A DNA stretch of 64,000 nucleotides from Candidatus Obscuribacterales bacterium (GTDB taxonomy: Bacteria > Cyanobacteriota > Vampirovibrionia > Obscuribacterales > Obscuribacteraceae): NCBI GenBank assembly GCA_020050835.1, contig JAGVKB010000142.1, forward strand, positions 186,001-250,000, given 5' to 3'. Positions 1-64,000 of the stretch are shown one piece after another. Within the stretch, counting starts at the first letter, position 1. Each line of letters begins with the position of its first letter. Made by a program: the position numbers and the translations under genes. The notes beneath the pieces were generated by a model. It was not told the DNA's origin. It made no database searches and saw nothing but the letters and a program-made list of their open reading frames with translations.

Positions 1-150
1 GCTCCTCATTCCACATTTCTTGCACTGCAATCGCCGCTCTGATTTGGAAATGTTGTACAACTCTTCAATACAGTCCTCCTCTGTCGGATACAGCTTTTCG
101 AACTGCACCCAAATGCGAACAAGAACATCGTCCTTTAAAGACTTTGCCAT
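1..150 (-). CDS. Transposase N-terminus (IS1595-like), truncated by window edge
   Basis: Fifty codons run from an ATG at 150 leftwards off the window. A strong GGAGGT ribosome binding site sits just upstream on the minus strand. The peptide holds FEKLYPTEEDCIEEL followed by a CKKCG zinc-finger half, which resembles the N-terminal zinc-ribbon of IS1595-type transposases (a P-(T/D)-EE-A-C helix and then CPxCG). Only this leader is visible, so the DDE domain cannot be checked. It reads away from ychF, and a 52-bp perfect palindrome lies between the two genes. It could instead be another small zinc-ribbon protein. Confidence 0.5.
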   Translation of the reverse strand, partial: MAKSLKDDVLVRIWVQFEKLYPTEEDCIEELYNISKSERRLQCKKCGMRS

Positions 151-245
151 ACCCACCTCCTTCGCTTACCACTTAGTTCGACGGAACTCGCACGAAAAAA
201 GTTCAAAACTCTTAAGTCTCTCTCTTCTTCTTTCGAAGGCAACAC

Positions 246-297
246 AATTAAGCATTGGCAGCTCAACCGTTAACGGTTGAGCTGCCAATGCTTAATT
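246..297. repeat. 52-bp perfect palindrome
   Basis: The two 26-base arms are exact reverse complements with no loop, centred on GTTAAC at 269-274. The element lies between the end of ychF and the putative transposase start. The central 22 bp recur exactly at 15766-15787. It may act as a ychF terminator, but it has no clear T-run and no loop. Confidence 0.9.
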
Positions 298-349
298 ACT
301 GACATTGGATTGGCTTGATAGCAGCGCTTCAAAGCTCGACGATCAGTGC

Positions 350-1456
350 TTAGACCGCGAAGCGGAAATTAATGCAATCACCATCGTGTACGACATAGTC
401 TTTGCCTTCAAGGCGAGCAAGTCCTTTGTCTTTAGCTGCATTCCAAGAGCCACATCCTTTGAGTGCATCAAATGCAACTACTTCCGCCCGAATAAATCCG
501 CGAGCAATGTCCGAATGGATCTTTCTTGCAGCTTCTTGAGCAGCAGTGCCGCGAGTGATTGTCCAAGCCCTCACTTCATCTTCGCCCACAGTAAAAAATG
601 GAATCACATCAAGTAATTGATAGGCAGCTTTCACGGACTTATCGCGACTGGACTCTTCGATCCCTAATGCCGAAAGGAACTCCCCGCGCTCAGCTTCGTC
701 AAGCTGGGCTATTTCCATTTCAGTTTTGGCGCAGAAGGCAAGTAACGGTGCTGACTTTGATTGCGCAAACGGGGTCAGTTGTTTTATGGTGGCAGTCTCT
801 GTTTTACCTATCTCTGATTCATCAACATTTGCAACCAATAGAAGCGGCTTTTGCGAAAGAAATGTATAACCGCGAATGAGTTTCAACTCGTCGTCTGTTA
901 ATTTGAACTGCCTCAGCGGTTGTTCGTTAGTGAGCGCTTCCCGGAATCTTGCCAGCAACTCTTTCTCGCCTTCCGCTTGCGTTCGTTCCAAGCCTTTCTT
1001 TCGTTGGATCTCCTGATCTAGCTTTTCAAGTCGTTTATCGACAACTGAAAGGTCTGCCAATATCAACTCTAACTCCAACAACTCAGCATCTCTCAAACTA
1101 TCGACACTGCCGCTCGCATGTGGAACCGCTGGATCTGTAAACGACCTGAGCACATGAACTAGTGCATCTACTTGCCTGAGATGGGCAACCAGCTGCGGAC
1201 TGAAGCCGTCCTTTTGTGCTTGTCCGGGAATCATTCCAGAAACATCAACCAGTTCGACCGTTGCATAGGTCGTCTTCTTCGGCTTGTAAAGTTGACAAAG
1301 CCAGTCCTGCCTCCAATCCGGTACCGGCACAATGCCGACATTCGGCTCCGCTTGCACCGAACCAGAAAATGCGCGAACCTCTGCATGTCCGCCTGTTAGC
1401 GCATTAAATACCGCAGTTTTGCCGCAGGAGGGCAATCCTATTATGCCTACCTTCAT
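350..1456 (-). CDS. ychF: Redox-regulated ATPase YchF (Obg family)
   Basis: This is a 368-residue member of the Obg/YchF translation-factor P-loop NTPase family. The Walker A motif GLPSCGKT is at residues 7-14. The usual NKxD base-recognition motif is replaced by NVDE, the signature of the ATP-preferring YchF branch. The last about 80 residues form the TGS domain, ending VVHDGDCINFRFAV. In other bacteria YchF binds the ribosome and takes part in oxidative-stress responses. The length is normal for the family. The tRNA-Ser gene is 60 bp upstream on the same strand. Identification is secure; the physiological role comes from the family. Confidence 0.96.
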   Translation of the reverse strand: MKVGIIGLPSCGKTAVFNALTGGHAEVRAFSGSVQAEPNVGIVPVPDWRQDWLCQLYKPKKTTYATVELVDVSGMIPGQAQKDGFSPQLVAHLRQVDALVHVLRSFTDPAVPHASGSVDSLRDAELLELELILADLSVVDKRLEKLDQEIQRKKGLERTQAEGEKELLARFREALTNEQPLRQFKLTDDELKLIRGYTFLSQKPLLLVANVDESEIGKTETATIKQLTPFAQSKSAPLLAFCAKTEMEIAQLDEAERGEFLSALGIEESSRDKSVKAAYQLLDVIPFFTVGEDEVRAWTITRGTAAQEAARKIHSDIARGFIRAEVVAFDALKGCGSWNAAKDKGLARLEGKDYVVHDGDCINFRFAV

Positions 1457-1516
1457 ATCTCTTATCTAGAACTCCAAAACCGGTGCACATCGCGCCGGCT
1501 CACTCCGCTGAAAGAC

Positions 1517-1600
1517 CGGAGAGGGTGGGATTCGAACCCACGTGGCTTGCGCCCATCCGCTTTCGAGGCGGCGCCGTTATGACCGCTTCGGTACCTCTCC
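1517..1600 (-). tRNA. tRNA-Ser (anticodon CGA)
   Basis: Read on the minus strand, the 7-bp acceptor stem GGAGAGG pairs with CCTCTCC. The anticodon loop is CTCGAAA (anticodon CGA, reads UCG), a long class-II variable arm follows, and the T-arm carries GGGTTCGAATCCC. The discriminator base is G, as expected for serine. The 3' CCA is not encoded, so it must be added by a nucleotidyltransferase such as the one at 8596-11253. Confidence 0.96.
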
Positions 1601-1737
1601 TCAATAGTACGGAATTATAACTCACTTGAAAGCCCGGCGGGCAGACGAACTCGACCGACCGACACAACACAGACTTTCAAAGCGCCAGCCGGGCGAGTAC
1701 GCCGGCAGCTGATTAATTTGCCTCGGGCACCGTCTCT

Positions 1738-2451
1738 TTAGTTATGCCGCGTCGGACCTAAACTCGGGCGGCCGGCAATCTGCGTTCCCAGCTCGGCCTG
1801 CGTCTTTAGGGCAGACATGACTCCGGGCATATCGACATGGACTTGCCGCTTAATCAAAATCTGCGGTATGAAAAGGCCGCCATTGGTGTACGACGAATAA
1901 GTAACGATTGTGTGATGACCACCCTCGCTTGGCTCGAGTTTCCAGTAACCATCAACTTCTTTGAAATCGCCTTTCACACGATGCCATTCCAGTGACTTGT
2001 TCGGGATCTCTTTTACTTCCAGGATGTAGTTGTAGGTACCAAACGGACCGCTCGGCTGAACCTGGTGCTGAACGATTTTGGTGGCTCCGTGATCTTCCAA
2101 AACGTGACATTTTTTCAAGTGCGGGAAGACAGATGGTGCATTTTCGTAATCAACAAGAATTCTGAAAACCTGTTCAGGTTTTGCCTTTACTACCATCTTT
2201 ACGACTTGAAAGCACTTCTGACCATGCATCTCATCTACTACATCAAAAGGCGGAGAGACATTCTCCATTTGCCCTTTTGCTAATACCGGCGAGAACTGAG
2301 CTGAAACACCCACCGCACTTGCGGCTGATAACAACGCACTGAGCGCCACTACCGCACTTTTCCAAGATCTCAAGACAGCCCGTCCTTTCAATTGACCAGC
2401 TTTATCACCAAACCGCATCAAACACAATACTGAAAATTTCTTCATTGTCAA
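1738..2451 (-). CDS. SRPBCC (START/polyketide-cyclase fold) secreted protein
   Basis: This 237-residue protein has a hydrophobic stretch around residues 32-50 (VVALSALLSAASAVGVSA) that looks like a signal peptide or anchor. It is followed by an SRPBCC/COQ10-type lipid-binding domain: KPEQVFRILVDYENAPSVFP, then a W/Y-rich beta grip (YNYILEVKEIPNKSLEWHRV) and a long C-terminal helix. Family members bind hydrophobic ligands in a helix-grip cavity; the ligand here is unknown. The N-terminal about 30 basic residues before the hydrophobic core are long for a signal peptide, so the true start may be internal. It stands alone, downstream of no obvious operon partner. Confidence 0.8.
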   Translation of the reverse strand: MTMKKFSVLCLMRFGDKAGQLKGRAVLRSWKSAVVALSALLSAASAVGVSAQFSPVLAKGQMENVSPPFDVVDEMHGQKCFQVVKMVVKAKPEQVFRILVDYENAPSVFPHLKKCHVLEDHGATKIVQHQVQPSGPFGTYNYILEVKEIPNKSLEWHRVKGDFKEVDGYWKLEPSEGGHHTIVTYSSYTNGGLFIPQILIKRQVHVDMPGVMSALKTQAELGTQIAGRPSLGPTRHN

Positions 2452-2771
2452 CCACGTGACTCAGCCCATCGCCAAATAGATTCGCAAATCTAGAGGACGG
2501 CGGCAATGACTTCCGGTTCCCGCTCGCAAAAATGGAGCCCGAGAATTCTACACTATCTCCTGACTTCTAAAGCAAGATGAATTTCATCTACCAGCTAGAG
2601 TCAATGAATACGCCGTTATCTAATTGCGGATCAAAACGCAACTAATTCTGTCTAATTTGACTAACATAGTGCACCGATTTCAACGTATTGCAACTCATTT
2701 ACCGCTTATGATCAAGAGAACTGGCGCGGACACTACCATTTTCAAGCAGATAACCCGCAAGATCAAAATTT
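2452..2771. other. Divergent intergenic region, no gene seen
   Basis: About 320 bases separate the minus-strand SRPBCC gene and the plus-strand CoA-transferase gene. It is AT-richer than its surroundings and presumably carries both promoters. I see no convincing RNA gene, hairpin or coding frame in it; a short plus-strand frame from 2624 overlaps the CoA-transferase and looks accidental. Confidence 0.6.
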
Positions 2772-3698
2772 ATGCACGACAAACAAATTCCATCCATGAA
2801 AACTGCTGGCTCGAAATTGATGCCGCTATCAGAAGCGATCGAGCGCTTCGTGCAATCCGGTGACACAGTTTATGCGGCCGGATTTACTCATCTCATCCCA
2901 TTTGCAGCCGGACACGAGATCATCAGGCAGAAAAAGCGTGACCTTACGGTCGTTAGAGCTACACCAGACCTTATTTACGACCAGCTAGTTGCAGCCGGTT
3001 GCGTGAGAAAGGTAATCTTCAGCTGGGCCGGAAATCCAGGCGTCGGATCTTTACGGCTGCTGCGCAAAGCAATTGAAAAAGGTCAGTTGGAGATTGAGGA
3101 GTACACGCATTTCGGCATGGTAATGGCGCTAACGGCCGGCGCATCAGGACTGCCATTTCTGCCATTGCGATCAAATATCGGCAGCTCGCTTCCAGCTGCG
3201 AATCCTCGGATCAAAGAGATTGTATGTCCTTATACCGGACAGAGCTTAAGCACCGTTCCGGCGATCAATCCGGACGTCGCAATTATCCATGCTCAGCGAG
3301 CTTCGCTTGGGGGTGATACGCAGGTATGGGGAATAACCGGTGAGCAGAAAGAAGCAGCGTTTGCTAGTAAGCGCGTAATCGTCACAGTCGAGGAGATCGT
3401 AGAGGAATCAACCATTCGCCAAAACCCACAAATGACCGTAATCCCAGGATTCAAGGTGCAAGCGCTTTCGGCCGTGCCATTCGGCGCGCATCCATCCTAC
3501 GCTCACGGATACTACGAGCGTGACAACGATTTCTACGTGGACTGGGACAAAATCTCGGCTGATCCGGCTCGCCTTGAGTCATACCTTCAAGACTGGGTAT
3601 ATGGAGTTCGTGACCGAGAAGAGTATGCCGCAAAACTTCCCGCCTCAGTTCGCGACTGTTTGTTTTCAGTCCGAGCCACTGAAGCTGTTGCTGGCTAA
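2772..3698 (+). CDS. CoA-transferase subunit A-like protein (orphan)
   Basis: This 308-residue protein resembles family I CoA-transferase alpha subunits such as glutaconate CoA-transferase GctA. It has the opening PLSEAIERFVQSGDTVYAAGF, then RKVIFSWAGNPGVGS and PAINPDVAIIHAQRA, where DVAIIHA is typical of the CoA-binding fold. In this family the catalytic glutamate sits in the B subunit, which normally follows immediately. Here the next gene, 27 bp downstream, is a lipid kinase and no B subunit is in the window. The enzyme may pair with a remote B subunit or do something else. ATG at 2796 is an alternative start; neither start has a strong ribosome binding site. Confidence 0.8.
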   Translation: MHDKQIPSMKTAGSKLMPLSEAIERFVQSGDTVYAAGFTHLIPFAAGHEIIRQKKRDLTVVRATPDLIYDQLVAAGCVRKVIFSWAGNPGVGSLRLLRKAIEKGQLEIEEYTHFGMVMALTAGASGLPFLPLRSNIGSSLPAANPRIKEIVCPYTGQSLSTVPAINPDVAIIHAQRASLGGDTQVWGITGEQKEAAFASKRVIVTVEEIVEESTIRQNPQMTVIPGFKVQALSAVPFGAHPSYAHGYYERDNDFYVDWDKISADPARLESYLQDWVYGVRDREEYAAKLPASVRDCLFSVRATEAVAG

Positions 3699-3725
3699 GT
3701 TCTGCGGTAATCGAATGAACAAGCG

Positions 3726-4751
3726 ATGCCAAAACTAGCTTTGCTGGTTTACAACCCCGCAGCAAGGACCGCTGCCGAGCCAGACATGTGGCTTGGTACA
3801 ATTATCCACCGCCTATGCGAGCAGTCGGACTATGTGGTGACAGTCTTTCCCACGACAACTGGCACCACTCACAAAGACTTGCTTCCGCTCATCAATGACC
3901 ACACCGATCTCGTAGTGGCAGCAGGTGGAGACGGCACAGTCAGATTTGTACTGGGGGCGCTGGCAGAAGCAAAGTCTTCAGTGCCCGCCGGAATAGTACC
4001 TCTGGGCACCGGCAATCAGCTGGCCCGCAATCTCGGTATCTTTGAGGAAAACCTTCTTGGCGATCCGCTCGAAGACGCCCTGCAGACGATTTTGCATGGC
4101 AGTCCGGTTAGAATTGACCTCGGTGTAATGAATGGCGAGTACTTCGCCGTCGCAGCCGGAGCTGGTCCACTTTCTGATGCCGTGGTCATTCCGGGCCGGG
4201 AAGACAAGACCAATTGGAAGATGCTGGCCTATGCCAGCTCAATGATTCAAACATTCGCCATGCCACCAGTCGTCTTCAAGATTGCCACCGAAAATGAATC
4301 GTTTAAGATCGCTGCCTCTGGCGTCTTCATCACAAATGTCTCCGAGATGGGCATGGGTACACTTGCTCAGACAGCCCAACTTAACGACGGCATTCTCGAT
4401 CTTTGCATACTCAACCCGACCGAATTCGCCCATTACCTCGAGCTTGGGTTTCGCTTCGCAGGCGGCTTCATAGGCGGAAAAGCACCATACTACACAAGAC
4501 AGGTTAAGTCGCTAACAATCGAATGCATGCCGGTAAGAAGCCCGCTCTCAGCTCTACAATGGCTCGGCTTCAAAATGCGAAATTTGATCAGCGGCGAATT
4601 CCACAGCTTGCCGCCACGCCACAAGGAAGTCATGGCTATGGTCGATGGCGACGCTTGTGGAACAACTCCGATGGTAATCACCGTGGCACCACAAGCAGTA
4701 GCAGTCCTGGCCCCATCTGGCTTTCTTGCTGCAAAGAAAACAACCGGCTAA
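3726..4751 (+). CDS. Diacylglycerol/sphingosine kinase-family lipid kinase (YegS/DgkB-like)
   Basis: The 341 residues show the DAGK catalytic signatures in order: YNPAA near the N-terminus, GGDGTV (nucleotide-binding loop) at about residues 66-71, PLGTGNQLARNLG at about 93-105, and the C-terminal DGD segment. This family phosphorylates diacylglycerol or related lipids with ATP at the inner membrane face. The gene follows the CoA-transferase closely, so the two may be co-transcribed, perhaps in lipid turnover (inference). Length and motifs are normal for the family. Confidence 0.92.
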   Translation: MPKLALLVYNPAARTAAEPDMWLGTIIHRLCEQSDYVVTVFPTTTGTTHKDLLPLINDHTDLVVAAGGDGTVRFVLGALAEAKSSVPAGIVPLGTGNQLARNLGIFEENLLGDPLEDALQTILHGSPVRIDLGVMNGEYFAVAAGAGPLSDAVVIPGREDKTNWKMLAYASSMIQTFAMPPVVFKIATENESFKIAASGVFITNVSEMGMGTLAQTAQLNDGILDLCILNPTEFAHYLELGFRFAGGFIGGKAPYYTRQVKSLTIECMPVRSPLSALQWLGFKMRNLISGEFHSLPPRHKEVMAMVDGDACGTTPMVITVAPQAVAVLAPSGFLAAKKTTG

Positions 4752-4875
4752 TCGGAACCTTGACCGATAATGCACAGCCGGCATTCCTGCGTTGGCCAAC
4801 AGGAGACAAAGGATCGACAGGCGGTAAGATCTGATCTATAAAGCCTAAACAGATCGTCTCGACCACTCGCCGAAA

Positions 4876-5961
4876 TTGGATATTACCAGACGCAATTTCC
4901 TAATAAAGTCTCTGGCAGCTGCCGGCCTTTTCCTGCCTCTACATGCACAGCCCACACAAGGCTGCCCAACTTTGAGTCCGACTCGAGACAATCGGAAGAT
5001 CTTGGTTGTCATTCAATTGTCCGGCGGAAACGACGGGCTCAATACGGTCGTTCCTTACGGCTGCGGTCATTACTATGACAAGCGCCCGACACTGTCCATC
5101 CCGCCCGACGATCTTATTACAATCAATGGAACGCTTGGCCTTCACCCCAGCTTAACCGGTCTCAGTGAGCTCCACAAACGAGGACAGCTTGCCATCGTGC
5201 TCGGCGCCGGCTATCAAAATAGCAGCCGGTCTCATTGCCGCTCCACCGATATATGGCAAACAGCCAAACCGACAACCCTCTCAACCACCGGCTGGCTCGG
5301 ACGACTCCTGGCTGAGTTAGACCACCCGAGCGGCTTAAAATCGAGCTTTCCATCTGCCGTCTATCTGGAAAACAGCTGCCCCATGACGCTGGCTGGTTCG
5401 GCCCCGCTTGGAATATTACCCAAAGGCGCAGCCCAAGCAGCGCCGGCTGGCCCTGGTGAACAACCTAGATTAATCGCCTATCCCCCAAATAGTTTTGCTC
5501 AAAAAATTGCTCTCGTTAGCCAAATGATCATCGCTGGCTACGACACTCGCGTTTACTTTTTGAGCTTAACCGGCTTCGACACACACACCAACCAGAAGCT
5601 GGTCCACAATGACTTGTTGCAACAGCTATCAGTCGGAATCTCGACCTTTCAAACAAATCTCCAACATCATGGCTTAGCGAACAATGTACTTACAATCACG
5701 TTTTCGGAATTCGGTAGACGCTTGGCAGAAAATCCAGAGTACGGCACAGACCACGGCGCAGCTGCTCCTCATTTCGTGATTGGCGGCGCCATAGACGGCG
5801 GATTGTACGGACAGTATCCGAATCTCAATCAACTTGAATCCGCAGACTTAAAGCCCACCGTCGACTTTCGCGCCATCTACGCTACCATCATAGAGCGCTG
5901 GTTTGGTGCGGACAGTCGATCAATCTTAGGAGAGCGCTTCGACCTGCTCGCTTTCGTTTAA
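4876..5961 (+). CDS. DUF1501 family protein, Tat-exported
   Basis: The 361-residue protein starts at TTG with the twin-arginine motif RRNFL at residues 5-9, then a hydrophobic segment ending near LHAQP, so it is probably exported folded by the Tat system. The body matches DUF1501 (alkaline-phosphatase-like fold): VIQLSGGNDGLNTVVPY, GLHPSLTGLSELHKRGQLAI, GFDTHTNQ and FSEFGRRLAENPEYGTDHG, whose Asp/His residues fit a metal site. The function of DUF1501 proteins is poorly known. They usually pair with a DUF1800 gene, which is absent here. It lies alone between the lipid kinase and a small secreted protein. Confidence 0.9.
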   Translation: MDITRRNFLIKSLAAAGLFLPLHAQPTQGCPTLSPTRDNRKILVVIQLSGGNDGLNTVVPYGCGHYYDKRPTLSIPPDDLITINGTLGLHPSLTGLSELHKRGQLAIVLGAGYQNSSRSHCRSTDIWQTAKPTTLSTTGWLGRLLAELDHPSGLKSSFPSAVYLENSCPMTLAGSAPLGILPKGAAQAAPAGPGEQPRLIAYPPNSFAQKIALVSQMIIAGYDTRVYFLSLTGFDTHTNQKLVHNDLLQQLSVGISTFQTNLQHHGLANNVLTITFSEFGRRLAENPEYGTDHGAAAPHFVIGGAIDGGLYGQYPNLNQLESADLKPTVDFRAIYATIIERWFGADSRSILGERFDLLAFV

Positions 5962-6087
5962 CTTCGTGCCAACAGCATTGACTAGATCAGCACCTTTTGG
6001 GATCGAATCTGCAAGCGGTTCTAAGAATAGAAGAAAGAGACAGTACTTAAGACTGCCCCCTTCCTTTGTGTCGACTATGGAAAGCTC

Positions 6088-6420
6088 TTACTTAGCCGGT
6101 GCTTCAGGAGCCGCTGCCCCTGCGTCAGCAGCCGGTGCCGAAGGTGGAGCAGCCTCCGTGACTTTATCACACTTCTTCTTACTGTGTTTCTTGTGGCACT
6201 TGCCACCTTTTTTGGCCTTGGCAGACTCCTTCTTTTCCTTCTTTATTTTGGTTGACTTCTTCTCTTTCTTAACTTCCTTCTTGGCAGCACCATCCGCCGG
6301 CGCTTCCTGCTTGGCAGAATCATCTGTAGTGGCTTCATCGGCGTAACCGATCATTTGCACACCCAAACCAAGCATAAACGCCAGAGCGAGCGACAAAGAC
6401 AGCTTCGAGACAATATTCAT
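6088..6420 (-). CDS. Small secreted Lys/Ala-rich protein with Cys/His patch
   Basis: A 110-residue protein starting at the ATG at 6420, chosen because GGGAGGAAGGG lies just upstream. Residues 1-27 form a classic signal peptide (LSLALAFMLGLGVQMIGYADE). The mature part is low-complexity: lysine blocks (KKEVKKEKKSTKIKKEKKES), a short Cys/His patch GGKCHKKHSKKKCD, and an Ala/Pro tail. The two cysteines and two histidines could bind a metal, or the cysteines could cross-link, but no family is recognised. Reading starts upstream of 6420 look spurious. Confidence 0.7.
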   Translation of the reverse strand: MNIVSKLSLSLALAFMLGLGVQMIGYADEATTDDSAKQEAPADGAAKKEVKKEKKSTKIKKEKKESAKAKKGGKCHKKHSKKKCDKVTEAAPPSAPAADAGAAAPEAPAK

Positions 6421-6590
6421 CAATCCCTTCCTCCCAAATTTATTCTTGCGTTTGTCGGCAATCTGCCAGCAAACCCGACTGAATGTATCGTAAAACACCG
6501 TCGTAAAAGGTCCGGACCCTGCTGGTAAGGAGATTGTTAAAACGAACATGGATCGCCTGAGAGGCTAATCAAGCGACCCGGCTGTGCGCA

Positions 6591-6916
6591 ATGTCAAAGC
6601 TCGCTCCTCGCAAAAAACACCGCTGCCTGAGCGATGTCGACCTAAAAACGCTCTACAACCTGATACTCGGCTTGACCGACAGAGCGAACGCGCTCCGGCG
6701 CCAGATTCAGTTTGCGCGGGGCGCAGAGCCGCATCGGCTCCCTTTACACCAAGCTTCTGAAAGGAAAGGAAGATCGCCTGCAGGCAAAGGCCGTGGGAAC
6801 TGAGATCGTCAACCAAAGAGCACGTCTCATTTTCGAGGCTGTGAAATGCGATCGTCCCGGAACAGCTCCAGGCGATCGATTCGGAGTTTCATGGCTGGCT
6901 AGACGACCCATTTTGA
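6591..6916 (+). pseudogene. Probable frameshifted small helical protein gene
   Basis: Three overlapping frames read as one natural helical protein. Frame 1 runs from the ATG at 6591 to about 6700 (DVDLKTLYNLILGLTDRANA). It continues after a +1 shift near 6710 (IGSLYTKLLKGKEDRLQAKA through NQRARLIFEAV). After a second +1 shift near 6847 it continues as AIVPEQLQAIDSEFHGWLDD and stops at 6916. Each segment alone ends in unlikely Arg/Pro-rich sequence. The joined product would be about 108 residues, alpha-helical and unrecognised. Either the gene is decayed or the assembly carries two single-base errors. Confidence 0.45.
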
Positions 6917-6970
6917 GGCGCCTATCAGTTACGAACCGCCGCGCAAGATCTGCCGCTGTCGTTCCAGCGA

Positions 6971-8068
6971 TCAATGATCGTGGAGATGATGAAGATCGGG
7001 GAAATGCGAATGGCTATGCACAGTCGGCTCATGCCTATGCCAGTGGGAATGCGGTACGTTTTGCGGTTGATCACCAGCATGTTCGTGCTGGTGATGCTCG
7101 TCATGGACGTGAGAGTGTTCGTGCTCGAAGTCCGGATGAGAATGCTCATGTTGATGCTCCTCCGTCAAATGGAGATACACTCCAATTCCCATTAAGGTTG
7201 CCGCCGCCAGAAAGTTGAGCGGCACCGGCTCTCTCAGTAAGCAAATTGCCAAAAATGCGCCAAAAAACGGCGCACAAGAGAAATAGGCACCGGCCCTGGC
7301 CGCGCCAATCTCTCTTAATGCCAGAACGAAGCAACTTAGACTGACGCCATAACCGAACAACCCAACTAAAGCCGCCGCCGCCAATTTGCTCAGACTAGGC
7401 ATCTGGCAACCAGCCCAGACTGCCAGCAGAAGACTGAAGGTTCCGGCTGTCATTCCCTTCAACATGGCGATCTGAACCGGATCGCCGGCTGAGACCTTGC
7501 GGGTCAAATTATTGTCCACAGCCCAGGCAAGACAAGCACCAATTACCAGCAGATCGGCCTCAGACGCGCCATTGCTGGTGGTACCATTCACTGCAAGCAG
7601 TATTCCGCCGCCGGTAATAGCCCCCATCCCGACCAGCAGCCGCCTGTCGACCCCTTCCTTGAACACGAGCCAGGCCAGCGCAGCTGTAAAGACACCCTCG
7701 AGATTGAGCAGCAGCGACGTTGTCGAAGCAGGCAACAGCTTGAGTCCGAAGAACAGCAAGATCGGGCCGACCAGTCCGCCAGAGAATATGGCAGCGGCTA
7801 GCCAGCCATATTCTGACCTCCTGAGCTTTGCTTCCGTCGAAGGCTTTCGATTGAATAGCTTAGAGATGAGCCGCCAACCAAACAATCCGCCAGCCGAACC
7901 GAGATACAAGACAGCAGCCAGCAAGAACGGGCTGAACGAACCAAGCAACATTTTGGCAACCGGAGTGCTCGCCCCGAACAAGACCGCCGCGACAAGTGCA
8001 TAGATAATGCCGTTCCGACGCGCTGAGCCAGTAATGCACCACTGTTTCATCACCGGTCCGTCCCGCAA
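6971..8068 (-). CDS. EamA/DMT-family permease with long His-rich C-terminal tail
   Basis: The 365-residue protein has about ten hydrophobic helices in two EamA-type halves (GIIYALVAAVLFGASTPVAK opens the first; a second repeat begins near LLVIGACLAWAVDNNLTR). This is the drug/metabolite transporter superfamily, inner membrane. The last about 65 residues form a tail with roughly 20 histidines in HxH and HEHxH runs, unusual for EamA and typical of metal-handling proteins. The start is TTG at 8068, preceded by GAGGCGG; an ATG at 8050 is possible. It is divergent from an HxlR regulator, with palindromic sites between, so it is probably controlled by it. Substrate unknown; metal export or metal sensing by the tail is inference. 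Confidence 0.85.
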   Translation of the reverse strand: MRDGPVMKQWCITGSARRNGIIYALVAAVLFGASTPVAKMLLGSFSPFLLAAVLYLGSAGGLFGWRLISKLFNRKPSTEAKLRRSEYGWLAAAIFSGGLVGPILLFFGLKLLPASTTSLLLNLEGVFTAALAWLVFKEGVDRRLLVGMGAITGGGILLAVNGTTSNGASEADLLVIGACLAWAVDNNLTRKVSAGDPVQIAMLKGMTAGTFSLLLAVWAGCQMPSLSKLAAAALVGLFGYGVSLSCFVLALREIGAARAGAYFSCAPFFGAFLAICLLREPVPLNFLAAATLMGIGVYLHLTEEHQHEHSHPDFEHEHSHVHDEHHQHEHAGDQPQNVPHSHWHRHEPTVHSHSHFPDLHHLHDH

Positions 8069-8128
8069 CTTCCGCCTCTACTGTGGGAATCCAGGCTCAT
8101 TCATTGCCAGCCTTTGCGAAGTGCGCTA

Positions 8129-8180
8129 GTATCCAAGTATACAGTAAGCGCACTTCAGGCAATAGTATCACTTTGGATAC
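8129..8180. promoter_or_regulatory. Candidate HxlR operator pair between divergent genes
   Basis: Two related GTATC-type inverted elements lie between the permease and the regulator: GTATCCAAGTATAC at 8129-8142 and GTATCACTTTGGATAC at 8165-8180. The arms GTATCCAAG and CTTTGGATAC also match each other across the gap. Position and symmetry fit operators of a dimeric winged-helix regulator; assignment to the adjacent HxlR protein is inference. Confidence 0.55.
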
Positions 8181-8191
8181 CAGGAGGACCG

Positions 8192-8563
8192 GTGCACAAT
8201 AAGCTCGAATGCCCGATCATGTCCACCATCGCCATGATCTCTGACAAATGGAAAGTGCTGATTATTTGCAAACTGCGGAAAGGCACCATTCGCTTCAACT
8301 CGCTGAAGCGCGAGCTCCAGGGTGTGACACAACGAGTGCTCACTCAACAACTAAGAGAGCTTGAGGCCGACGGATTGGTTTACCGCAAAGTCTATGCTGA
8401 AGTGCCACCGAGAGTGGAGTATTCGCTCACTCACCTCGGTCAGACGCTGGTTCCCGTGCTCGAAAGCTTGGAAGAATGGGCCGGAGAGCATTGCACTGAA
8501 ATTATCGACGCACGCCGCCGCGCCCTGGCCGGCCAGGTGGAAGCCAGAAAGGTACCTTCTTAA
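8192..8563 (+). CDS. HxlR-family transcriptional regulator
   Basis: A 123-residue protein from GTG at 8192, chosen for the AGGAGG at 8182-8187. The HxlR winged helix begins with the family cysteine (NKLECPI) and continues ISDKWKVLIICKLRKGTIRFNSLKREL, VTQRVLTQQLRELEADGLVYR and PPRVEYSLTHLGQTL. HxlR proteins are dimeric regulators that often respond to reactive electrophiles or thiol stress through that N-terminal cysteine. The divergent neighbour is the His-tailed EamA permease, its likely target. Identification of the family is strong; the signal is unknown. Confidence 0.93.
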   Translation: MHNKLECPIMSTIAMISDKWKVLIICKLRKGTIRFNSLKRELQGVTQRVLTQQLRELEADGLVYRKVYAEVPPRVEYSLTHLGQTLVPVLESLEEWAGEHCTEIIDARRRALAGQVEARKVPS

Positions 8564-8595
8564 ACACCGACCGCAATCAGCCGCCTGTCCTTCAA

Positions 8596-11253
8596 TCAAA
8601 ATTCACCAACAGTGTCAATATTGCCCTGAACGGCAAAATTGGACTGAACGAAAAGTAGCTCTTCTTCCCGACTGTCAATCTTGCCGTCAAGCTTTGCTTC
8701 GCTTAATTTGTTCAACATTCTGCCGATTTCAGGACCTTCCGAAAAGCCCATATTGATTAAATCGGCGCCAGAGATCAATACATCGACATACTTCAACTCT
8801 TCCAGATAAAGCTTGATTAGTCGCCTCCAGGAAGAGCCTGGCTTAGCGAGGCAAGCCGCGATCGCCAGCGCTTGATCCGAATGACCATGAAGCATCGCAT
8901 AAACTTGGCTGCGACTGGGCTCGCCGCTCAACTCTCTGAGCTGACCGGGAAGGCGCAGGCCTCGGTCGATATGCCCGCGTTGATCGTTAGCTAGATGCAG
9001 TCGCTCCACAACAGCCGCTCGCCTGATCGGCTCGAGTTGCGACAACAGCAGTGCCAGATAAACGACCCACTGCTCTTCTACGGCATAGCGCGCAAACAGC
9101 CTTTCAGCACGGCGCAAGAGCAGCCGTTGACGGCCACCCCACTCCAGCTGCGAGTCCAGATACCGGAGCCGGCCGCCCAGCTGACCGAGCAGCTCGAGCG
9201 CCTTCATCCGATGCGGAGATTCCAGAATCAACTTGAGCTCCGAACGCATGCGGAAGCCACCGAGATCATCAAATATTCCCATACCGACAGCCCTCTCCGC
9301 TTGCTCTCTCGTGCGTGGGCAAAGTTGAAATCCCAATCTGGCGGCAAATCGAGCTGCTCGAATAATCCTGGTCGGATCCTCAATAAAGCTGAACGGATGC
9401 AAAATACGAATGATACCGTCTTCGAGATCGCTCAGCCCACCGAAATAATCTACCAATTCACCAAAGCGACCCGGATTGAGACAGATTGCCAGAGCATTGA
9501 TCGTGAAGTCTCGGCGAAACAGATCCTGCTGCAAGCTCGATGCCTCCACCGTCGGCAGCGCTGCCGGAAACTCATAGAACTCGACCCGGGCGGTCGAGAG
9601 ATCTACTTCTCTTCTCGTATCTGCATAAAACTCAGCCGTGGCTGTTTGGAACCGCTCATGTCTCGCCACCACTCGCAATCTGGCCGGAAAAGCCTGCTCG
9701 AGCGCCTGCGACAACTCAATCGCTGAGCCCTCGACCACAAAGTCCAAATCAAAATTCGGTCTAGCCAAAATCAGATCTCGCACGCAACCACCGACTGAAT
9801 ACGCAACCATATTCAATTGAGCCGCCACCACTCCAATCTGCTCGAACAACCATTGTGTCGGCTGATCAAAGCCGGTCGTCAGTTGCCGAATCTGAGTCCG
9901 TTTCACCTCCGGTGTCGGCTGCTCCTCCTTACCAGCGCGGTCACCGGGCTGACCGTACAGAGTGTTCATTAACTCGCGTCTGGTGACTATGCCCACCAGT
10001 TGCCCGGATTCATCGATTACAGGCAATCGCCCGATATCCTCCTTCACCATCGTTCTTTGAATTTCGCTAAGCGGCGACTCCGGACTGATCATAATCACCG
10101 GCTTGCTCATGAAACCTTGCACTGGAGCATGGCTCAACTTGTGATGACGAGCTTGATCGATATCACGCCTGGATACGACCCCGACGACCTCATCGCCTTC
10201 GGTTACTACCAGTCCATCCAAATCGTATCGAAGCAGCAAACGACCGGCTTCATCCATTGTAGTGCGCGGCCGGATCGTTCGAACCGGACTGGTCATGATC
10301 TCGAAAGCCTGTTTTTCAGGCTTCACACTACTTCTCAGCAATGATTTGACTCTGGCTGCAATTTCTTCGACTCCGCCCTCACGTGTCACCGCCGAGCCGG
10401 CACCGGGATGTCCATCACCGCCGAACTCCCTTACCAGCAACCGGATATCAATCTCGGGACTGTCGCTGCGGCCGACCAAATGCACGCGGTCACGCATCCT
10501 GACCACACTCACGGCCGCATCAGCCGATTCGACCTCTAGAAGCTTGCGCGTCAACGTCGCCAGCCCATCCAGATAACGGGGAAGCTCCCCACAAGCAATT
10601 ACCACCTTCGCGCCCGAGATAACAACCGGCGTGCTATGAGCGACCAGCTGCTCGAGCAGCCGCACCTGTTCGTCACTGAGCTTGGGATGCATGTAATCAT
10701 TCACCCGCGCCAGGTCAGCTCCAGCCTTTAGCAAGAACGCTACACACTCGGCGTCGGTGGCGGTCGTGCCACCATATGTGAGGCAACCGGTATCTTCGTA
10801 AATGCCCAACAAAAGCAGAGTCGCGTCAAAGGAGGTGAGCTTCACCCGTCTCTGTTTGATTTGCTCGACCAGAATCGTCGTCGCCGAGCCGACCGGACGA
10901 ATAATCGAATCAGAGCGGGCGCCCGGACCGAGCCCGGCGGGATCGATCGGATGATGATCGAAAATTGTGTATGTTCGCGGATGCTGCGGATCGTTAAGCA
11001 ATTTACGCACCTTATCATCGAGCCGCTCAGCATGCTGGCAGTCGACCAGATACAAATGGTCCACATGCTGCCAATCGATGTACTTCAGCTGCGAAATCGG
11101 CAAAGTGTCCCGGTAAAGCGCCAGAAACTCCCGAATACTGCCCACCAGCGGATACCCGGGCAACATGCGCACGTTTGGCACCAACTTGGTGACTGCATAT
11201 TGCGCCGCCAGGCAATCGAAGTCCATATTGTTGTGAGCTAATACGATCTCCAA
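8596..11253 (-). CDS. DHH-CBS-CBS-tRNA nucleotidyltransferase fusion
   Basis: The 885 residues contain a DHH phosphoesterase domain (FDHHP at 98-102) with DHHA1 (GGDGHPGAGS at 278-287). A CBS pair follows (about 319-432; EIMTSPVRTI and GFMSKPVIMI), then a class II poly(A)-polymerase/CCA-adding head with GGCVRD at 488-493, DLDFVVEG at 502-509 and RRDFTINALA, and the helical neck and body. This architecture is known in Cyanobacteria, Aquifex and relatives, where the enzyme adds A or CCA to tRNA 3' ends and the N-terminal part may bind nucleotides. The tRNA in this window lacks an encoded CCA, so such activity is needed. Whether it adds CC, A or CCA cannot be told by eye. Confidence 0.93.
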   Translation of the reverse strand: MEIVLAHNNMDFDCLAAQYAVTKLVPNVRMLPGYPLVGSIREFLALYRDTLPISQLKYIDWQHVDHLYLVDCQHAERLDDKVRKLLNDPQHPRTYTIFDHHPIDPAGLGPGARSDSIIRPVGSATTILVEQIKQRRVKLTSFDATLLLLGIYEDTGCLTYGGTTATDAECVAFLLKAGADLARVNDYMHPKLSDEQVRLLEQLVAHSTPVVISGAKVVIACGELPRYLDGLATLTRKLLEVESADAAVSVVRMRDRVHLVGRSDSPEIDIRLLVREFGGDGHPGAGSAVTREGGVEEIAARVKSLLRSSVKPEKQAFEIMTSPVRTIRPRTTMDEAGRLLLRYDLDGLVVTEGDEVVGVVSRRDIDQARHHKLSHAPVQGFMSKPVIMISPESPLSEIQRTMVKEDIGRLPVIDESGQLVGIVTRRELMNTLYGQPGDRAGKEEQPTPEVKRTQIRQLTTGFDQPTQWLFEQIGVVAAQLNMVAYSVGGCVRDLILARPNFDLDFVVEGSAIELSQALEQAFPARLRVVARHERFQTATAEFYADTRREVDLSTARVEFYEFPAALPTVEASSLQQDLFRRDFTINALAICLNPGRFGELVDYFGGLSDLEDGIIRILHPFSFIEDPTRIIRAARFAARLGFQLCPRTREQAERAVGMGIFDDLGGFRMRSELKLILESPHRMKALELLGQLGGRLRYLDSQLEWGGRQRLLLRRAERLFARYAVEEQWVVYLALLLSQLEPIRRAAVVERLHLANDQRGHIDRGLRLPGQLRELSGEPSRSQVYAMLHGHSDQALAIAACLAKPGSSWRRLIKLYLEELKYVDVLISGADLINMGFSEGPEIGRMLNKLSEAKLDGKIDSREEELLFVQSNFAVQGNIDTVGEF

Positions 11254-11527
11254 GAGCCTTATCCTAAAACCAAGTTTCGCCCTCTCATTATGCCCGAAGC
11301 TTGCTGCTCCGGGCCAGCCCTTTTACCGGATTGCTTTGTAGATCGAAACCGGATCCTCGTTGACTGATTAGAGAACAGCGAGCAAGCTTAAAGAACGGAC
11401 TGTTACGTCTTGTCTCAGCCGGGGTAAGGTCAATCTTGAGCACAGCCTGGCTTCACTCTAGTTGAAACTGTTAAAACTCTGGGCTGTGAAAGAGCACCAC
11501 TACGCGGTGGAAAGAACCAAAGCCGCT

Positions 11528-12241
11528 ATGACTGCTAGCCTATTGACTCACATTTACCTGATCAGCACCGGCTTAGGGTCGGTCTACATCCTCTACAGCT
11601 TCTTGACCGGCCAGTTCGGAGGTGGTGACGGCAGCATCGATGACAGCCCCGACGGCGATGCCAGCGGAGATTTTGACAACGACGCCGGTGGCGATGCCGA
11701 TGATCTGAGCGATGGGCTTAGTGTCAAAGGTCACGCCGGACAAGCTTTAACCGTAACCATCAACGCTTCAAGCCGACGACTGAACCCCGGGAAGCTAGTG
11801 GTAGCAATGCTCAGCCCGATGACAATGTCCATGTTCCTGACATTTTTTGGTCTGACCGGACTGATCGTTTCCTCGGTGGCCGGCTTTCTGGGCCCCTTAA
11901 CCGCGCTGGTCGCCGGAATTATCGGTCTGATTGTTACAAGTTTTATTCTTCGCTCGATGAGCTCGATGAGCAAGAAACTGCTCGTTACAAGTGCGGCGAA
12001 ACCACAAGACATGATCGGGCAGGTAGCCAAAGTCACAGTCTCAATCGAAGCTGGTGGCATCGGTCGAATCGTTTACTCCATGCTTGGCATGAGATGTACA
12101 GCGATGGCCAAATCAGCCCAAAAAGACTCCATTTTCAAGACCGGCAGCACTGTCATCATCTCCGACTTTCAAAATCGTGTCGCGATCGTGGAAGACTGGC
12201 CAGCTGCAGACGATCTTCAATCCGATCGAACCGGACAATAG
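11528..12241 (+). CDS. NfeD-like membrane protein (flotillin partner), copy 1
   Basis: A 237-residue protein from ATG 11528. A first membrane helix (LTHIYLISTGLGSVYILYSF) is followed by an acidic Asp/Gly linker (about residues 32-68), then LSPMTMSMFLTFFGLTGLIV and a second hydrophobic pair. The C-terminal beta-barrel is OB-fold-like (DMIGQVAKVTVSIEAGGIGRIVYSM ... VAIVEDW). This layout matches short NfeD/YuaF proteins that are coded next to flotillins and sit in membrane microdomains. The next gene is a paralogue, and a flotillin follows. The upstream TTG at 11462 has no ribosome binding site. Confidence 0.8.
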   Translation: MTASLLTHIYLISTGLGSVYILYSFLTGQFGGGDGSIDDSPDGDASGDFDNDAGGDADDLSDGLSVKGHAGQALTVTINASSRRLNPGKLVVAMLSPMTMSMFLTFFGLTGLIVSSVAGFLGPLTALVAGIIGLIVTSFILRSMSSMSKKLLVTSAAKPQDMIGQVAKVTVSIEAGGIGRIVYSMLGMRCTAMAKSAQKDSIFKTGSTVIISDFQNRVAIVEDWPAADDLQSDRTGQ

Positions 12242-12370
12242 TCACTCCAACATTATTTTCGATATTGCAGTTAGTGCTCTTTGCTGAATTCAGTTCGAAT
12301 TCATAACTGCTCGTTTTAGGGAATAATGGACTAGAGACACAACAGAAAAGCCTGCGGGTCAAAAGTCACC

Positions 12371-13324
12371 ATGGCACTGTTTGCTGGGGTCGGAGAGCTC
12401 TACCTGATCAGTACAGGAATCGGCTCAATCTATCTGGTAATAAGCTTTCTACTGGGTCACACCCACGCAGGCGGACCAGCTCACGGCGCCGCACACACAG
12501 CCGGCGGACATATCGGTGCTCCCGCCCATGGTCCACATCTATCGACTCCCGGTCATAGTGGAGCGCAGATTAGCTCCGGTCATTCCCCGGGACATGCCAG
12601 CCCGGCCGGCGGGCACACCAGTAGTGTAGTTCATGGCGCTGACGGCTCGCATTCAGGCACCGCCAGCGGCCAAAATGGCATCAACCAGAGCGCAAACACC
12701 GGCGGCTCGGTTCACAATCTCGCCCATGTTCATGCGGAGTTCCATGGACTGACCGGCCAACACCATGCAGTCGGTTCCGCTTTCGACACTGGTCCGGTCC
12801 AGGCATTGCCCCGCCTGCCACGACGTTACATCCGACTGCTCCTGACAGTCCTCAGTCCAATGACTATGTCCATCTTTCTGACCTTTTTCGGACTATCAGG
12901 AATCATCTCAATCGTGGCCTTTCCCTGGCTGGGCGCCTGGAGCATCATCCCGGCGCTGCTGGTGGCGACTTTTATTACCCGCGTATCTTTGAGCGCAATG
13001 GCCTGGATGACCTTTAGACTCAACGTTTCCAATGTCACCCGCACTGCCGACTTGATCGGGCTACAAGGTAAAGTCACCATCCCAATTGAACCGGGCGGCA
13101 CCGGACAGATTACCTTTGCCGCAAAAGGCATTCGGCGAAAATCAGTAGCACGGGCTTTCCGACCCGAAGCTACAATGATCACTGGCCAGCACATAATCAT
13201 CGTCGACATGACTGATAAAATAGCAATCGTAGAACCCTGGTCCGACGGGCTGTTTACTGAAAGCCCTACCAGTATCGAGTTGCTAGCCGAACTGCCGGCA
13301 GTAGATCCGCAAGAGAAAAACTAG
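12371..13324 (+). CDS. NfeD-like membrane protein, copy 2, with Gly/His-rich insert
   Basis: The 317 residues are paralogous to the preceding gene: ELYLISTGIGSIYLVISFLL, then SPMTMSIFLTFFGLSGIISI and the C-terminal barrel (DLIGLQGKVTIPIEPGGTGQ ... KIAIVEPW). Between the first and second membrane parts is a roughly 110-residue segment rich in Gly, His, Ala and Ser (GHTHAGGPAHGA, GHSPGHASPAGGH), where copy 1 has an acidic linker. The linker could bind metals or be a flexible extracytoplasmic spacer. It lies between copy 1 and the flotillin and is probably co-transcribed. Tandem NfeD copies suggest a hetero-oligomer (inference). Confidence 0.8.
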   Translation: MALFAGVGELYLISTGIGSIYLVISFLLGHTHAGGPAHGAAHTAGGHIGAPAHGPHLSTPGHSGAQISSGHSPGHASPAGGHTSSVVHGADGSHSGTASGQNGINQSANTGGSVHNLAHVHAEFHGLTGQHHAVGSAFDTGPVQALPRLPRRYIRLLLTVLSPMTMSIFLTFFGLSGIISIVAFPWLGAWSIIPALLVATFITRVSLSAMAWMTFRLNVSNVTRTADLIGLQGKVTIPIEPGGTGQITFAAKGIRRKSVARAFRPEATMITGQHIIIVDMTDKIAIVEPWSDGLFTESPTSIELLAELPAVDPQEKN

Positions 13325-13495
13325 ATTGACAACGTAATTCAAGAACTTCGTTATCAAGCCGATTAACAAATTCGATTGCCAGCGACCTTAACTGGGAAGA
13401 TCTCTTATGGATTGCAGGGCTCTACCCAACCTCTTTCGAGAAAACCGCCGCGGAAGCCCGGTACTACCCGTCATTTAACTGAGGAGACGAACAGA

Positions 13496-15067
13496 ATGTT
13501 TGGTTTAGACATAGGGTTAATAGTCACATGCATCGTCGGTGGCTTGGTTATGTTCGGATTGATCAGTTGGATTTACGTGAGCTTCTATCAAAAATGCGGT
13601 CCTAACGAGGCCATGATTATTTCGGGCAGCGGCGTAAGCGAAGGCGATCGCAATTTTAGAATCATCGTAGGTGGTGGTGCCGTCGTTAATCCATTCCTGC
13701 AACAACGAGCATTTCTAAGTTTAGAGACGATGACGATCGATGTCGTGTCGGCAGTACCGATGATCACCAAGAGCGGTGTGCCAATCTTCGTTGAAGGCGT
13801 CGCTCAAATCAAAGTTCAAAACGACCAAGATGCAATCGCCACAGCTGCACAACAATTTCTGAACAAGGATGCCGACCAGATTGCCGGCATCGCCCACCAG
13901 ACTCTAATCGGTCACTTGAGAGCAATTCTTGGAACGTTGGAAGTAGAAGAATTGATTCAAAACAATGAGACTTTCGCCAAGAAGGTTCAGGAGGTATCAG
14001 GCAACGATCTGGCCAATATGGGAATGGAGATCGTCTCATTTACAATAAAAGAGATCAAAGACAACGTCGGCTACATCGAAGCGCTCGGGCGAACCCAAAT
14101 CGAAGTGGCCAAAAGAAGTGCGGCTGCCGGTGCTGCCGAGCAACAAAAGCTCGCGGCGATCGCCCAGGCGAATGCTCATCGGGAAGCAGAGATTGAAAAA
14201 TCGCGAGCCCAAAGGGATACAGCAATCTTTCAAGCGCAAGCAGCACAAGAGCAGGCGACAGCCAAACTGAAATCCGACACGCTTGTAGCCGAAGCCTCCA
14301 AAAACTTCCAAATGTCTCAAGCGGCTTACCAGGCTGAGGTAGCCTCAAAGAAGGCCAGCAGCGACATGGCATACGATATCGCCAAAGCTCAGACTCAACA
14401 GCAACTGGTGCAAGAACAGCAGCAAATCAAAATTGTCGAGGCATCAAAAGAGGTCGAACTGCAATCTGTTGCTGTACAAAGACGAGAGGTAGAGTTAGAG
14501 GCTGAAATCACCAAGCCGGCAGAAGCAGAACAGACGAGAGTGCGTTTACTCGCCCAAGCCGAGCAGGACAAACGCAAGCTGATGGCCGAAGCCGATCTGA
14601 TGACAGCGAAACTTCAGGCACAAGGTCAGGCCGAAGCTACTCGCCTACGCGCAATCGCCGATGCGGAAGCACAAAAGGCTCTCGGTCTTGCCGCAGCTGA
14701 AGCCCAGCGTGCAAAGGGTCTCGCCGAAGCGTCGGTGATCGCCGCCAAAGGGGAAGCGGAAGCTGAAGCGATGGCGAAAAAGGCAGAAGCATTCAAGCAA
14801 TACAACGAGGCAGCAATGGCTAGCATGATTGTCGAAAAGCTACCGGAAATGATTTCGGCTGCCGCCACGCCGCTTCAGAAGATCGGCAGCATGACAGTGC
14901 TCGCTACCGGCGATTCCGCCGGAGTAAGCAAGATCACTGGCGACGTATTGAATGTCGCCGCCCAAGGCATGACCATGGTGAAAGGATTGACCGGCGTCGA
15001 TCTCGCCGCCTATATGCGCAGCGACAAAAAGAAGCTGGAAGAAACCCTCAATAAATCGACCACTTAA
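13496..15067 (+). CDS. Flotillin-like SPFH protein (FloT/YuaG type)
   Basis: The 523-residue protein starts at ATG 13496 after GAGGAGACG. A membrane helix (LIVTCIVGGLVMFGLISWIY) leads into the SPFH/band-7 domain (CGPNEAMIISGSG, MTIDVVSAVPMITKSGVPIF, GHLRAILGTLEVEELIQN). This is followed by a long Ala/Glu/Lys/Gln coiled coil with repeated EA motifs (about residues 230-470) and a hydrophobic C-terminal patch. Flotillins organise membrane microdomains and usually pair with NfeD, as here with two NfeD-like genes upstream. The ATG at 13496 is better supported than earlier frames because they lack membrane topology and a ribosome binding site. Confidence 0.93.
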   Translation: MFGLDIGLIVTCIVGGLVMFGLISWIYVSFYQKCGPNEAMIISGSGVSEGDRNFRIIVGGGAVVNPFLQQRAFLSLETMTIDVVSAVPMITKSGVPIFVEGVAQIKVQNDQDAIATAAQQFLNKDADQIAGIAHQTLIGHLRAILGTLEVEELIQNNETFAKKVQEVSGNDLANMGMEIVSFTIKEIKDNVGYIEALGRTQIEVAKRSAAAGAAEQQKLAAIAQANAHREAEIEKSRAQRDTAIFQAQAAQEQATAKLKSDTLVAEASKNFQMSQAAYQAEVASKKASSDMAYDIAKAQTQQQLVQEQQQIKIVEASKEVELQSVAVQRREVELEAEITKPAEAEQTRVRLLAQAEQDKRKLMAEADLMTAKLQAQGQAEATRLRAIADAEAQKALGLAAAEAQRAKGLAEASVIAAKGEAEAEAMAKKAEAFKQYNEAAMASMIVEKLPEMISAAATPLQKIGSMTVLATGDSAGVSKITGDVLNVAAQGMTMVKGLTGVDLAAYMRSDKKKLEETLNKSTT

Positions 15068-15172
15068 TCTTCGACAAAACGCACTGTAAACTAGGGGGCG
15101 GTGCTTCAACGCGCCGTCCTTACAGTCTTCAGCCAGTGCTCAGGCAACCGACTTGGGTTTTAAAAGACTTTG

Positions 15173-15742
15173 ATGTCAAACCAGATTGCATCACAAAGAA
15201 GAATCATCCTGACTGGGGCAAGTGGTGTGGGAAAGACAAGCCTGATCGAACGACTGGCGCCCAAGCTCAGTCTGTCGATCATCCCCGAGCTTGGCAGAAA
15301 GCTTTGCCTCGAGTTAGGCCATGAGCGAATCGGCGACATCTCTGAACAAGAGCGCTTCAAACAGATGGTTTTAGAGGCTCAGATTGAGACAGAAGACGCG
15401 CTTGAAAGTTTCATATCCGACCGATCAGCAATTGATTGTTGGGTTTTGTGGCAAAGATGGAATATTTGCTCGGCAATGAGTTTCGACACAGAAAGTTATT
15501 ACCAGTCGGCTCGCCAGCAATCCAGCCGGTACACGCAAATTATCTACATCCCGCCAATGTTTCCTCCAGCAGACGACGGTTTTCGATGGACAGACTTGGA
15601 CTATCAGCGTCAAATCGATCGGCTGGTTCGTATGACACTCTATGACTGGGATCTCTGGACCAGAACTTACCAAGTTCAATCGGAAGGGCTCGAGCGCCGA
15701 ATTCAAGAGGTGTTGAAATGGCTCGAAATAGGCGACAGCTAA
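15173..15742 (+). CDS. Predicted ATPase/kinase, AAA_28 (NadR-kinase-like) fold
   Basis: The 189 residues carry a Walker A motif GASGVGKTS near residue 17 (RRIILTGASGVGKTSLIERL), an EL.RK segment (IPELGRKLCLELG) and an acidic-Arg motif ISDRSAIDCW. This matches the AAA_28/NadR C-terminal-like P-loop kinases, small ATP-binding proteins of varied or unknown substrate. Its 3' end overlaps the start of the binding-protein gene by 25 bases, so the two are likely co-translated. The substrate is not determinable; in cobalamin contexts such kinases can act on nucleosides, but that is speculation here. Confidence 0.75.
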   Translation: MSNQIASQRRIILTGASGVGKTSLIERLAPKLSLSIIPELGRKLCLELGHERIGDISEQERFKQMVLEAQIETEDALESFISDRSAIDCWVLWQRWNICSAMSFDTESYYQSARQQSSRYTQIIYIPPMFPPADDGFRWTDLDYQRQIDRLVRMTLYDWDLWTRTYQVQSEGLERRIQEVLKWLEIGDS

Positions 15743-16659
15743 CTGTGGCGTTAATACTATCAATCGCTCAACCGTTAACGGTTGAGCTTTTAGCTGCCTG
15801 CGCACAGGACATTAAAAGTAAGGCTACCGCCAAGTTATACGAGGCCCACCGAATTGTTTCACTGGCCCCGTCGAATACCGAACTACTTTTCAGCCTCGGC
15901 GCGCAAGAGCGCTTAATTGGCGTTTCGACTACCTGCAACTATCCACCGCCGGCCGGAAAGCTGGAAAAGGTGGGCAGCTTTACTTCCATCAATTTCGAAC
16001 GACTGGCACGAATGAAACCGGATACCGCCTTGTTTGTAACCGGCCAAGGAGCGCTGGCCAGCCGTCTGAAGGACAAGCAAGTCCAGATTGTGATCTTACC
16101 GAACGACAACCTTTCCAAAATCGCTGGCAATCTACGAACACTGGGCGAGTTGACCGGCCGGACTGCCCAGGCCAACACACTGGCCCAATCTTGCGAACGC
16201 TCGCTCAGCGAATTATCCAAGTTGATATCGAGCGTAAAACACCGGCCAAGAGTTTTCTACTGCATCTGGACCGAACCACTACTGACAGTCGGCAACAACA
16301 GCTTCATTAACGGCATCATCACTAGTACCGGTGGCAAGAATACCACTGACAATTTAGATGCAGCTTACCCTCGTTATAGTATGGAACGCTTGTTGTTGAC
16401 CCAGCCGGAGGTGGTAATCCTGCCTAGCAATGCTCAAAAGAGGCTGGCTCTATCCAAACCACCCTGGTGCTCCTTGCAAGCTATCCGCAATAAACACTTC
16501 TACATACTGCCAGAAACCGTTGAAGACCGGCTATCCAGACCTACGCTTGGCATCTTCGAGGGGCTTTATTGGCTTTCGCTGCGCCTACACCCGGAGCTCA
16601 AACCAAAACTAGACACTTGGATTGAGAAGTGGCGAACTACAGTCAGACCCCAGGCGTAA
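15718..16659 (+). CDS. Periplasmic binding protein, BtuF/FecB-like (cobalamin or siderophore type)
   Basis: A 313-residue class III substrate-binding protein: RIVSLAPSNTELLFSLGAQERLIGV at about 43-67, PAGKLEKVGSF, FERLARMKPDTALF, then after a helical linker FYCIWTEPLLTVGNNSFIN and YSMERLLLTQPEVVILPS. The Peripla_BP_2 family delivers cobalamin, heme or Fe-siderophores to ABC importers, but no permease or ATPase gene is adjacent. The N-terminus is a signal peptide with ACA at the end, possibly a lipoprotein. A 22-bp palindrome (15766-15787) shared with the one at 246-297 codes part of that signal peptide (AQPLTVEL). The start overlaps the upstream gene. Confidence 0.85.
   Translation: MARNRRQLTVALILSIAQPLTVELLAACAQDIKSKATAKLYEAHRIVSLAPSNTELLFSLGAQERLIGVSTTCNYPPPAGKLEKVGSFTSINFERLARMKPDTALFVTGQGALASRLKDKQVQIVILPNDNLSKIAGNLRTLGELTGRTAQANTLAQSCERSLSELSKLISSVKHRPRVFYCIWTEPLLTVGNNSFINGIITSTGGKNTTDNLDAAYPRYSMERLLLTQPEVVILPSNAQKRLALSKPPWCSLQAIRNKHFYILPETVEDRLSRPTLGIFEGLYWLSLRLHPELKPKLDTWIEKWRTTVRPQA
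15766..15787. repeat. Second copy of the GTTAAC palindrome core
   Basis: A perfect 22-bp palindrome containing CTCAACCGTTAACGGTTGAG, identical to the centre of the 52-bp palindrome at 246-297. This copy is inside the coding sequence of the BtuF-like signal peptide. Confidence 0.9.
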
Positions 16660-16830
16660 AAAGCGGAGCTTGTTAATGTGAAGAAAAATTTTTGTCGTCC
16701 GATAAGGACAACGGCTCAGAGGTTTGTTTATTTAGATTAGCTCGCCTTCAGCCAAGAATTAATGCCTGCAGCCATTTAGGTATAGCTGCAAAGGTCTATG
16801 TCGGCTAAGATAAAAATAGTCCCGCCCCCC

Positions 16831-16890
16831 GGGACTTGGGCGCCCTGGCATGTGTTCGCGTTTTTTAACGCTCAATGCCAGGGCTGTCCC
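16831..16890. repeat. Nested inverted repeat in the btuF-like/hemA gap
   Basis: The stretch 16660-16970 has no gene. It holds a three-tier hairpin: GGGAC (16831-16835) with GTCCC (16886-16890); CCCTGGCAT (16843-16851) with ATGCCAGGG (16875-16883); and inside, GCGTT-TTTT-AACGC. There is no T-run after it, so it is not a classic terminator. It sits just upstream of the apparent hemA promoter. Confidence 0.75.
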
Positions 16891-16899
16891 CTGTTTAAG

Positions 16900-16918
16900 G
16901 GCAAAATTGCCATATAAT
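16900..16918 (+). promoter_or_regulatory. Putative hemA promoter with adjacent palindrome
   Basis: A perfect -10 hexamer TATAAT at 16913-16918 lies about 50 bases before the hemA start. Immediately upstream is the palindrome GGCAAAATTGCC (16900-16911), in the spacer where a repressor could act. No good -35 hexamer is visible. Confidence 0.5.
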
Positions 16919-16970
16919 TTGGAGTTATGCGCTCAAAGGTCTATAGCCAGGTCAAGAGGTGGTCTGCTTG

Positions 16971-18326
16971 ATGAACCACCTGGTTGTCTGCGGAATCAAC
17001 TTTCACTCCACCCCGATCGCCATTCGCGAGCGGTTAGCTATTCCGGCCTCCTGCTTGAAGCACGCGCTACACGCTTTATCTGGCCTGCCACATATTAAGG
17101 AAGCAGTTGTTGTCTCCACTTGTAACCGAACCGAGGTTTACGCCGTCGTCTCGGACGTGCAAGCCGGTCTCCATGAGATTGAGTCGTTCTTCCTCTCCAC
17201 ACAGGCGATCGCCGACCACGACGTTTTGCGACCGAATTTCAAACTTTTGCGGGAAGACGTAGCGCTACACCTGTTTAGAGTTGCCAGCGGCATCAATAGC
17301 ATGGTTCTTGGCGAAGGACAGATTATGTCTCAAGTCAAAGCTGCCTACCAAGCAGCGCTCGAAGTCGGCACAGCAAAAACCGTGCTGGGCGAGCTCTTTA
17401 AGTTAGCTCTGAATTGCGGCAAACGTGTTCGTTCCGAAACCTCCATGGGACGCCGAGCGGTTTCGGTCAGTTCGGCTGCACTCGAGCTAGGGCGTTCGCT
17501 GCTTGGTCCGCTCAAGGATAAAAACATCCTCGTGCTGGGCGCCGGCCGAATGGCACAAATCTGTATCAAACACCTACTTAACGAATCAGGCAATGGCCAG
17601 ATCGTTCTGCTCAACCGAACCAAAGAACGGATTGAGCATTTTCTAGCCAATGACTTACCAAACAAGCGCCGCCTAAATACGGACTATTCATTTGACGATC
17701 GCTACCGGCTAGCGTCTCAGGCTGATTTAGTAATAGTTTCGACCAGCGCGCCGGAGTACTTGCTCAACAGCAAACAGCTCCAGCAAGAACATCGTTCAGG
17801 CCAGCTCTTTATCATCGACATCTCAGTGCCACGCAACGTCTGCCCGTCACTGACAACCGTACCTAACGTAAAGTTGTTCAACGCCGACGATCTGTCGGAT
17901 ATAGTCAATCGAAATCTTGCTGAGCGCGAATCACTGATCGGCGAAGCAGAAGCAATCATTATGGAAGCGCTTGAAGACTTTCACGCCTGGCAAAGGTCAC
18001 TACTAGTGGTGCCTACCATCGCCGAGCTCAGACACAAAATCGAAGCGATCAGAGTTGAGCAAGTAGAAAAAAGTCACAGCTTGTGCTCTGCCACCGGGCT
18101 CGATGACAATCGTCGCCAACTGGAAGATATCAGCCGCGCAATCGTCAATCAAATTTTGCATCATCCTACTGTCCAGCTGAAAGCAACTGGGGATTACGAA
18201 ATACTTCGCCAGCAGGCCGAAGCGTTGCGAACGCTCTTCAATCTCGATCCGCTCGCTGCCACCACCGTTAAACGCGGCAATAAGCGCCGCCTTGCAGAAT
18301 CGTGCCAGACCAGAACAAAACGATAG
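16971..18326 (+). CDS. hemA: Glutamyl-tRNA reductase
   Basis: The 451 residues carry every hallmark of HemA: the catalytic cysteine in STCNRTEVYAV, GINSMVLGEGQIMSQVKAAY, GKRVRSETSMGRRAVSVSSA and the NADPH-binding ILVLGAGRMAQICIKHL, plus the C-terminal helical dimerisation domain. The enzyme reduces glutamyl-tRNA(Glu) to glutamate-1-semialdehyde, the first step of the C5 tetrapyrrole pathway. hemC overlaps its 3' end by 25 bases. The ATG at 16971 has AGAGGTGG upstream; a GTG 12 bases earlier is possible. hemL is not in the window. Confidence 0.97.
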   Translation: MNHLVVCGINFHSTPIAIRERLAIPASCLKHALHALSGLPHIKEAVVVSTCNRTEVYAVVSDVQAGLHEIESFFLSTQAIADHDVLRPNFKLLREDVALHLFRVASGINSMVLGEGQIMSQVKAAYQAALEVGTAKTVLGELFKLALNCGKRVRSETSMGRRAVSVSSAALELGRSLLGPLKDKNILVLGAGRMAQICIKHLLNESGNGQIVLLNRTKERIEHFLANDLPNKRRLNTDYSFDDRYRLASQADLVIVSTSAPEYLLNSKQLQQEHRSGQLFIIDISVPRNVCPSLTTVPNVKLFNADDLSDIVNRNLAERESLIGEAEAIIMEALEDFHAWQRSLLVVPTIAELRHKIEAIRVEQVEKSHSLCSATGLDDNRRQLEDISRAIVNQILHHPTVQLKATGDYEILRQQAEALRTLFNLDPLAATTVKRGNKRRLAESCQTRTKR

Positions 18327-19267
18327 TACGCATAGGTACTCGCGAAAGTATGCTTGCCCGACTGCAAACGGACATCGTATTGAACGTGCTCATTCCGCGA
18401 CTTCCACAACGTAAGTTTGAGATTGTTACGGTAAAGACACGCGGTGACAAGATTCTCGACAGACCGATAGCTGAAGTTGGCGACCGCGGAGTTTTCGTTA
18501 AGGAGCTCGAAGAATCTTTATTGTCAGGCGCAGTGGATTTTGTCGTGCACAGCCTGAAGGATCTGCCGACCGAATTACCGGCAGAACTCACCTTAGCAGC
18601 TGTGCTGAACCGTGCCGATCCGCGCGATGTTTTAGTCAGCCGCGAAGCGGTTACTTTCTGCAATCTGCCAGCCGGCGCAAGAGTGGCAACTTCAAGCCGC
18701 AGGAGAGCCGCGCAGCTCATGACGCGACGAAAGGATTTGAAGTTCATCGATATTCGCGGCAACATTCAAACGAGACTGCGCAAACTGGATGAGGGGGAGT
18801 GCGACGCGATGGTGCTGGCAGCCGCAGGGCTTATCCGACTCGAGTTGACTGACAGAATCGCCGAGTATTTTGAGCCTGAATTCTGCACCCCCGCCGTCAG
18901 CCAGGGCGTACTGGGAATAGAATGCCGTTCAACAGATCAAAGCATTCTGAGCATGCTAAAGCAGATTGAAGACCAGCCAGTCCGTGCCCTCATCACCGCC
19001 GAGCGAGCCTTTTTGCATGAGCTCGGCGGCGGCTGCTCAGTGCCTGTCGGTGCACTGGCCACCTCACTGCCAGATTCGATTCTACGCTTGTCCGGCTGCA
19101 TCGCCGCCCTGGACGGGTCGAAAGTCTACCGCGCCTCCCTGACTGGTCCACAGAACGTTGCCGACAAACTCGGAACAGAATTGGCCAAGCAGATGCTCAG
19201 CACCGAAGCAAAAACCGTAATCGATTCCTTGAAACAAACCGCATCAAATACAGTATCACCCCCGTAG
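18302..19267 (+). CDS. hemC: Hydroxymethylbilane synthase (porphobilinogen deaminase)
   Basis: The 321-residue enzyme starts at a GTG inside the end of hemA. Signatures: IGTRESMLARLQTDIV, VKTRGDKILDRPIAEVGDRG, FVVHSLKDLPTELP, ATSSRRRAAQL with DIRGNIQTRLRKL, and GGGCSVPVGA, whose cysteine carries the dipyrromethane cofactor. It polymerises four porphobilinogens into hydroxymethylbilane. Translation is coupled to hemA by overlap. A strong hairpin immediately follows, separating it from hemD. Confidence 0.97.
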   Translation: MPDQNKTIVRIGTRESMLARLQTDIVLNVLIPRLPQRKFEIVTVKTRGDKILDRPIAEVGDRGVFVKELEESLLSGAVDFVVHSLKDLPTELPAELTLAAVLNRADPRDVLVSREAVTFCNLPAGARVATSSRRRAAQLMTRRKDLKFIDIRGNIQTRLRKLDEGECDAMVLAAAGLIRLELTDRIAEYFEPEFCTPAVSQGVLGIECRSTDQSILSMLKQIEDQPVRALITAERAFLHELGGGCSVPVGALATSLPDSILRLSGCIAALDGSKVYRASLTGPQNVADKLGTELAKQMLSTEAKTVIDSLKQTASNTVSPP

Positions 19268-19271
19268 CACT

Positions 19272-19314
19272 AAAGTGCTTGATTGCTCAGGCAAACTGAG
19301 CAATCAAGCACTTT
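19272..19314 (+). terminator. Strong hairpin after hemC
   Basis: A 19-bp perfect stem (AAAGTGCTTGATTGCTCAG with its complement) around a 5-base loop GCAAA begins 4 bases after the hemC stop. No long T-run follows, but position and strength fit transcription termination or 3'-end stabilisation of hemAC mRNA. Confidence 0.8.
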
Positions 19315-19376
19315 ATCAATCGCAATAACCAAATCGACTTTCAGGCACTCAACGAAATTCAATGTGGTAAATAGAG

Positions 19377-20213
19377 ATGAACAAGCTTCCTTTAAGCGGT
19401 CTTCGCATTCTGGTCACACGCTCGCGCCATCAAGCCGGTCAGCTTTCCAATAAGCTGGCGGAGTTTGGCGCCGAGCCGATAGTAATACCGGTGATCGAAA
19501 TTGGTCCACCTGACTCATGGGAGCAGTTAGACACTGCACTCGATTCAATTGCGGACTACGATTGGGTCTTGTTTGCTAGCGTCAATGCAGTGGATGCCTT
19601 CCTGGACAGATTAGAGTCTTTCGGAAGATCGACCGACGAGCTTGCCAGGCTTAAATTAGCTGCAATCGGCCCATCCACCTCCGATGCTCTGGCCAAGCGT
19701 GGACTCAAGGCTGCCTTTCAGCCGAAACAATTTATCGCCGAGGCAATGGTGGCACAATTTCCTGGCTATCCAAACTTGCAAGAGAAACGCTTCCTGTGGC
19801 CGCGCACCAATATTGGGCGCGGCTACATTATCGACAAACTCAGCGAAGCCGGTGCACAGATCGACAGCGTACCGGCCTACACAACTTCGGAGCCAGAAGA
19901 TGCCGAGTGGACAGCCAAACGGCTGGTCAACCTGCTTGTCGAGAAAAAGGTGGAGATTGTCACGCTGGCCAGCGCGCAGAGCGCGACTAATCTAGCCAAG
20001 CTTTTGCACAAAGGCCTTGAGTTAACAAAGAGCTCCGGGCAACCCTCCTCGCTCAGCCAGCTATTATCTGGGGTTAAGGTTGCGACAATCGGTCCGGAAA
20101 CGAGTAAAGCAGCCGTGAAGGTGCTCGGTAAGTCGAGCATCGAGGCCGCCCAATCCACAATTTCCGGGCTGGTAGACGCGATCGTCAAACACGCTCAAGA
20201 AGGCAAGCATTAA
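19377..20213 (+). CDS. hemD: Uroporphyrinogen-III synthase
   Basis: The 278 residues match the two-lobed HemD fold: LSGLRILVTRSRHQAGQLSNKL at the start, YDWVLFASVNAVDAFLDRL, LAAIGPSTSDALAKRGL with FIAEAMVAQF, FLWPRTNIGRGYI, VPAYTTSEPE, IVTLASAQSATNL and VATIGPETSKAA. It cyclises hydroxymethylbilane with inversion of ring D. Sequence conservation in HemD is low, but position between hemC and hemB makes the call firm. The hairpin after hemC suggests its own promoter or reduced readthrough. Confidence 0.94.
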   Translation: MNKLPLSGLRILVTRSRHQAGQLSNKLAEFGAEPIVIPVIEIGPPDSWEQLDTALDSIADYDWVLFASVNAVDAFLDRLESFGRSTDELARLKLAAIGPSTSDALAKRGLKAAFQPKQFIAEAMVAQFPGYPNLQEKRFLWPRTNIGRGYIIDKLSEAGAQIDSVPAYTTSEPEDAEWTAKRLVNLLVEKKVEIVTLASAQSATNLAKLLHKGLELTKSSGQPSSLSQLLSGVKVATIGPETSKAAVKVLGKSSIEAAQSTISGLVDAIVKHAQEGKH

Positions 20214-20323
20214 TTATCTACCAGATTCCAAGTGCCGCCAGACCTTCCAGCTATCAAGTAGATATATAGTTATTGTTGGTCCAGCCGTGGACAACCGTCC
20301 ATCCGAAAAGGAGAGCGAATTTC

Positions 20324-21328
20324 ATGACCACTCTTACCCGCCAAAGCGCAAGTTCAGCCACCTTTCCCAAGGTCCGCTTGAGACGAATGCGCTCGTCTGC
20401 GACACTTCGTGAACTGGCCAGGGAGACGCATCTACGGCTGGAAAAGCTCATTTATCCTCTCTTTGTCGTCGAGGGTGATGGCATCAAGAAGCCAATCGGA
20501 GCGATGCCAGGCATCCATCAGCAAAGTGTCGACGAAATGATGAAGGAAGTGGAACAAGCAGTCGCCGAAGGGCTCAAATCGCTTATTCTCTTTGGCATCC
20601 CCGCCGAGAAAGACAATCAGGCTACTGGCGCCTGGAGCGCCGACGGCATCGTTCAAAAGGCAACTCGCGAGATCAAGAAGAACTTTCCACAACTTGCAGT
20701 CGTTGCAGACACTTGCCTTTGCGAATACATGGACCACGGTCACTGCGGAATCGTGGCGGACGGCCACATTCTCAACGACGCCAGCTTGTCAATAATCGCT
20801 CGCACGGCTGTTTCTCAAGCAGAAGCTGGAGCAGACATCATCGCCCCCTCCGACATGATGGACGGTCGCGTCGGAGCGATTCGCCGAGCGCTCGACGACG
20901 CCGGTTTCGATCATGTTCCAATCATGGCCTATAGCGCCAAATTCGCCTCCGCGCTTTACGGACCGTTCCGCGAAGCAGCTCAATCAGCACCGCAGTTTGG
21001 CGATCGCACGACTTATCAGATGGACCCTGCCAATGGCCGGGAAGCTCTAAGAGAGATAGAACAGGACATCGCAGAAGGCGCCGACATCGTAATGATCAAG
21101 CCGGCCCTGCCTTACCTTGACTTGGTTAGCCAGGCCAGGATGCTTACGAAGCTGCCAATTGCGGCATATAATGTGTCAGGAGAGTACTCCATGGTCAAGG
21201 CAGCCGCAGCAAATGGCTGGATTGATGAGAAGAGGGTTGTGCTGGAATGCCTCACCGGAATAGTCCGGGCAGGCGCCGACCTGATCATCACCTATCACGC
21301 CAGGGATGTTGCCGGCTGGCTCGCTTGA
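20324..21328 (+). CDS. hemB: Porphobilinogen synthase (delta-aminolevulinate dehydratase)
   Basis: A 334-residue HemB starting at ATG 20324 after AAAAGGAGAG. The catalytic zinc-site pattern [14 protein letters not shown] is present, so it is the zinc-dependent type. Both Schiff-base lysines are seen, in [16 protein letters not shown] and [10 protein letters not shown]. It condenses two 5-aminolevulinate molecules to porphobilinogen. The gene order hemA-C-D-B gives four consecutive tetrapyrrole enzymes; later heme genes are outside the window. Confidence 0.97.
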
Positions 21329-21389
21329 AACCCAACAACCCTTCGTTCTGCGGTTTTTGACCTGTTCGCATCCAAAGGACTCCACCTCA

Positions 21390-21863
21390 ATGAAAACCAG
21401 CACCGCATATCAAATCAGCTTCGCCAACGCTTTTGCAGATCTCTATCTGGACAAAGAGAATGGCGAAGTGGCTTTAGATTTGAGGCGACAAGAGATCACG
21501 ATTTATCTCAATCAAACACAGTATCAAGCGCTCGTGCTGCTGGTACAGTCCAGCCTGGAAGACGAAGAATTTCTGGACTACCTCAACTGGCAAAAGGACC
21601 CGCTGCAGTGCGACGAGAACCTGATTTTCGAGATCTGTGGTCCGGAGCATATGGTGTGCATGGCCTGCACCCCCAGCTACGAGCGCGTGAAACTGACCTT
21701 CGATCTGGGCGTAGCGGTGGATCTCGCCTTCGCTGACTATCAGGGATTGGCCGGCCTGATCAAAGAAGCGCAAGCAGATCTCGAATGGCGCCGCGAATTG
21801 CTAAGATGGAATATGCCGGACAGTGACGCTGGTCCCGATTATGCCAGCGGCGGGCAGGACTGA
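21390..21863 (+). CDS. Hypothetical protein, unrecognised
   Basis: The 157-residue soluble protein from ATG 21390 (KTSTAYQISFANAFADLYLD) is acidic with alternating beta and alpha character (VALDLRRQEITIYLNQTQYQ, VKLTFDLGVAVDLAFADYQG). No signal peptide, membrane segment or known motif is seen. A cysteine cluster near the centre (EICGPEHMVCMACTPS) could be structural. It follows hemB by 61 bases and may be co-transcribed with it, but nothing links it to heme chemistry. Confidence 0.65.
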   Translation: MKTSTAYQISFANAFADLYLDKENGEVALDLRRQEITIYLNQTQYQALVLLVQSSLEDEEFLDYLNWQKDPLQCDENLIFEICGPEHMVCMACTPSYERVKLTFDLGVAVDLAFADYQGLAGLIKEAQADLEWRRELLRWNMPDSDAGPDYASGGQD

Positions 21864-21912
21864 CTATTCACCGTGCCATCATTGGCGGTATCACCGGCGA
21901 AGGTAGTGAAAG

Positions 21913-22344
21913 ATGGCAAACAATCTTAAACTAGCTTTATCCAGTCTATGTCTTGCCTTGCTTCCATTCGCCTGCCAGCCAGATGCCGCATCGGCAAATT
22001 GCCCGTCCTTCGAAGAGATGGAGGCCAGGCAGGCTAGGCTGGAAAACCGGATTGGCGAAGCGCTCAAATCCGGGAAACTCTCCGAAAGACAGGCGAAGCG
22101 CTACAGAAAAATCCTTTCTGAAGTTGCCGCCCGCGAATCCCGGTGTAGAGCTGGGCGTCACTTGAGCCAGTTCGAAGCCAACCAGCTCAATCTGGACCTT
22201 GATTATGTCAGCCGTTGCATCAGCCATGCTTTGAAGTCAAAACAATCCACCTCGACAACAGAGCCCCAAGAAGAAAAAAGAGAGCTGACTGAAAAGCGCG
22301 CGGCGACGGAAGAGCCTAGCCGACAAACACCAGCGAAAAAGTAA
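21913..22344 (+). CDS. Small secreted helical protein, unrecognised
   Basis: The 143-residue protein has a signal peptide (LKLALSSLCLALLPFACQPDAASA, possibly lipoprotein-like at LPFAC). A charged helical region follows (EEMEARQARLENRIGEALKS, ERQAKRYRKILSEVAARESR) with three further cysteines, then a low-complexity Glu/Lys/Thr tail. It resembles the many small secreted helical proteins of such genomes. No family is recognised. It lies 49 bases after the previous gene and ends convergently with the sigma-like gene. Confidence 0.65.
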   Translation: MANNLKLALSSLCLALLPFACQPDAASANCPSFEEMEARQARLENRIGEALKSGKLSERQAKRYRKILSEVAARESRCRAGRHLSQFEANQLNLDLDYVSRCISHALKSKQSTSTTEPQEEKRELTEKRAATEEPSRQTPAKK

Positions 22345-22399
22345 GGCTGAGAACGGCTGGACTGGCGTTGGCACATGAAGCTGGAAGCCGTCATCAGTA

Positions 22400-23572
22400 C
22401 TAGACTTGTTCGAACAGCCGGCGCAGCTCCTCCACATTCATGCCCATCGCTTCAGCCAGCTCCTTTTCGGATGCCGGCCGCCCTTTGGTCGTCTTGAGAT
22501 TATCACTTAACTCCTTGGCACGTTTCAGCTTTGCTTCCAGTCCGGATGGCAACGGATCTACACTTTCCCCGACAGCCTTCTGCAATTCCGACTCAATCTT
22601 CCAAGTAGCGTAGCTCGAGAATGAGATCCCACTTGCAAAATCATACCGCTCTGTCGCCTGAGCGAGAGCTTGATTGGCAGCAGCAATTAAGTCAAGCAAA
22701 CGCAGGCCCCTTTCAAGGTACTTGGTGGCCAAAGACAGAACCAGCCGGAAATATCCTTGCATCAACCTTTTTCGAGCATCGGCACCCGCTTGCCCAAACA
22801 TCTCAATCTTCGAAACCAACTGCTCTTCCTCGTCCGGCGTCGGAATGGGAATTTCACTAACCATTTTCATATAGATGCCGAGCTGCTCTTCATCAGACCT
22901 AACATCAGAAGATGCCGAATCATCGCGATCCTTTCCGATCGTTTCATCCGCAGTTGCTGTTTGTTGCGTTGCAAGTACAATTCGCGAGTTTGCCTGGCAT
23001 CCTGCCTCTGCGAGCTGCAACAACTTGCCTAACTCAGCCGAAAAAGCCTCTTTGAAGGAGAGCGCATTGATCTCAACCCGCTTCTTCCGCCCGGATGAAT
23101 CAACTGCTTCGAAGCTACTTTCAGCTCTCAGATCATGCCAGACTCCGTTCACTTCTGCCAAACAATAGTCATATCCAGCTTCAACCTTGCCGCCATTAAG
23201 CTCGACGTACTTCAACCATTTAGATTGCTGATGATCAACAGCGGCTCGAATCGTATAAACGCTCGGGAACTCGTCGCCATTCCTTTCAATCAATTCAATC
23301 AGACTCGTCAGATAGGCAACAAGTGCGGCAGACTCCACAGTCGTGATCTCTTGCTCCACCAGATTGAAAAATACGCTATCTTCAAGCTGAAATCGCCATT
23401 CCAGAAAGCCGAAGAGATTGCGACGCTGTCCGTCATAGCGACGTCTCGAAGACGGAACCAGAAGTTCATAAAACAATTCCGACTGCCAAGAGACCTCACT
23501 ACTGTCGAGTTTCGGATTGGTACTCAGCTCCGCTTCCCGGTTTTCTAAACTTACATTGACTGTACAAATCAT
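22400..23572 (-). CDS. Sigma-70-family-like protein lacking region 4, with novel N-terminus
   Basis: The 390-residue protein has about 225 N-terminal residues of unknown type. These are followed by region 1.2-like sequence (GIYMKMVSEIPIPTPDEEEQ, 232-251), region 2 (ARKRLMQGYFRLVLSLATKY ... ERYDFASGISFSSYATWKIE, about 266-334) and region 3 (KGRPASEKELAEAMGMNVEE, 363-382). It stops there, so region 4, which reads the -35 element, is absent. The usual WWIRQAI of region 2.4 reads WKIESEL, so -10 contacts probably differ. It may be an unusual sigma factor, an anti-sigma-like decoy or a polymerase-binding protein. The PLP enzyme gene ends up on the same strand 7 bases upstream. Confidence 0.8.
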   Translation of the reverse strand: MICTVNVSLENREAELSTNPKLDSSEVSWQSELFYELLVPSSRRRYDGQRRNLFGFLEWRFQLEDSVFFNLVEQEITTVESAALVAYLTSLIELIERNGDEFPSVYTIRAAVDHQQSKWLKYVELNGGKVEAGYDYCLAEVNGVWHDLRAESSFEAVDSSGRKKRVEINALSFKEAFSAELGKLLQLAEAGCQANSRIVLATQQTATADETIGKDRDDSASSDVRSDEEQLGIYMKMVSEIPIPTPDEEEQLVSKIEMFGQAGADARKRLMQGYFRLVLSLATKYLERGLRLLDLIAAANQALAQATERYDFASGISFSSYATWKIESELQKAVGESVDPLPSGLEAKLKRAKELSDNLKTTKGRPASEKELAEAMGMNVEELRRLFEQV

Positions 23573-23579
23573 CTCTACT

Positions 23580-24527
23580 CTAACCCTTTACTCCCAGTAA
23601 AATGCCGCTATAGACTTCCGGATTTACATTGCCACCACTAACCACACAGCAGACCTGCTTACCTTTGAACCGCTCTGGCTCAGTCAGCAAAGCACCGATA
23701 CTGAGCGCACCAGTCGGCTCGGACTTCAGATTGGCAAAGCTGAAGAGCAGTCTCAACCCTTCCATAATCCTTTCTTCTGGCACTTCAACAATTGTCGAAA
23801 GCCCGTGACGCAAAACCTCCCAGTTATGCTCGCCAATTGAAATCACTCGGGCACCATCAGCTATTGTTTGCGGTTCATGCTCATTGGAAACGATCCGCCC
23901 CTCCTTAATCGAGCGCGCAGCATCATTGGCGATCAGCGGCTCAGCTCCGACCACAGGGACTTTCCTTCCGCAAGACTCTATTCCCTTAATGATGCCGGAC
24001 GACAGCCCACCACCACCGACTGGAACAATTACGGCATCAAAGGAGCGATCTAGTTTGCAAATTTCAACACCAAGAGTCGAGTTGCCATCTATCACCAACG
24101 GACTGTTAAAGGCACTGGCAACATATGCATCGGGAAACTCTGCAGCCAGCTCTCGTAACCGTTCGGCACGGCTCTTTACCCTTACGTCCGTGAGCTCGAC
24201 TACCCCACCAAACTCTCTAACCGCATCCACCTTCACTTGCGCAGACGTGCTCGGCATTACGACCGTGCACGACTTGCCCAACAATTTGCAGGCATAGGCC
24301 AGAGCTTGTCCAAAATTACCCGAAGACTCGGTCAATATCTTTTCGTTGGGCACTCTTGAAGCTAATCCGTAAGCAGCACGAAACTTGAAACTGCCGGTAT
24401 ATTGAAAAGTTTCACTGACGATTGTGATTTCGGCGCCCAACCGCTCGCTCAATCGCCCTGACTCAATCACCGTCGTCGGTCTGACCACCTCTGCTACCGA
24501 CGCCGCTGCGCTTACCACGTGACTCAT
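23580..24527 (-). CDS. Threonine dehydratase/serine racemase-like PLP enzyme (fold type II)
   Basis: A 315-residue protein from ATG 24527, preceded by GAGGAG at ideal spacing. Fold-type-II hallmarks: the PLP lysine in TGSFKFRAAY, the substrate loop ESSGNFGQALAYACKLLGK, and the phosphate-binding glycine loop PVGGGGLSSGIIKG. The C-terminal VVSGGNVN is typical of threonine ammonia-lyase and serine/aspartate racemases. Length fits catabolic dehydratases without the ACT regulatory domain. Substrate could be threonine, serine or 3-hydroxyaspartate. The sigma-like gene follows 7 bases downstream, suggesting co-transcription. Confidence 0.88.
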   Translation of the reverse strand: MSHVVSAAASVAEVVRPTTVIESGRLSERLGAEITIVSETFQYTGSFKFRAAYGLASRVPNEKILTESSGNFGQALAYACKLLGKSCTVVMPSTSAQVKVDAVREFGGVVELTDVRVKSRAERLRELAAEFPDAYVASAFNSPLVIDGNSTLGVEICKLDRSFDAVIVPVGGGGLSSGIIKGIESCGRKVPVVGAEPLIANDAARSIKEGRIVSNEHEPQTIADGARVISIGEHNWEVLRHGLSTIVEVPEERIMEGLRLLFSFANLKSEPTGALSIGALLTEPERFKGKQVCCVVSGGNVNPEVYSGILLGVKG

Positions 24528-24675
24528 AGGCAACTCCTCGCCTGTTTGGAGTTGCAGATCATATCATTTACATGGTCTGTTGATGAATTCGCTTACAACA
24601 TGAAGCGCGCGGCCAAGGATTGACGTAAGCTTTCTGTTTGTTGCAGCAGCGCAGGCAGACGCCCGGCCGCTGATA

Positions 24676-27600
24676 TTAAGCCATGCGCTCCTTCGGCTGC
24701 AATTCTGACGAGGCTGTAGCAGGAGGCTTCGGCCACTGGTCTGTAATCGAGCTTATCACCACCCCAGCGATCTCTGAAAGCTGCTGTTCTAGCTGCTTCA
24801 AACTCAGCTTGCTCACCGCACCAGACGGCTGCGAACCGGTCGCTTGATCGATTGAATTAGCAACGGCAAGTTTAGTCGCACCGGGAGAAACAATCCCGGT
24901 ACCGCCAGCCAACACAGGGCTCAGCATGAGGTTCAACAATTCCGTATTCACTTGCCTGTCCGAAACCACGGTAACGAGATTGGCGCCTACCGCTTCAGCA
25001 CTGCGCCTTTCGTAAAATTCTATGATATCCTGCCAGACAGGCAGGTCGATCTGCTGTCTGTCCTTAAGCTCCACGATTCGCTTGCCATTGACCACCGCCT
25101 GCTTAACTGAACCGCCATTCAGATCGGCGATCAACCAACCCAGGTCAGGGTCTTCGAAGAGCGCTTCAGCAATGCCTATCAGAGTTTCGTTCTTGCTGAT
25201 CAGATAAACTGGCCGCTTAAGAACTTGATCGCTCTTTGACTTTTGCAGTTCGCCCTGATCGAGCCGCCGGCAAGTCTCCATCGTCGCCATCGAGTACCAT
25301 TGCTCTCCCTCGATTCCGGCGGATTCCTCAAGACCTTCCGGAGCATCGCTCTGCTCTCCGGATACGGACGGCTCGACTCTTTCCGCTCCGCGAGCAGCCC
25401 GCCGAATCTTCCTGATGCCGCCAGCAGCTATTACTGCTGCTAACGCAATCTCAGCACCAGTTAAATAACGCTTACCACCAGAGCCGATCTGATCGACACC
25501 AGGCAAACGCTCAACTTTTACTCCGGCAGCCGTCAACTCACCATTTCGTTGTCCCGGCAATGATGTTCTTCGATCGCCCACCGCTACCACAAGCGATACC
25601 AGATCACCGCGCTGACTTCTTACGCCCAACAGATCACCAGTTTCATTCGCTCCGCTGGCTTGTCCGCTGCTCTTTACCGGCAGCGCTTCCGCTCGCCCGC
25701 TCGCTCCCGAGCTGTCTCCCGTTAACTTTATGCCACCAACAATCGCTACGCCCGACTCGACTACTTTGCCTGATGGAACCTTGCCATTATCGCGCGAACT
25801 ACCATCCAATCCCATCTTGGAAGAGCCAGGTTGCGAATCAACTTTCTGTCCGGAATGAGCTGCTGCCTCGTTCGCTCGACCGTTTGCCGCGAGATCCCCG
25901 CGAGCGGAAGCATCAACTCCCTTTCCTGCCACCGCGACGTCACCTCTTACCGGAGCATCTGTTGTTCTTCCTGTCGTAACAACCAGGCTCCCATCCGGCC
26001 TTACTTTGCTCGAGTCGATACCATCGCCTGAGGCTTGTTTGGTAGGTATCTGAACCTTAGTCGAGGGCGGAAGATCCCCTAATTGCAAATTCGGTCCCGC
26101 CCGTCGATCCGCCTCAGTGACTGGTCCTGCAGCAGCCTTGATTACACTGCCTTCGAGAGAGACTTTCGAGCTCCCGAATTCCACTGCGCCGGCAGCTTTG
26201 CCGTCGAGCCGCATGGACTCCAAAACATTACCCACCGTACGAGTAGGCAATGTGGAAATCGACAGATCTCCCAGACTTGCCGCTCGTTCTAGATTGCTTC
26301 TCATTACAGGCTGCACCAGCAAAACCTTACTGTCCTGACCCCCCTCCGGACTAGTGGGGGCTCCCGGACCAACCGTATATCGCAACCTCACGTTCTGCTC
26401 ATCCTCACGTCCGTTTCGTTCAACAGAGTGTTGGGTTAGCGGACTTTCCTTACGCTCCAATTGCAGCGGGAGAACACCAGCAATACTCGGTCTGGCAGCT
26501 TGCTCAACAGAAAGTACATCCGGCCGCCCTTGCAACGGGACTTCCCTGTTTGGGTTAAAACTGTGGCGATCGACCAGCCTCGTTTCATTTTCTCCGCCAG
26601 GTCTTGCTCGAATAACATCACCGGGATGCTGTCCCTCCGACATATTGATCGGTGCTGCCGAACTCGGCTTCGCAGCAAGAAAAACATCTGGGTTCAGATT
26701 GCGCTCCGCCGATGAAATGCGTGGCGGCTCTTGCGACATTGGCCTTTCGGTGCCAGGTTGCCTTCCTGGCTCAATTGGAATGTTTGATGATGTTGCCCGA
26801 ACCGGATCAACCGCGCGCGCCACCTCACCGGCCGGTAATTGCCCAGCGCCACGCCCTGGTTCCGGCGGCTTCGCGGTGTCGTTTGGCATGCCACCAATCT
26901 GCGTTCTGCTTGAATCTACCGGCTTTGCTTGATCGCTAAGCCCGTTGCTACCTTGCCCCCGGCCAGCATCTATCTGCCTGGCTGGATCGCTCGGAGCAAT
27001 TCCCGGCACACGCCCGGCATCTCCGGGTTTGTTCAAGTCACCAGTAAGGCTGTTGCCCGGTCCACGTCCGGTATCACCCGGTCTCAATTGCTCAACGGTT
27101 CCGCCAACACCAGGTTTGCCAGAATCGATCGGTTTCAAGTGATCGCCTATCATCTGTCCGTCATTTCCGGGTATCCTTCTACCATCCGCAGGCAGAGAGC
27201 GTTCTTCAATCCCAGGTTTCATGGCGCCGCCGACCGGGCCGGGCATCGTATGCACTCCTCCGTCACGCAACAGCCCAGCGTCAAAACCGTTCTCCTTCCC
27301 TGGTCGAATGCTTGTTCCGTCAATCGGAATCTTGGGATGTCCGGACTCACCGATTATTCCTTCATTTCGCGTTGGCTTTATGTCATGCTCGAAGCCCGAG
27401 CGATCACTTCCATTGACCGGTCTATAACTCGTACCTCCAATTGAATCGATGGGCCCCGAGCCGACCATGCGCACCGGATTCGCCTCCAACTTGTTGAAAT
27501 CAAGATTAGACTTCGAAACTTCATTGACCGGACGCTCGGCTTTGAAATCTGAGCTTTCCCTTACCGCCCTCAACACGACTTCGTTGTCCTTACGGCTCGA

Positions 27601-28182
27601 GAACGTCTCCTTGAGAGCCTCCTTGTAGGCACCATTTTCACTTTGTTTATTGTTTGTCTGGTAATCGTTGATCTTCTTGTTGATTTCACCGTAACTCTGA
27701 TCAACTAAAGTCTTTGACTTGTCTATCTCCAGTTCATTAATGCGGCTAACAATGTATTCGTTCTTGACAGATCTTACAATCTCATCATTGGCCGGCCGGC
27801 TTGATCCTTTAACAAACGGCTTGAAAGATCCCGCCGAGGCTTCAGGCGGTCTTTCCAACTGGATCATTTGCTCTCGAATGGAAACCGATTCCCGCCCGAC
27901 TTCGCTTTGTTCATCAGCCGGTGACTTTCCTGCTGTAGCTTTGGACTTCAATGACTCCTCAGCAACAATGCTCCAGCCCTCTGCGTTACGCCGAGCGTTA
28001 GAGGTAGACTCTGTCTTCGCACTCCTGTCGCGCTCGCTTTCGACAGCACCAGCACTGATTTTCAAAAGATTGCGGACCGGAACAGCTGGAGCGGTCTCCG
28101 TTTGAACCTTAAGTGACAGCTCGGACTGCTCAGCAGCAGGCTGATTTTCACTTGCACTACTATCATTGAAATTAAAAGACAT
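24676..28182 (-). CDS. Giant low-complexity protein with membrane-type segment and C-terminal LysM-like domain
   Basis: The 1168 residues are mostly disordered: a charged N-terminus, a Gly/Pro/Asp/Arg-rich middle with degenerate repeats built around PGDTGRGPG, KPGDAGRVPG and IDAGRGQG (about 330-450), and Ser/Gly/Asp-rich spacers. Near residue 945 a hydrophobic stretch (GAEIALAAVIAAGGI) precedes basic residues. A LysM-like module follows (KRPVYLISKNETLIGIAEAL to VVNGKRIVELKDRQQIDLPV, about 1015-1075). No signal peptide is seen at the N-terminus. LysM-containing long proteins with this style occur next to the paralogues upstream. A cell-surface or peptidoglycan-linked role is inference. Confidence 0.75.
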   Translation of the reverse strand: MSFNFNDSSASENQPAAEQSELSLKVQTETAPAVPVRNLLKISAGAVESERDRSAKTESTSNARRNAEGWSIVAEESLKSKATAGKSPADEQSEVGRESVSIREQMIQLERPPEASAGSFKPFVKGSSRPANDEIVRSVKNEYIVSRINELEIDKSKTLVDQSYGEINKKINDYQTNNKQSENGAYKEALKETFSSRKDNEVVLRAVRESSDFKAERPVNEVSKSNLDFNKLEANPVRMVGSGPIDSIGGTSYRPVNGSDRSGFEHDIKPTRNEGIIGESGHPKIPIDGTSIRPGKENGFDAGLLRDGGVHTMPGPVGGAMKPGIEERSLPADGRRIPGNDGQMIGDHLKPIDSGKPGVGGTVEQLRPGDTGRGPGNSLTGDLNKPGDAGRVPGIAPSDPARQIDAGRGQGSNGLSDQAKPVDSSRTQIGGMPNDTAKPPEPGRGAGQLPAGEVARAVDPVRATSSNIPIEPGRQPGTERPMSQEPPRISSAERNLNPDVFLAAKPSSAAPINMSEGQHPGDVIRARPGGENETRLVDRHSFNPNREVPLQGRPDVLSVEQAARPSIAGVLPLQLERKESPLTQHSVERNGREDEQNVRLRYTVGPGAPTSPEGGQDSKVLLVQPVMRSNLERAASLGDLSISTLPTRTVGNVLESMRLDGKAAGAVEFGSSKVSLEGSVIKAAAGPVTEADRRAGPNLQLGDLPPSTKVQIPTKQASGDGIDSSKVRPDGSLVVTTGRTTDAPVRGDVAVAGKGVDASARGDLAANGRANEAAAHSGQKVDSQPGSSKMGLDGSSRDNGKVPSGKVVESGVAIVGGIKLTGDSSGASGRAEALPVKSSGQASGANETGDLLGVRSQRGDLVSLVVAVGDRRTSLPGQRNGELTAAGVKVERLPGVDQIGSGGKRYLTGAEIALAAVIAAGGIRKIRRAARGAERVEPSVSGEQSDAPEGLEESAGIEGEQWYSMATMETCRRLDQGELQKSKSDQVLKRPVYLISKNETLIGIAEALFEDPDLGWLIADLNGGSVKQAVVNGKRIVELKDRQQIDLPVWQDIIEFYERRSAEAVGANLVTVVSDRQVNTELLNLMLSPVLAGGTGIVSPGATKLAVANSIDQATGSQPSGAVSKLSLKQLEQQLSEIAGVVISSITDQWPKPPATASSELQPKERMA

Positions 28183-28353
28183 GGGAGACGCTCATTATCC
28201 TGTAGTAACGGATAGCTTTTGCATCCAGCCCCGAGTGTATATATGCATTTGCGCGCACTTTCAGACACTGAATACTCAAACTATCCTCAAGGAACGTGAA
28301 AAAATCGTGAAACCAGAGCTGTCGCCTGCCGCTGATGCATTGAACAGCAAAAC

Positions 28354-28394
28354 AAGCTGAACAGGGCACCAGCGGCGCCCTGTTCAGCTTTTAC
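28354..28394 (-). terminator. Terminator downstream of the 28442 gene
   Basis: A 14-bp stem AAGCTGAACAGGGC with its complement around a 9-base loop. Both flanks have short T or A tracts, so it could end transcription from the minus-strand gene stopping at 28442. Confidence 0.75.
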
Positions 28395-28441
28395 GGTAGT
28401 AAATACCGCTTGCAATATTGGCTAGTCATAATCGCCTGGCC

Positions 28442-29299
28442 TTACTTCTCGAACCTTTTGGGTTGATCGAGCGGAGCTCCCGTGTCAGGCCGGTTCAAAT
28501 TATGCATAGGCTTGGACTGCTCTTCGCCACCCTTGTCTGGACGGTGATGGTTATCCATTTTATTGGGTAACGATTCCTTTTCGCTGCTTCCACCACCTGG
28601 CTTCACATGAGGATAGAGATCACTCCTGTCCTTTATGCTATTGATAATATCCTTCGTGGAGAGAAGATTCACCGTTCGACCATCGCGAGTCACCGACGTA
28701 ATCCCATTCTTAGAAAAGGTCACCTCGTCGCCATTGGCGAACTTCACCGTCGTTTGGTCGCCCTGCTTCTTAACTTCTACCCCACCCTTGGACTTCAGGT
28801 CGAAAGAGCCATCCTTGTTCACGCTCAACTTGTCGCCGTTCGGCATGAACAAGATTTCGCGATCACCGTCCTGGACCAACTTATCTCCGGTCGGCAATGT
28901 CTCTACACCATCTTTACCAGTCTTCAGATGCCACTCAGCCTTGCGGCCCCGCTCGATCACCCCTTTTTCAACCGAGTCCCTTCCTTCACCAGCACTATCC
29001 TTTTGCCTCTGCGCTTCTGAGCCGGCAGAGCCGTCCTTCTGCTTTTGCAATTTAGAATTGCCATCACTACTCGCGTTAGACTGAGAGTCACTCGCCTCTG
29101 CCACCTTCTTCATCTCATTGCGAATCGTCCCGGACTGATCCGAGCTACCACCATTAGTTGCATTCTTGCTATTGCGAATCATCTCATCGAGCATCTGATT
29201 CGAAAGAGATTGCGAAATACCGGACTCCGAACTTTCAGACCGGGAAGACCTTCCTGCCGAATCACTGCCGGCAAGCATAATCTCATCATCATTTTTCAT
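28442..29299 (-). CDS. Low-complexity protein with LysM-cluster-type beta-repeat domain, paralogue A
   Basis: A 285-residue protein from ATG 29299, preceded by GAGG. A Ser/Asn/Lys-rich disordered N-terminal half is followed by a beta-rich domain of short repeating strands: LVQDGDREILFMPNGDKLSV, KDGSFDLKSKGGVEVKKQGD, TTVKFANGDEVTFSKNGITS. A Pro/His/Lys tail closes it. The neighbouring gene at 29674 codes a paralogue with about 60 percent identity over this domain. The strand repeats (NGDKLxVNKDGSxxLxxKGG) resemble beta-helical or RHS-like modules, but no named family is recognised. No signal peptide. Confidence 0.7.
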   Translation of the reverse strand: MKNDDEIMLAGSDSAGRSSRSESSESGISQSLSNQMLDEMIRNSKNATNGGSSDQSGTIRNEMKKVAEASDSQSNASSDGNSKLQKQKDGSAGSEAQRQKDSAGEGRDSVEKGVIERGRKAEWHLKTGKDGVETLPTGDKLVQDGDREILFMPNGDKLSVNKDGSFDLKSKGGVEVKKQGDQTTVKFANGDEVTFSKNGITSVTRDGRTVNLLSTKDIINSIKDRSDLYPHVKPGGGSSEKESLPNKMDNHHRPDKGGEEQSKPMHNLNRPDTGAPLDQPKRFEK

Positions 29300-29316
29300 A
29301 GTATTGATCCTCATTG

Positions 29317-29378
29317 TCCAGCCCATTGTTACTGAACCACGGTGCCTGCGACTGATGCCACAGCGGGATTCGACCGTG
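29317..29378 (-). promoter_or_regulatory. Conserved 62-nt leader, copy A
   Basis: A 62-base region upstream of paralogue A matches the same-length region upstream of paralogue B (30415-30476). Both start on the plus strand with GTCCAGCCCA, share TACTGAAC/ATTCTGAAC and end CACAGCGGGATT(C/T)GACCGTG. Conservation outside the coding sequence points to a leader with regulatory or structural role. Confidence 0.65.
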
Positions 29379-29540
29379 AGTTGAATCGTACCGGCTCGAA
29401 CGTTTAAGGTAAATGTGCAATTCCACAGTTGTTGCTTGTTGAATTCTGCACGCACTCGAAGCAAAAGTACGTATCACAATCAGATCACAAACATTTGTCC
29501 ACCTTAGTTTAAAAGCACAATCGCTGCCAAACAGAAACGA

Positions 29541-29567
29541 CGAACGGGACACAATGTGTCCCGTTCG
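29541..29567 (-). terminator. Terminator after paralogue B
   Basis: A 12-bp perfect stem CGAACGGGACAC / GTGTCCCGTTCG with a 3-base loop lies 107 bases past the stop of the 29674 gene on the minus strand, followed by TCGTTTCTGTTT. Confidence 0.75.
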
Positions 29568-29673
29568 CTTCCCTGCGGCGACTCGTCTTGGTAATCGACG
29601 CGCACCGCTCGCCGCTTTTAGCTGTTTTGATCTAGGTCCAAGCTGTCCGCATACTTACCGCTAGCACAAAGAA

Positions 29674-30396
29674 TCAGCGCTGTTCTGGCCGCTTCACCGG
29701 ATTGATCTGATCGTCAATCCGCTTTTCTGGATAAGGATTAGGCAGCGGTTGCGGATATGGCTTGAACGGCGGAGGCTCCGGAATTCTAATTGGCGGCTCC
29801 GGCCAGATATTATTCATTCTCTTTTCGATAATATCGACCGTCACATTCCCACGAGAGATTGAATCTATCCCATTCTTGCTGAATGTAACTGAGTCACCAC
29901 TGGGATAAGTAATCGTCGTGTTGCCGCCATCACTTTTGACTGCAACTCCACCCTTGGCGTTCAAGCTGTACGAACCATCTTTGTTGACCTTAAGTTTGTC
30001 GCCATTCGGCATGAAGAGTATTTCTTGATCGCCATCTTTTACAAGTGTGTCGCCGGTCAAGAGCTTCGTCGCTCCATCTTCAAATGGACGCCGTACGAGG
30101 TCGAACTGCCGCCGCTTTCCCTCATTCAACAGTCCGTCACTAAGACACCCGCTTTTGTCACTCCTATCACCGGGCTTCACCTCGCGCTGCCCAGTTCCAT
30201 TTTGGTCGTCGCGATAATGCTGGCCGCCCCGACTGTTCTCTGTACTGGAGTTTGGTCCACCAGCTTTGTTCTTGCTCATTTCGTCAAATGCTTCTTTGGC
30301 TAGCTTGGAATACCCATCTGCACCGCCAAAAGCTGCTTGCGCACCGTCGTTCTTAGACTCAACGTCGTTTGTCGTAGCCTTATTCAATTCTGACAT
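29674..30396 (-). CDS. Low-complexity protein with beta-repeat domain, paralogue B
   Basis: A 240-residue protein from ATG 30396 (AGAGGTG upstream). An Asn/Ser/Gly-rich N-terminal region leads into the same beta-repeat module as paralogue A: LVKDGDQEILFMPNGDKLKV, KDGSYSLNAKGGVAVKSDGG, TTITYPSGDSVTFSKNGIDS. The tail is Pro-rich (WPEPPIRIPEPPPFKPYPQP). Domain and leader are duplicated together, so the tandem arose by duplication of gene plus upstream region. No signal peptide or known family. It may function with the LysM protein downstream. Confidence 0.7.
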   Translation of the reverse strand: MSELNKATTNDVESKNDGAQAAFGGADGYSKLAKEAFDEMSKNKAGGPNSSTENSRGGQHYRDDQNGTGQREVKPGDRSDKSGCLSDGLLNEGKRRQFDLVRRPFEDGATKLLTGDTLVKDGDQEILFMPNGDKLKVNKDGSYSLNAKGGVAVKSDGGNTTITYPSGDSVTFSKNGIDSISRGNVTVDIIEKRMNNIWPEPPIRIPEPPPFKPYPQPLPNPYPEKRIDDQINPVKRPEQR

Positions 30397-30414
30397 CTTA
30401 CTAACACCTCTTTT

Positions 30415-30476
30415 GTCCAGCCCACTATTCTGAACTCCAGTCACTGCAACTTTCATCACAGCGGGATTTGACCGTG
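30415..30476 (-). promoter_or_regulatory. Conserved 62-nt leader, copy B
   Basis: Second copy of the leader described at 29317-29378, in the same position relative to its gene's start (19 versus 18 bases). The shared end ACAGCGGGATT(T)GACCGTG is the best-conserved part. Confidence 0.65.
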
Positions 30477-30624
30477 CGCCTATCGTAAACGTCCAGTCGA
30501 AAGCAGTCACTGTGGAATTGCACAGTCCTTGTGCACGCGAGACAGCATCAGCCGCTCCGACTTCCGCTAGAGTGAGGTATTTACTTCTGAGATATTGACG
30601 ACCAACTCTAAGGTGTTCTAGTAA

Positions 30625-31941
30625 ATGAGAACTATCCATCGCCGCGATCTCACAATACTTTGGAAGCCCGCACGTAAGTTTGCTTTCGCTCTGGCACTTT
30701 TAGCCCTCATCTCATCGCCTTTACCGCAATCGGCGAACTCACAATCCGAGTATTCAGTAAAAGGCAAACCAGTCAGTAAGGAGACCTACCAGGCGGCAGT
30801 CCTGGTCAGCGAAGCGCTGCCGCTAATCAACTCACAACGCTACCAGGAAGCGATCAACAAGCTCGAATCGGCACTCAAGCTCGCACCCACCTTGCCAGAA
30901 GCACACTACAATTTATCCGTCGCCCTCATTAAAACAGGCAAGCCGGTTGAGGCAATTCCTCACCTCCAGGCTGTAGTCGAGTCCGGAGCGGAGCTCCCAC
31001 AAGCATGGGTTTCACTGGCCAGCATCAGACAGAACTCCGGCAAACTCGAAGAGGCGGCAACACTTTACAAAGAAGCCTTCCAGAAGTTTCCTCCCAAGAC
31101 GTGGGACGCTGTCCCCGAGATTCACTATAACTACGGTCTTGCGCTGGGCAAGCTCGGACAATCCGATGCAGCGATTGAAGAATTGAACTTAGCGCTGCCT
31201 GCCAAGGCGGGCATGCCTGGTCTCTGGCTTACACTCGGCGCAATCTATCAATCAAGCGGGAAAATTCAGGAGAGCATCAATGCCTATGGAGAATTCCTCT
31301 CCCGCTTCCCGAAAGATAGAGAAGCTCCTCGCGTGCGGGCCGCAATCCAAACTATGGAAAGGGAGGCCAAGGCGGACAAGCGATCTCGGGCTACAGACTC
31401 GAGCGATGATTATTATGCAGAGACTACGGTGAACGGTCCCCGACGGTGGCGCGCCAGCGAGATGCCGATCCGCATTTATGTCAAACCAGGAGCTGGAGTG
31501 CCTGGATTCAAACCTTATTACGACGACTTACTGAAGCAATCAGCTCAGGAATGGGTAGACGCTTCAGACGGAAACGTATCGGTAGAGTACGTCACGAGCC
31601 CATCAAAGGCTCAAATCAATTTTTGGTGGAGCGATAACCCTGCCGACGTTTCAAATCGAGCCGAGGGCGGCGAAGCAAAAATCTATGTCAGAGAAGATGG
31701 CACGATCGCATCAGGAAAGATTGTGGTGCTAACAATTCCAATTACGCCGCTTCGTCCGATCACGGATAATCTTGTCCGTTTCGTTTGCTTGCATGAAATC
31801 GGACATGTGCTGGGAATCTCTGGGCACAGCACCAAACCCAATGACGTAATGTTCTTCTCCACTTCAGTAACTGACGATCGCAAAGAGCTTTCAAGCAGAG
31901 ACAAGAAAACATTGTCTCGACTTTATTCGCAAAAGCGATAG
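30625..31941 (+). CDS. TPR protein with C-terminal matrixin-type metalloprotease domain
   Basis: The 438-residue protein has an N-terminal signal peptide (FAFALALLALISSPLPQSANS). Four to five TPR repeats follow (about 50-250; NSQRYQEAINKLESALKLAP, EAHYNLSVALIKTGKPVEAI). The C-terminal domain (about 280-438) carries the zinc site HEIGHVLGISGH and downstream VMFFS, where Met-turn methionine fits metzincins. It would be a secreted or periplasmic peptidase with a protein-interaction arm. It is transcribed divergently from the leader-bearing paralogue B. TPR-peptidase fusions are a recurring theme in this type of genome. Confidence 0.85.
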   Translation: MRTIHRRDLTILWKPARKFAFALALLALISSPLPQSANSQSEYSVKGKPVSKETYQAAVLVSEALPLINSQRYQEAINKLESALKLAPTLPEAHYNLSVALIKTGKPVEAIPHLQAVVESGAELPQAWVSLASIRQNSGKLEEAATLYKEAFQKFPPKTWDAVPEIHYNYGLALGKLGQSDAAIEELNLALPAKAGMPGLWLTLGAIYQSSGKIQESINAYGEFLSRFPKDREAPRVRAAIQTMEREAKADKRSRATDSSDDYYAETTVNGPRRWRASEMPIRIYVKPGAGVPGFKPYYDDLLKQSAQEWVDASDGNVSVEYVTSPSKAQINFWWSDNPADVSNRAEGGEAKIYVREDGTIASGKIVVLTIPITPLRPITDNLVRFVCLHEIGHVLGISGHSTKPNDVMFFSTSVTDDRKELSSRDKKTLSRLYSQKR

Positions 31942-32054
31942 CATTCAGCGGGAACCTCCGAACGCATTCCCGCGATCGCTTGGAGCTTTAGAACAGTAGG
32001 CAGAGTCAGCTGAGAGCCTGAAAAAACTCCGCTGCAGAAACCACCTTTCCTTGA

Positions 32055-32222
32055 CTAATAATTGTGATCGGCCAAATACGCCGCTTTCACAACTCGATAG
32101 GCAACATATCCATACACCAGACAAACAAGGAGCAAAGCCAGCAGCGGGTGATGCAGGAGCTGCTTGACAGCCGGCTTGCAAAGGGAATCTATCCAGAATA
32201 TCCCGCTTGATGCGCCGATCAT
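32055..32222 (-). CDS. Small single-span membrane protein, putative
   Basis: A 55-residue frame from ATG 32222 to TAG 32055. A hydrophobic helix HPLLALLLVCLVYGYVAYRV (residues 25-44) is flanked by positive residues, with a short polar tail ending ADHNY. Codon use and the clean membrane profile look natural, and GGGG sits 9 bases before the start. A longer minus-strand frame over the same bases is Cys/Ser-rich and unlikely. Function unknown; it lies alone and convergent with the metalloprotease gene. Confidence 0.5.
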   Translation of the reverse strand: MIGASSGIFWIDSLCKPAVKQLLHHPLLALLLVCLVYGYVAYRVVKAAYLADHNY

Positions 32223-32796
32223 GATCTATAACCCCATAACGTCCGACATCCGACAAGCGCAATATTGTACTTGAAACGGTTAACTTAGCATTAAAAGTCA
32301 GATGAAAAGTAAGTTTCAACCAAACGCTACTTGGCTACCGCCGCCAGCGTGACTCTTGAAAATATTCTCTAAACCATGGACCGACTTACTTTTACGGTTC
32401 TCGTTCTAATTGATGGATTTGCCCGCTGTCGATTTTCCATTTTTCAAACCTTCCAAGAAATCCGAATCTACCTGGCAGGTATTGCCGTCGCAGACATTCG
32501 ACTGATGATTGGCTGCGATGTTCCTGCTCGATTCGCTTCCGGTTGTAAATTAGCACTCGGTATTCATGGCAGCCTCCCATTAACTTCGCTGGTCGTCCAG
32601 ATCCTGCTTAAATGCTAAGCGTCCCCACATAGCACTATGGACTGTGCGCGTTAGTGGTAATACGAAATTGATCTAAAGTGTGACTGCTAAGATTCCGTGG
32701 CAGCTTGAGGCAGCAACGAATTGAATTGATCGCAACCTTCAGAAGTTGGTGTGTAGCATAGAATTAGAGCTGACTCGACAGCACAGGAGAAAAGGT
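32223..32796. other. 574-bp region with no confident gene
   Basis: Only short frames exist. A minus-strand frame at 32392-32580 (62 residues, ending GRFEKWKIDSGQIHQLEREP) has plausible composition but no ribosome binding site or homology that I recognise. The last 60 bases carry the ribosome binding site AGGAGAAAAGG of the DJ-1 gene. Confidence 0.4.
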
Positions 32797-33330
32797 ATGG
32801 AATTAAAGGACAAGCGAGTTCTCATCTTTGCCGGACCTGATTTCGAGGATCGGGAACTTTTCTATCCTCTCTATCGTTTCCGGGAGGCCGGCGCTGCCGT
32901 ATCCGTAGCAGGACTTGGAGAGAAGATTTACAAGGGTAAATACGGTTGTCCGATTGAAGTCGACGGCAGCTGCGAAGAGCTCTCAAAAAAGACCTGGGAC
33001 ATAGTGATCGTGCCTGGTGGATGGGCACCCGACAAGATTAGAATGAACGACGCCGCTCTTTCTATCGTTCGACAGGCCGTCAAGGCAGGAGCAGTAGTGG
33101 CAGCGATCTGTCACGGTGGCTGGGTGCTAGCCTCTGCCGGCGTGATTAACGGAAAGAAGGTGACAAGCTACAGAGCGATCAAGGATGACTTGATCCATGC
33201 CGGCGGTAACTGGGTCGACGCAGAAGTCATCACCGATGGTGGCATAGTCACATCCCGCACTCCGGCAGATCTTCCGGCATTTTGTCGCGAGATCATTAAG
33301 ATCGCCAGCAAGGCAAAGGTCACGGTTTGA
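32797..33330 (+). CDS. DJ-1/PfpI family protein
   Basis: The 177 residues from ATG 32797 (AGGAGAAAAGGT upstream) match the PfpI/YhbO/DJ-1 fold: RVLIFAGPDFEDRELFYPLY at the start, WDIVIVPGGWAPDKIR, the nucleophile-elbow cysteine in VAAICHGGWVLASAGV, and KVTSYRAIKDDLIHAGGNWV. E in DFEDRE and H after the cysteine complete the usual triad. Members act as deglycases, glyoxalases or peptidases, generally in carbonyl or oxidative stress. It stands alone, ending before a bidirectional terminator. Confidence 0.94.
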   Translation: MELKDKRVLIFAGPDFEDRELFYPLYRFREAGAAVSVAGLGEKIYKGKYGCPIEVDGSCEELSKKTWDIVIVPGGWAPDKIRMNDAALSIVRQAVKAGAVVAAICHGGWVLASAGVINGKKVTSYRAIKDDLIHAGGNWVDAEVITDGGIVTSRTPADLPAFCREIIKIASKAKVTV

Positions 33331-33502
33331 CCTAGTATCGCCTCTCGTCCAACAAGCTAGTTCTGTGCAGTGGCACAGCCTATCCAGCAATCGATGCTAT
33401 GACTCGACCGGTTGGTACAGCACAACTATTGCTCAATCTGTGCGCTCAGGAAGGAAAAGAGGCGATGCCTGGCATGAACGCTTGTGTACAGAGCAGATCC
33501 GT

Positions 33503-33540
33503 CAAATAGAAGGGGCGGCAAGAGCTACCCCTTCTATTTG
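33503..33540. terminator. Bidirectional terminator
   Basis: A 13-bp stem CAAATAGAAGGGG with its complement around a 12-base loop, located between two convergent genes (DJ-1 ending at 33330 and the methyltransferase ending at 33600). A/T at the stem base gives a short U tract both ways. Confidence 0.85.
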
Positions 33541-33599
33541 AGCGCATATTCTCGAATATACGAACAAGAGCAATTTCACTCTTGCTCGGCGCGACCGGC

Positions 33600-34625
33600 T
33601 TACCTCTTAGCCACCATAATCGGTGACTGATCACCAAGTGCCGGCAACTCCAGGCGATATGATTCGCCAAAGCCCTGCTCCTTGAACATCGACTTTAGAT
33701 CTGCTTCGCTGAAGACGCAGCCATTTTCCGTAGCCAGAAACATATTCACATCAAACATGAGCGCCGGAGCGGGAGACGTCCTGTTTTCGTCGGCAAAGAA
33801 TTCGGCGACGACAAGCTTACCGCCCGGCTTCAATGCGTCGTAACAAGCTCCAATCAGTTTGCCGGACAAGTCTCTTCCTTCGCTGTGAAGAATGTGTCCC
33901 AAAATAATCACATCATAGGCAGCCTGTTCCAGCTTCACTTCACGCCAATTGCCGGTCAATTTGTTGTATCTATCTGCGACTTGATACTTCTTCGTGAATT
34001 TGTCCATCATTTGAAGCACGGACGGAAAGTCGAGGGCATCAATCTTGATTCCTTTGTTGGCACGCGCAAATGGAATGCTCCAGACAGCACTTCCGCTGGC
34101 AACATCAAGCACTCTGGCTCCGGCCGGAAGTTTTTCAGCCTCGAGCTCTTGCGCCACGGCTTCGGCCGTAGCAAAACTGAGCGGAAAGATAGACGCAGCC
34201 AATTCCGGAAAGAACTCTTCAGCCTTGGCATCTTGATTTACTTTCATGGACGATTTGCCGCTTTTCACTGCAGCAGTCAACTGCGTCCAGCTCTGATGAA
34301 GATCGTTGCTGCCGAGCACCATTTTACCCATATAGAGATCGCCGGCCGGCAACAGATAGGTCTGAGCGACATCAGTCAACAGGTAGCACTCCTTATCCTT
34401 CGTCAAGAGCTCAAGCCCAACCAAGGCATTAAGCAGGACGGTCGTTCCACGCAAGTCAGATTTGCCGATAGCAGCTACTTCGGCTGCCGTCTTGCCACCC
34501 GATTCCAGAGCAGCGAAAAACTCCAGCTCCACAGCCGACTGCAGAATCTGGGATGCCCACGACCCCCACAGATAACCGAGAATTTTTGCCGGCGGTACAG
34601 TCGGTTTGTTCTTAACAGCGGTCAT
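33600..34625 (-). CDS. SAM-dependent methyltransferase, O-methyltransferase (dimerisation plus catalytic domain)
   Basis: A 341-residue protein with an N-terminal winged-helix dimerisation domain (ASQILQSAVELEFFAALESG, LLNALVGLELLTKDKECYLL) and a C-terminal class I methyltransferase fold (RVLDVASGSAVWSIPFARAN, motif I; DVIILGHILH; LKPGGKLVVAEFF). The layout matches the hydroxyneurosporene/BchU and acetylserotonin O-methyltransferase superfamily. The substrate is unknown. It begins 2 bases after the stop of the upstream TPR gene, so the two form an operon. Confidence 0.9.
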   Translation of the reverse strand: MTAVKNKPTVPPAKILGYLWGSWASQILQSAVELEFFAALESGGKTAAEVAAIGKSDLRGTTVLLNALVGLELLTKDKECYLLTDVAQTYLLPAGDLYMGKMVLGSNDLHQSWTQLTAAVKSGKSSMKVNQDAKAEEFFPELAASIFPLSFATAEAVAQELEAEKLPAGARVLDVASGSAVWSIPFARANKGIKIDALDFPSVLQMMDKFTKKYQVADRYNKLTGNWREVKLEQAAYDVIILGHILHSEGRDLSGKLIGACYDALKPGGKLVVAEFFADENRTSPAPALMFDVNMFLATENGCVFSEADLKSMFKEQGFGESYRLELPALGDQSPIMVAKR

Positions 34626-34627
34626 TA

Positions 34628-35770
34628 CTATTTCTCCTTCGAGCTCCGTGCACCGGCTCCATTTGGGCCGGCTGCTGGCTCATTTTCCAACCTATCTTTG
34701 AGGGACTCATAGCGCTCTTCGAGCGAAGCTACTTGTGATTCATCAGCACCTTTCGCTTGCTTCATTACTGCAATTGCGCGCTTAAACATCAGCTCCGCAT
34801 CAGGAAACTTACCTGCTTCTGCAAACAGGTCGGCAAGCGCACCGAGGCTGAGTGCAACCTCCTTGCTCTCAGGTCCAAATGATTTCTCGCGGATCTTGAA
34901 TGAACGTTGCAAGTATTCTTCTGCTTCAGGAAATTTTTGCTGAGCCTGGGCCAAAGTACCCAAATTGTTTAGTACAGCTGCCACCGGCGCACTATCGGGA
35001 CCAGTTTCCTTCTCCCTGATCGCCAACGCCCTCTTGTAAAGAGGTTCAGCCTGATCGTACTTACTTTCCAGCTGGTAATTCGTAGCCATATTGTTCAAGG
35101 CGGTAGCTACCTTGGCATGCTCCGGCCCGAACTTATTAATCTTTAGATCGAGCGCTTGTTTGTAAAAAGTTTCTGCTTGATCGAACTTTCTTTGATTTGA
35201 ATAGTATCCAGCCATGAAATTGAGCGCATCGGCCACTTGCGAGCTTTCCGGTCCGAAGGACTCTCTCTTAACTGCCAGACTCCTTTCATAGAGAGTCTCG
35301 AGCTCACCGGTCTTTCCCTGGGCTTCACAGACGCCGATCAAGTTGTCGAGTGCAGTTGCCACTGCCGGCGAGCTCTTGCCAGCTGAGCGCTCTAACAACG
35401 ACAAAGCCCGCCGATAAAAGCCCTCGGCATCAGCCAACTTATTTTGTACTCGCAATACCGCTGCCAGATTGTTTACGCAAACCCCAAGCCGCGGGTCGCT
35501 GCTACCAAACTTTTCCGAGAGGGAAAGAGCTTCCTTAAACAGCTTCTCAGCTTCTTCAACGTTTCCTTGATGGAAAGCCATTCCACCTTGCTTGATTAAA
35601 AGCTCGCAGCGCTGCGATTCCTCAGCCGAACCAGCGACGGTTCCGTCCGGCGACTCAACGTTGATATTGACGTGTCTGGTGCCAGCCCGCGCAGCAGTTA
35701 CCGATACTGTCGCAAGAAGGCAGAGCGCAAGGGCGGTTTTTCCGAAATTCATGGGCTCAATTTTAATCAT
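34628..35770 (-). CDS. Secreted TPR protein (kinesin-light-chain repeat type)
   Basis: The 380 residues open with a signal peptide (GKTALALCLLATVSVTAARA). About seven 42-residue TPR units of the kinesin-light-chain kind follow, each with the pattern GPExxxVAxxLNNLAxxYxxQxKxxxAExLYKRALxI. They probably form a superhelical binding surface outside the cytoplasm. The tail is Gly/Ala/Lys-rich. An internal ATG at 35752 would trim six residues. Coupled to the methyltransferase downstream; the partner is unknown. Confidence 0.88.
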   Translation of the reverse strand: MIKIEPMNFGKTALALCLLATVSVTAARAGTRHVNINVESPDGTVAGSAEESQRCELLIKQGGMAFHQGNVEEAEKLFKEALSLSEKFGSSDPRLGVCVNNLAAVLRVQNKLADAEGFYRRALSLLERSAGKSSPAVATALDNLIGVCEAQGKTGELETLYERSLAVKRESFGPESSQVADALNFMAGYYSNQRKFDQAETFYKQALDLKINKFGPEHAKVATALNNMATNYQLESKYDQAEPLYKRALAIREKETGPDSAPVAAVLNNLGTLAQAQQKFPEAEEYLQRSFKIREKSFGPESKEVALSLGALADLFAEAGKFPDAELMFKRAIAVMKQAKGADESQVASLEERYESLKDRLENEPAAGPNGAGARSSKEK

Positions 35771-35829
35771 GCTTACGCTTCGTTACCTGAATCATCAGGC
35801 AGACTGACGAATGACAACCTGAAATGTTC

Positions 35830-35835
35830 TATAAT
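35830..35835 (+). promoter_or_regulatory. -10 element of the SRP RNA gene
   Basis: A perfect TATAAT lies 9 bases before the inferred 5' end of the SRP RNA. No clear -35 hexamer is seen at standard spacing. Confidence 0.6.
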
Positions 35836-35844
35836 CTCCAAGTA

Positions 35845-35937
35845 CAGATCGCTGGATGCGGCGGAGGCCAGCGAACCTGGTCAGAGGGGAAACCCAGCAG
35901 CCATAAGTTGTAACCTCCGGGTGTGTCCAGCGGTCTG
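35845..35937 (+). ncRNA. ffs: Small bacterial SRP RNA (4.5S type)
   Basis: The 93 bases fold as one long hairpin. The terminal stem pairs CAGATCGCTGGA with TCCAGCGGTCTG, a middle stem pairs GGAGG with CCTCC, and the apical domain IV reads GGTCAGAGGGGAAACCC and then AGCAGCC. GGTCAG and AGCAGCC are the conserved Ffh-binding loops and a GAAA tetraloop caps a GGG/CCC stem. No Alu domain, so it is the short type. It is flanked by a TATAAT promoter and the gene at 35962. Confidence 0.88.
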
Positions 35938-35961
35938 AACCCCTATAACCGGCGAATTGCT

Positions 35962-36219
35962 ATGCCCAAGTCATCAAAACACACTCCAAACCCAGACCCC
36001 AGTAAGACACTGCTCGGTCAGATCCTGGTAGAGCTTGGCTACATAACCATCTATCAGCTCGACGAGGCTCTTCACATCCAGAGAGAGGATGTGGCTGCCG
36101 GCCGTGATCAGAAACCGCTCGGGCAGATCCTGTTGGAAATGGGCTATTGCAGCCCCAACCAGCTTATCCGCGGTATTCAAGTGCAGGCTGAGTACAGAAA
36201 AGCTCAAACGACCAGCTAG
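35962..36219 (+). CDS. Small MshEN/T2SSE-N-like domain protein
   Basis: The 85 residues from ATG 35962 contain two LGQILxELGYxxxxQLxxAL motifs: LLGQILVELGYITIYQLDEA and PLGQILLEMGYCSPNQLIRG. This matches the N-terminal domain of type II secretion/type IV pilus ATPases (GspE/MshE), which in MshE binds c-di-GMP, but here it stands alone without the ATPase domain. Such free domains are common near motility or surface-attachment genes. It starts just after the SRP RNA and is followed by a terminator; the histidine-kinase-like gene comes next. Confidence 0.8.
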   Translation: MPKSSKHTPNPDPSKTLLGQILVELGYITIYQLDEALHIQREDVAAGRDQKPLGQILLEMGYCSPNQLIRGIQVQAEYRKAQTTS

Positions 36220-36243
36220 GCACTATCAGACACTCTTTGACTG

Positions 36244-36270
36244 CGGGGTGGTGCTGCGCGCCGCCCCGTT
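36244..36270 (+). terminator. Terminator after the MshEN gene
   Basis: An 8-bp GC-rich stem CGGGGTGG / CCGCCCCG (one G-U pair) with a 9-base loop, followed by TTTGTG, 25 bases past the stop. Confidence 0.7.
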
Positions 36271-36420
36271 TGTGTATTGCATCTTTCGGTGCACCGGGCT
36301 CTCTAATGGGTAATAGAAAATCAACAGGTAATTAGCAGATCTAAAGTGGTTTATCTAAGAGCTAAACTTCTATATGAGCCTTGATCAACGGGCCGAAAGC
36401 ATAGCTTCAGTGGGGAATAC

Positions 36421-38736
36421 TTGGGACTAGGCGCCAAGCTAAATTTTGCCTTCATCACCGTGATTCTAGTCATGGTGCTCGGCCATGCCGGCTACGCGCT
36501 TTTCATGGACTGGCGCACCACGCGCAGCGAAGCCGAGAAGCATGTCTCCTCCGTGGGCGCCCGGCTGATGACCAAGGAGTTTCCGCAGATAGCGGACAGC
36601 GACCTCAAGTTTGCCGACGCACTCACCCGTGATCCGGCATTACTGGAAGCTTTCAACAGCAAGGACCACGAAGCTGTCGGCAAAGCATTGAAGGCTTATG
36701 TCGACCGAACCGGACTTGATGCCATCATTACTGTCGTCGACGGCAAGGGCAAAGTGATTTACAGCACCGAAATGCCTGCTAAATCAGGATTTATGATCGG
36801 CGACAAATGCTCAGGCTTCGAGCTAGTGTTGACACGAAGCGCGCCCTGGCGAGGACCAACGGCATTCAGCCCAACCGGCGACATCTTAATTACGAGCATG
36901 GCACCAATCAAAACCGGCTCCAACCCGGTCGGAGTCGTTGCAGTCAGCCAGCCGATCAGCAGCGAGTTCCTGACCGGGTTGGTCAGCAAATTCAAGTTTA
37001 TGGACGATGAGCCACTCCTGAAGGGCGTGGACCTTGCACTATTTGGCCCGCGTGAAGGAAAGATTACCGCCTATTCCAATGGTCTAGTTGGCAGAGACGG
37101 CGGCTTTCTGGACAAAGTCAATCAGCTCGGCGTCAAGGCCATCTCCGACAAGCAATTCGTCAACGGTGACAGGCTCTGGCAGTCATTTGCGATGGCAGAG
37201 GGAAACAGCACCGTCGGCAATCTGCTGGTGACTACATCGCTGCCGAGCATCATGCCGAAAGTCATCTATTATGCCGGTCAGGCTGGTGCAGCTGCCGCCA
37301 TCGCCTTGATTCTCGCATTTATCTTCTCCACCGCTATCAGCGGTGGAATCCGCCGGCGCTTGCACTTTTTGATCGGGCGAGCGCATGACCTTGCGCAGCA
37401 GAAATCCAGCTTACCTGCGCTCGAAGGACTCGAAGGCGAGTGGTTGGAGCTGGGCGAGCTGATGGATACGGCGGTTACCTCCATGCGCTCCACCATTCAA
37501 GGACTGAAGTCTCAGCTGTCCAAACGCAGCGTGGAAACTGAGGAGAAAACGAAGCAAGAGGACTTCTCCAGCGAACAACTAGTACATCTCAATCGCCAGC
37601 TATCTGAAAAAACCAGACAACTCTCCGAGCTGTCCAAACAGATCAATTTCGGCTCGCAGCAAACAGTACTGCTGCAACAAAAACTGGATGCGGTATTGCA
37701 GATTTCGACCGAAGGGTTCTTGATGTTGGATCAATATGGCAACGTCTTATCCGCCAACCCGGTCTTCTTGAACTGGTTGGGCGTCAAGGAGGGCGAGATC
37801 GCCGGCCGCCTATGCTTCGATCTCGTTTGCAAGCCAGGAGAACCGCGCGGCAATGTACAGTCGCAAGCGTTCTCCAGGCATAGTGGTAATCCAGCTGATT
37901 TAATCAACCAGTTTTATCCGGAGGCGGTTGTCTATCACCACTATCAGGAAAAATCAGTAGAGGTGCTGGCTCACCTGCATCCAGTCGTCACAGACGATCA
38001 AAACATTCAGGGCTGGATAATGGTTTTGCGTGACAAGTCTCTGCGCAGCGAAGTGGCGCAACTGAGAACCGAAATCGTCGCCATGTTGTCGGACTCGATT
38101 CGTGCGCCGCTCGTATCCGTAGAGGGCAGCTGGAAAACTTTGCTTTCCAACGCCAACCAAACAATGCATCCTTCAGTCGGACAGGCGCTCGCACAACTTC
38201 ATACGCATTACGAGCAGCTGATCGGCCTGGTCGACAGCTTGCTCATGATGTACGGAGGCATAGTTCCACCACCGGTAATACCACGGGAGTTGGTCGTCGT
38301 GACCAGACTGGTCGCCGAATGCCTGGAGGAGGTCGCAGCCAATGCTCGGGAGCATCGACTTTCACTCGACTACAAAACAGTGACCGGATTGCCCAACTTA
38401 AACTCCGACCGGGAAGCGCTCAAGCGAGTAATGCTGCAACTTCTAGAAAAGATGATTGTTATCTCTCCACCAGGTGGCCGCGTTCGCGTCGAAAGTCTTG
38501 TCAAAGGGCAAGAGATGCGGATCGGCGTGACCAGCTCGGGAGCTGTGGTCAATCAGGAAGAGATTGATGAAATGTTTGTCGGTTTCATCGAGGGCAAGCA
38601 TGACCAGGCTTCGTACAGTTCACGTCTATCCATGTATCTAGCTCGCAATAATATCGAACGTCTCGGCGGAAAGATTTGGGCCGAATCAGATGCCAGCCGC
38701 GGCACAAGCATCTTTTTCATCCTGACGATCTCTTGA
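36421..38736 (+). CDS. Membrane sensor with degenerate histidine kinase core (pseudokinase)
   Basis: The 771 residues comprise TM1 (residues 7-29), a periplasmic Cache-like domain (about 30-285), TM2 (about 285-310), a HAMP-like linker and coiled coil (about 380-425), and a PAS domain (LDAVLQISTEGFLMLDQYGN, about 430-530). The C-terminus has HisKA and HATPase_c form. However, the phospho-acceptor histidine is replaced (SDSIRAPL, Asp558), the ATP-binding N-box reads LLEKMIV (Glu676 where Asn is expected), and the DxGxG box reads SSGAV. It is therefore unlikely to phosphorylate itself; it may sense and signal as a scaffold. The start is TTG at 36421 with a weak ribosome binding site. Confidence 0.88.
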   Translation: MGLGAKLNFAFITVILVMVLGHAGYALFMDWRTTRSEAEKHVSSVGARLMTKEFPQIADSDLKFADALTRDPALLEAFNSKDHEAVGKALKAYVDRTGLDAIITVVDGKGKVIYSTEMPAKSGFMIGDKCSGFELVLTRSAPWRGPTAFSPTGDILITSMAPIKTGSNPVGVVAVSQPISSEFLTGLVSKFKFMDDEPLLKGVDLALFGPREGKITAYSNGLVGRDGGFLDKVNQLGVKAISDKQFVNGDRLWQSFAMAEGNSTVGNLLVTTSLPSIMPKVIYYAGQAGAAAAIALILAFIFSTAISGGIRRRLHFLIGRAHDLAQQKSSLPALEGLEGEWLELGELMDTAVTSMRSTIQGLKSQLSKRSVETEEKTKQEDFSSEQLVHLNRQLSEKTRQLSELSKQINFGSQQTVLLQQKLDAVLQISTEGFLMLDQYGNVLSANPVFLNWLGVKEGEIAGRLCFDLVCKPGEPRGNVQSQAFSRHSGNPADLINQFYPEAVVYHHYQEKSVEVLAHLHPVVTDDQNIQGWIMVLRDKSLRSEVAQLRTEIVAMLSDSIRAPLVSVEGSWKTLLSNANQTMHPSVGQALAQLHTHYEQLIGLVDSLLMMYGGIVPPPVIPRELVVVTRLVAECLEEVAANAREHRLSLDYKTVTGLPNLNSDREALKRVMLQLLEKMIVISPPGGRVRVESLVKGQEMRIGVTSSGAVVNQEEIDEMFVGFIEGKHDQASYSSRLSMYLARNNIERLGGKIWAESDASRGTSIFFILTIS

Positions 38737-38743
38737 TCTCGGT

Positions 38744-39274
38744 CTACCGAGATCGATGCGGCGATCGCTTGTGAATCGAGCTAATACTTTGCGCTCGCGC
38801 CTCAAGCACAAGAGCCTCGGTATCCCTGCCGATTCGGCGTAGCAGCTGGGCGTAGTTAGTGAGCACGGGAAGGAGGTCACTGTGATCTTGTCCATTCAGC
38901 TTTTCGCGAATCTCGATCGCCCGCTTATAAAGCGGCTCTGCCTGCTCGAATTTCTTGGTAGCGCTATATAGTGCAGCCAGGTTGTGCAGATTGATTGCGA
39001 CTTCGCTATGCTCCTGTCCGTGATTGCGCTCGTGAATTGCCAGCGAACGCAAGTAATACTCCTCGGCCATCGCATACTTTCCCTGGGTATGACAAAGCGC
39101 GGCCATGTTGTTGAGCGTTTTAGCCAGCCGCTGATCGGTTTCTGGAAAGCACTCGGCGTCCTTCATGGCCGCCAGGAAAAACTCCTCAGCCTTCGCATAG
39201 CGACCCCGCTCGAAGGCAGCAATGCCCTGGTCGAAACTTTCCTGCCAGTTGGACTCGTTGGTCGGACTTCCCAT
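38744..39274 (-). CDS. Small TPR protein (kinesin-light-chain type)
   Basis: The 176 residues contain four TPR units: AAFERGRYAKAEEFFLAAMK, ALCHTQGKYAMAEEYYLRSL, LAALYSATKKFEQAEPLYKR and YAQLLRRIGRDTEALVLEAR. No signal peptide, so it is probably cytoplasmic. A TTG at 39304 could extend the start by ten residues. It converges on the end of the degenerate kinase gene with a 7-base gap, but this placement alone does not link them. Confidence 0.85.
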   Translation of the reverse strand: MGSPTNESNWQESFDQGIAAFERGRYAKAEEFFLAAMKDAECFPETDQRLAKTLNNMAALCHTQGKYAMAEEYYLRSLAIHERNHGQEHSEVAINLHNLAALYSATKKFEQAEPLYKRAIEIREKLNGQDHSDLLPVLTNYAQLLRRIGRDTEALVLEARAQSISSIHKRSPHRSR

Positions 39275-39372
39275 AGTGTGGTTATGGTGACCGATTTTCT
39301 TCAAGAGGGCTATACTTTACATCCGCCATTTGATGCCATACGTATATACGGGTTCAAACATGAGGCGATCAA

Positions 39373-39741
39373 ATGTCCGTTCAAGTTAAAGCGATTGAGG
39401 CTCGGTCGATTCTAACCGCTCAAAAATGGGGCTCTTTGCAAAGTCATTTCCAATTCTCACTGAATCCCTATGCTGGTATTCGAGTTCACGCCTCGCTTTC
39501 GCCTTTGCTTCCGTGCAATCCGGAGCGCCTGGTAGAGCTGTTAAAGCCTTATGTAGACCAAATTTGGATCGACCGGATGCGAAATATTGAAGTAAACACC
39601 AGACCTGAATTGATCGACAAGTACAGCTGGTTCTTCGACGAAGATAACTACCGAGCTACGATTACAAAGATTGCCGAGGCGATGCCCAACCGGCGATCCC
39701 AAGTTCAAACCGAGCAAAAAACGAGATCAGCAATCTTGTAG
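39373..39741 (+). pseudogene. Radical-SAM protein remnant with internal deletion
   Basis: The 122-residue product joins what look like the two ends of an SPL-type radical-SAM protein. The N-terminus (VKAIEARSILTAQKWGSLQS then HFQFSLNPYAG) matches the lead-in to the cluster motif, normally NPYxGCxHxCxYCYA. It runs directly into a typical C-terminus (SLSPLLPCNPERLVELLKPY, VDQIWIDRM, KYSWFFDEDNY). The CxxxCxxC cluster and barrel are missing at about 39475. It is an in-frame gutted relic, or a small derived protein that kept the frame. No signal peptide. Confidence 0.55.
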
Positions 39742-39790
39742 AGAAGAACCAAAGGCAGCTCAAACTGGCGCTCCGTCCTTAGAAGAAACG

Positions 39791-40360
39791 CTACTTAGCA
39801 GCCTTATCTTCTTGATCGATCTGAGCGCTCACTTCGCGTAATCTCGGCGATGCCGCTTGATTGATCATTTGGACAGCCTCGTTTGTCAGCTGAGGTAATA
39901 CATCAAGTGACTTCTGCCCGGTCGGCGACTTGTAGAAAGCTAGCATGTCTTTCAGCTCTTCCAAGCTAAAGTACTTGTCGTAGAGCTTCGTATAAACGTC
40001 AGATACGATCTCTCCGAGCTTCACCTTCTCATTGCTCAGTGTTTTAAATCGCTCCATCCGCTTATCCAGCTTGCCAAGTAATTCCGTCTTCGCCTTTTCC
40101 TTCTCTTCGGCGCCTAGTTTCGAATCTTGATCGATTCGAGCGGCCAAAGCTGCGTTTAGACCTTTTACCTCTTGCTCAAAAACTAAATTGAAGCCAAGCT
40201 GCGCATTGCGTGTCACTCTGCTGGCCTCCAACAGCTCCTTCATCACCGGCACCTTTTCAGCTGACGAAGCCGATCCGGCCTCATCGGCGTCGGCAGATCG
40301 CCCTTGCCATCCAAGGCAAATCAAACAACTGACGGCAATTAGGTGCTTTCTTCCTAACAT
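39791..40360 (-). CDS. DUF2059 domain secreted protein
   Basis: The 189-residue protein from ATG 40360 (GAGGGAGAG upstream) has a signal peptide (LIAVSCLICLGWQGRSADA). The DUF2059 helical domain is at about 120-175: VSDVYTKLYDKYFSLEELKD, MLAFYKSPTGQKSLDVLPQL, where FYxSPxGQK is the family hallmark. DUF2059 proteins are small exported helical proteins of unknown function. An upstream in-frame extension to 40477 lacks a ribosome binding site and overlaps the oxidoreductase gene. Confidence 0.88.
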   Translation of the reverse strand: MLGRKHLIAVSCLICLGWQGRSADADEAGSASSAEKVPVMKELLEASRVTRNAQLGFNLVFEQEVKGLNAALAARIDQDSKLGAEEKEKAKTELLGKLDKRMERFKTLSNEKVKLGEIVSDVYTKLYDKYFSLEELKDMLAFYKSPTGQKSLDVLPQLTNEAVQMINQAASPRLREVSAQIDQEDKAAK

Positions 40361-40473
40361 TAGACTCTCCCTCGGAAATTCCGATAGTGGCGGCAATTCT
40401 AATCCAGCAGACTTGCCAAGATTTCGCCCCCCTGGTTCGTTGAGCATTATCGCGTACTTCTGAACTTTTGATC

Positions 40474-41463
40474 TCATGCACCGACTCGAAGAACTACCTT
40501 GCCGAAGTTTTCATTCGTCCCAACCAGCGCATGAGCTTGAGCCGCTTCCGCCAGGGGAAACACCCGATCGATCACCGCACGCAGTTTACCGGCAGCGATC
40601 ATCGGCAGCATCTTTTGAGCAAACTCTGCGATTACAGCAATCTTTTCGTCCAACAAACGGGCTCGCATGACTGTACCCTTAATCTCCAAACGTTTCCGAA
40701 GCAGCTGTCCCAACTCGATCTCTGCACGAGCGCCGGCCACCAGACCAACGACTATCATTCTGGCTCGACTGGCCATACAAATGAGATCCTCAGCAACATA
40801 GTTGCCGCCAGCCAGCTCCAATACGACATCGACTCCGCGACCTTCAGTCAATCTCAGAACTTCCTGGGAAAATTTGCCGTCGGTTACAACTATCCCATCC
40901 ACAAGACCGAGTCCTTTTGCCGCCTCCACCTTCCAGCTGTTACGGGCAGTACCAATCGGTCGCGCTCCGATTGCAAGCGCTATCTGCACCGCGGCTGCGC
41001 CCACTCCGCTGCCCACCGCGCTGATTAAGACAGTCTCGCCCGCGACAAGACGTGATTGAGAAACCATGGCATCGTATGCAGTGATAAATGCCTCCGGTAT
41101 TGCTGCCGCCTCCTCAAATGAAAGCGACGCCGGCATCGGCATTACAGTGCGTTCATGAACCACGAGACTTTCAGCATACGAGCCTCCACCTACCAGGCCA
41201 AAGACCTTATCGCCAGCTTTGTACAAACTTGCACTCGCTCCGGATCTTTCAACAATGCCCGAAAATTCCACACCAGGAATCTCCTTTGGCGATCCCTCCG
41301 GAACCGGGTAAAGGCCCAATCTCTGCAACAGGTCGAGCCGGTTGACTGCCGTCGCCTTAACAGAAATCAACAGCTCCTCTGCGGCTGGTTCTAACGGCTG
41401 AACATCTCGCAGCTCAAGAACTTCCGGACCTCCCGGCCGAGCAATCACAATGGCACGCATCAT
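40474..41463 (-). CDS. NADPH:quinone oxidoreductase, PIG3/QOR family (MDR superfamily)
   Basis: The 329 residues show the zinc-free medium-chain dehydrogenase fold: GPEVLELRDVQPLEPAAEEL, NRLDLLQRLGLYPVPEGSP, PGVEFSGIVE, then the Rossmann domain with AVGSGVGAAAVQIALAIGA and GIVVTDGKFSQEVLRLTEGR. NRLDLLQRxGxYPxPxG is the PIG3-type signature. It reduces quinones with NADPH and often works in redox stress. MM at the start offers 41463 or 41460; the second has better ribosome binding site spacing. Confidence 0.93.
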   Translation of the reverse strand: MMRAIVIARPGGPEVLELRDVQPLEPAAEELLISVKATAVNRLDLLQRLGLYPVPEGSPKEIPGVEFSGIVERSGASASLYKAGDKVFGLVGGGSYAESLVVHERTVMPMPASLSFEEAAAIPEAFITAYDAMVSQSRLVAGETVLISAVGSGVGAAAVQIALAIGARPIGTARNSWKVEAAKGLGLVDGIVVTDGKFSQEVLRLTEGRGVDVVLELAGGNYVAEDLICMASRARMIVVGLVAGARAEIELGQLLRKRLEIKGTVMRARLLDEKIAVIAEFAQKMLPMIAAGKLRAVIDRVFPLAEAAQAHALVGTNENFGKVVLRVGA

Positions 41464-41529
41464 ACCCTCACGCTTCTGAAAGAGGACTTCTGAAATGGGA
41501 TTGAAGTGTCTGAGAGCACTCCTTCGCTA

Positions 41530-41868
41530 TCAAAACAACTTGCCACCAAGCAGCACTTCAAAATCCGGACGAACCAGCACAACATCGTCAGCATTCGCTC
41601 CCGGCACTCCCACTATTAAAATCTCAGATTGAAAGTCCGCAATTTGCTTGGGTGGAAAATTAACGACTGCTATCACAAGCTGTCCGATCAGGTCTTCCTT
41701 GCTGTAGCGAACTGTGAGCTGCGCGCTCGATTTCTTGATTCCCAGCTCACCGAAATCAACCCAAACTTTGTAGGCGGGCTTTCTGGCTTTTGGAAAGTCT
41801 TGAGCATCCACAATCCGCCCGACGCGAATGTCGACCTTATGAAAGTCTTGATAATCAATCTTATCCAC
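41530..41868 (-). CDS. csaA: tRNA-binding domain chaperone CsaA
   Basis: A 112-residue single EMAP/OB-fold protein: FHKVDIRVGRIVDAQDFPKA at the start, KPAYKVWVDFGELGIKKSSA in the middle, QLVIAVVNFPPKQIADFQSE and LIVGVPGANADDVVLVRPD at the end. The length and motifs match CsaA, a secretion-related chaperone that binds tRNA. No other domain is fused. It stands between the quinone oxidoreductase and the Fur-like regulator, all on the minus strand. Confidence 0.93.
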   Translation of the reverse strand: MDKIDYQDFHKVDIRVGRIVDAQDFPKARKPAYKVWVDFGELGIKKSSAQLTVRYSKEDLIGQLVIAVVNFPPKQIADFQSEILIVGVPGANADDVVLVRPDFEVLLGGKLF

Positions 41869-41900
41869 TTAGCTGACAAGTATACCGGGTAGCTCGAAAA

Positions 41901-42488
41901 TCAAAGCAACTCGCCACGACAATCCTGGCACTGCGACCGCACAATAAATTCGATCCGGTCGAACTCGTAGCCCATCCTGGCGCAGATCTGCCGCCCCACA
42001 TCATCGAGATAGTCTTGATAAAACTCAATTGTCTTGCCGCACTCGATGCAAGTGAGATGACCGTGATGGATCTCCTCTCGTCGCCATTCGTAGAAGCGCT
42101 GCCCCCCTTTGTTCAACGACAATACGAGCCCGACCGAACGCAAGCTGAGCAGCGACCGGTAAACACTCGCCTGATGTACGTTTAATCCGCGCAGTCCGGC
42201 TATCTCCGCAATCTGCTTTGCCGAAAGGTGCACGCCGTGCTCGGCCTCTTGAAGAATCGCTGACACCAATCTCATGCAGCGATTATCACTCATCTCCAAC
42301 TTGCCACCACAATCACGGTAGCTCTTTAGTGCTCGATAAGCGGCGATCGAAGTTAAATTGACACCGGCTTCCTGCGCCCTTTGCTGTAGCTCCGAAGCAC
42401 TCAGGTGAGGGCTCACTTTCAAGATCTGAAAAATTACCGACTTCTTGCTCAGCCTCCGAGAAGTTCTGTGAATGGTATGGCTTTTCAT
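41901..42488 (-). CDS. Fur-family regulator with two winged-helix modules
   Basis: The 195 residues end with a typical Fur dimerisation/metal domain: HHGH (141-144), CIECGK (147-152) and the second CxxC pair (187-190). Before it are two DNA-binding-like segments: residues about 14-60 (LSASELQQRAQEAGVNLTSI AAYRALKSY) and 73-127 (LSAKQIAEIAGLRGLNVHQA SVYRSLLSL). Ordinary Fur proteins have one and are about 140-150 residues. It lies 860 bases from a Fur-box-like palindrome that begins the PLP gene cluster, so it is the natural candidate regulator (inference). It may sense iron or another metal. Confidence 0.85.
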   Translation of the reverse strand: MKSHTIHRTSRRLSKKSVIFQILKVSPHLSASELQQRAQEAGVNLTSIAAYRALKSYRDCGGKLEMSDNRCMRLVSAILQEAEHGVHLSAKQIAEIAGLRGLNVHQASVYRSLLSLRSVGLVLSLNKGGQRFYEWRREEIHHGHLTCIECGKTIEFYQDYLDDVGRQICARMGYEFDRIEFIVRSQCQDCRGELL

Positions 42489-42516
42489 TGCAGTTCAAAT
42501 TGCCTTTCAATCGAAT

Positions 42517-42897
42517 TTATGACCTGGCAAAATTAGCCGTTCGCCCAGGACGATTGCACGGATTACCGCTGCGGCGAGCGCTTGCACCAACTCCGGTCGC
42601 TCTGTCGATGGATTCATGCATCTCTTCCATGAAGCAGTTGATGCGCGCCACCAATTTTACCTTTCCAGCCCGTTCGGCCCGCAACCGGGCTATCAACATG
42701 CCTGTGATCATCTTATTCAAACGGCAAATGTTTCGGTCATACAGTCCGAACGTCAGGGCCAGTATCACGTGCTTTGCGCTGCCGGTGCTCAAATTGATCG
42801 AACGTAAGCGATCGATCGAATCAGCCGGCAAACCAGCTAGCCAGCCATGGAGCCCCGACTGCCGAATAATGCCTTCACCGCTCAGCCCACTATTCAT
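42517..42897 (-). CDS. Hypothetical protein, unrecognised
   Basis: A 126-residue frame with a good ribosome binding site (GAGGAC, six bases before ATG 42897). It carries helical stretches such as HVILALTFGLYDRNICRLNK and LVARINCFMEEMHESIDRAT and a basic, Arg/Gly/Asn-rich tail. No family recognised and no signal peptide. It ends 28 bases upstream of the Fur-like gene on the same strand, so it could share its transcript. Confidence 0.45.
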   Translation of the reverse strand: MNSGLSGEGIIRQSGLHGWLAGLPADSIDRLRSINLSTGSAKHVILALTFGLYDRNICRLNKMITGMLIARLRAERAGKVKLVARINCFMEEMHESIDRATGVGASARRSGNPCNRPGRTANFARS

Positions 42898-43314
42898 AAA
42901 AAGTCCTCACCACCGACGGTGCTCGTCCAGATTTTTGCGAAAGCGCAATTCACGCCAGCCCTCTTGATAAGCGATACCTTGACATGCCGTTTGTCGAAAC
43001 CAGCCAGCCTGAAACGACTTGCGTCAAATCTTGCTCGCAATTGAAGAAATAAATGAAAACAGACTCCAGGAGCCACGCTTCGCGCACTCCTTCGGTTTTA
43101 TTTTGTTGCTAGGGTACTTTACACTAAAATGTCCTTGTTGCGACTCACTCTCAATAAGGAAGCTGCCAGCACAGCTCCCTTCTTGGTAAGCGAGCGGCGG
43201 TTTTTGAGCTATTCTAAAATCTTCCTATTGCGAGCTCTTCGCATTTTTTGAAAGAAACTTCTTTTCTCTGTTTAATGACAGCCGTACCAGAGCGGTGTAA
43301 TGTTGTGCTGCCAG

Positions 43315-43331
43315 TTGAGAATTATTCTCAA
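43315..43331. promoter_or_regulatory. Fur-box-like palindrome upstream of the PLP cluster
   Basis: TTGAGAATTATTCTCAA is a perfect inverted repeat around a central T (8-1-8), very close to the 7-1-7 Fur consensus TGATAATnATTATCA. It lies immediately before the first gene of the plus-strand cluster, where a repressor would block transcription. A related site is at 53119-53135. Confidence 0.7.
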
Positions 43332-43344
43332 TTGCTGATTACCA

Positions 43345-46122
43345 ATGGGCGCTTGCGAAGTAAAGAGAATTGCGCCCCCCGGCATTCCCGAAGAGAACCA
43401 TTCAATAAACAAAGATATGCAAGAACTTCTAAATGGCCCTGGTATCGTCGCGAAACCTTCCGCCCTGCAAAGCAAGCTGAATACGGAAGCTACTCCGAAT
43501 TATCTCGACGATGCAGTTGACGACCTCGGCGAACTTCGGCACCTTATTAATGACTTGAGCGAGTTGTCGATCGATTCGGACGATACTGCCTCGCTGGCTC
43601 TCACCGCTGGCTCCCAAAACTGGCTCCACACAAACTTCTTGCAAGAAGTGCAGATGCTCAAATCCAGGCATCGTCGACATTTCGACCTGGTGGAGCGGGC
43701 CAGCCGCTGGGCCAGCACGAAAGAGTTCTTCTCAATTCTCGAGGCGGTTCGCAAAGAATTCCTCTCAATAAAATCGGCTCTGCGTATCGCCTATCGGCAG
43801 CGCGGAACACTACTTTGCGCATCCGACTGGCAAAGTCCGATCTACTCATCCTCGATACCGGTAGGTATCAACCGTCTATCCGAAGGCATTCAAGAGCATG
43901 TATTGGATTACAAGCGGGACGGCCACCTCGATGCTCTTGTCTACGAGCAACAATTTCTTGCAGAATATGCAAATCATTTGCAATCTCGCAACCTGACAGC
44001 CTATCTTGCCAACAGTGGAATGGGCGCCTTCGCGACGGTGTTGCACTGGTTGGCCCACGAACAAAAAATGGGATCGCAAGCACTGGCGCTTCAACCGATG
44101 TACTTCGAAAACATACATCTGGCTCGCGCGTTCTTTCCCAATCTCCTTCAGATCAGCGGTCCTTCCAGAGAAGACCTTCTAGCTTGCCTGCGGCAGCAAC
44201 AACCATCGGTTGTCCTCTGCGACGCGGTTACTAATTGTGGTGAGGTGGTCTATCACGACTTCGAAACGCTATTGAATTGGGCGAGACTCGAGTCCGAAGA
44301 GCCGACGGCAATCATTATTGATACCACCTGCTTGCCGACAGCCTGCCTGCGCTCCGGATTGTTGAATCATCTGCCCGACCACGTATCCGTCTTTCTAGTA
44401 GAGAGCTTGGCCAAATACCATCAGTTCGGCATGGATGCCGTCACCGGCGGCGTCGTCCTCATGCACGCCGAAGAGTCTTTGCAAGCGAGCTTCCGCAAAA
44501 CGCGCGCGCGCCTTGGAACAAATATCGCCGACGGCAGCGTGGGAAGCCTGCCGCGACCGAATCGCGAGCGCTTCACCAAACGCATGCGCAGACATTCTCG
44601 AAATACACGGCTTCTGTCGCAAGGATTGGAGAAGATAATCGCCGAGCAAAAGGCAATTATTGAATCAATCTCGTGGCTTTCCGAAGCAACACCGGAAGCG
44701 CCCTGGTACTACAGCTCTTGCTTGTCGCTGCGATTGCAGAAACCGTTTCGATCTGTTGTGCGTTATCAGGAATTCGAGCGAAAGGTTCTAGCACTCTGCC
44801 AGGACCGCAAACATCCAATCGCTTTCGGCACTAGTTTTGGCTTCGACGTCTCGAGACTATACGTGACCGCACCGTCCACTCGTTTCGAAGAGCCTTTCTT
44901 GCGATTATCCGTCGGCACCGAGACGGAAAATGAGATCAAAGTTTTCCTCGACATCCTGCAAGCTGCCAGCTCCGAGTTGGCACGTGCTTGGGATTGGAAC
45001 GGTTCTGAGACGGCAGCCAGCAAATCCGGCAACCGGCTTGCATTGCCTGCCACTATTTTAGAGAGACCTGGCCTTCGATCGAGCGTCTTTCTTGGAGAAA
45101 AGGCTCTGGCCGACTATCTCTGTCCGGCAAACTATGCACCGACTCCCCTCGTTGAACTCCCCGACGACTTAAATCCATTCCGGAAAGATGGCGTCAAACT
45201 CTTGGCCAAGATGATGCCGCTGGTGCCTTTGATGAATATCAAATCGCTGCCGGCATACTCCATGCTCAGTAAGGCGGCCGAGCGAGGAGAATTAAACGGC
45301 GTAGAACGTGTAATTGAAAGCTCTTCGTCCAACACGGTCTTGTCCTTGAGCGTTCTTTCCAAGCTCTTTGGTGTGGAGACTACTTGCGCCATCGTCGATC
45401 ATTCGATTGCTCCTTCGCTCATGCGTATGTTGAGACTGTTCGGCATCGAAATCTATCTGCATCCGGCCGCCGGACACGAGCAGTTCGGAAAGCTTCGCCC
45501 GCGCAGCGAGAGGGCGGCCGCAATCGGAACACATCCCGGCTGGCTCAACCCCGGACAATACACCAATCCGGACAACCCGGAAGGATTTGCGCGCTGGCTC
45601 GCACCGGACCTCTGGGCCCAAACTCAGGGCCGCTTGTCGATCTTAGTCTGCGGTCTTGGCACATGCGGCACGATGGTCGGTGTCAGCAAAGGTCTGCGTG
45701 AACGCAATCCCAACATCAAAGTGGTGGCTTGCTGCCCGCAACCTGGCGATGCCGTACCCGGACCGCGCGAGCAATCGTTGCTGAAAGACGTCTCCTTCAA
45801 CTGGCAGGAAGTAGCGGATGCTCGCATCGAATTGTCGGCTGAAGACAGCTTCGCCTCCAGCATCAAGCTGATCAGACGAGGAATTCTCGGCGGACCGAGC
45901 TCCGGAATGAATTACTTAGGTGCGCTTCGCCATCTAGAGAAAGAGAAGGAGTCCGGTCGCCTGACTGAGCTGGTCAACGCTCAGGGAGAACTATGGTGCA
46001 CATTCCTCTGTTGCGACTCGCCGTTGCCGCATGTCGATGAATACTACGACGCGCTGGGAGAGCAATACTTTCCCACAGTCCATCCCGTTCCGGAGGAAGA
46101 TCAACCGATCTTTCAAAAATAA
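43345..46122 (+). CDS. Two-domain PLP fusion: Cys/Met-metabolism type (fold I) plus cysteine-synthase type (fold II)
   Basis: The 925 residues join two unrelated PLP enzymes. About residues 130-560 have the Cys/Met-metabolism (cystathionine gamma-synthase-like) fold, with PLP lysine K357 in ESLAKYHQFGMDAVTGG and TAIIIDTTCLPTACLRSGLL before it. About 590-900 have the cysteine-synthase/SbnA-like fold: K633 in NIKSLPAYSML, substrate loop ESSSSNTVLSLSVLSKLFG, phosphate loop CGLGTCGTMVG. Each normally catalyses beta- or gamma-replacement or elimination on amino acids. The first 100 residues are helical and unrecognised. ATG 43417 is an alternative start. The next gene overlaps by one base (TAATG). 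No close natural fusion is known to me. Confidence 0.85.
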   Translation: MGACEVKRIAPPGIPEENHSINKDMQELLNGPGIVAKPSALQSKLNTEATPNYLDDAVDDLGELRHLINDLSELSIDSDDTASLALTAGSQNWLHTNFLQEVQMLKSRHRRHFDLVERASRWASTKEFFSILEAVRKEFLSIKSALRIAYRQRGTLLCASDWQSPIYSSSIPVGINRLSEGIQEHVLDYKRDGHLDALVYEQQFLAEYANHLQSRNLTAYLANSGMGAFATVLHWLAHEQKMGSQALALQPMYFENIHLARAFFPNLLQISGPSREDLLACLRQQQPSVVLCDAVTNCGEVVYHDFETLLNWARLESEEPTAIIIDTTCLPTACLRSGLLNHLPDHVSVFLVESLAKYHQFGMDAVTGGVVLMHAEESLQASFRKTRARLGTNIADGSVGSLPRPNRERFTKRMRRHSRNTRLLSQGLEKIIAEQKAIIESISWLSEATPEAPWYYSSCLSLRLQKPFRSVVRYQEFERKVLALCQDRKHPIAFGTSFGFDVSRLYVTAPSTRFEEPFLRLSVGTETENEIKVFLDILQAASSELARAWDWNGSETAASKSGNRLALPATILERPGLRSSVFLGEKALADYLCPANYAPTPLVELPDDLNPFRKDGVKLLAKMMPLVPLMNIKSLPAYSMLSKAAERGELNGVERVIESSSSNTVLSLSVLSKLFGVETTCAIVDHSIAPSLMRMLRLFGIEIYLHPAAGHEQFGKLRPRSERAAAIGTHPGWLNPGQYTNPDNPEGFARWLAPDLWAQTQGRLSILVCGLGTCGTMVGVSKGLRERNPNIKVVACCPQPGDAVPGPREQSLLKDVSFNWQEVADARIELSAEDSFASSIKLIRRGILGGPSSGMNYLGALRHLEKEKESGRLTELVNAQGELWCTFLCCDSPLPHVDEYYDALGEQYFPTVHPVPEEDQPIFQK

Positions 46123-47549
46123 TGCTGACTGCCGAATCACTGATTGCTACTGGTCGCGATTGCGCACCGCCACTGACACCGAAATTGGCGCCCTGGATGG
46201 ACCGAATTCTCCAGCAGCCGGTGGTGCTGGCTGATTGGCTGCAAAATTATGGCTCACCGGTTCACATCGTGGTCGGCTCCGAGTTCCGCAGAAACGTGAA
46301 AGACTTACTGTCACCGTTGCAACTGCGCGGTCTTTCCGGCGGCCTGTTCTTTGCACGCAAGGCCAATAAGCTGCCCTGGTTCGTCACAATGGCGAAGGAA
46401 GAGGGCATCGGCGTCGATACGGCAAGTTTGAGCGAATTGCGCGAAACTCTCCAGCTTGGAGTTCCACCACAGCAGATTGTGGTTACGGCAGTCGGCAAGA
46501 GTCGCGAGCTGATTGAGGAAGCGGTTAAGCACGGCTGCCGGATTGTGATTGACAATGACGACGAGCTAGATCTCGCAAAAGCTGTCGTGCATGAGGTCGA
46601 CAGACAAGCTCAGATCGGATTGCGGTTTTCCGGATTCATTGTTCAAGATCGCCAAGTCTTCAGTCGATTCGGACTGCCGGTTGCCGATGCTCACAATCTG
46701 GTTGATAGCATAAGAGAAGAATCGCTGCTAAACCTAGACTTTCTGCACGCCCATCTCGATCGCTACGATCTGGACGAGCGAGCATCGGCAGCCAGACAAA
46801 TGCTGGCCATAGCCGATTATGCCAACAGTCGCGGTCATAAGATAACCAGCATCGACCTGGGTGGTGGCATCTTGATGCGTTATCTGGACAACGCCTCTGA
46901 GTGGGAATCATTCAAGGATGCCTTGCTATCTTCCGTGCGTGAAGAACGTCCTTACTTCACTTATCTGAACGATGGTCTTGGCTACATGCGGGCTGGCAGC
47001 GAAATAATCGGACGAGCCGACCTCTATCCAGCCTGGAATTCGATCTCGAAAGAGAGATTCATCTCTGCCATTTTGGATCATCAACTGGACGGGATGCCAT
47101 TGCACAAGCAGTTTTCAGACCGAAAGCTGAAGCTCTATTTCGAGCCCGGCAGAGCGCTCCTGGACAATACCGGGATGACGGCTACAAGAGTCACATTTCG
47201 CAAGCGAGACACGCTCGGCAATCTACTGATCGGTGTCGCCATGAATCGCCTGAATCTTCGCCCATTTCGGGCGGAATTTTGTTCTGACCCCTTCTTCCTC
47301 TCGACTGATTCAAGGATGCCGATTACTGAAGGCGCCTTTCTTGTGGGTAATCTCTGCTCCGAAAGCGACCTTATCTACCGCAGAAAACTTCGCCTGGGCA
47401 CACTGCCGATGCCGGGAGACACAGTCTGTTTCGCCAATTCGGCCGGTTATCTGGCCCATCACATGGAGATTGGTACTCACGGTGATCCCTTGCCGCAGAA
47501 CCTTCTGATCTGTGCCGAGAATTGGCAAGTATGCGACTCTTTAGCGTAA
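46122..47549 (+). CDS. PLP-dependent amino acid decarboxylase, fold type III (DapDC/ODC/SbnH-like)
   Basis: A 475-residue alanine-racemase-fold enzyme of the LysA/ornithine decarboxylase group: PLP lysine K80 in LFFARKANKLPWF, TASLSELRETLQLGVPPQQI, DLGGGI phosphate loop, EPGRALLDNTG and CSESD in place of the CxxxD active-site loop. HAHLDRYD replaces the more usual HxHxGS. SbnH of staphyloferrin B and diaminopimelate decarboxylase share this fold. It probably decarboxylates an amino-acid-derived intermediate made by the fusion enzyme. One-base overlap with the preceding stop gives translational coupling. Confidence 0.9.
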   Translation: MLTAESLIATGRDCAPPLTPKLAPWMDRILQQPVVLADWLQNYGSPVHIVVGSEFRRNVKDLLSPLQLRGLSGGLFFARKANKLPWFVTMAKEEGIGVDTASLSELRETLQLGVPPQQIVVTAVGKSRELIEEAVKHGCRIVIDNDDELDLAKAVVHEVDRQAQIGLRFSGFIVQDRQVFSRFGLPVADAHNLVDSIREESLLNLDFLHAHLDRYDLDERASAARQMLAIADYANSRGHKITSIDLGGGILMRYLDNASEWESFKDALLSSVREERPYFTYLNDGLGYMRAGSEIIGRADLYPAWNSISKERFISAILDHQLDGMPLHKQFSDRKLKLYFEPGRALLDNTGMTATRVTFRKRDTLGNLLIGVAMNRLNLRPFRAEFCSDPFFLSTDSRMPITEGAFLVGNLCSESDLIYRRKLRLGTLPMPGDTVCFANSAGYLAHHMEIGTHGDPLPQNLLICAENWQVCDSLA

Positions 47550-47564
47550 TCGGGGCTGGCTATC

Positions 47565-48335
47565 ATGGTTAATCGACAACAACGACTCAAAGTAATTGAG
47601 GGCAATCAGCAAGAGACTGGCGGCAACTCAAGACAACCGGTAGCAGTCGTGACCGGCGCCGGCAAAGGTATCGGCCGTGCCCTGCTGGAAGAGCTGCATG
47701 CCCGCGGTTATCTCGTTGTGGCGGTTGTTCGAAGCCTCGCCGACGTGCGCGAACTCTTTTCGCTGGCTCCGCAACACATCCTTCCCATCCGCTGCGATGT
47801 CACAGAGCCGTCCACCGAAGTCGTGCTGAAAGAGTTTCTCGAATCGCAAGTAGGAACGATCGATCTGCTGATCAACAACGCCGGCTTTGGCGCCACCGGA
47901 TACGGTATTACCGGGCTGGATTTCAAAGAGCTCGACAATGTTCTGGCGGTTAGTTGCTATGGTCCCATTCGTTGCGTTCGTGCTTGCTTGCCGTTCATGA
48001 AAGCGTCGTCGCGAGCAACTATCATCAATATGTCCTCACGCTTCGCCTCGCTGGAATGGGTGGCGAGCGGCGCTGTTCCGCACGAGCAAGCGACCTATCC
48101 ATATCGCATTGCCAAAGCCGCAATGAACATGTTCACATCATGCCTGTCGATCGAATTGAAGGGCTCGGGCATCCGCGTTCTATCAGTCGATCCCGGCAAA
48201 GTCAAAACCAGATTCGGTCCAAGAGACGCCGACGTCGAACCAGCGGACGCCGCCAAAGCGATTGTCGACTTGGCAGAAAAAAATGTAGATACGGGAATCT
48301 TTGTGCATGCCTCAGGAGAGAAGTTACCATGGTAG
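47565..48335 (+). CDS. Short-chain dehydrogenase/reductase
   Basis: The 256 residues are classical SDR: TGAGKGIG (30-37), the NNAG motif in DLLINNAGFGATGYG, active-site serine in INMSSRFAS and the YxxxK signature in ATYPYRIAKAAMNMF, followed by VDPGKVKTRFGP. It uses NAD(P)H to interconvert a carbonyl and alcohol. It follows the decarboxylase by 15 bases and its stop overlaps the next start (ATGGTAG). In the cluster it may reduce or oxidise an intermediate. Confidence 0.94.
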   Translation: MVNRQQRLKVIEGNQQETGGNSRQPVAVVTGAGKGIGRALLEELHARGYLVVAVVRSLADVRELFSLAPQHILPIRCDVTEPSTEVVLKEFLESQVGTIDLLINNAGFGATGYGITGLDFKELDNVLAVSCYGPIRCVRACLPFMKASSRATIINMSSRFASLEWVASGAVPHEQATYPYRIAKAAMNMFTSCLSIELKGSGIRVLSVDPGKVKTRFGPRDADVEPADAAKAIVDLAEKNVDTGIFVHASGEKLPW

Positions 48336-49468
48336 ATCGCCTCTGGTCCGTTAAAGAAAAAAATGAGCCGTTCGTCCTTCCTTCTTTTGAGACGATCAGT
48401 TTCTCCTTACCGTCAATGAGTAATTGGGAAGAGCTGATCAAGGGCGAGTCGGACGGATGGGTCTATTTGAGCGATGGCAATCCGACCTTATCGGCGCTGG
48501 AACGCCTATTGGCCAAAATTCAAGGCGTCGAAACTTGCTGGGTAACCAGCACAGGCAAGTCGGCGATCGCCGCTACATTGCTCGCCTTGCTAAGCGCCGG
48601 CGATCACATCATCCTCCTGCGCGAAGGATACAAATCAACGCGACTGTTTGTCGAAGGAACTCTTCAACGCTTCGGAGTGTCGGTTACTTTGATCGGAGTC
48701 GATGACGTAAGAAATCTTCCCGACTTCATTCAACCCGGCCGCACCAAAGTGCTGGTCTTGGAAGCGCCGACCAATCCAATGACGCGAGTTCCTGACCTTA
48801 ACTATTGCACCGCCATCGCCCGCGAGCACGAAATCACAACTGTGCTCGACAATTCACTGGCCGGCTTTCACCAGCACGGCGAGCTGCCAGTCGACCTGAT
48901 CGTCCACAGCCTTTCCAAGTATGCCTCCGGAGTCGGCGACGTCATGGGCGGCGCCGTGCTCGGCAGCAAAGCGAATGTCTCGCTGGTCAAATCGAGAAAT
49001 GTCTGGAACACAGACGCAATGAGCACGCACGCAGCCGTTGAGCTGTGGAAAGGGATGCAAACTTACACATTGAGGATTGAGCGCCAATCCTCCAACGCAC
49101 TGGCGATTGCGCGTTTCCTCGAGAAGCATCCGCGCATCAGCCGTGTCTTATATCCTGGACTGGAAAGCCATCCCGATCACCTGGTGGCAGCTCGCCAGAT
49201 GAAGGACTTCGGCTCTGTTCTGGCTTTCGACGTGAAAGACGGCTCGCAAGCGATGCGTGAGACGCTCGACAAACTGAAAGTATTCAGAATTGCCTTTGGC
49301 ACCGGCTTCACTCAATCGATCGCCAATCCAGCCTGGTTATTCTATGCGCGCTCGTTCCCTGAAACGCAAACTGGACTTTCAGCCATATCCGACAATACTA
49401 TTCGATTGTCGGTAGGCATCGAGCCACCGGACGAGCTAATCGCCGACCTCGAACAAGCGCTTCGCTAG
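48329..49468 (+). CDS. Cys/Met metabolism PLP-dependent enzyme (cystathionine gamma-synthase/lyase-like)
   Basis: The 379 residues, starting at ATG 48329 inside the end of the SDR gene, match the Cys/Met-metabolism family: STGKSAIAATLLALLSAGDH, EAPTNPMTRVPDL, the PLP lysine K197 in HSLSKYASGVGDVMGGAV, and the C-terminal DNTIRLSVGIEPPDELIADL. Its lysine region resembles that of the fold-I half of the fusion protein. It could catalyse gamma- or beta-elimination or replacement, building a C-N or C-S bond. GGAG precedes the start. It is a core cluster gene with overlapping neighbours. Confidence 0.9.
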   Translation: MVDRLWSVKEKNEPFVLPSFETISFSLPSMSNWEELIKGESDGWVYLSDGNPTLSALERLLAKIQGVETCWVTSTGKSAIAATLLALLSAGDHIILLREGYKSTRLFVEGTLQRFGVSVTLIGVDDVRNLPDFIQPGRTKVLVLEAPTNPMTRVPDLNYCTAIAREHEITTVLDNSLAGFHQHGELPVDLIVHSLSKYASGVGDVMGGAVLGSKANVSLVKSRNVWNTDAMSTHAAVELWKGMQTYTLRIERQSSNALAIARFLEKHPRISRVLYPGLESHPDHLVAARQMKDFGSVLAFDVKDGSQAMRETLDKLKVFRIAFGTGFTQSIANPAWLFYARSFPETQTGLSAISDNTIRLSVGIEPPDELIADLEQALR

Positions 49469-49480
49469 TAGCATCTGACA

Positions 49481-50788
49481 ATGCCGGTAACCTTACCAGA
49501 TGCTTCACTCGAAGCCAATCTATCCATGCTCGATGATCTCGAGCTGAACTCCTGCGACGTCTGGATTCTGGGCGGCGGCATCAGCGGTTTGACGACGGCG
49601 ATTGTCCTGCAATCACTCGGACTGAAACCGGCAATTCTCACTGAATCCGCACCGGGAAAATTCTCCCACCAGCAAGACCCGCTGGTGCCAACTGCTTATG
49701 CGATGGCTTCGGCATATCCGCACAATCTGCGCGTCTTTGAGCTCAATCGCATCAGTGACGATTCGCAGGCGGTATTCGGACAGCTTTGCCGGCAGCCATC
49801 CGCCGGTGTCAGGCTTTATCAGATGTTTGAAGTCTTCGAGCACCAACCTGACACGGCAGCTCTCGGCATGAATCGCCTGAACTTTCAGCTGTTCGATGGC
49901 AAACCAGCCCAGTTGAAAAATTCTGTCGCCCCGCCCTGCCGTCCCGGCGCAGAGTACCTTTGGGGTTGGACTTTCCAGACCTACTTCGCAGATATGCCGC
50001 TCTATCTCAAATATTTGTGGTCGCGATTCCAGGAACGGGGCGGAACGCTTAGACTGGGCAAGCTCTCAGTTGAAACTATCCTCGCTGGTCGCTTCGACAA
50101 GCCACTTGTAAATTGCCTGGGATTGGGAGCGGTCGCCGCCTTTTGCGACCGATCTCCGGCAAACATCATGCGCGGAAGGCAGGTTTTAGTGCCAGGCGCG
50201 CCGGTAGTTACAAACAACAACGGCTTGCCGGTCGCCTACAATTACACACCGCCGGTTGAATTTTTCGCTCGCTACGATGGCTTGCCAGAGTACGTACACT
50301 ACTTTCCGAGAGAGGACGGCTGGTTATTAGGTCAAACGCGCGAACCAGGATCGATGGACGAAAAAGGAACGTGGCACGGCAAGGCGGTCTCTTCTCAACA
50401 GATCTTAATCGGCGGTCAAACGATCCCAGCTCCAATCATCGATCTCAACTCCTCGCTCTTGAAGAATTGGCTTGGCCTTGAATTCAGCCGGGATAACTTG
50501 GTAGCGCGCACCGGCTACCGCTATTATCGCGATCCCGACGACACCGGCGTCAAGCTCGACACAGCAGTTCTTGACGGAGTACCGATCGTTCACAACTACG
50601 GACACGGCGGTTCTGGCGTAACGATGTCCTGGGGCTGCTCTGTCCAATGCGCGCGCTTGCTGGAACAATATGTTGGGCTCAAAAGAAATCCGGCAGACGG
50701 TCTCGAGCAAGCGATCGTGCAACTGTTGTCGGAGCCGAGCGCCGCTGCTGCGACTTCGCTACCGCTCGCTCAACCATCTGCCAGGTAG
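49481..50788 (+). CDS. FAD-dependent amino-acid oxidase (DAO family)
   Basis: A 435-residue D-amino-acid-oxidase-type flavoprotein. The FAD-binding loop VWILGGGISGLTTAIVLQSL lies near residue 27-46. The C-terminal motif VHNYGHGGSGVTMSWGCSVQ is the D-amino/D-aspartate-oxidase signature. It oxidises an amine to an imine or acts as a dehydrogenase. A shorter homologue is at 53884. It is 12 bases after the PLP gene and six bases before the MOSC gene. The oxidase versus dehydrogenase assignment is open. Confidence 0.88.
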   Translation: MPVTLPDASLEANLSMLDDLELNSCDVWILGGGISGLTTAIVLQSLGLKPAILTESAPGKFSHQQDPLVPTAYAMASAYPHNLRVFELNRISDDSQAVFGQLCRQPSAGVRLYQMFEVFEHQPDTAALGMNRLNFQLFDGKPAQLKNSVAPPCRPGAEYLWGWTFQTYFADMPLYLKYLWSRFQERGGTLRLGKLSVETILAGRFDKPLVNCLGLGAVAAFCDRSPANIMRGRQVLVPGAPVVTNNNGLPVAYNYTPPVEFFARYDGLPEYVHYFPREDGWLLGQTREPGSMDEKGTWHGKAVSSQQILIGGQTIPAPIIDLNSSLLKNWLGLEFSRDNLVARTGYRYYRDPDDTGVKLDTAVLDGVPIVHNYGHGGSGVTMSWGCSVQCARLLEQYVGLKRNPADGLEQAIVQLLSEPSAAAATSLPLAQPSAR

Positions 50789-50793
50789 CAGCC

Positions 50794-51609
50794 ATGTCTA
50801 TCGCTACTATCACCGGTCTCTTCTCCTACCCGATCAAGTCTTGCGCGGGCACAGCAGTAGCTGAGGCAGAGTGTGACGATTTTGGAATCAAGTACGACCG
50901 AGCCTGGGCCCTCGTCGACTCAGACCGCACAATTCTCACCCAGAGAAACCAACCTCGGATGGCGCTCATTCAGCCAACAGTCAACCAGGATGGCTCTCTC
51001 TTGCTGGAAGCCCCGAATATGATACCACTTACGGTATCACCCATTGCCGAGAATCGGCAGCGACTCAGCCTCAAGGTTTGGGCCGACGAAAGCGCCGGAT
51101 TCGATCAAGGGGACGAGGCCGCGGCCTGGCTCACAGCATTTCTGGGCGTATCTTGCAGACTCATGTGCAACGACCGCGAGTTTACCCGCCTTACGAAACT
51201 GACAAAACCAAATGGCGAAAGTGCAAGAGTCGCCTTCGCTGACGGCTATCCGCTCCTGGTCATCTCGCAAGAAAGTCTGACTGACTTAAACGATCGTCTG
51301 GAAAACCAGGTTCTCATGAGCCGCTTTCGGCCCTCAATTGTCTTAAGCGGCTTGGGTCCTTACGGAGAAGATCGCTGCTCGCAGCTCAGCTCGCCGGAGA
51401 TCGTTCTGCATGCAGCCAAACCATGCCCACGCTGCGTTCTTATAACCATCGATCAAGAAAGCGGAGCCACCAGTGCTCCTGAGCCGCTTAGAACTCTCAG
51501 CAATTATCGCCACAACGGAGAAAAGGTGCTTTTCGGCTACTACTTTCTGCCTGACAGTCCCGGCGACTTGCGTGTCGGTAACACGCTGAGAGCGAACCTG
51601 AGAGCCTGA
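50794..51609 (+). CDS. MOSC domain protein (YcbX/MOSC-N type)
   Basis: A 271-residue protein from ATG 50794: N-terminal MOSC_N beta barrel (ITGLFSYPIKSCAGTAVAEA, RAWALVDSDRTILTQRNQPR) and C-terminal MOSC domain (FADGYPLLVISQESLTDLND, FRPSIVLSGLGPYGEDR, HAAKPCPRCVLITIDQES). The cysteine in PCPRC can coordinate molybdenum, as in YcbX and mARC, which reduce N-hydroxylated compounds. Within this cluster an N-oxide or hydroxylamine reduction is plausible but unproven. It ends the plus-strand gene run, before the convergent transporter. Confidence 0.9.
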   Translation: MSIATITGLFSYPIKSCAGTAVAEAECDDFGIKYDRAWALVDSDRTILTQRNQPRMALIQPTVNQDGSLLLEAPNMIPLTVSPIAENRQRLSLKVWADESAGFDQGDEAAAWLTAFLGVSCRLMCNDREFTRLTKLTKPNGESARVAFADGYPLLVISQESLTDLNDRLENQVLMSRFRPSIVLSGLGPYGEDRCSQLSSPEIVLHAAKPCPRCVLITIDQESGATSAPEPLRTLSNYRHNGEKVLFGYYFLPDSPGDLRVGNTLRANLRA

Positions 51610-51640
51610 ACACTCAGCATGTTCAAATGCCTCTTGCTAT

Positions 51641-52555
51641 TCAAGTGCCTTGAACGCGATCCCGACGATCCGCCACGAGCGGAATGAGAGCAGCCGACAA
51701 ACTGGCTGAAACAGCTGCCAGAATCACCAGCGGATAGTACTGGTTATGAAAGACGTGGGTGAACAGATTGCCACCGATGAATGTGGAGGATTCAATTGCG
51801 AAATTGCGGACAGACAGCAAAATTGCCATGACAGATACTTCGGCATGGCGCGGACAAGAATCGGAAGTCAGCCCATACAGTGCCAGCAAAGCGATCATGG
51901 CGGAAGTGCCTCGGAAGAACTCGATCAAAATTGCAGAAGAAAAGTCGGTCAACATAAGATAGGTCAGAGTACTGATAGAAACAAGCGCGACTCCCAGGCA
52001 CAACTGAGCTTTGATGGTCATGTTCTTAACCAGGCGCCGGTAGACAAATGCCCCCAATACCATGCCGGCAGCCATCCAAGCGCTAAGCTGCCCGATGTTC
52101 TCTTGTGGTATCCCTAAGGTTTTCGATTCGTAAAAGTATAGCGGCACTCCAAAGGCCGGTGCAAAATTCCAGAACCACCCAAACAAAGCTACCATCCAGA
52201 GCGAGGGCGATCTGGCTGCTTGTTTAAAAGACTCGAGCGTATCTCGCATTTTCTGCAGGTCGATCTTGGCTTTCGGCTCCTTAAGCATGATCGAGCCCAA
52301 GATTGAAATTGAGAGAACCGGTATCATCGCCACGCCAGCAGCAAGATGCAGAGCCATGGTAGCACTCAGGTGTTGACACAACAAACCACCGACGACAGCC
52401 GCTACGATATTTGCGCTGTAGTAACAGAGCGCCTGATCGCTGAAGTATTCTCTTGCCTTGCCGTCGCTGCGACCCTGTTCGGCAGCCAATCCCACCATCA
52501 ATGCGGTCGACATGGACATGCCCATTGCAATGAACAGGAGGCAGCCTAGCACCAC
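51641..52555 (-). pseudogene. MFS/BT1-type transporter, C-terminal part after in-frame stop
   Basis: This reading frame continues directly from the gene at 52556-52906, separated only by TAA (52556-52558). It codes about eight or nine hydrophobic helices (MGMSMSTALMVGLAAEQG, SLWMVALFGWFWNFAPAFGVP, MAAGMVLGAFVYRRLVKNM). The full-length product would be a 421-residue transporter. This part could start at the GTG right after the stop, but there is no ribosome binding site and the protein would lack its first helices. Nonsense mutation, sequencing error or readthrough are possible. Confidence 0.75.
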
Positions 52556-52906
52556 TTACAATGCATTGGTCCAAACCATAACAAAGTAAGCAAGTGCAGT
52601 CAGTAAATTCGCAACGATTACATAACTCTTTCGTCGATATCCAAATAATGGGACGAAATCACAGACCATCCCGACAAGCGGCTTGAGCACCCAGGGAAGC
52701 ATCATAACCGCCAGATATGAAGATATTTGAGCGGCGGTCAGATTCAAGCCCTTCATCATGAAGTATTGAATTGGCTGAGCGATCAATCCAAATTGCGTCG
52801 CTATCCCATGCGAAAAATAGGCAACAGCAAAAAACACCGAAAGAGTGCCGACATCGGTCAACTCATGATTGTGAGTTGGGACCGCTTTTGTCGTCGCTAA
52901 AGTCAT
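52556..52906 (-). pseudogene. MFS/BT1-type transporter, N-terminal part ending at in-frame TAA
   Basis: The 116 residues hold the first three to four helices of a folate-biopterin (BT1)/MFS transporter: VFFAVAYFSHGIATQFGLIA, then KPLVGMVCDFVPLFGYRRKS, where KPLxGxxxDxxPxxGYRR is the BT1 loop signature. It breaks at LTALAYFVMVWTNAL followed by TAA, while codons on both sides continue the transporter. As the only transport gene in the cluster, it probably moves the product or an analogue. It overlaps a 67-residue upstream frame by four bases (ATGA). Confidence 0.8.

Positions 52907-64000: not shown

Follow-up and report, generated by a model that had tools for sequence, protein, structure and literature searches.

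In the staphyloferrin B system, SbnA and SbnH bring together a fold-type-II PLP enzyme and a fold-type-III PLP decarboxylase under metal control. Among the closest known systems for the locus described here are two fungal enzymes. Aspergillomarasmine A (AMA) synthase adds O-phosphoserine successively to Asp, yielding AMA, which binds Zn, Co and Ni (PMC8319579). Fda4 of Fusarium poae, a relative of AMA synthase with a rhodanese-like domain, joins OPS and L-Ala; release or completion of L-Dap after the Fda4 step needs the FAD oxidoreductase Fda3, for which no in vitro activity was demonstrated (PMC12751119).

A stretch of 64,000 nucleotides from the genome of a Candidatus Obscuribacterales bacterium, an uncultivated relative of the cyanobacteria, is referred to here as the window. 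Behind a conserved Fur-type operator-like site, it encodes a conserved fusion protein that contains a bacterial relative of aspergillomarasmine A synthetase. The fusion gene is laid out as follows:

43345-46122, + strand: fusion gene, 925 aa, one uninterrupted frame
43492-43824, + strand: helical N-terminal extension, residues 50-160; predicted helices, 32% mean identity
43825-44985, + strand: fold-type-I Cys/Met-type domain, residues 161-547
44986-45084, + strand: linker between the domains, variable in sequence and length, residues 548-580; mean identity 14%
45085-46077, + strand: fold-type-II domain, aspergillomarasmine-synthetase type, residues 581-911

A sequence-only reading of this DNA had claimed that two evolutionarily unrelated PLP folds are joined here in a single 925-residue frame without stop, with both motif sets intact. 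Indeed, the frame is open throughout, ESLAKYHQFGMDAVTGG contains K357 and MNIKSLPAYSML contains K633, the PLP-binding residues are complete in either half and conserved in the fusions, and comparison of the fold of each half bears out the two unrelated folds. The actual start of the protein is probably M25 (ATG 43417), judging from its alignment with the starts of the relatives; the first ATG (43345) is located just 14 nt beyond the operator-like site.

The full-length fusion is also present in five further Candidatus Obscuribacterales genomes (56-63% identity), and all PLP residues of both halves are invariant across the fusions of the six genomes. Within the family, it was detected in 6 of 50 genomes and in 4 of 24 genera, the genus tally referring to the better genomes of the family. 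A scan of species genomes with peptides of the N-half returned four of the same Obscuribacterales loci. Searches with the whole fusion protein against IMG/VR yielded no close relative. A literature search retrieved no description of any fold-type-I/fold-type-II PLP fusion. The genome is a draft of 154 contigs, and an artefact of assembly or binning joining two genes, which the sequence-only reading had named as a concern for the joining region, had to be considered. However, fusion, order and operon are identical in six genomes and the position of the linker is conserved. Moreover, the variable linker (14% mean identity among the fusions) sits between two conserved halves (57% for the type-I half and 70% for the type-II half), which excludes an artefact. 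This explanation was accordingly rejected and its probability is practically negligible.

Analysis of the type-I half required more than a domain search. The Pfam family Cys_Met_Meta_PP (PF01053) matched residues 182-426 only weakly, that is with 24.4 bits as compared to a curated cut-off of 27, and its identity therefore needed other proof in the form of a structure comparison. In the AlphaFold2 model of the whole chain, most of the type-I half is good, with blocks mostly at pLDDT 80-93. This half aligned with cystathionine gamma-lyase over 332 residues at 3.4 A (VIA-align Z 26.9), and the best solved type-I matches (Z 24-27) comprised cystathionine gamma-lyases, methionine gamma-lyases, cystathionine gamma-synthases and the gamma-lyase CndF. 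The Cys/Met fold is settled by this comparison. The key residues are K357 (44413-44415), Y189/R191, S224-G-M, Y253, D326 and R520; the corresponding elements, i.e. YxR, SGM, Tyr, Asp, SxxK and the Arg before GxE, can be aligned with those of a canonical enzyme encoded elsewhere in this genome and are kept in the fusions. A profile of the N-half found no match among PDB sequences, and there was no close characterised relative. In the tree, the type-I half groups with a stand-alone 621-aa protein from a further genome of the phylum (G108) and the second half of an 852-aa Pseudomonas protein, apart from the Cys/Met enzyme of the operon and the CGL-type enzyme of the genome. The sequence-only reading had suspected that the fused half differs from the Cys/Met gene nearby, and the tree places them in separate subfamilies (100/100 split). 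The stand-alone relative (L037:4702-6567) shares 29% identity with the type-I half; it has no Pfam match and no operon genes around it.

The type-II half is recognized more readily, with a clear Pfam PALP match at residues 597-869 (E 1.2e-36). Its features include K633 (45241-45243), SSSSNT, GLGTCGT, PSSG and CCDSPLPHVDEYYDALG. In sequence searches, the fungal PDB entries 8h4q/8h4h scored well above every cysteine synthase, and a profile search of PDB sequences ranked them first with 256 bits vs 106 for the next entry. One of the pair is entitled ‘The apo structure of Aspergillomarasmine A synthetase’, and the title of the other names this enzyme together with OPS. The identity to 8h4h/8h4q is 36% over 342 residues and includes the C-terminal signature CCDxPxPxVDEYxDxLG, which lies outside the PALP core, beyond the usual PALP domain. 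K633 corresponds in the alignment to the NNVK lysine of 8h4q, and GLGTCGT represents the PLP phosphate loop. The whole-chain model left the C-half mostly at pLDDT under 50, and the C-half was folded alone, giving a pLDDT of 88. This model matched 8h4h with Z 41.7, the next match being Mtb CysM, an OPS-dependent enzyme (Z 35.0). In the tree, the type-II half and 8h4q form one clade with a support of 100/99, to be read with caution in view of long branches. The earlier label ‘cysteine-synthase type’ fails in the narrow sense: the type-II half belongs with fungal aspergillomarasmine A synthetase, not with plain cysteine synthase or CBS. A rhodanese domain behind the type-II domain gave no Pfam match, the chain ending soon after the type-II domain, and for this reason we refrain from assigning the protein to the AMA synthetases. 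By analogy, the best reading is that the type-II half may work like AMA synthetase without being classed as one. A plasmid search at 1e-20 revealed no close relative of the C-half, and 386 genomes of the phylum contained none at 1e-35 except for the own genome.

The two fold types are identical to those of CBS and CGL, as would be expected if the protein were a fused reverse-transsulfuration enzyme consisting of CBS and cystathionine gamma-lyase. However, all NCBIfam equivalog cut-offs for cystathionine beta-synthase and cysteine synthase were missed by far (cysta_beta 80 vs a cut-off of 510), and the own genome carries a separate CBS-type/CGL-type gene pair on contig C86. On these grounds, a transsulfuration fusion was rejected and we consider it very improbable. 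Membership in the SbnA family was likewise rejected, as the model TIGR03945 scored 109.5 bits vs a cut-off of 349.95.

A relative of the type-I half also occurs in a fusion outside the Obscuribacterales. The Pseudomonas amygdali pv. aesculi plasmid pCOR1804 encodes an 852-aa PLP fusion (L054:7447-10005, WP_005730260.1) that likewise combines type-I and type-II domains, and the type-I halves share 27% identity (1e-23). However, the order is reversed, i.e. type-II/type-I, and the type-II half is threonine-dehydratase-like; therefore, the type-I subfamily seems to have been paired with type-II domains more than once. The Pfam PF01053 score of this relative is 32.9 bits (cut-off 27). A GNAT-like gene follows the Pseudomonas fusion, and a broken relative is found on a P. 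syringae plasmid (L055:7448-10809).

The fusion opens an operon, whose genes and neighbours are:

46122-47549, + strand: fold-type-III PLP decarboxylase-like protein (DapDC/ODC family), Orn_Arg_deC_N 3.8e-24; 6/6 loci
47565-48335, + strand: SDR oxidoreductase, adh_short 4.1e-35; 6/6 loci
48329-49468, + strand: separate Cys/Met-type enzyme of the same operon; 6/6 loci
49481-50788, + strand: DAO-type FAD oxidoreductase, DAO 4.2e-17; 6/6 loci
50791-51609, + strand: MOSC-domain protein; 3/6 loci
51641-52906, - strand: BT1-family MFS transporter, its frame broken by an internal stop codon (in frame) near 52558
53436-53774, + strand: thioredoxin-like [2Fe-2S] ferredoxin-like protein, weak Pfam match
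53884-54849, + strand: second DAO-type oxidase (D-amino-acid/D-aspartate oxidase like), 6rkf 1.7e-26

All six loci have the same order of fusion, fold-type-III decarboxylase-like gene, SDR, Cys/Met enzyme and DAO-type flavoenzyme. The start of the decarboxylase-like gene overlaps the stop codon of the fusion (TAATG). The separate Cys/Met enzyme is the best-conserved operon gene (71-83%); despite this top conservation, it carries YLS in place of YxR (YLSDGNPT) and TGK in place of SGM (TGKS). The first DAO-type protein is distant from D-aspartate/D-amino-acid oxidases (6rkf 2.4e-13), and the second one is also present in L025, L026 and L029. In the loci L025 (two copies), L026 and L029 of relatives, the MFS transporter is intact; owing to the in-frame stop in its copy in the window, the pathway may or may not be in use in this strain. 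The ferredoxin-like frame ends in a lysine run (KKKKKKKR). An encapsulin shell protein (Linocin_M18, 3.8e-54) is encoded near the operon at 56020-56871 (-) of the window, and MocR-type regulators (GntR plus aminotransferase-like) are located near two operons (L026:14880-16583 and L028:12879-14408). The genes scanned included neither a TonB receptor nor an NIS synthetase, an NRPS or an opine dehydrogenase.

Three elements point to regulation of the operon:

41901-42488, - strand: Fur-family regulator, divergent from the operon, FUR 2.3e-20
43315-43331, no strand assigned: perfect palindrome TTGAGAATTATTCTCAA of the 7-1-7 Fur-box type upstream of the operon, 0 mismatches
53119-53135, no strand assigned: second operator-like site TTGATAATAATTCTCAA, 1 mismatch, between the MFS and ferredoxin-like genes

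By expectation, 0.34 sites of the 7-1-7 type with at most 2 mismatches would occur per window. The exact sequence TTGAGAATTATTCTCAA is found in the 7.0-Mb genome at 43315-43331 only, and each of the six loci has a similar site immediately in front of the fusion gene. When up to two mismatches were allowed, the 17-mer occurred at five places of the own genome, two of which are in this locus, as compared to 0 for a reversed-pattern control; some of the five sites are near an IS element or have no clear target. In the relatives, operator copies are present 321 and 391 bp upstream of Fur-family genes and close to ferredoxin-like genes (19 and 34 bp). A Fur-family gene adjoins the operon in three of the six loci (window, L025 and L029), and a flavodoxin gene adjoins the operon of L025. 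As judged from sequence, this arrangement supports control of the operon by a Fur-family protein, and Fe, Ni, Co and Zn are candidates for the metal sensed. Operator copies also precede other genes: a NicO-type nickel transporter (L064:2500-3462, genome G011) follows one at a distance of 148 bp, and a GCS2-like carboxylate-amine ligase and an MFS transporter (L058:45-2481, genome G026) are located directly behind another, perhaps representing another metal-controlled biosynthetic pair.

The ferredoxin-like and flavodoxin genes close by would also suit a response to iron starvation or redox state within sulfur metabolism, with both halves forming or cleaving C-S bonds so that cysteine, persulfide or sulfide becomes available to Fe-S or thiol chemistry; sulfur amino acids are the usual substrates of both enzyme families. 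However, the nearest kin of the C-half is a C-N bond-forming enzyme, and the operon is devoid of a sulfur carrier or desulfurase, making this explanation improbable. Our preferred interpretation, which we hold with about even confidence, is that the fusion is a bifunctional PLP enzyme at the head of a Fur-family-controlled operon, whose product would most likely be a Dap-containing or aminopolycarboxylate metallophore. Weighing against it are the missing rhodanese domain, an N-half with no close characterised relative, the in-frame stop in the MFS gene of the window and the absence of the TonB receptor, NIS synthetase, NRPS and opine dehydrogenase from the genes scanned.

In the pathway that we infer, K633 would bind PLP and convert O-phosphoserine (or O-acetylserine) to an enzyme-bound aminoacrylate, to which the amine of an amino acid may add, generating an N-(2-amino-2-carboxyethyl) amino acid as in the reactions of AMA synthetase and Fda4. 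K357 would bind PLP in the type-I half, allowing a second step, that is a Cys/Met-type beta- or gamma-substitution or an elimination, acting either on the product of the type-II half or on its partner substrate. The decarboxylase, the SDR, the second Cys/Met enzyme and the DAO-type oxidase may subsequently trim and oxidise the product, which the MFS protein could carry across the membrane. The end product would be made under metal scarcity. Substrate channelling between the two PLP sites, which the sequence-only reading had taken to follow from the fusion, is plausible, since both the fusion and the fact that it is conserved make it a reasonable supposition.

Alternatively, the fusion may supply L-2,3-diaminopropionate or a related amino acid as a building block for something other than a metallophore, e.g. 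an antibiotic, an osmolyte or a cell-wall part, with metal control being incidental. Indeed, Fda4 and Fda3 supply Dap to a peptide and not to a chelator (PMC12751119), and another PALP protein occurs in an NRPS cluster of Streptomyces globosus. Conversely, the operon lacks assembly genes such as an NRPS or a ligase, and the operator-like site is kept in 6/6 loci; hence, we regard such a role as possible but rather unlikely. The Streptomyces protein (L045:9959-12235, on a plasmid) consists of a PALP domain followed by an apparent ATP-grasp-type region, and kinase and NRPS genes are adjacent.

If the product of the operon is a chelator, as in the preferred interpretation, an uncultivated lineage would provide a new bacterial route to a metallophore. 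More speculatively, and we put this forward with considerable reserve, the operon may stand for a new class of bacterial metallophore pathway that draws almost entirely on PLP enzymes from three folds and uses neither NRPS nor NIS synthetase nor opine dehydrogenase. Here, the two unrelated PLP sites of one chain would make two C-N bonds on one passed intermediate, and the pairing would have arisen at least twice, i.e. in Obscuribacterales and in Pseudomonas. The two-site chain lends itself naturally to testing transfer between unrelated PLP sites.

Comparison with known systems places the locus between several of them. The type-I half resembles the cystathionine gamma-lyase/methionine gamma-lyase/CndF family in its fold and in all PLP-binding residues, but shares only ~18% identity with it, forms a clade of its own and remains under the Pfam cut-off. 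As in staphyloferrin B biosynthesis, a type-II PLP enzyme is accompanied by a type-III PLP decarboxylase with a Fur-type site upstream; in contrast to that system, no NIS synthetases or SbnB were seen in the operon and the SbnA cut-off was missed. With fungal aspergillomarasmine A synthetase (8h4h, 8h4q), the fusion has the type-II catalytic domain, the C-terminal signature and the lysine in common, whereas it possesses an N-terminal type-I PLP domain instead of the rhodanese domain of AMA synthetase and Fda4. Finally, as in the fungal L-Dap module Fda3/Fda4, an FAD oxidoreductase is encoded beside the type-II enzyme, a DAO-type gene being present in 6/6 operons, and it is the recurrence of this pairing that leads us to favour C-N bond formation.
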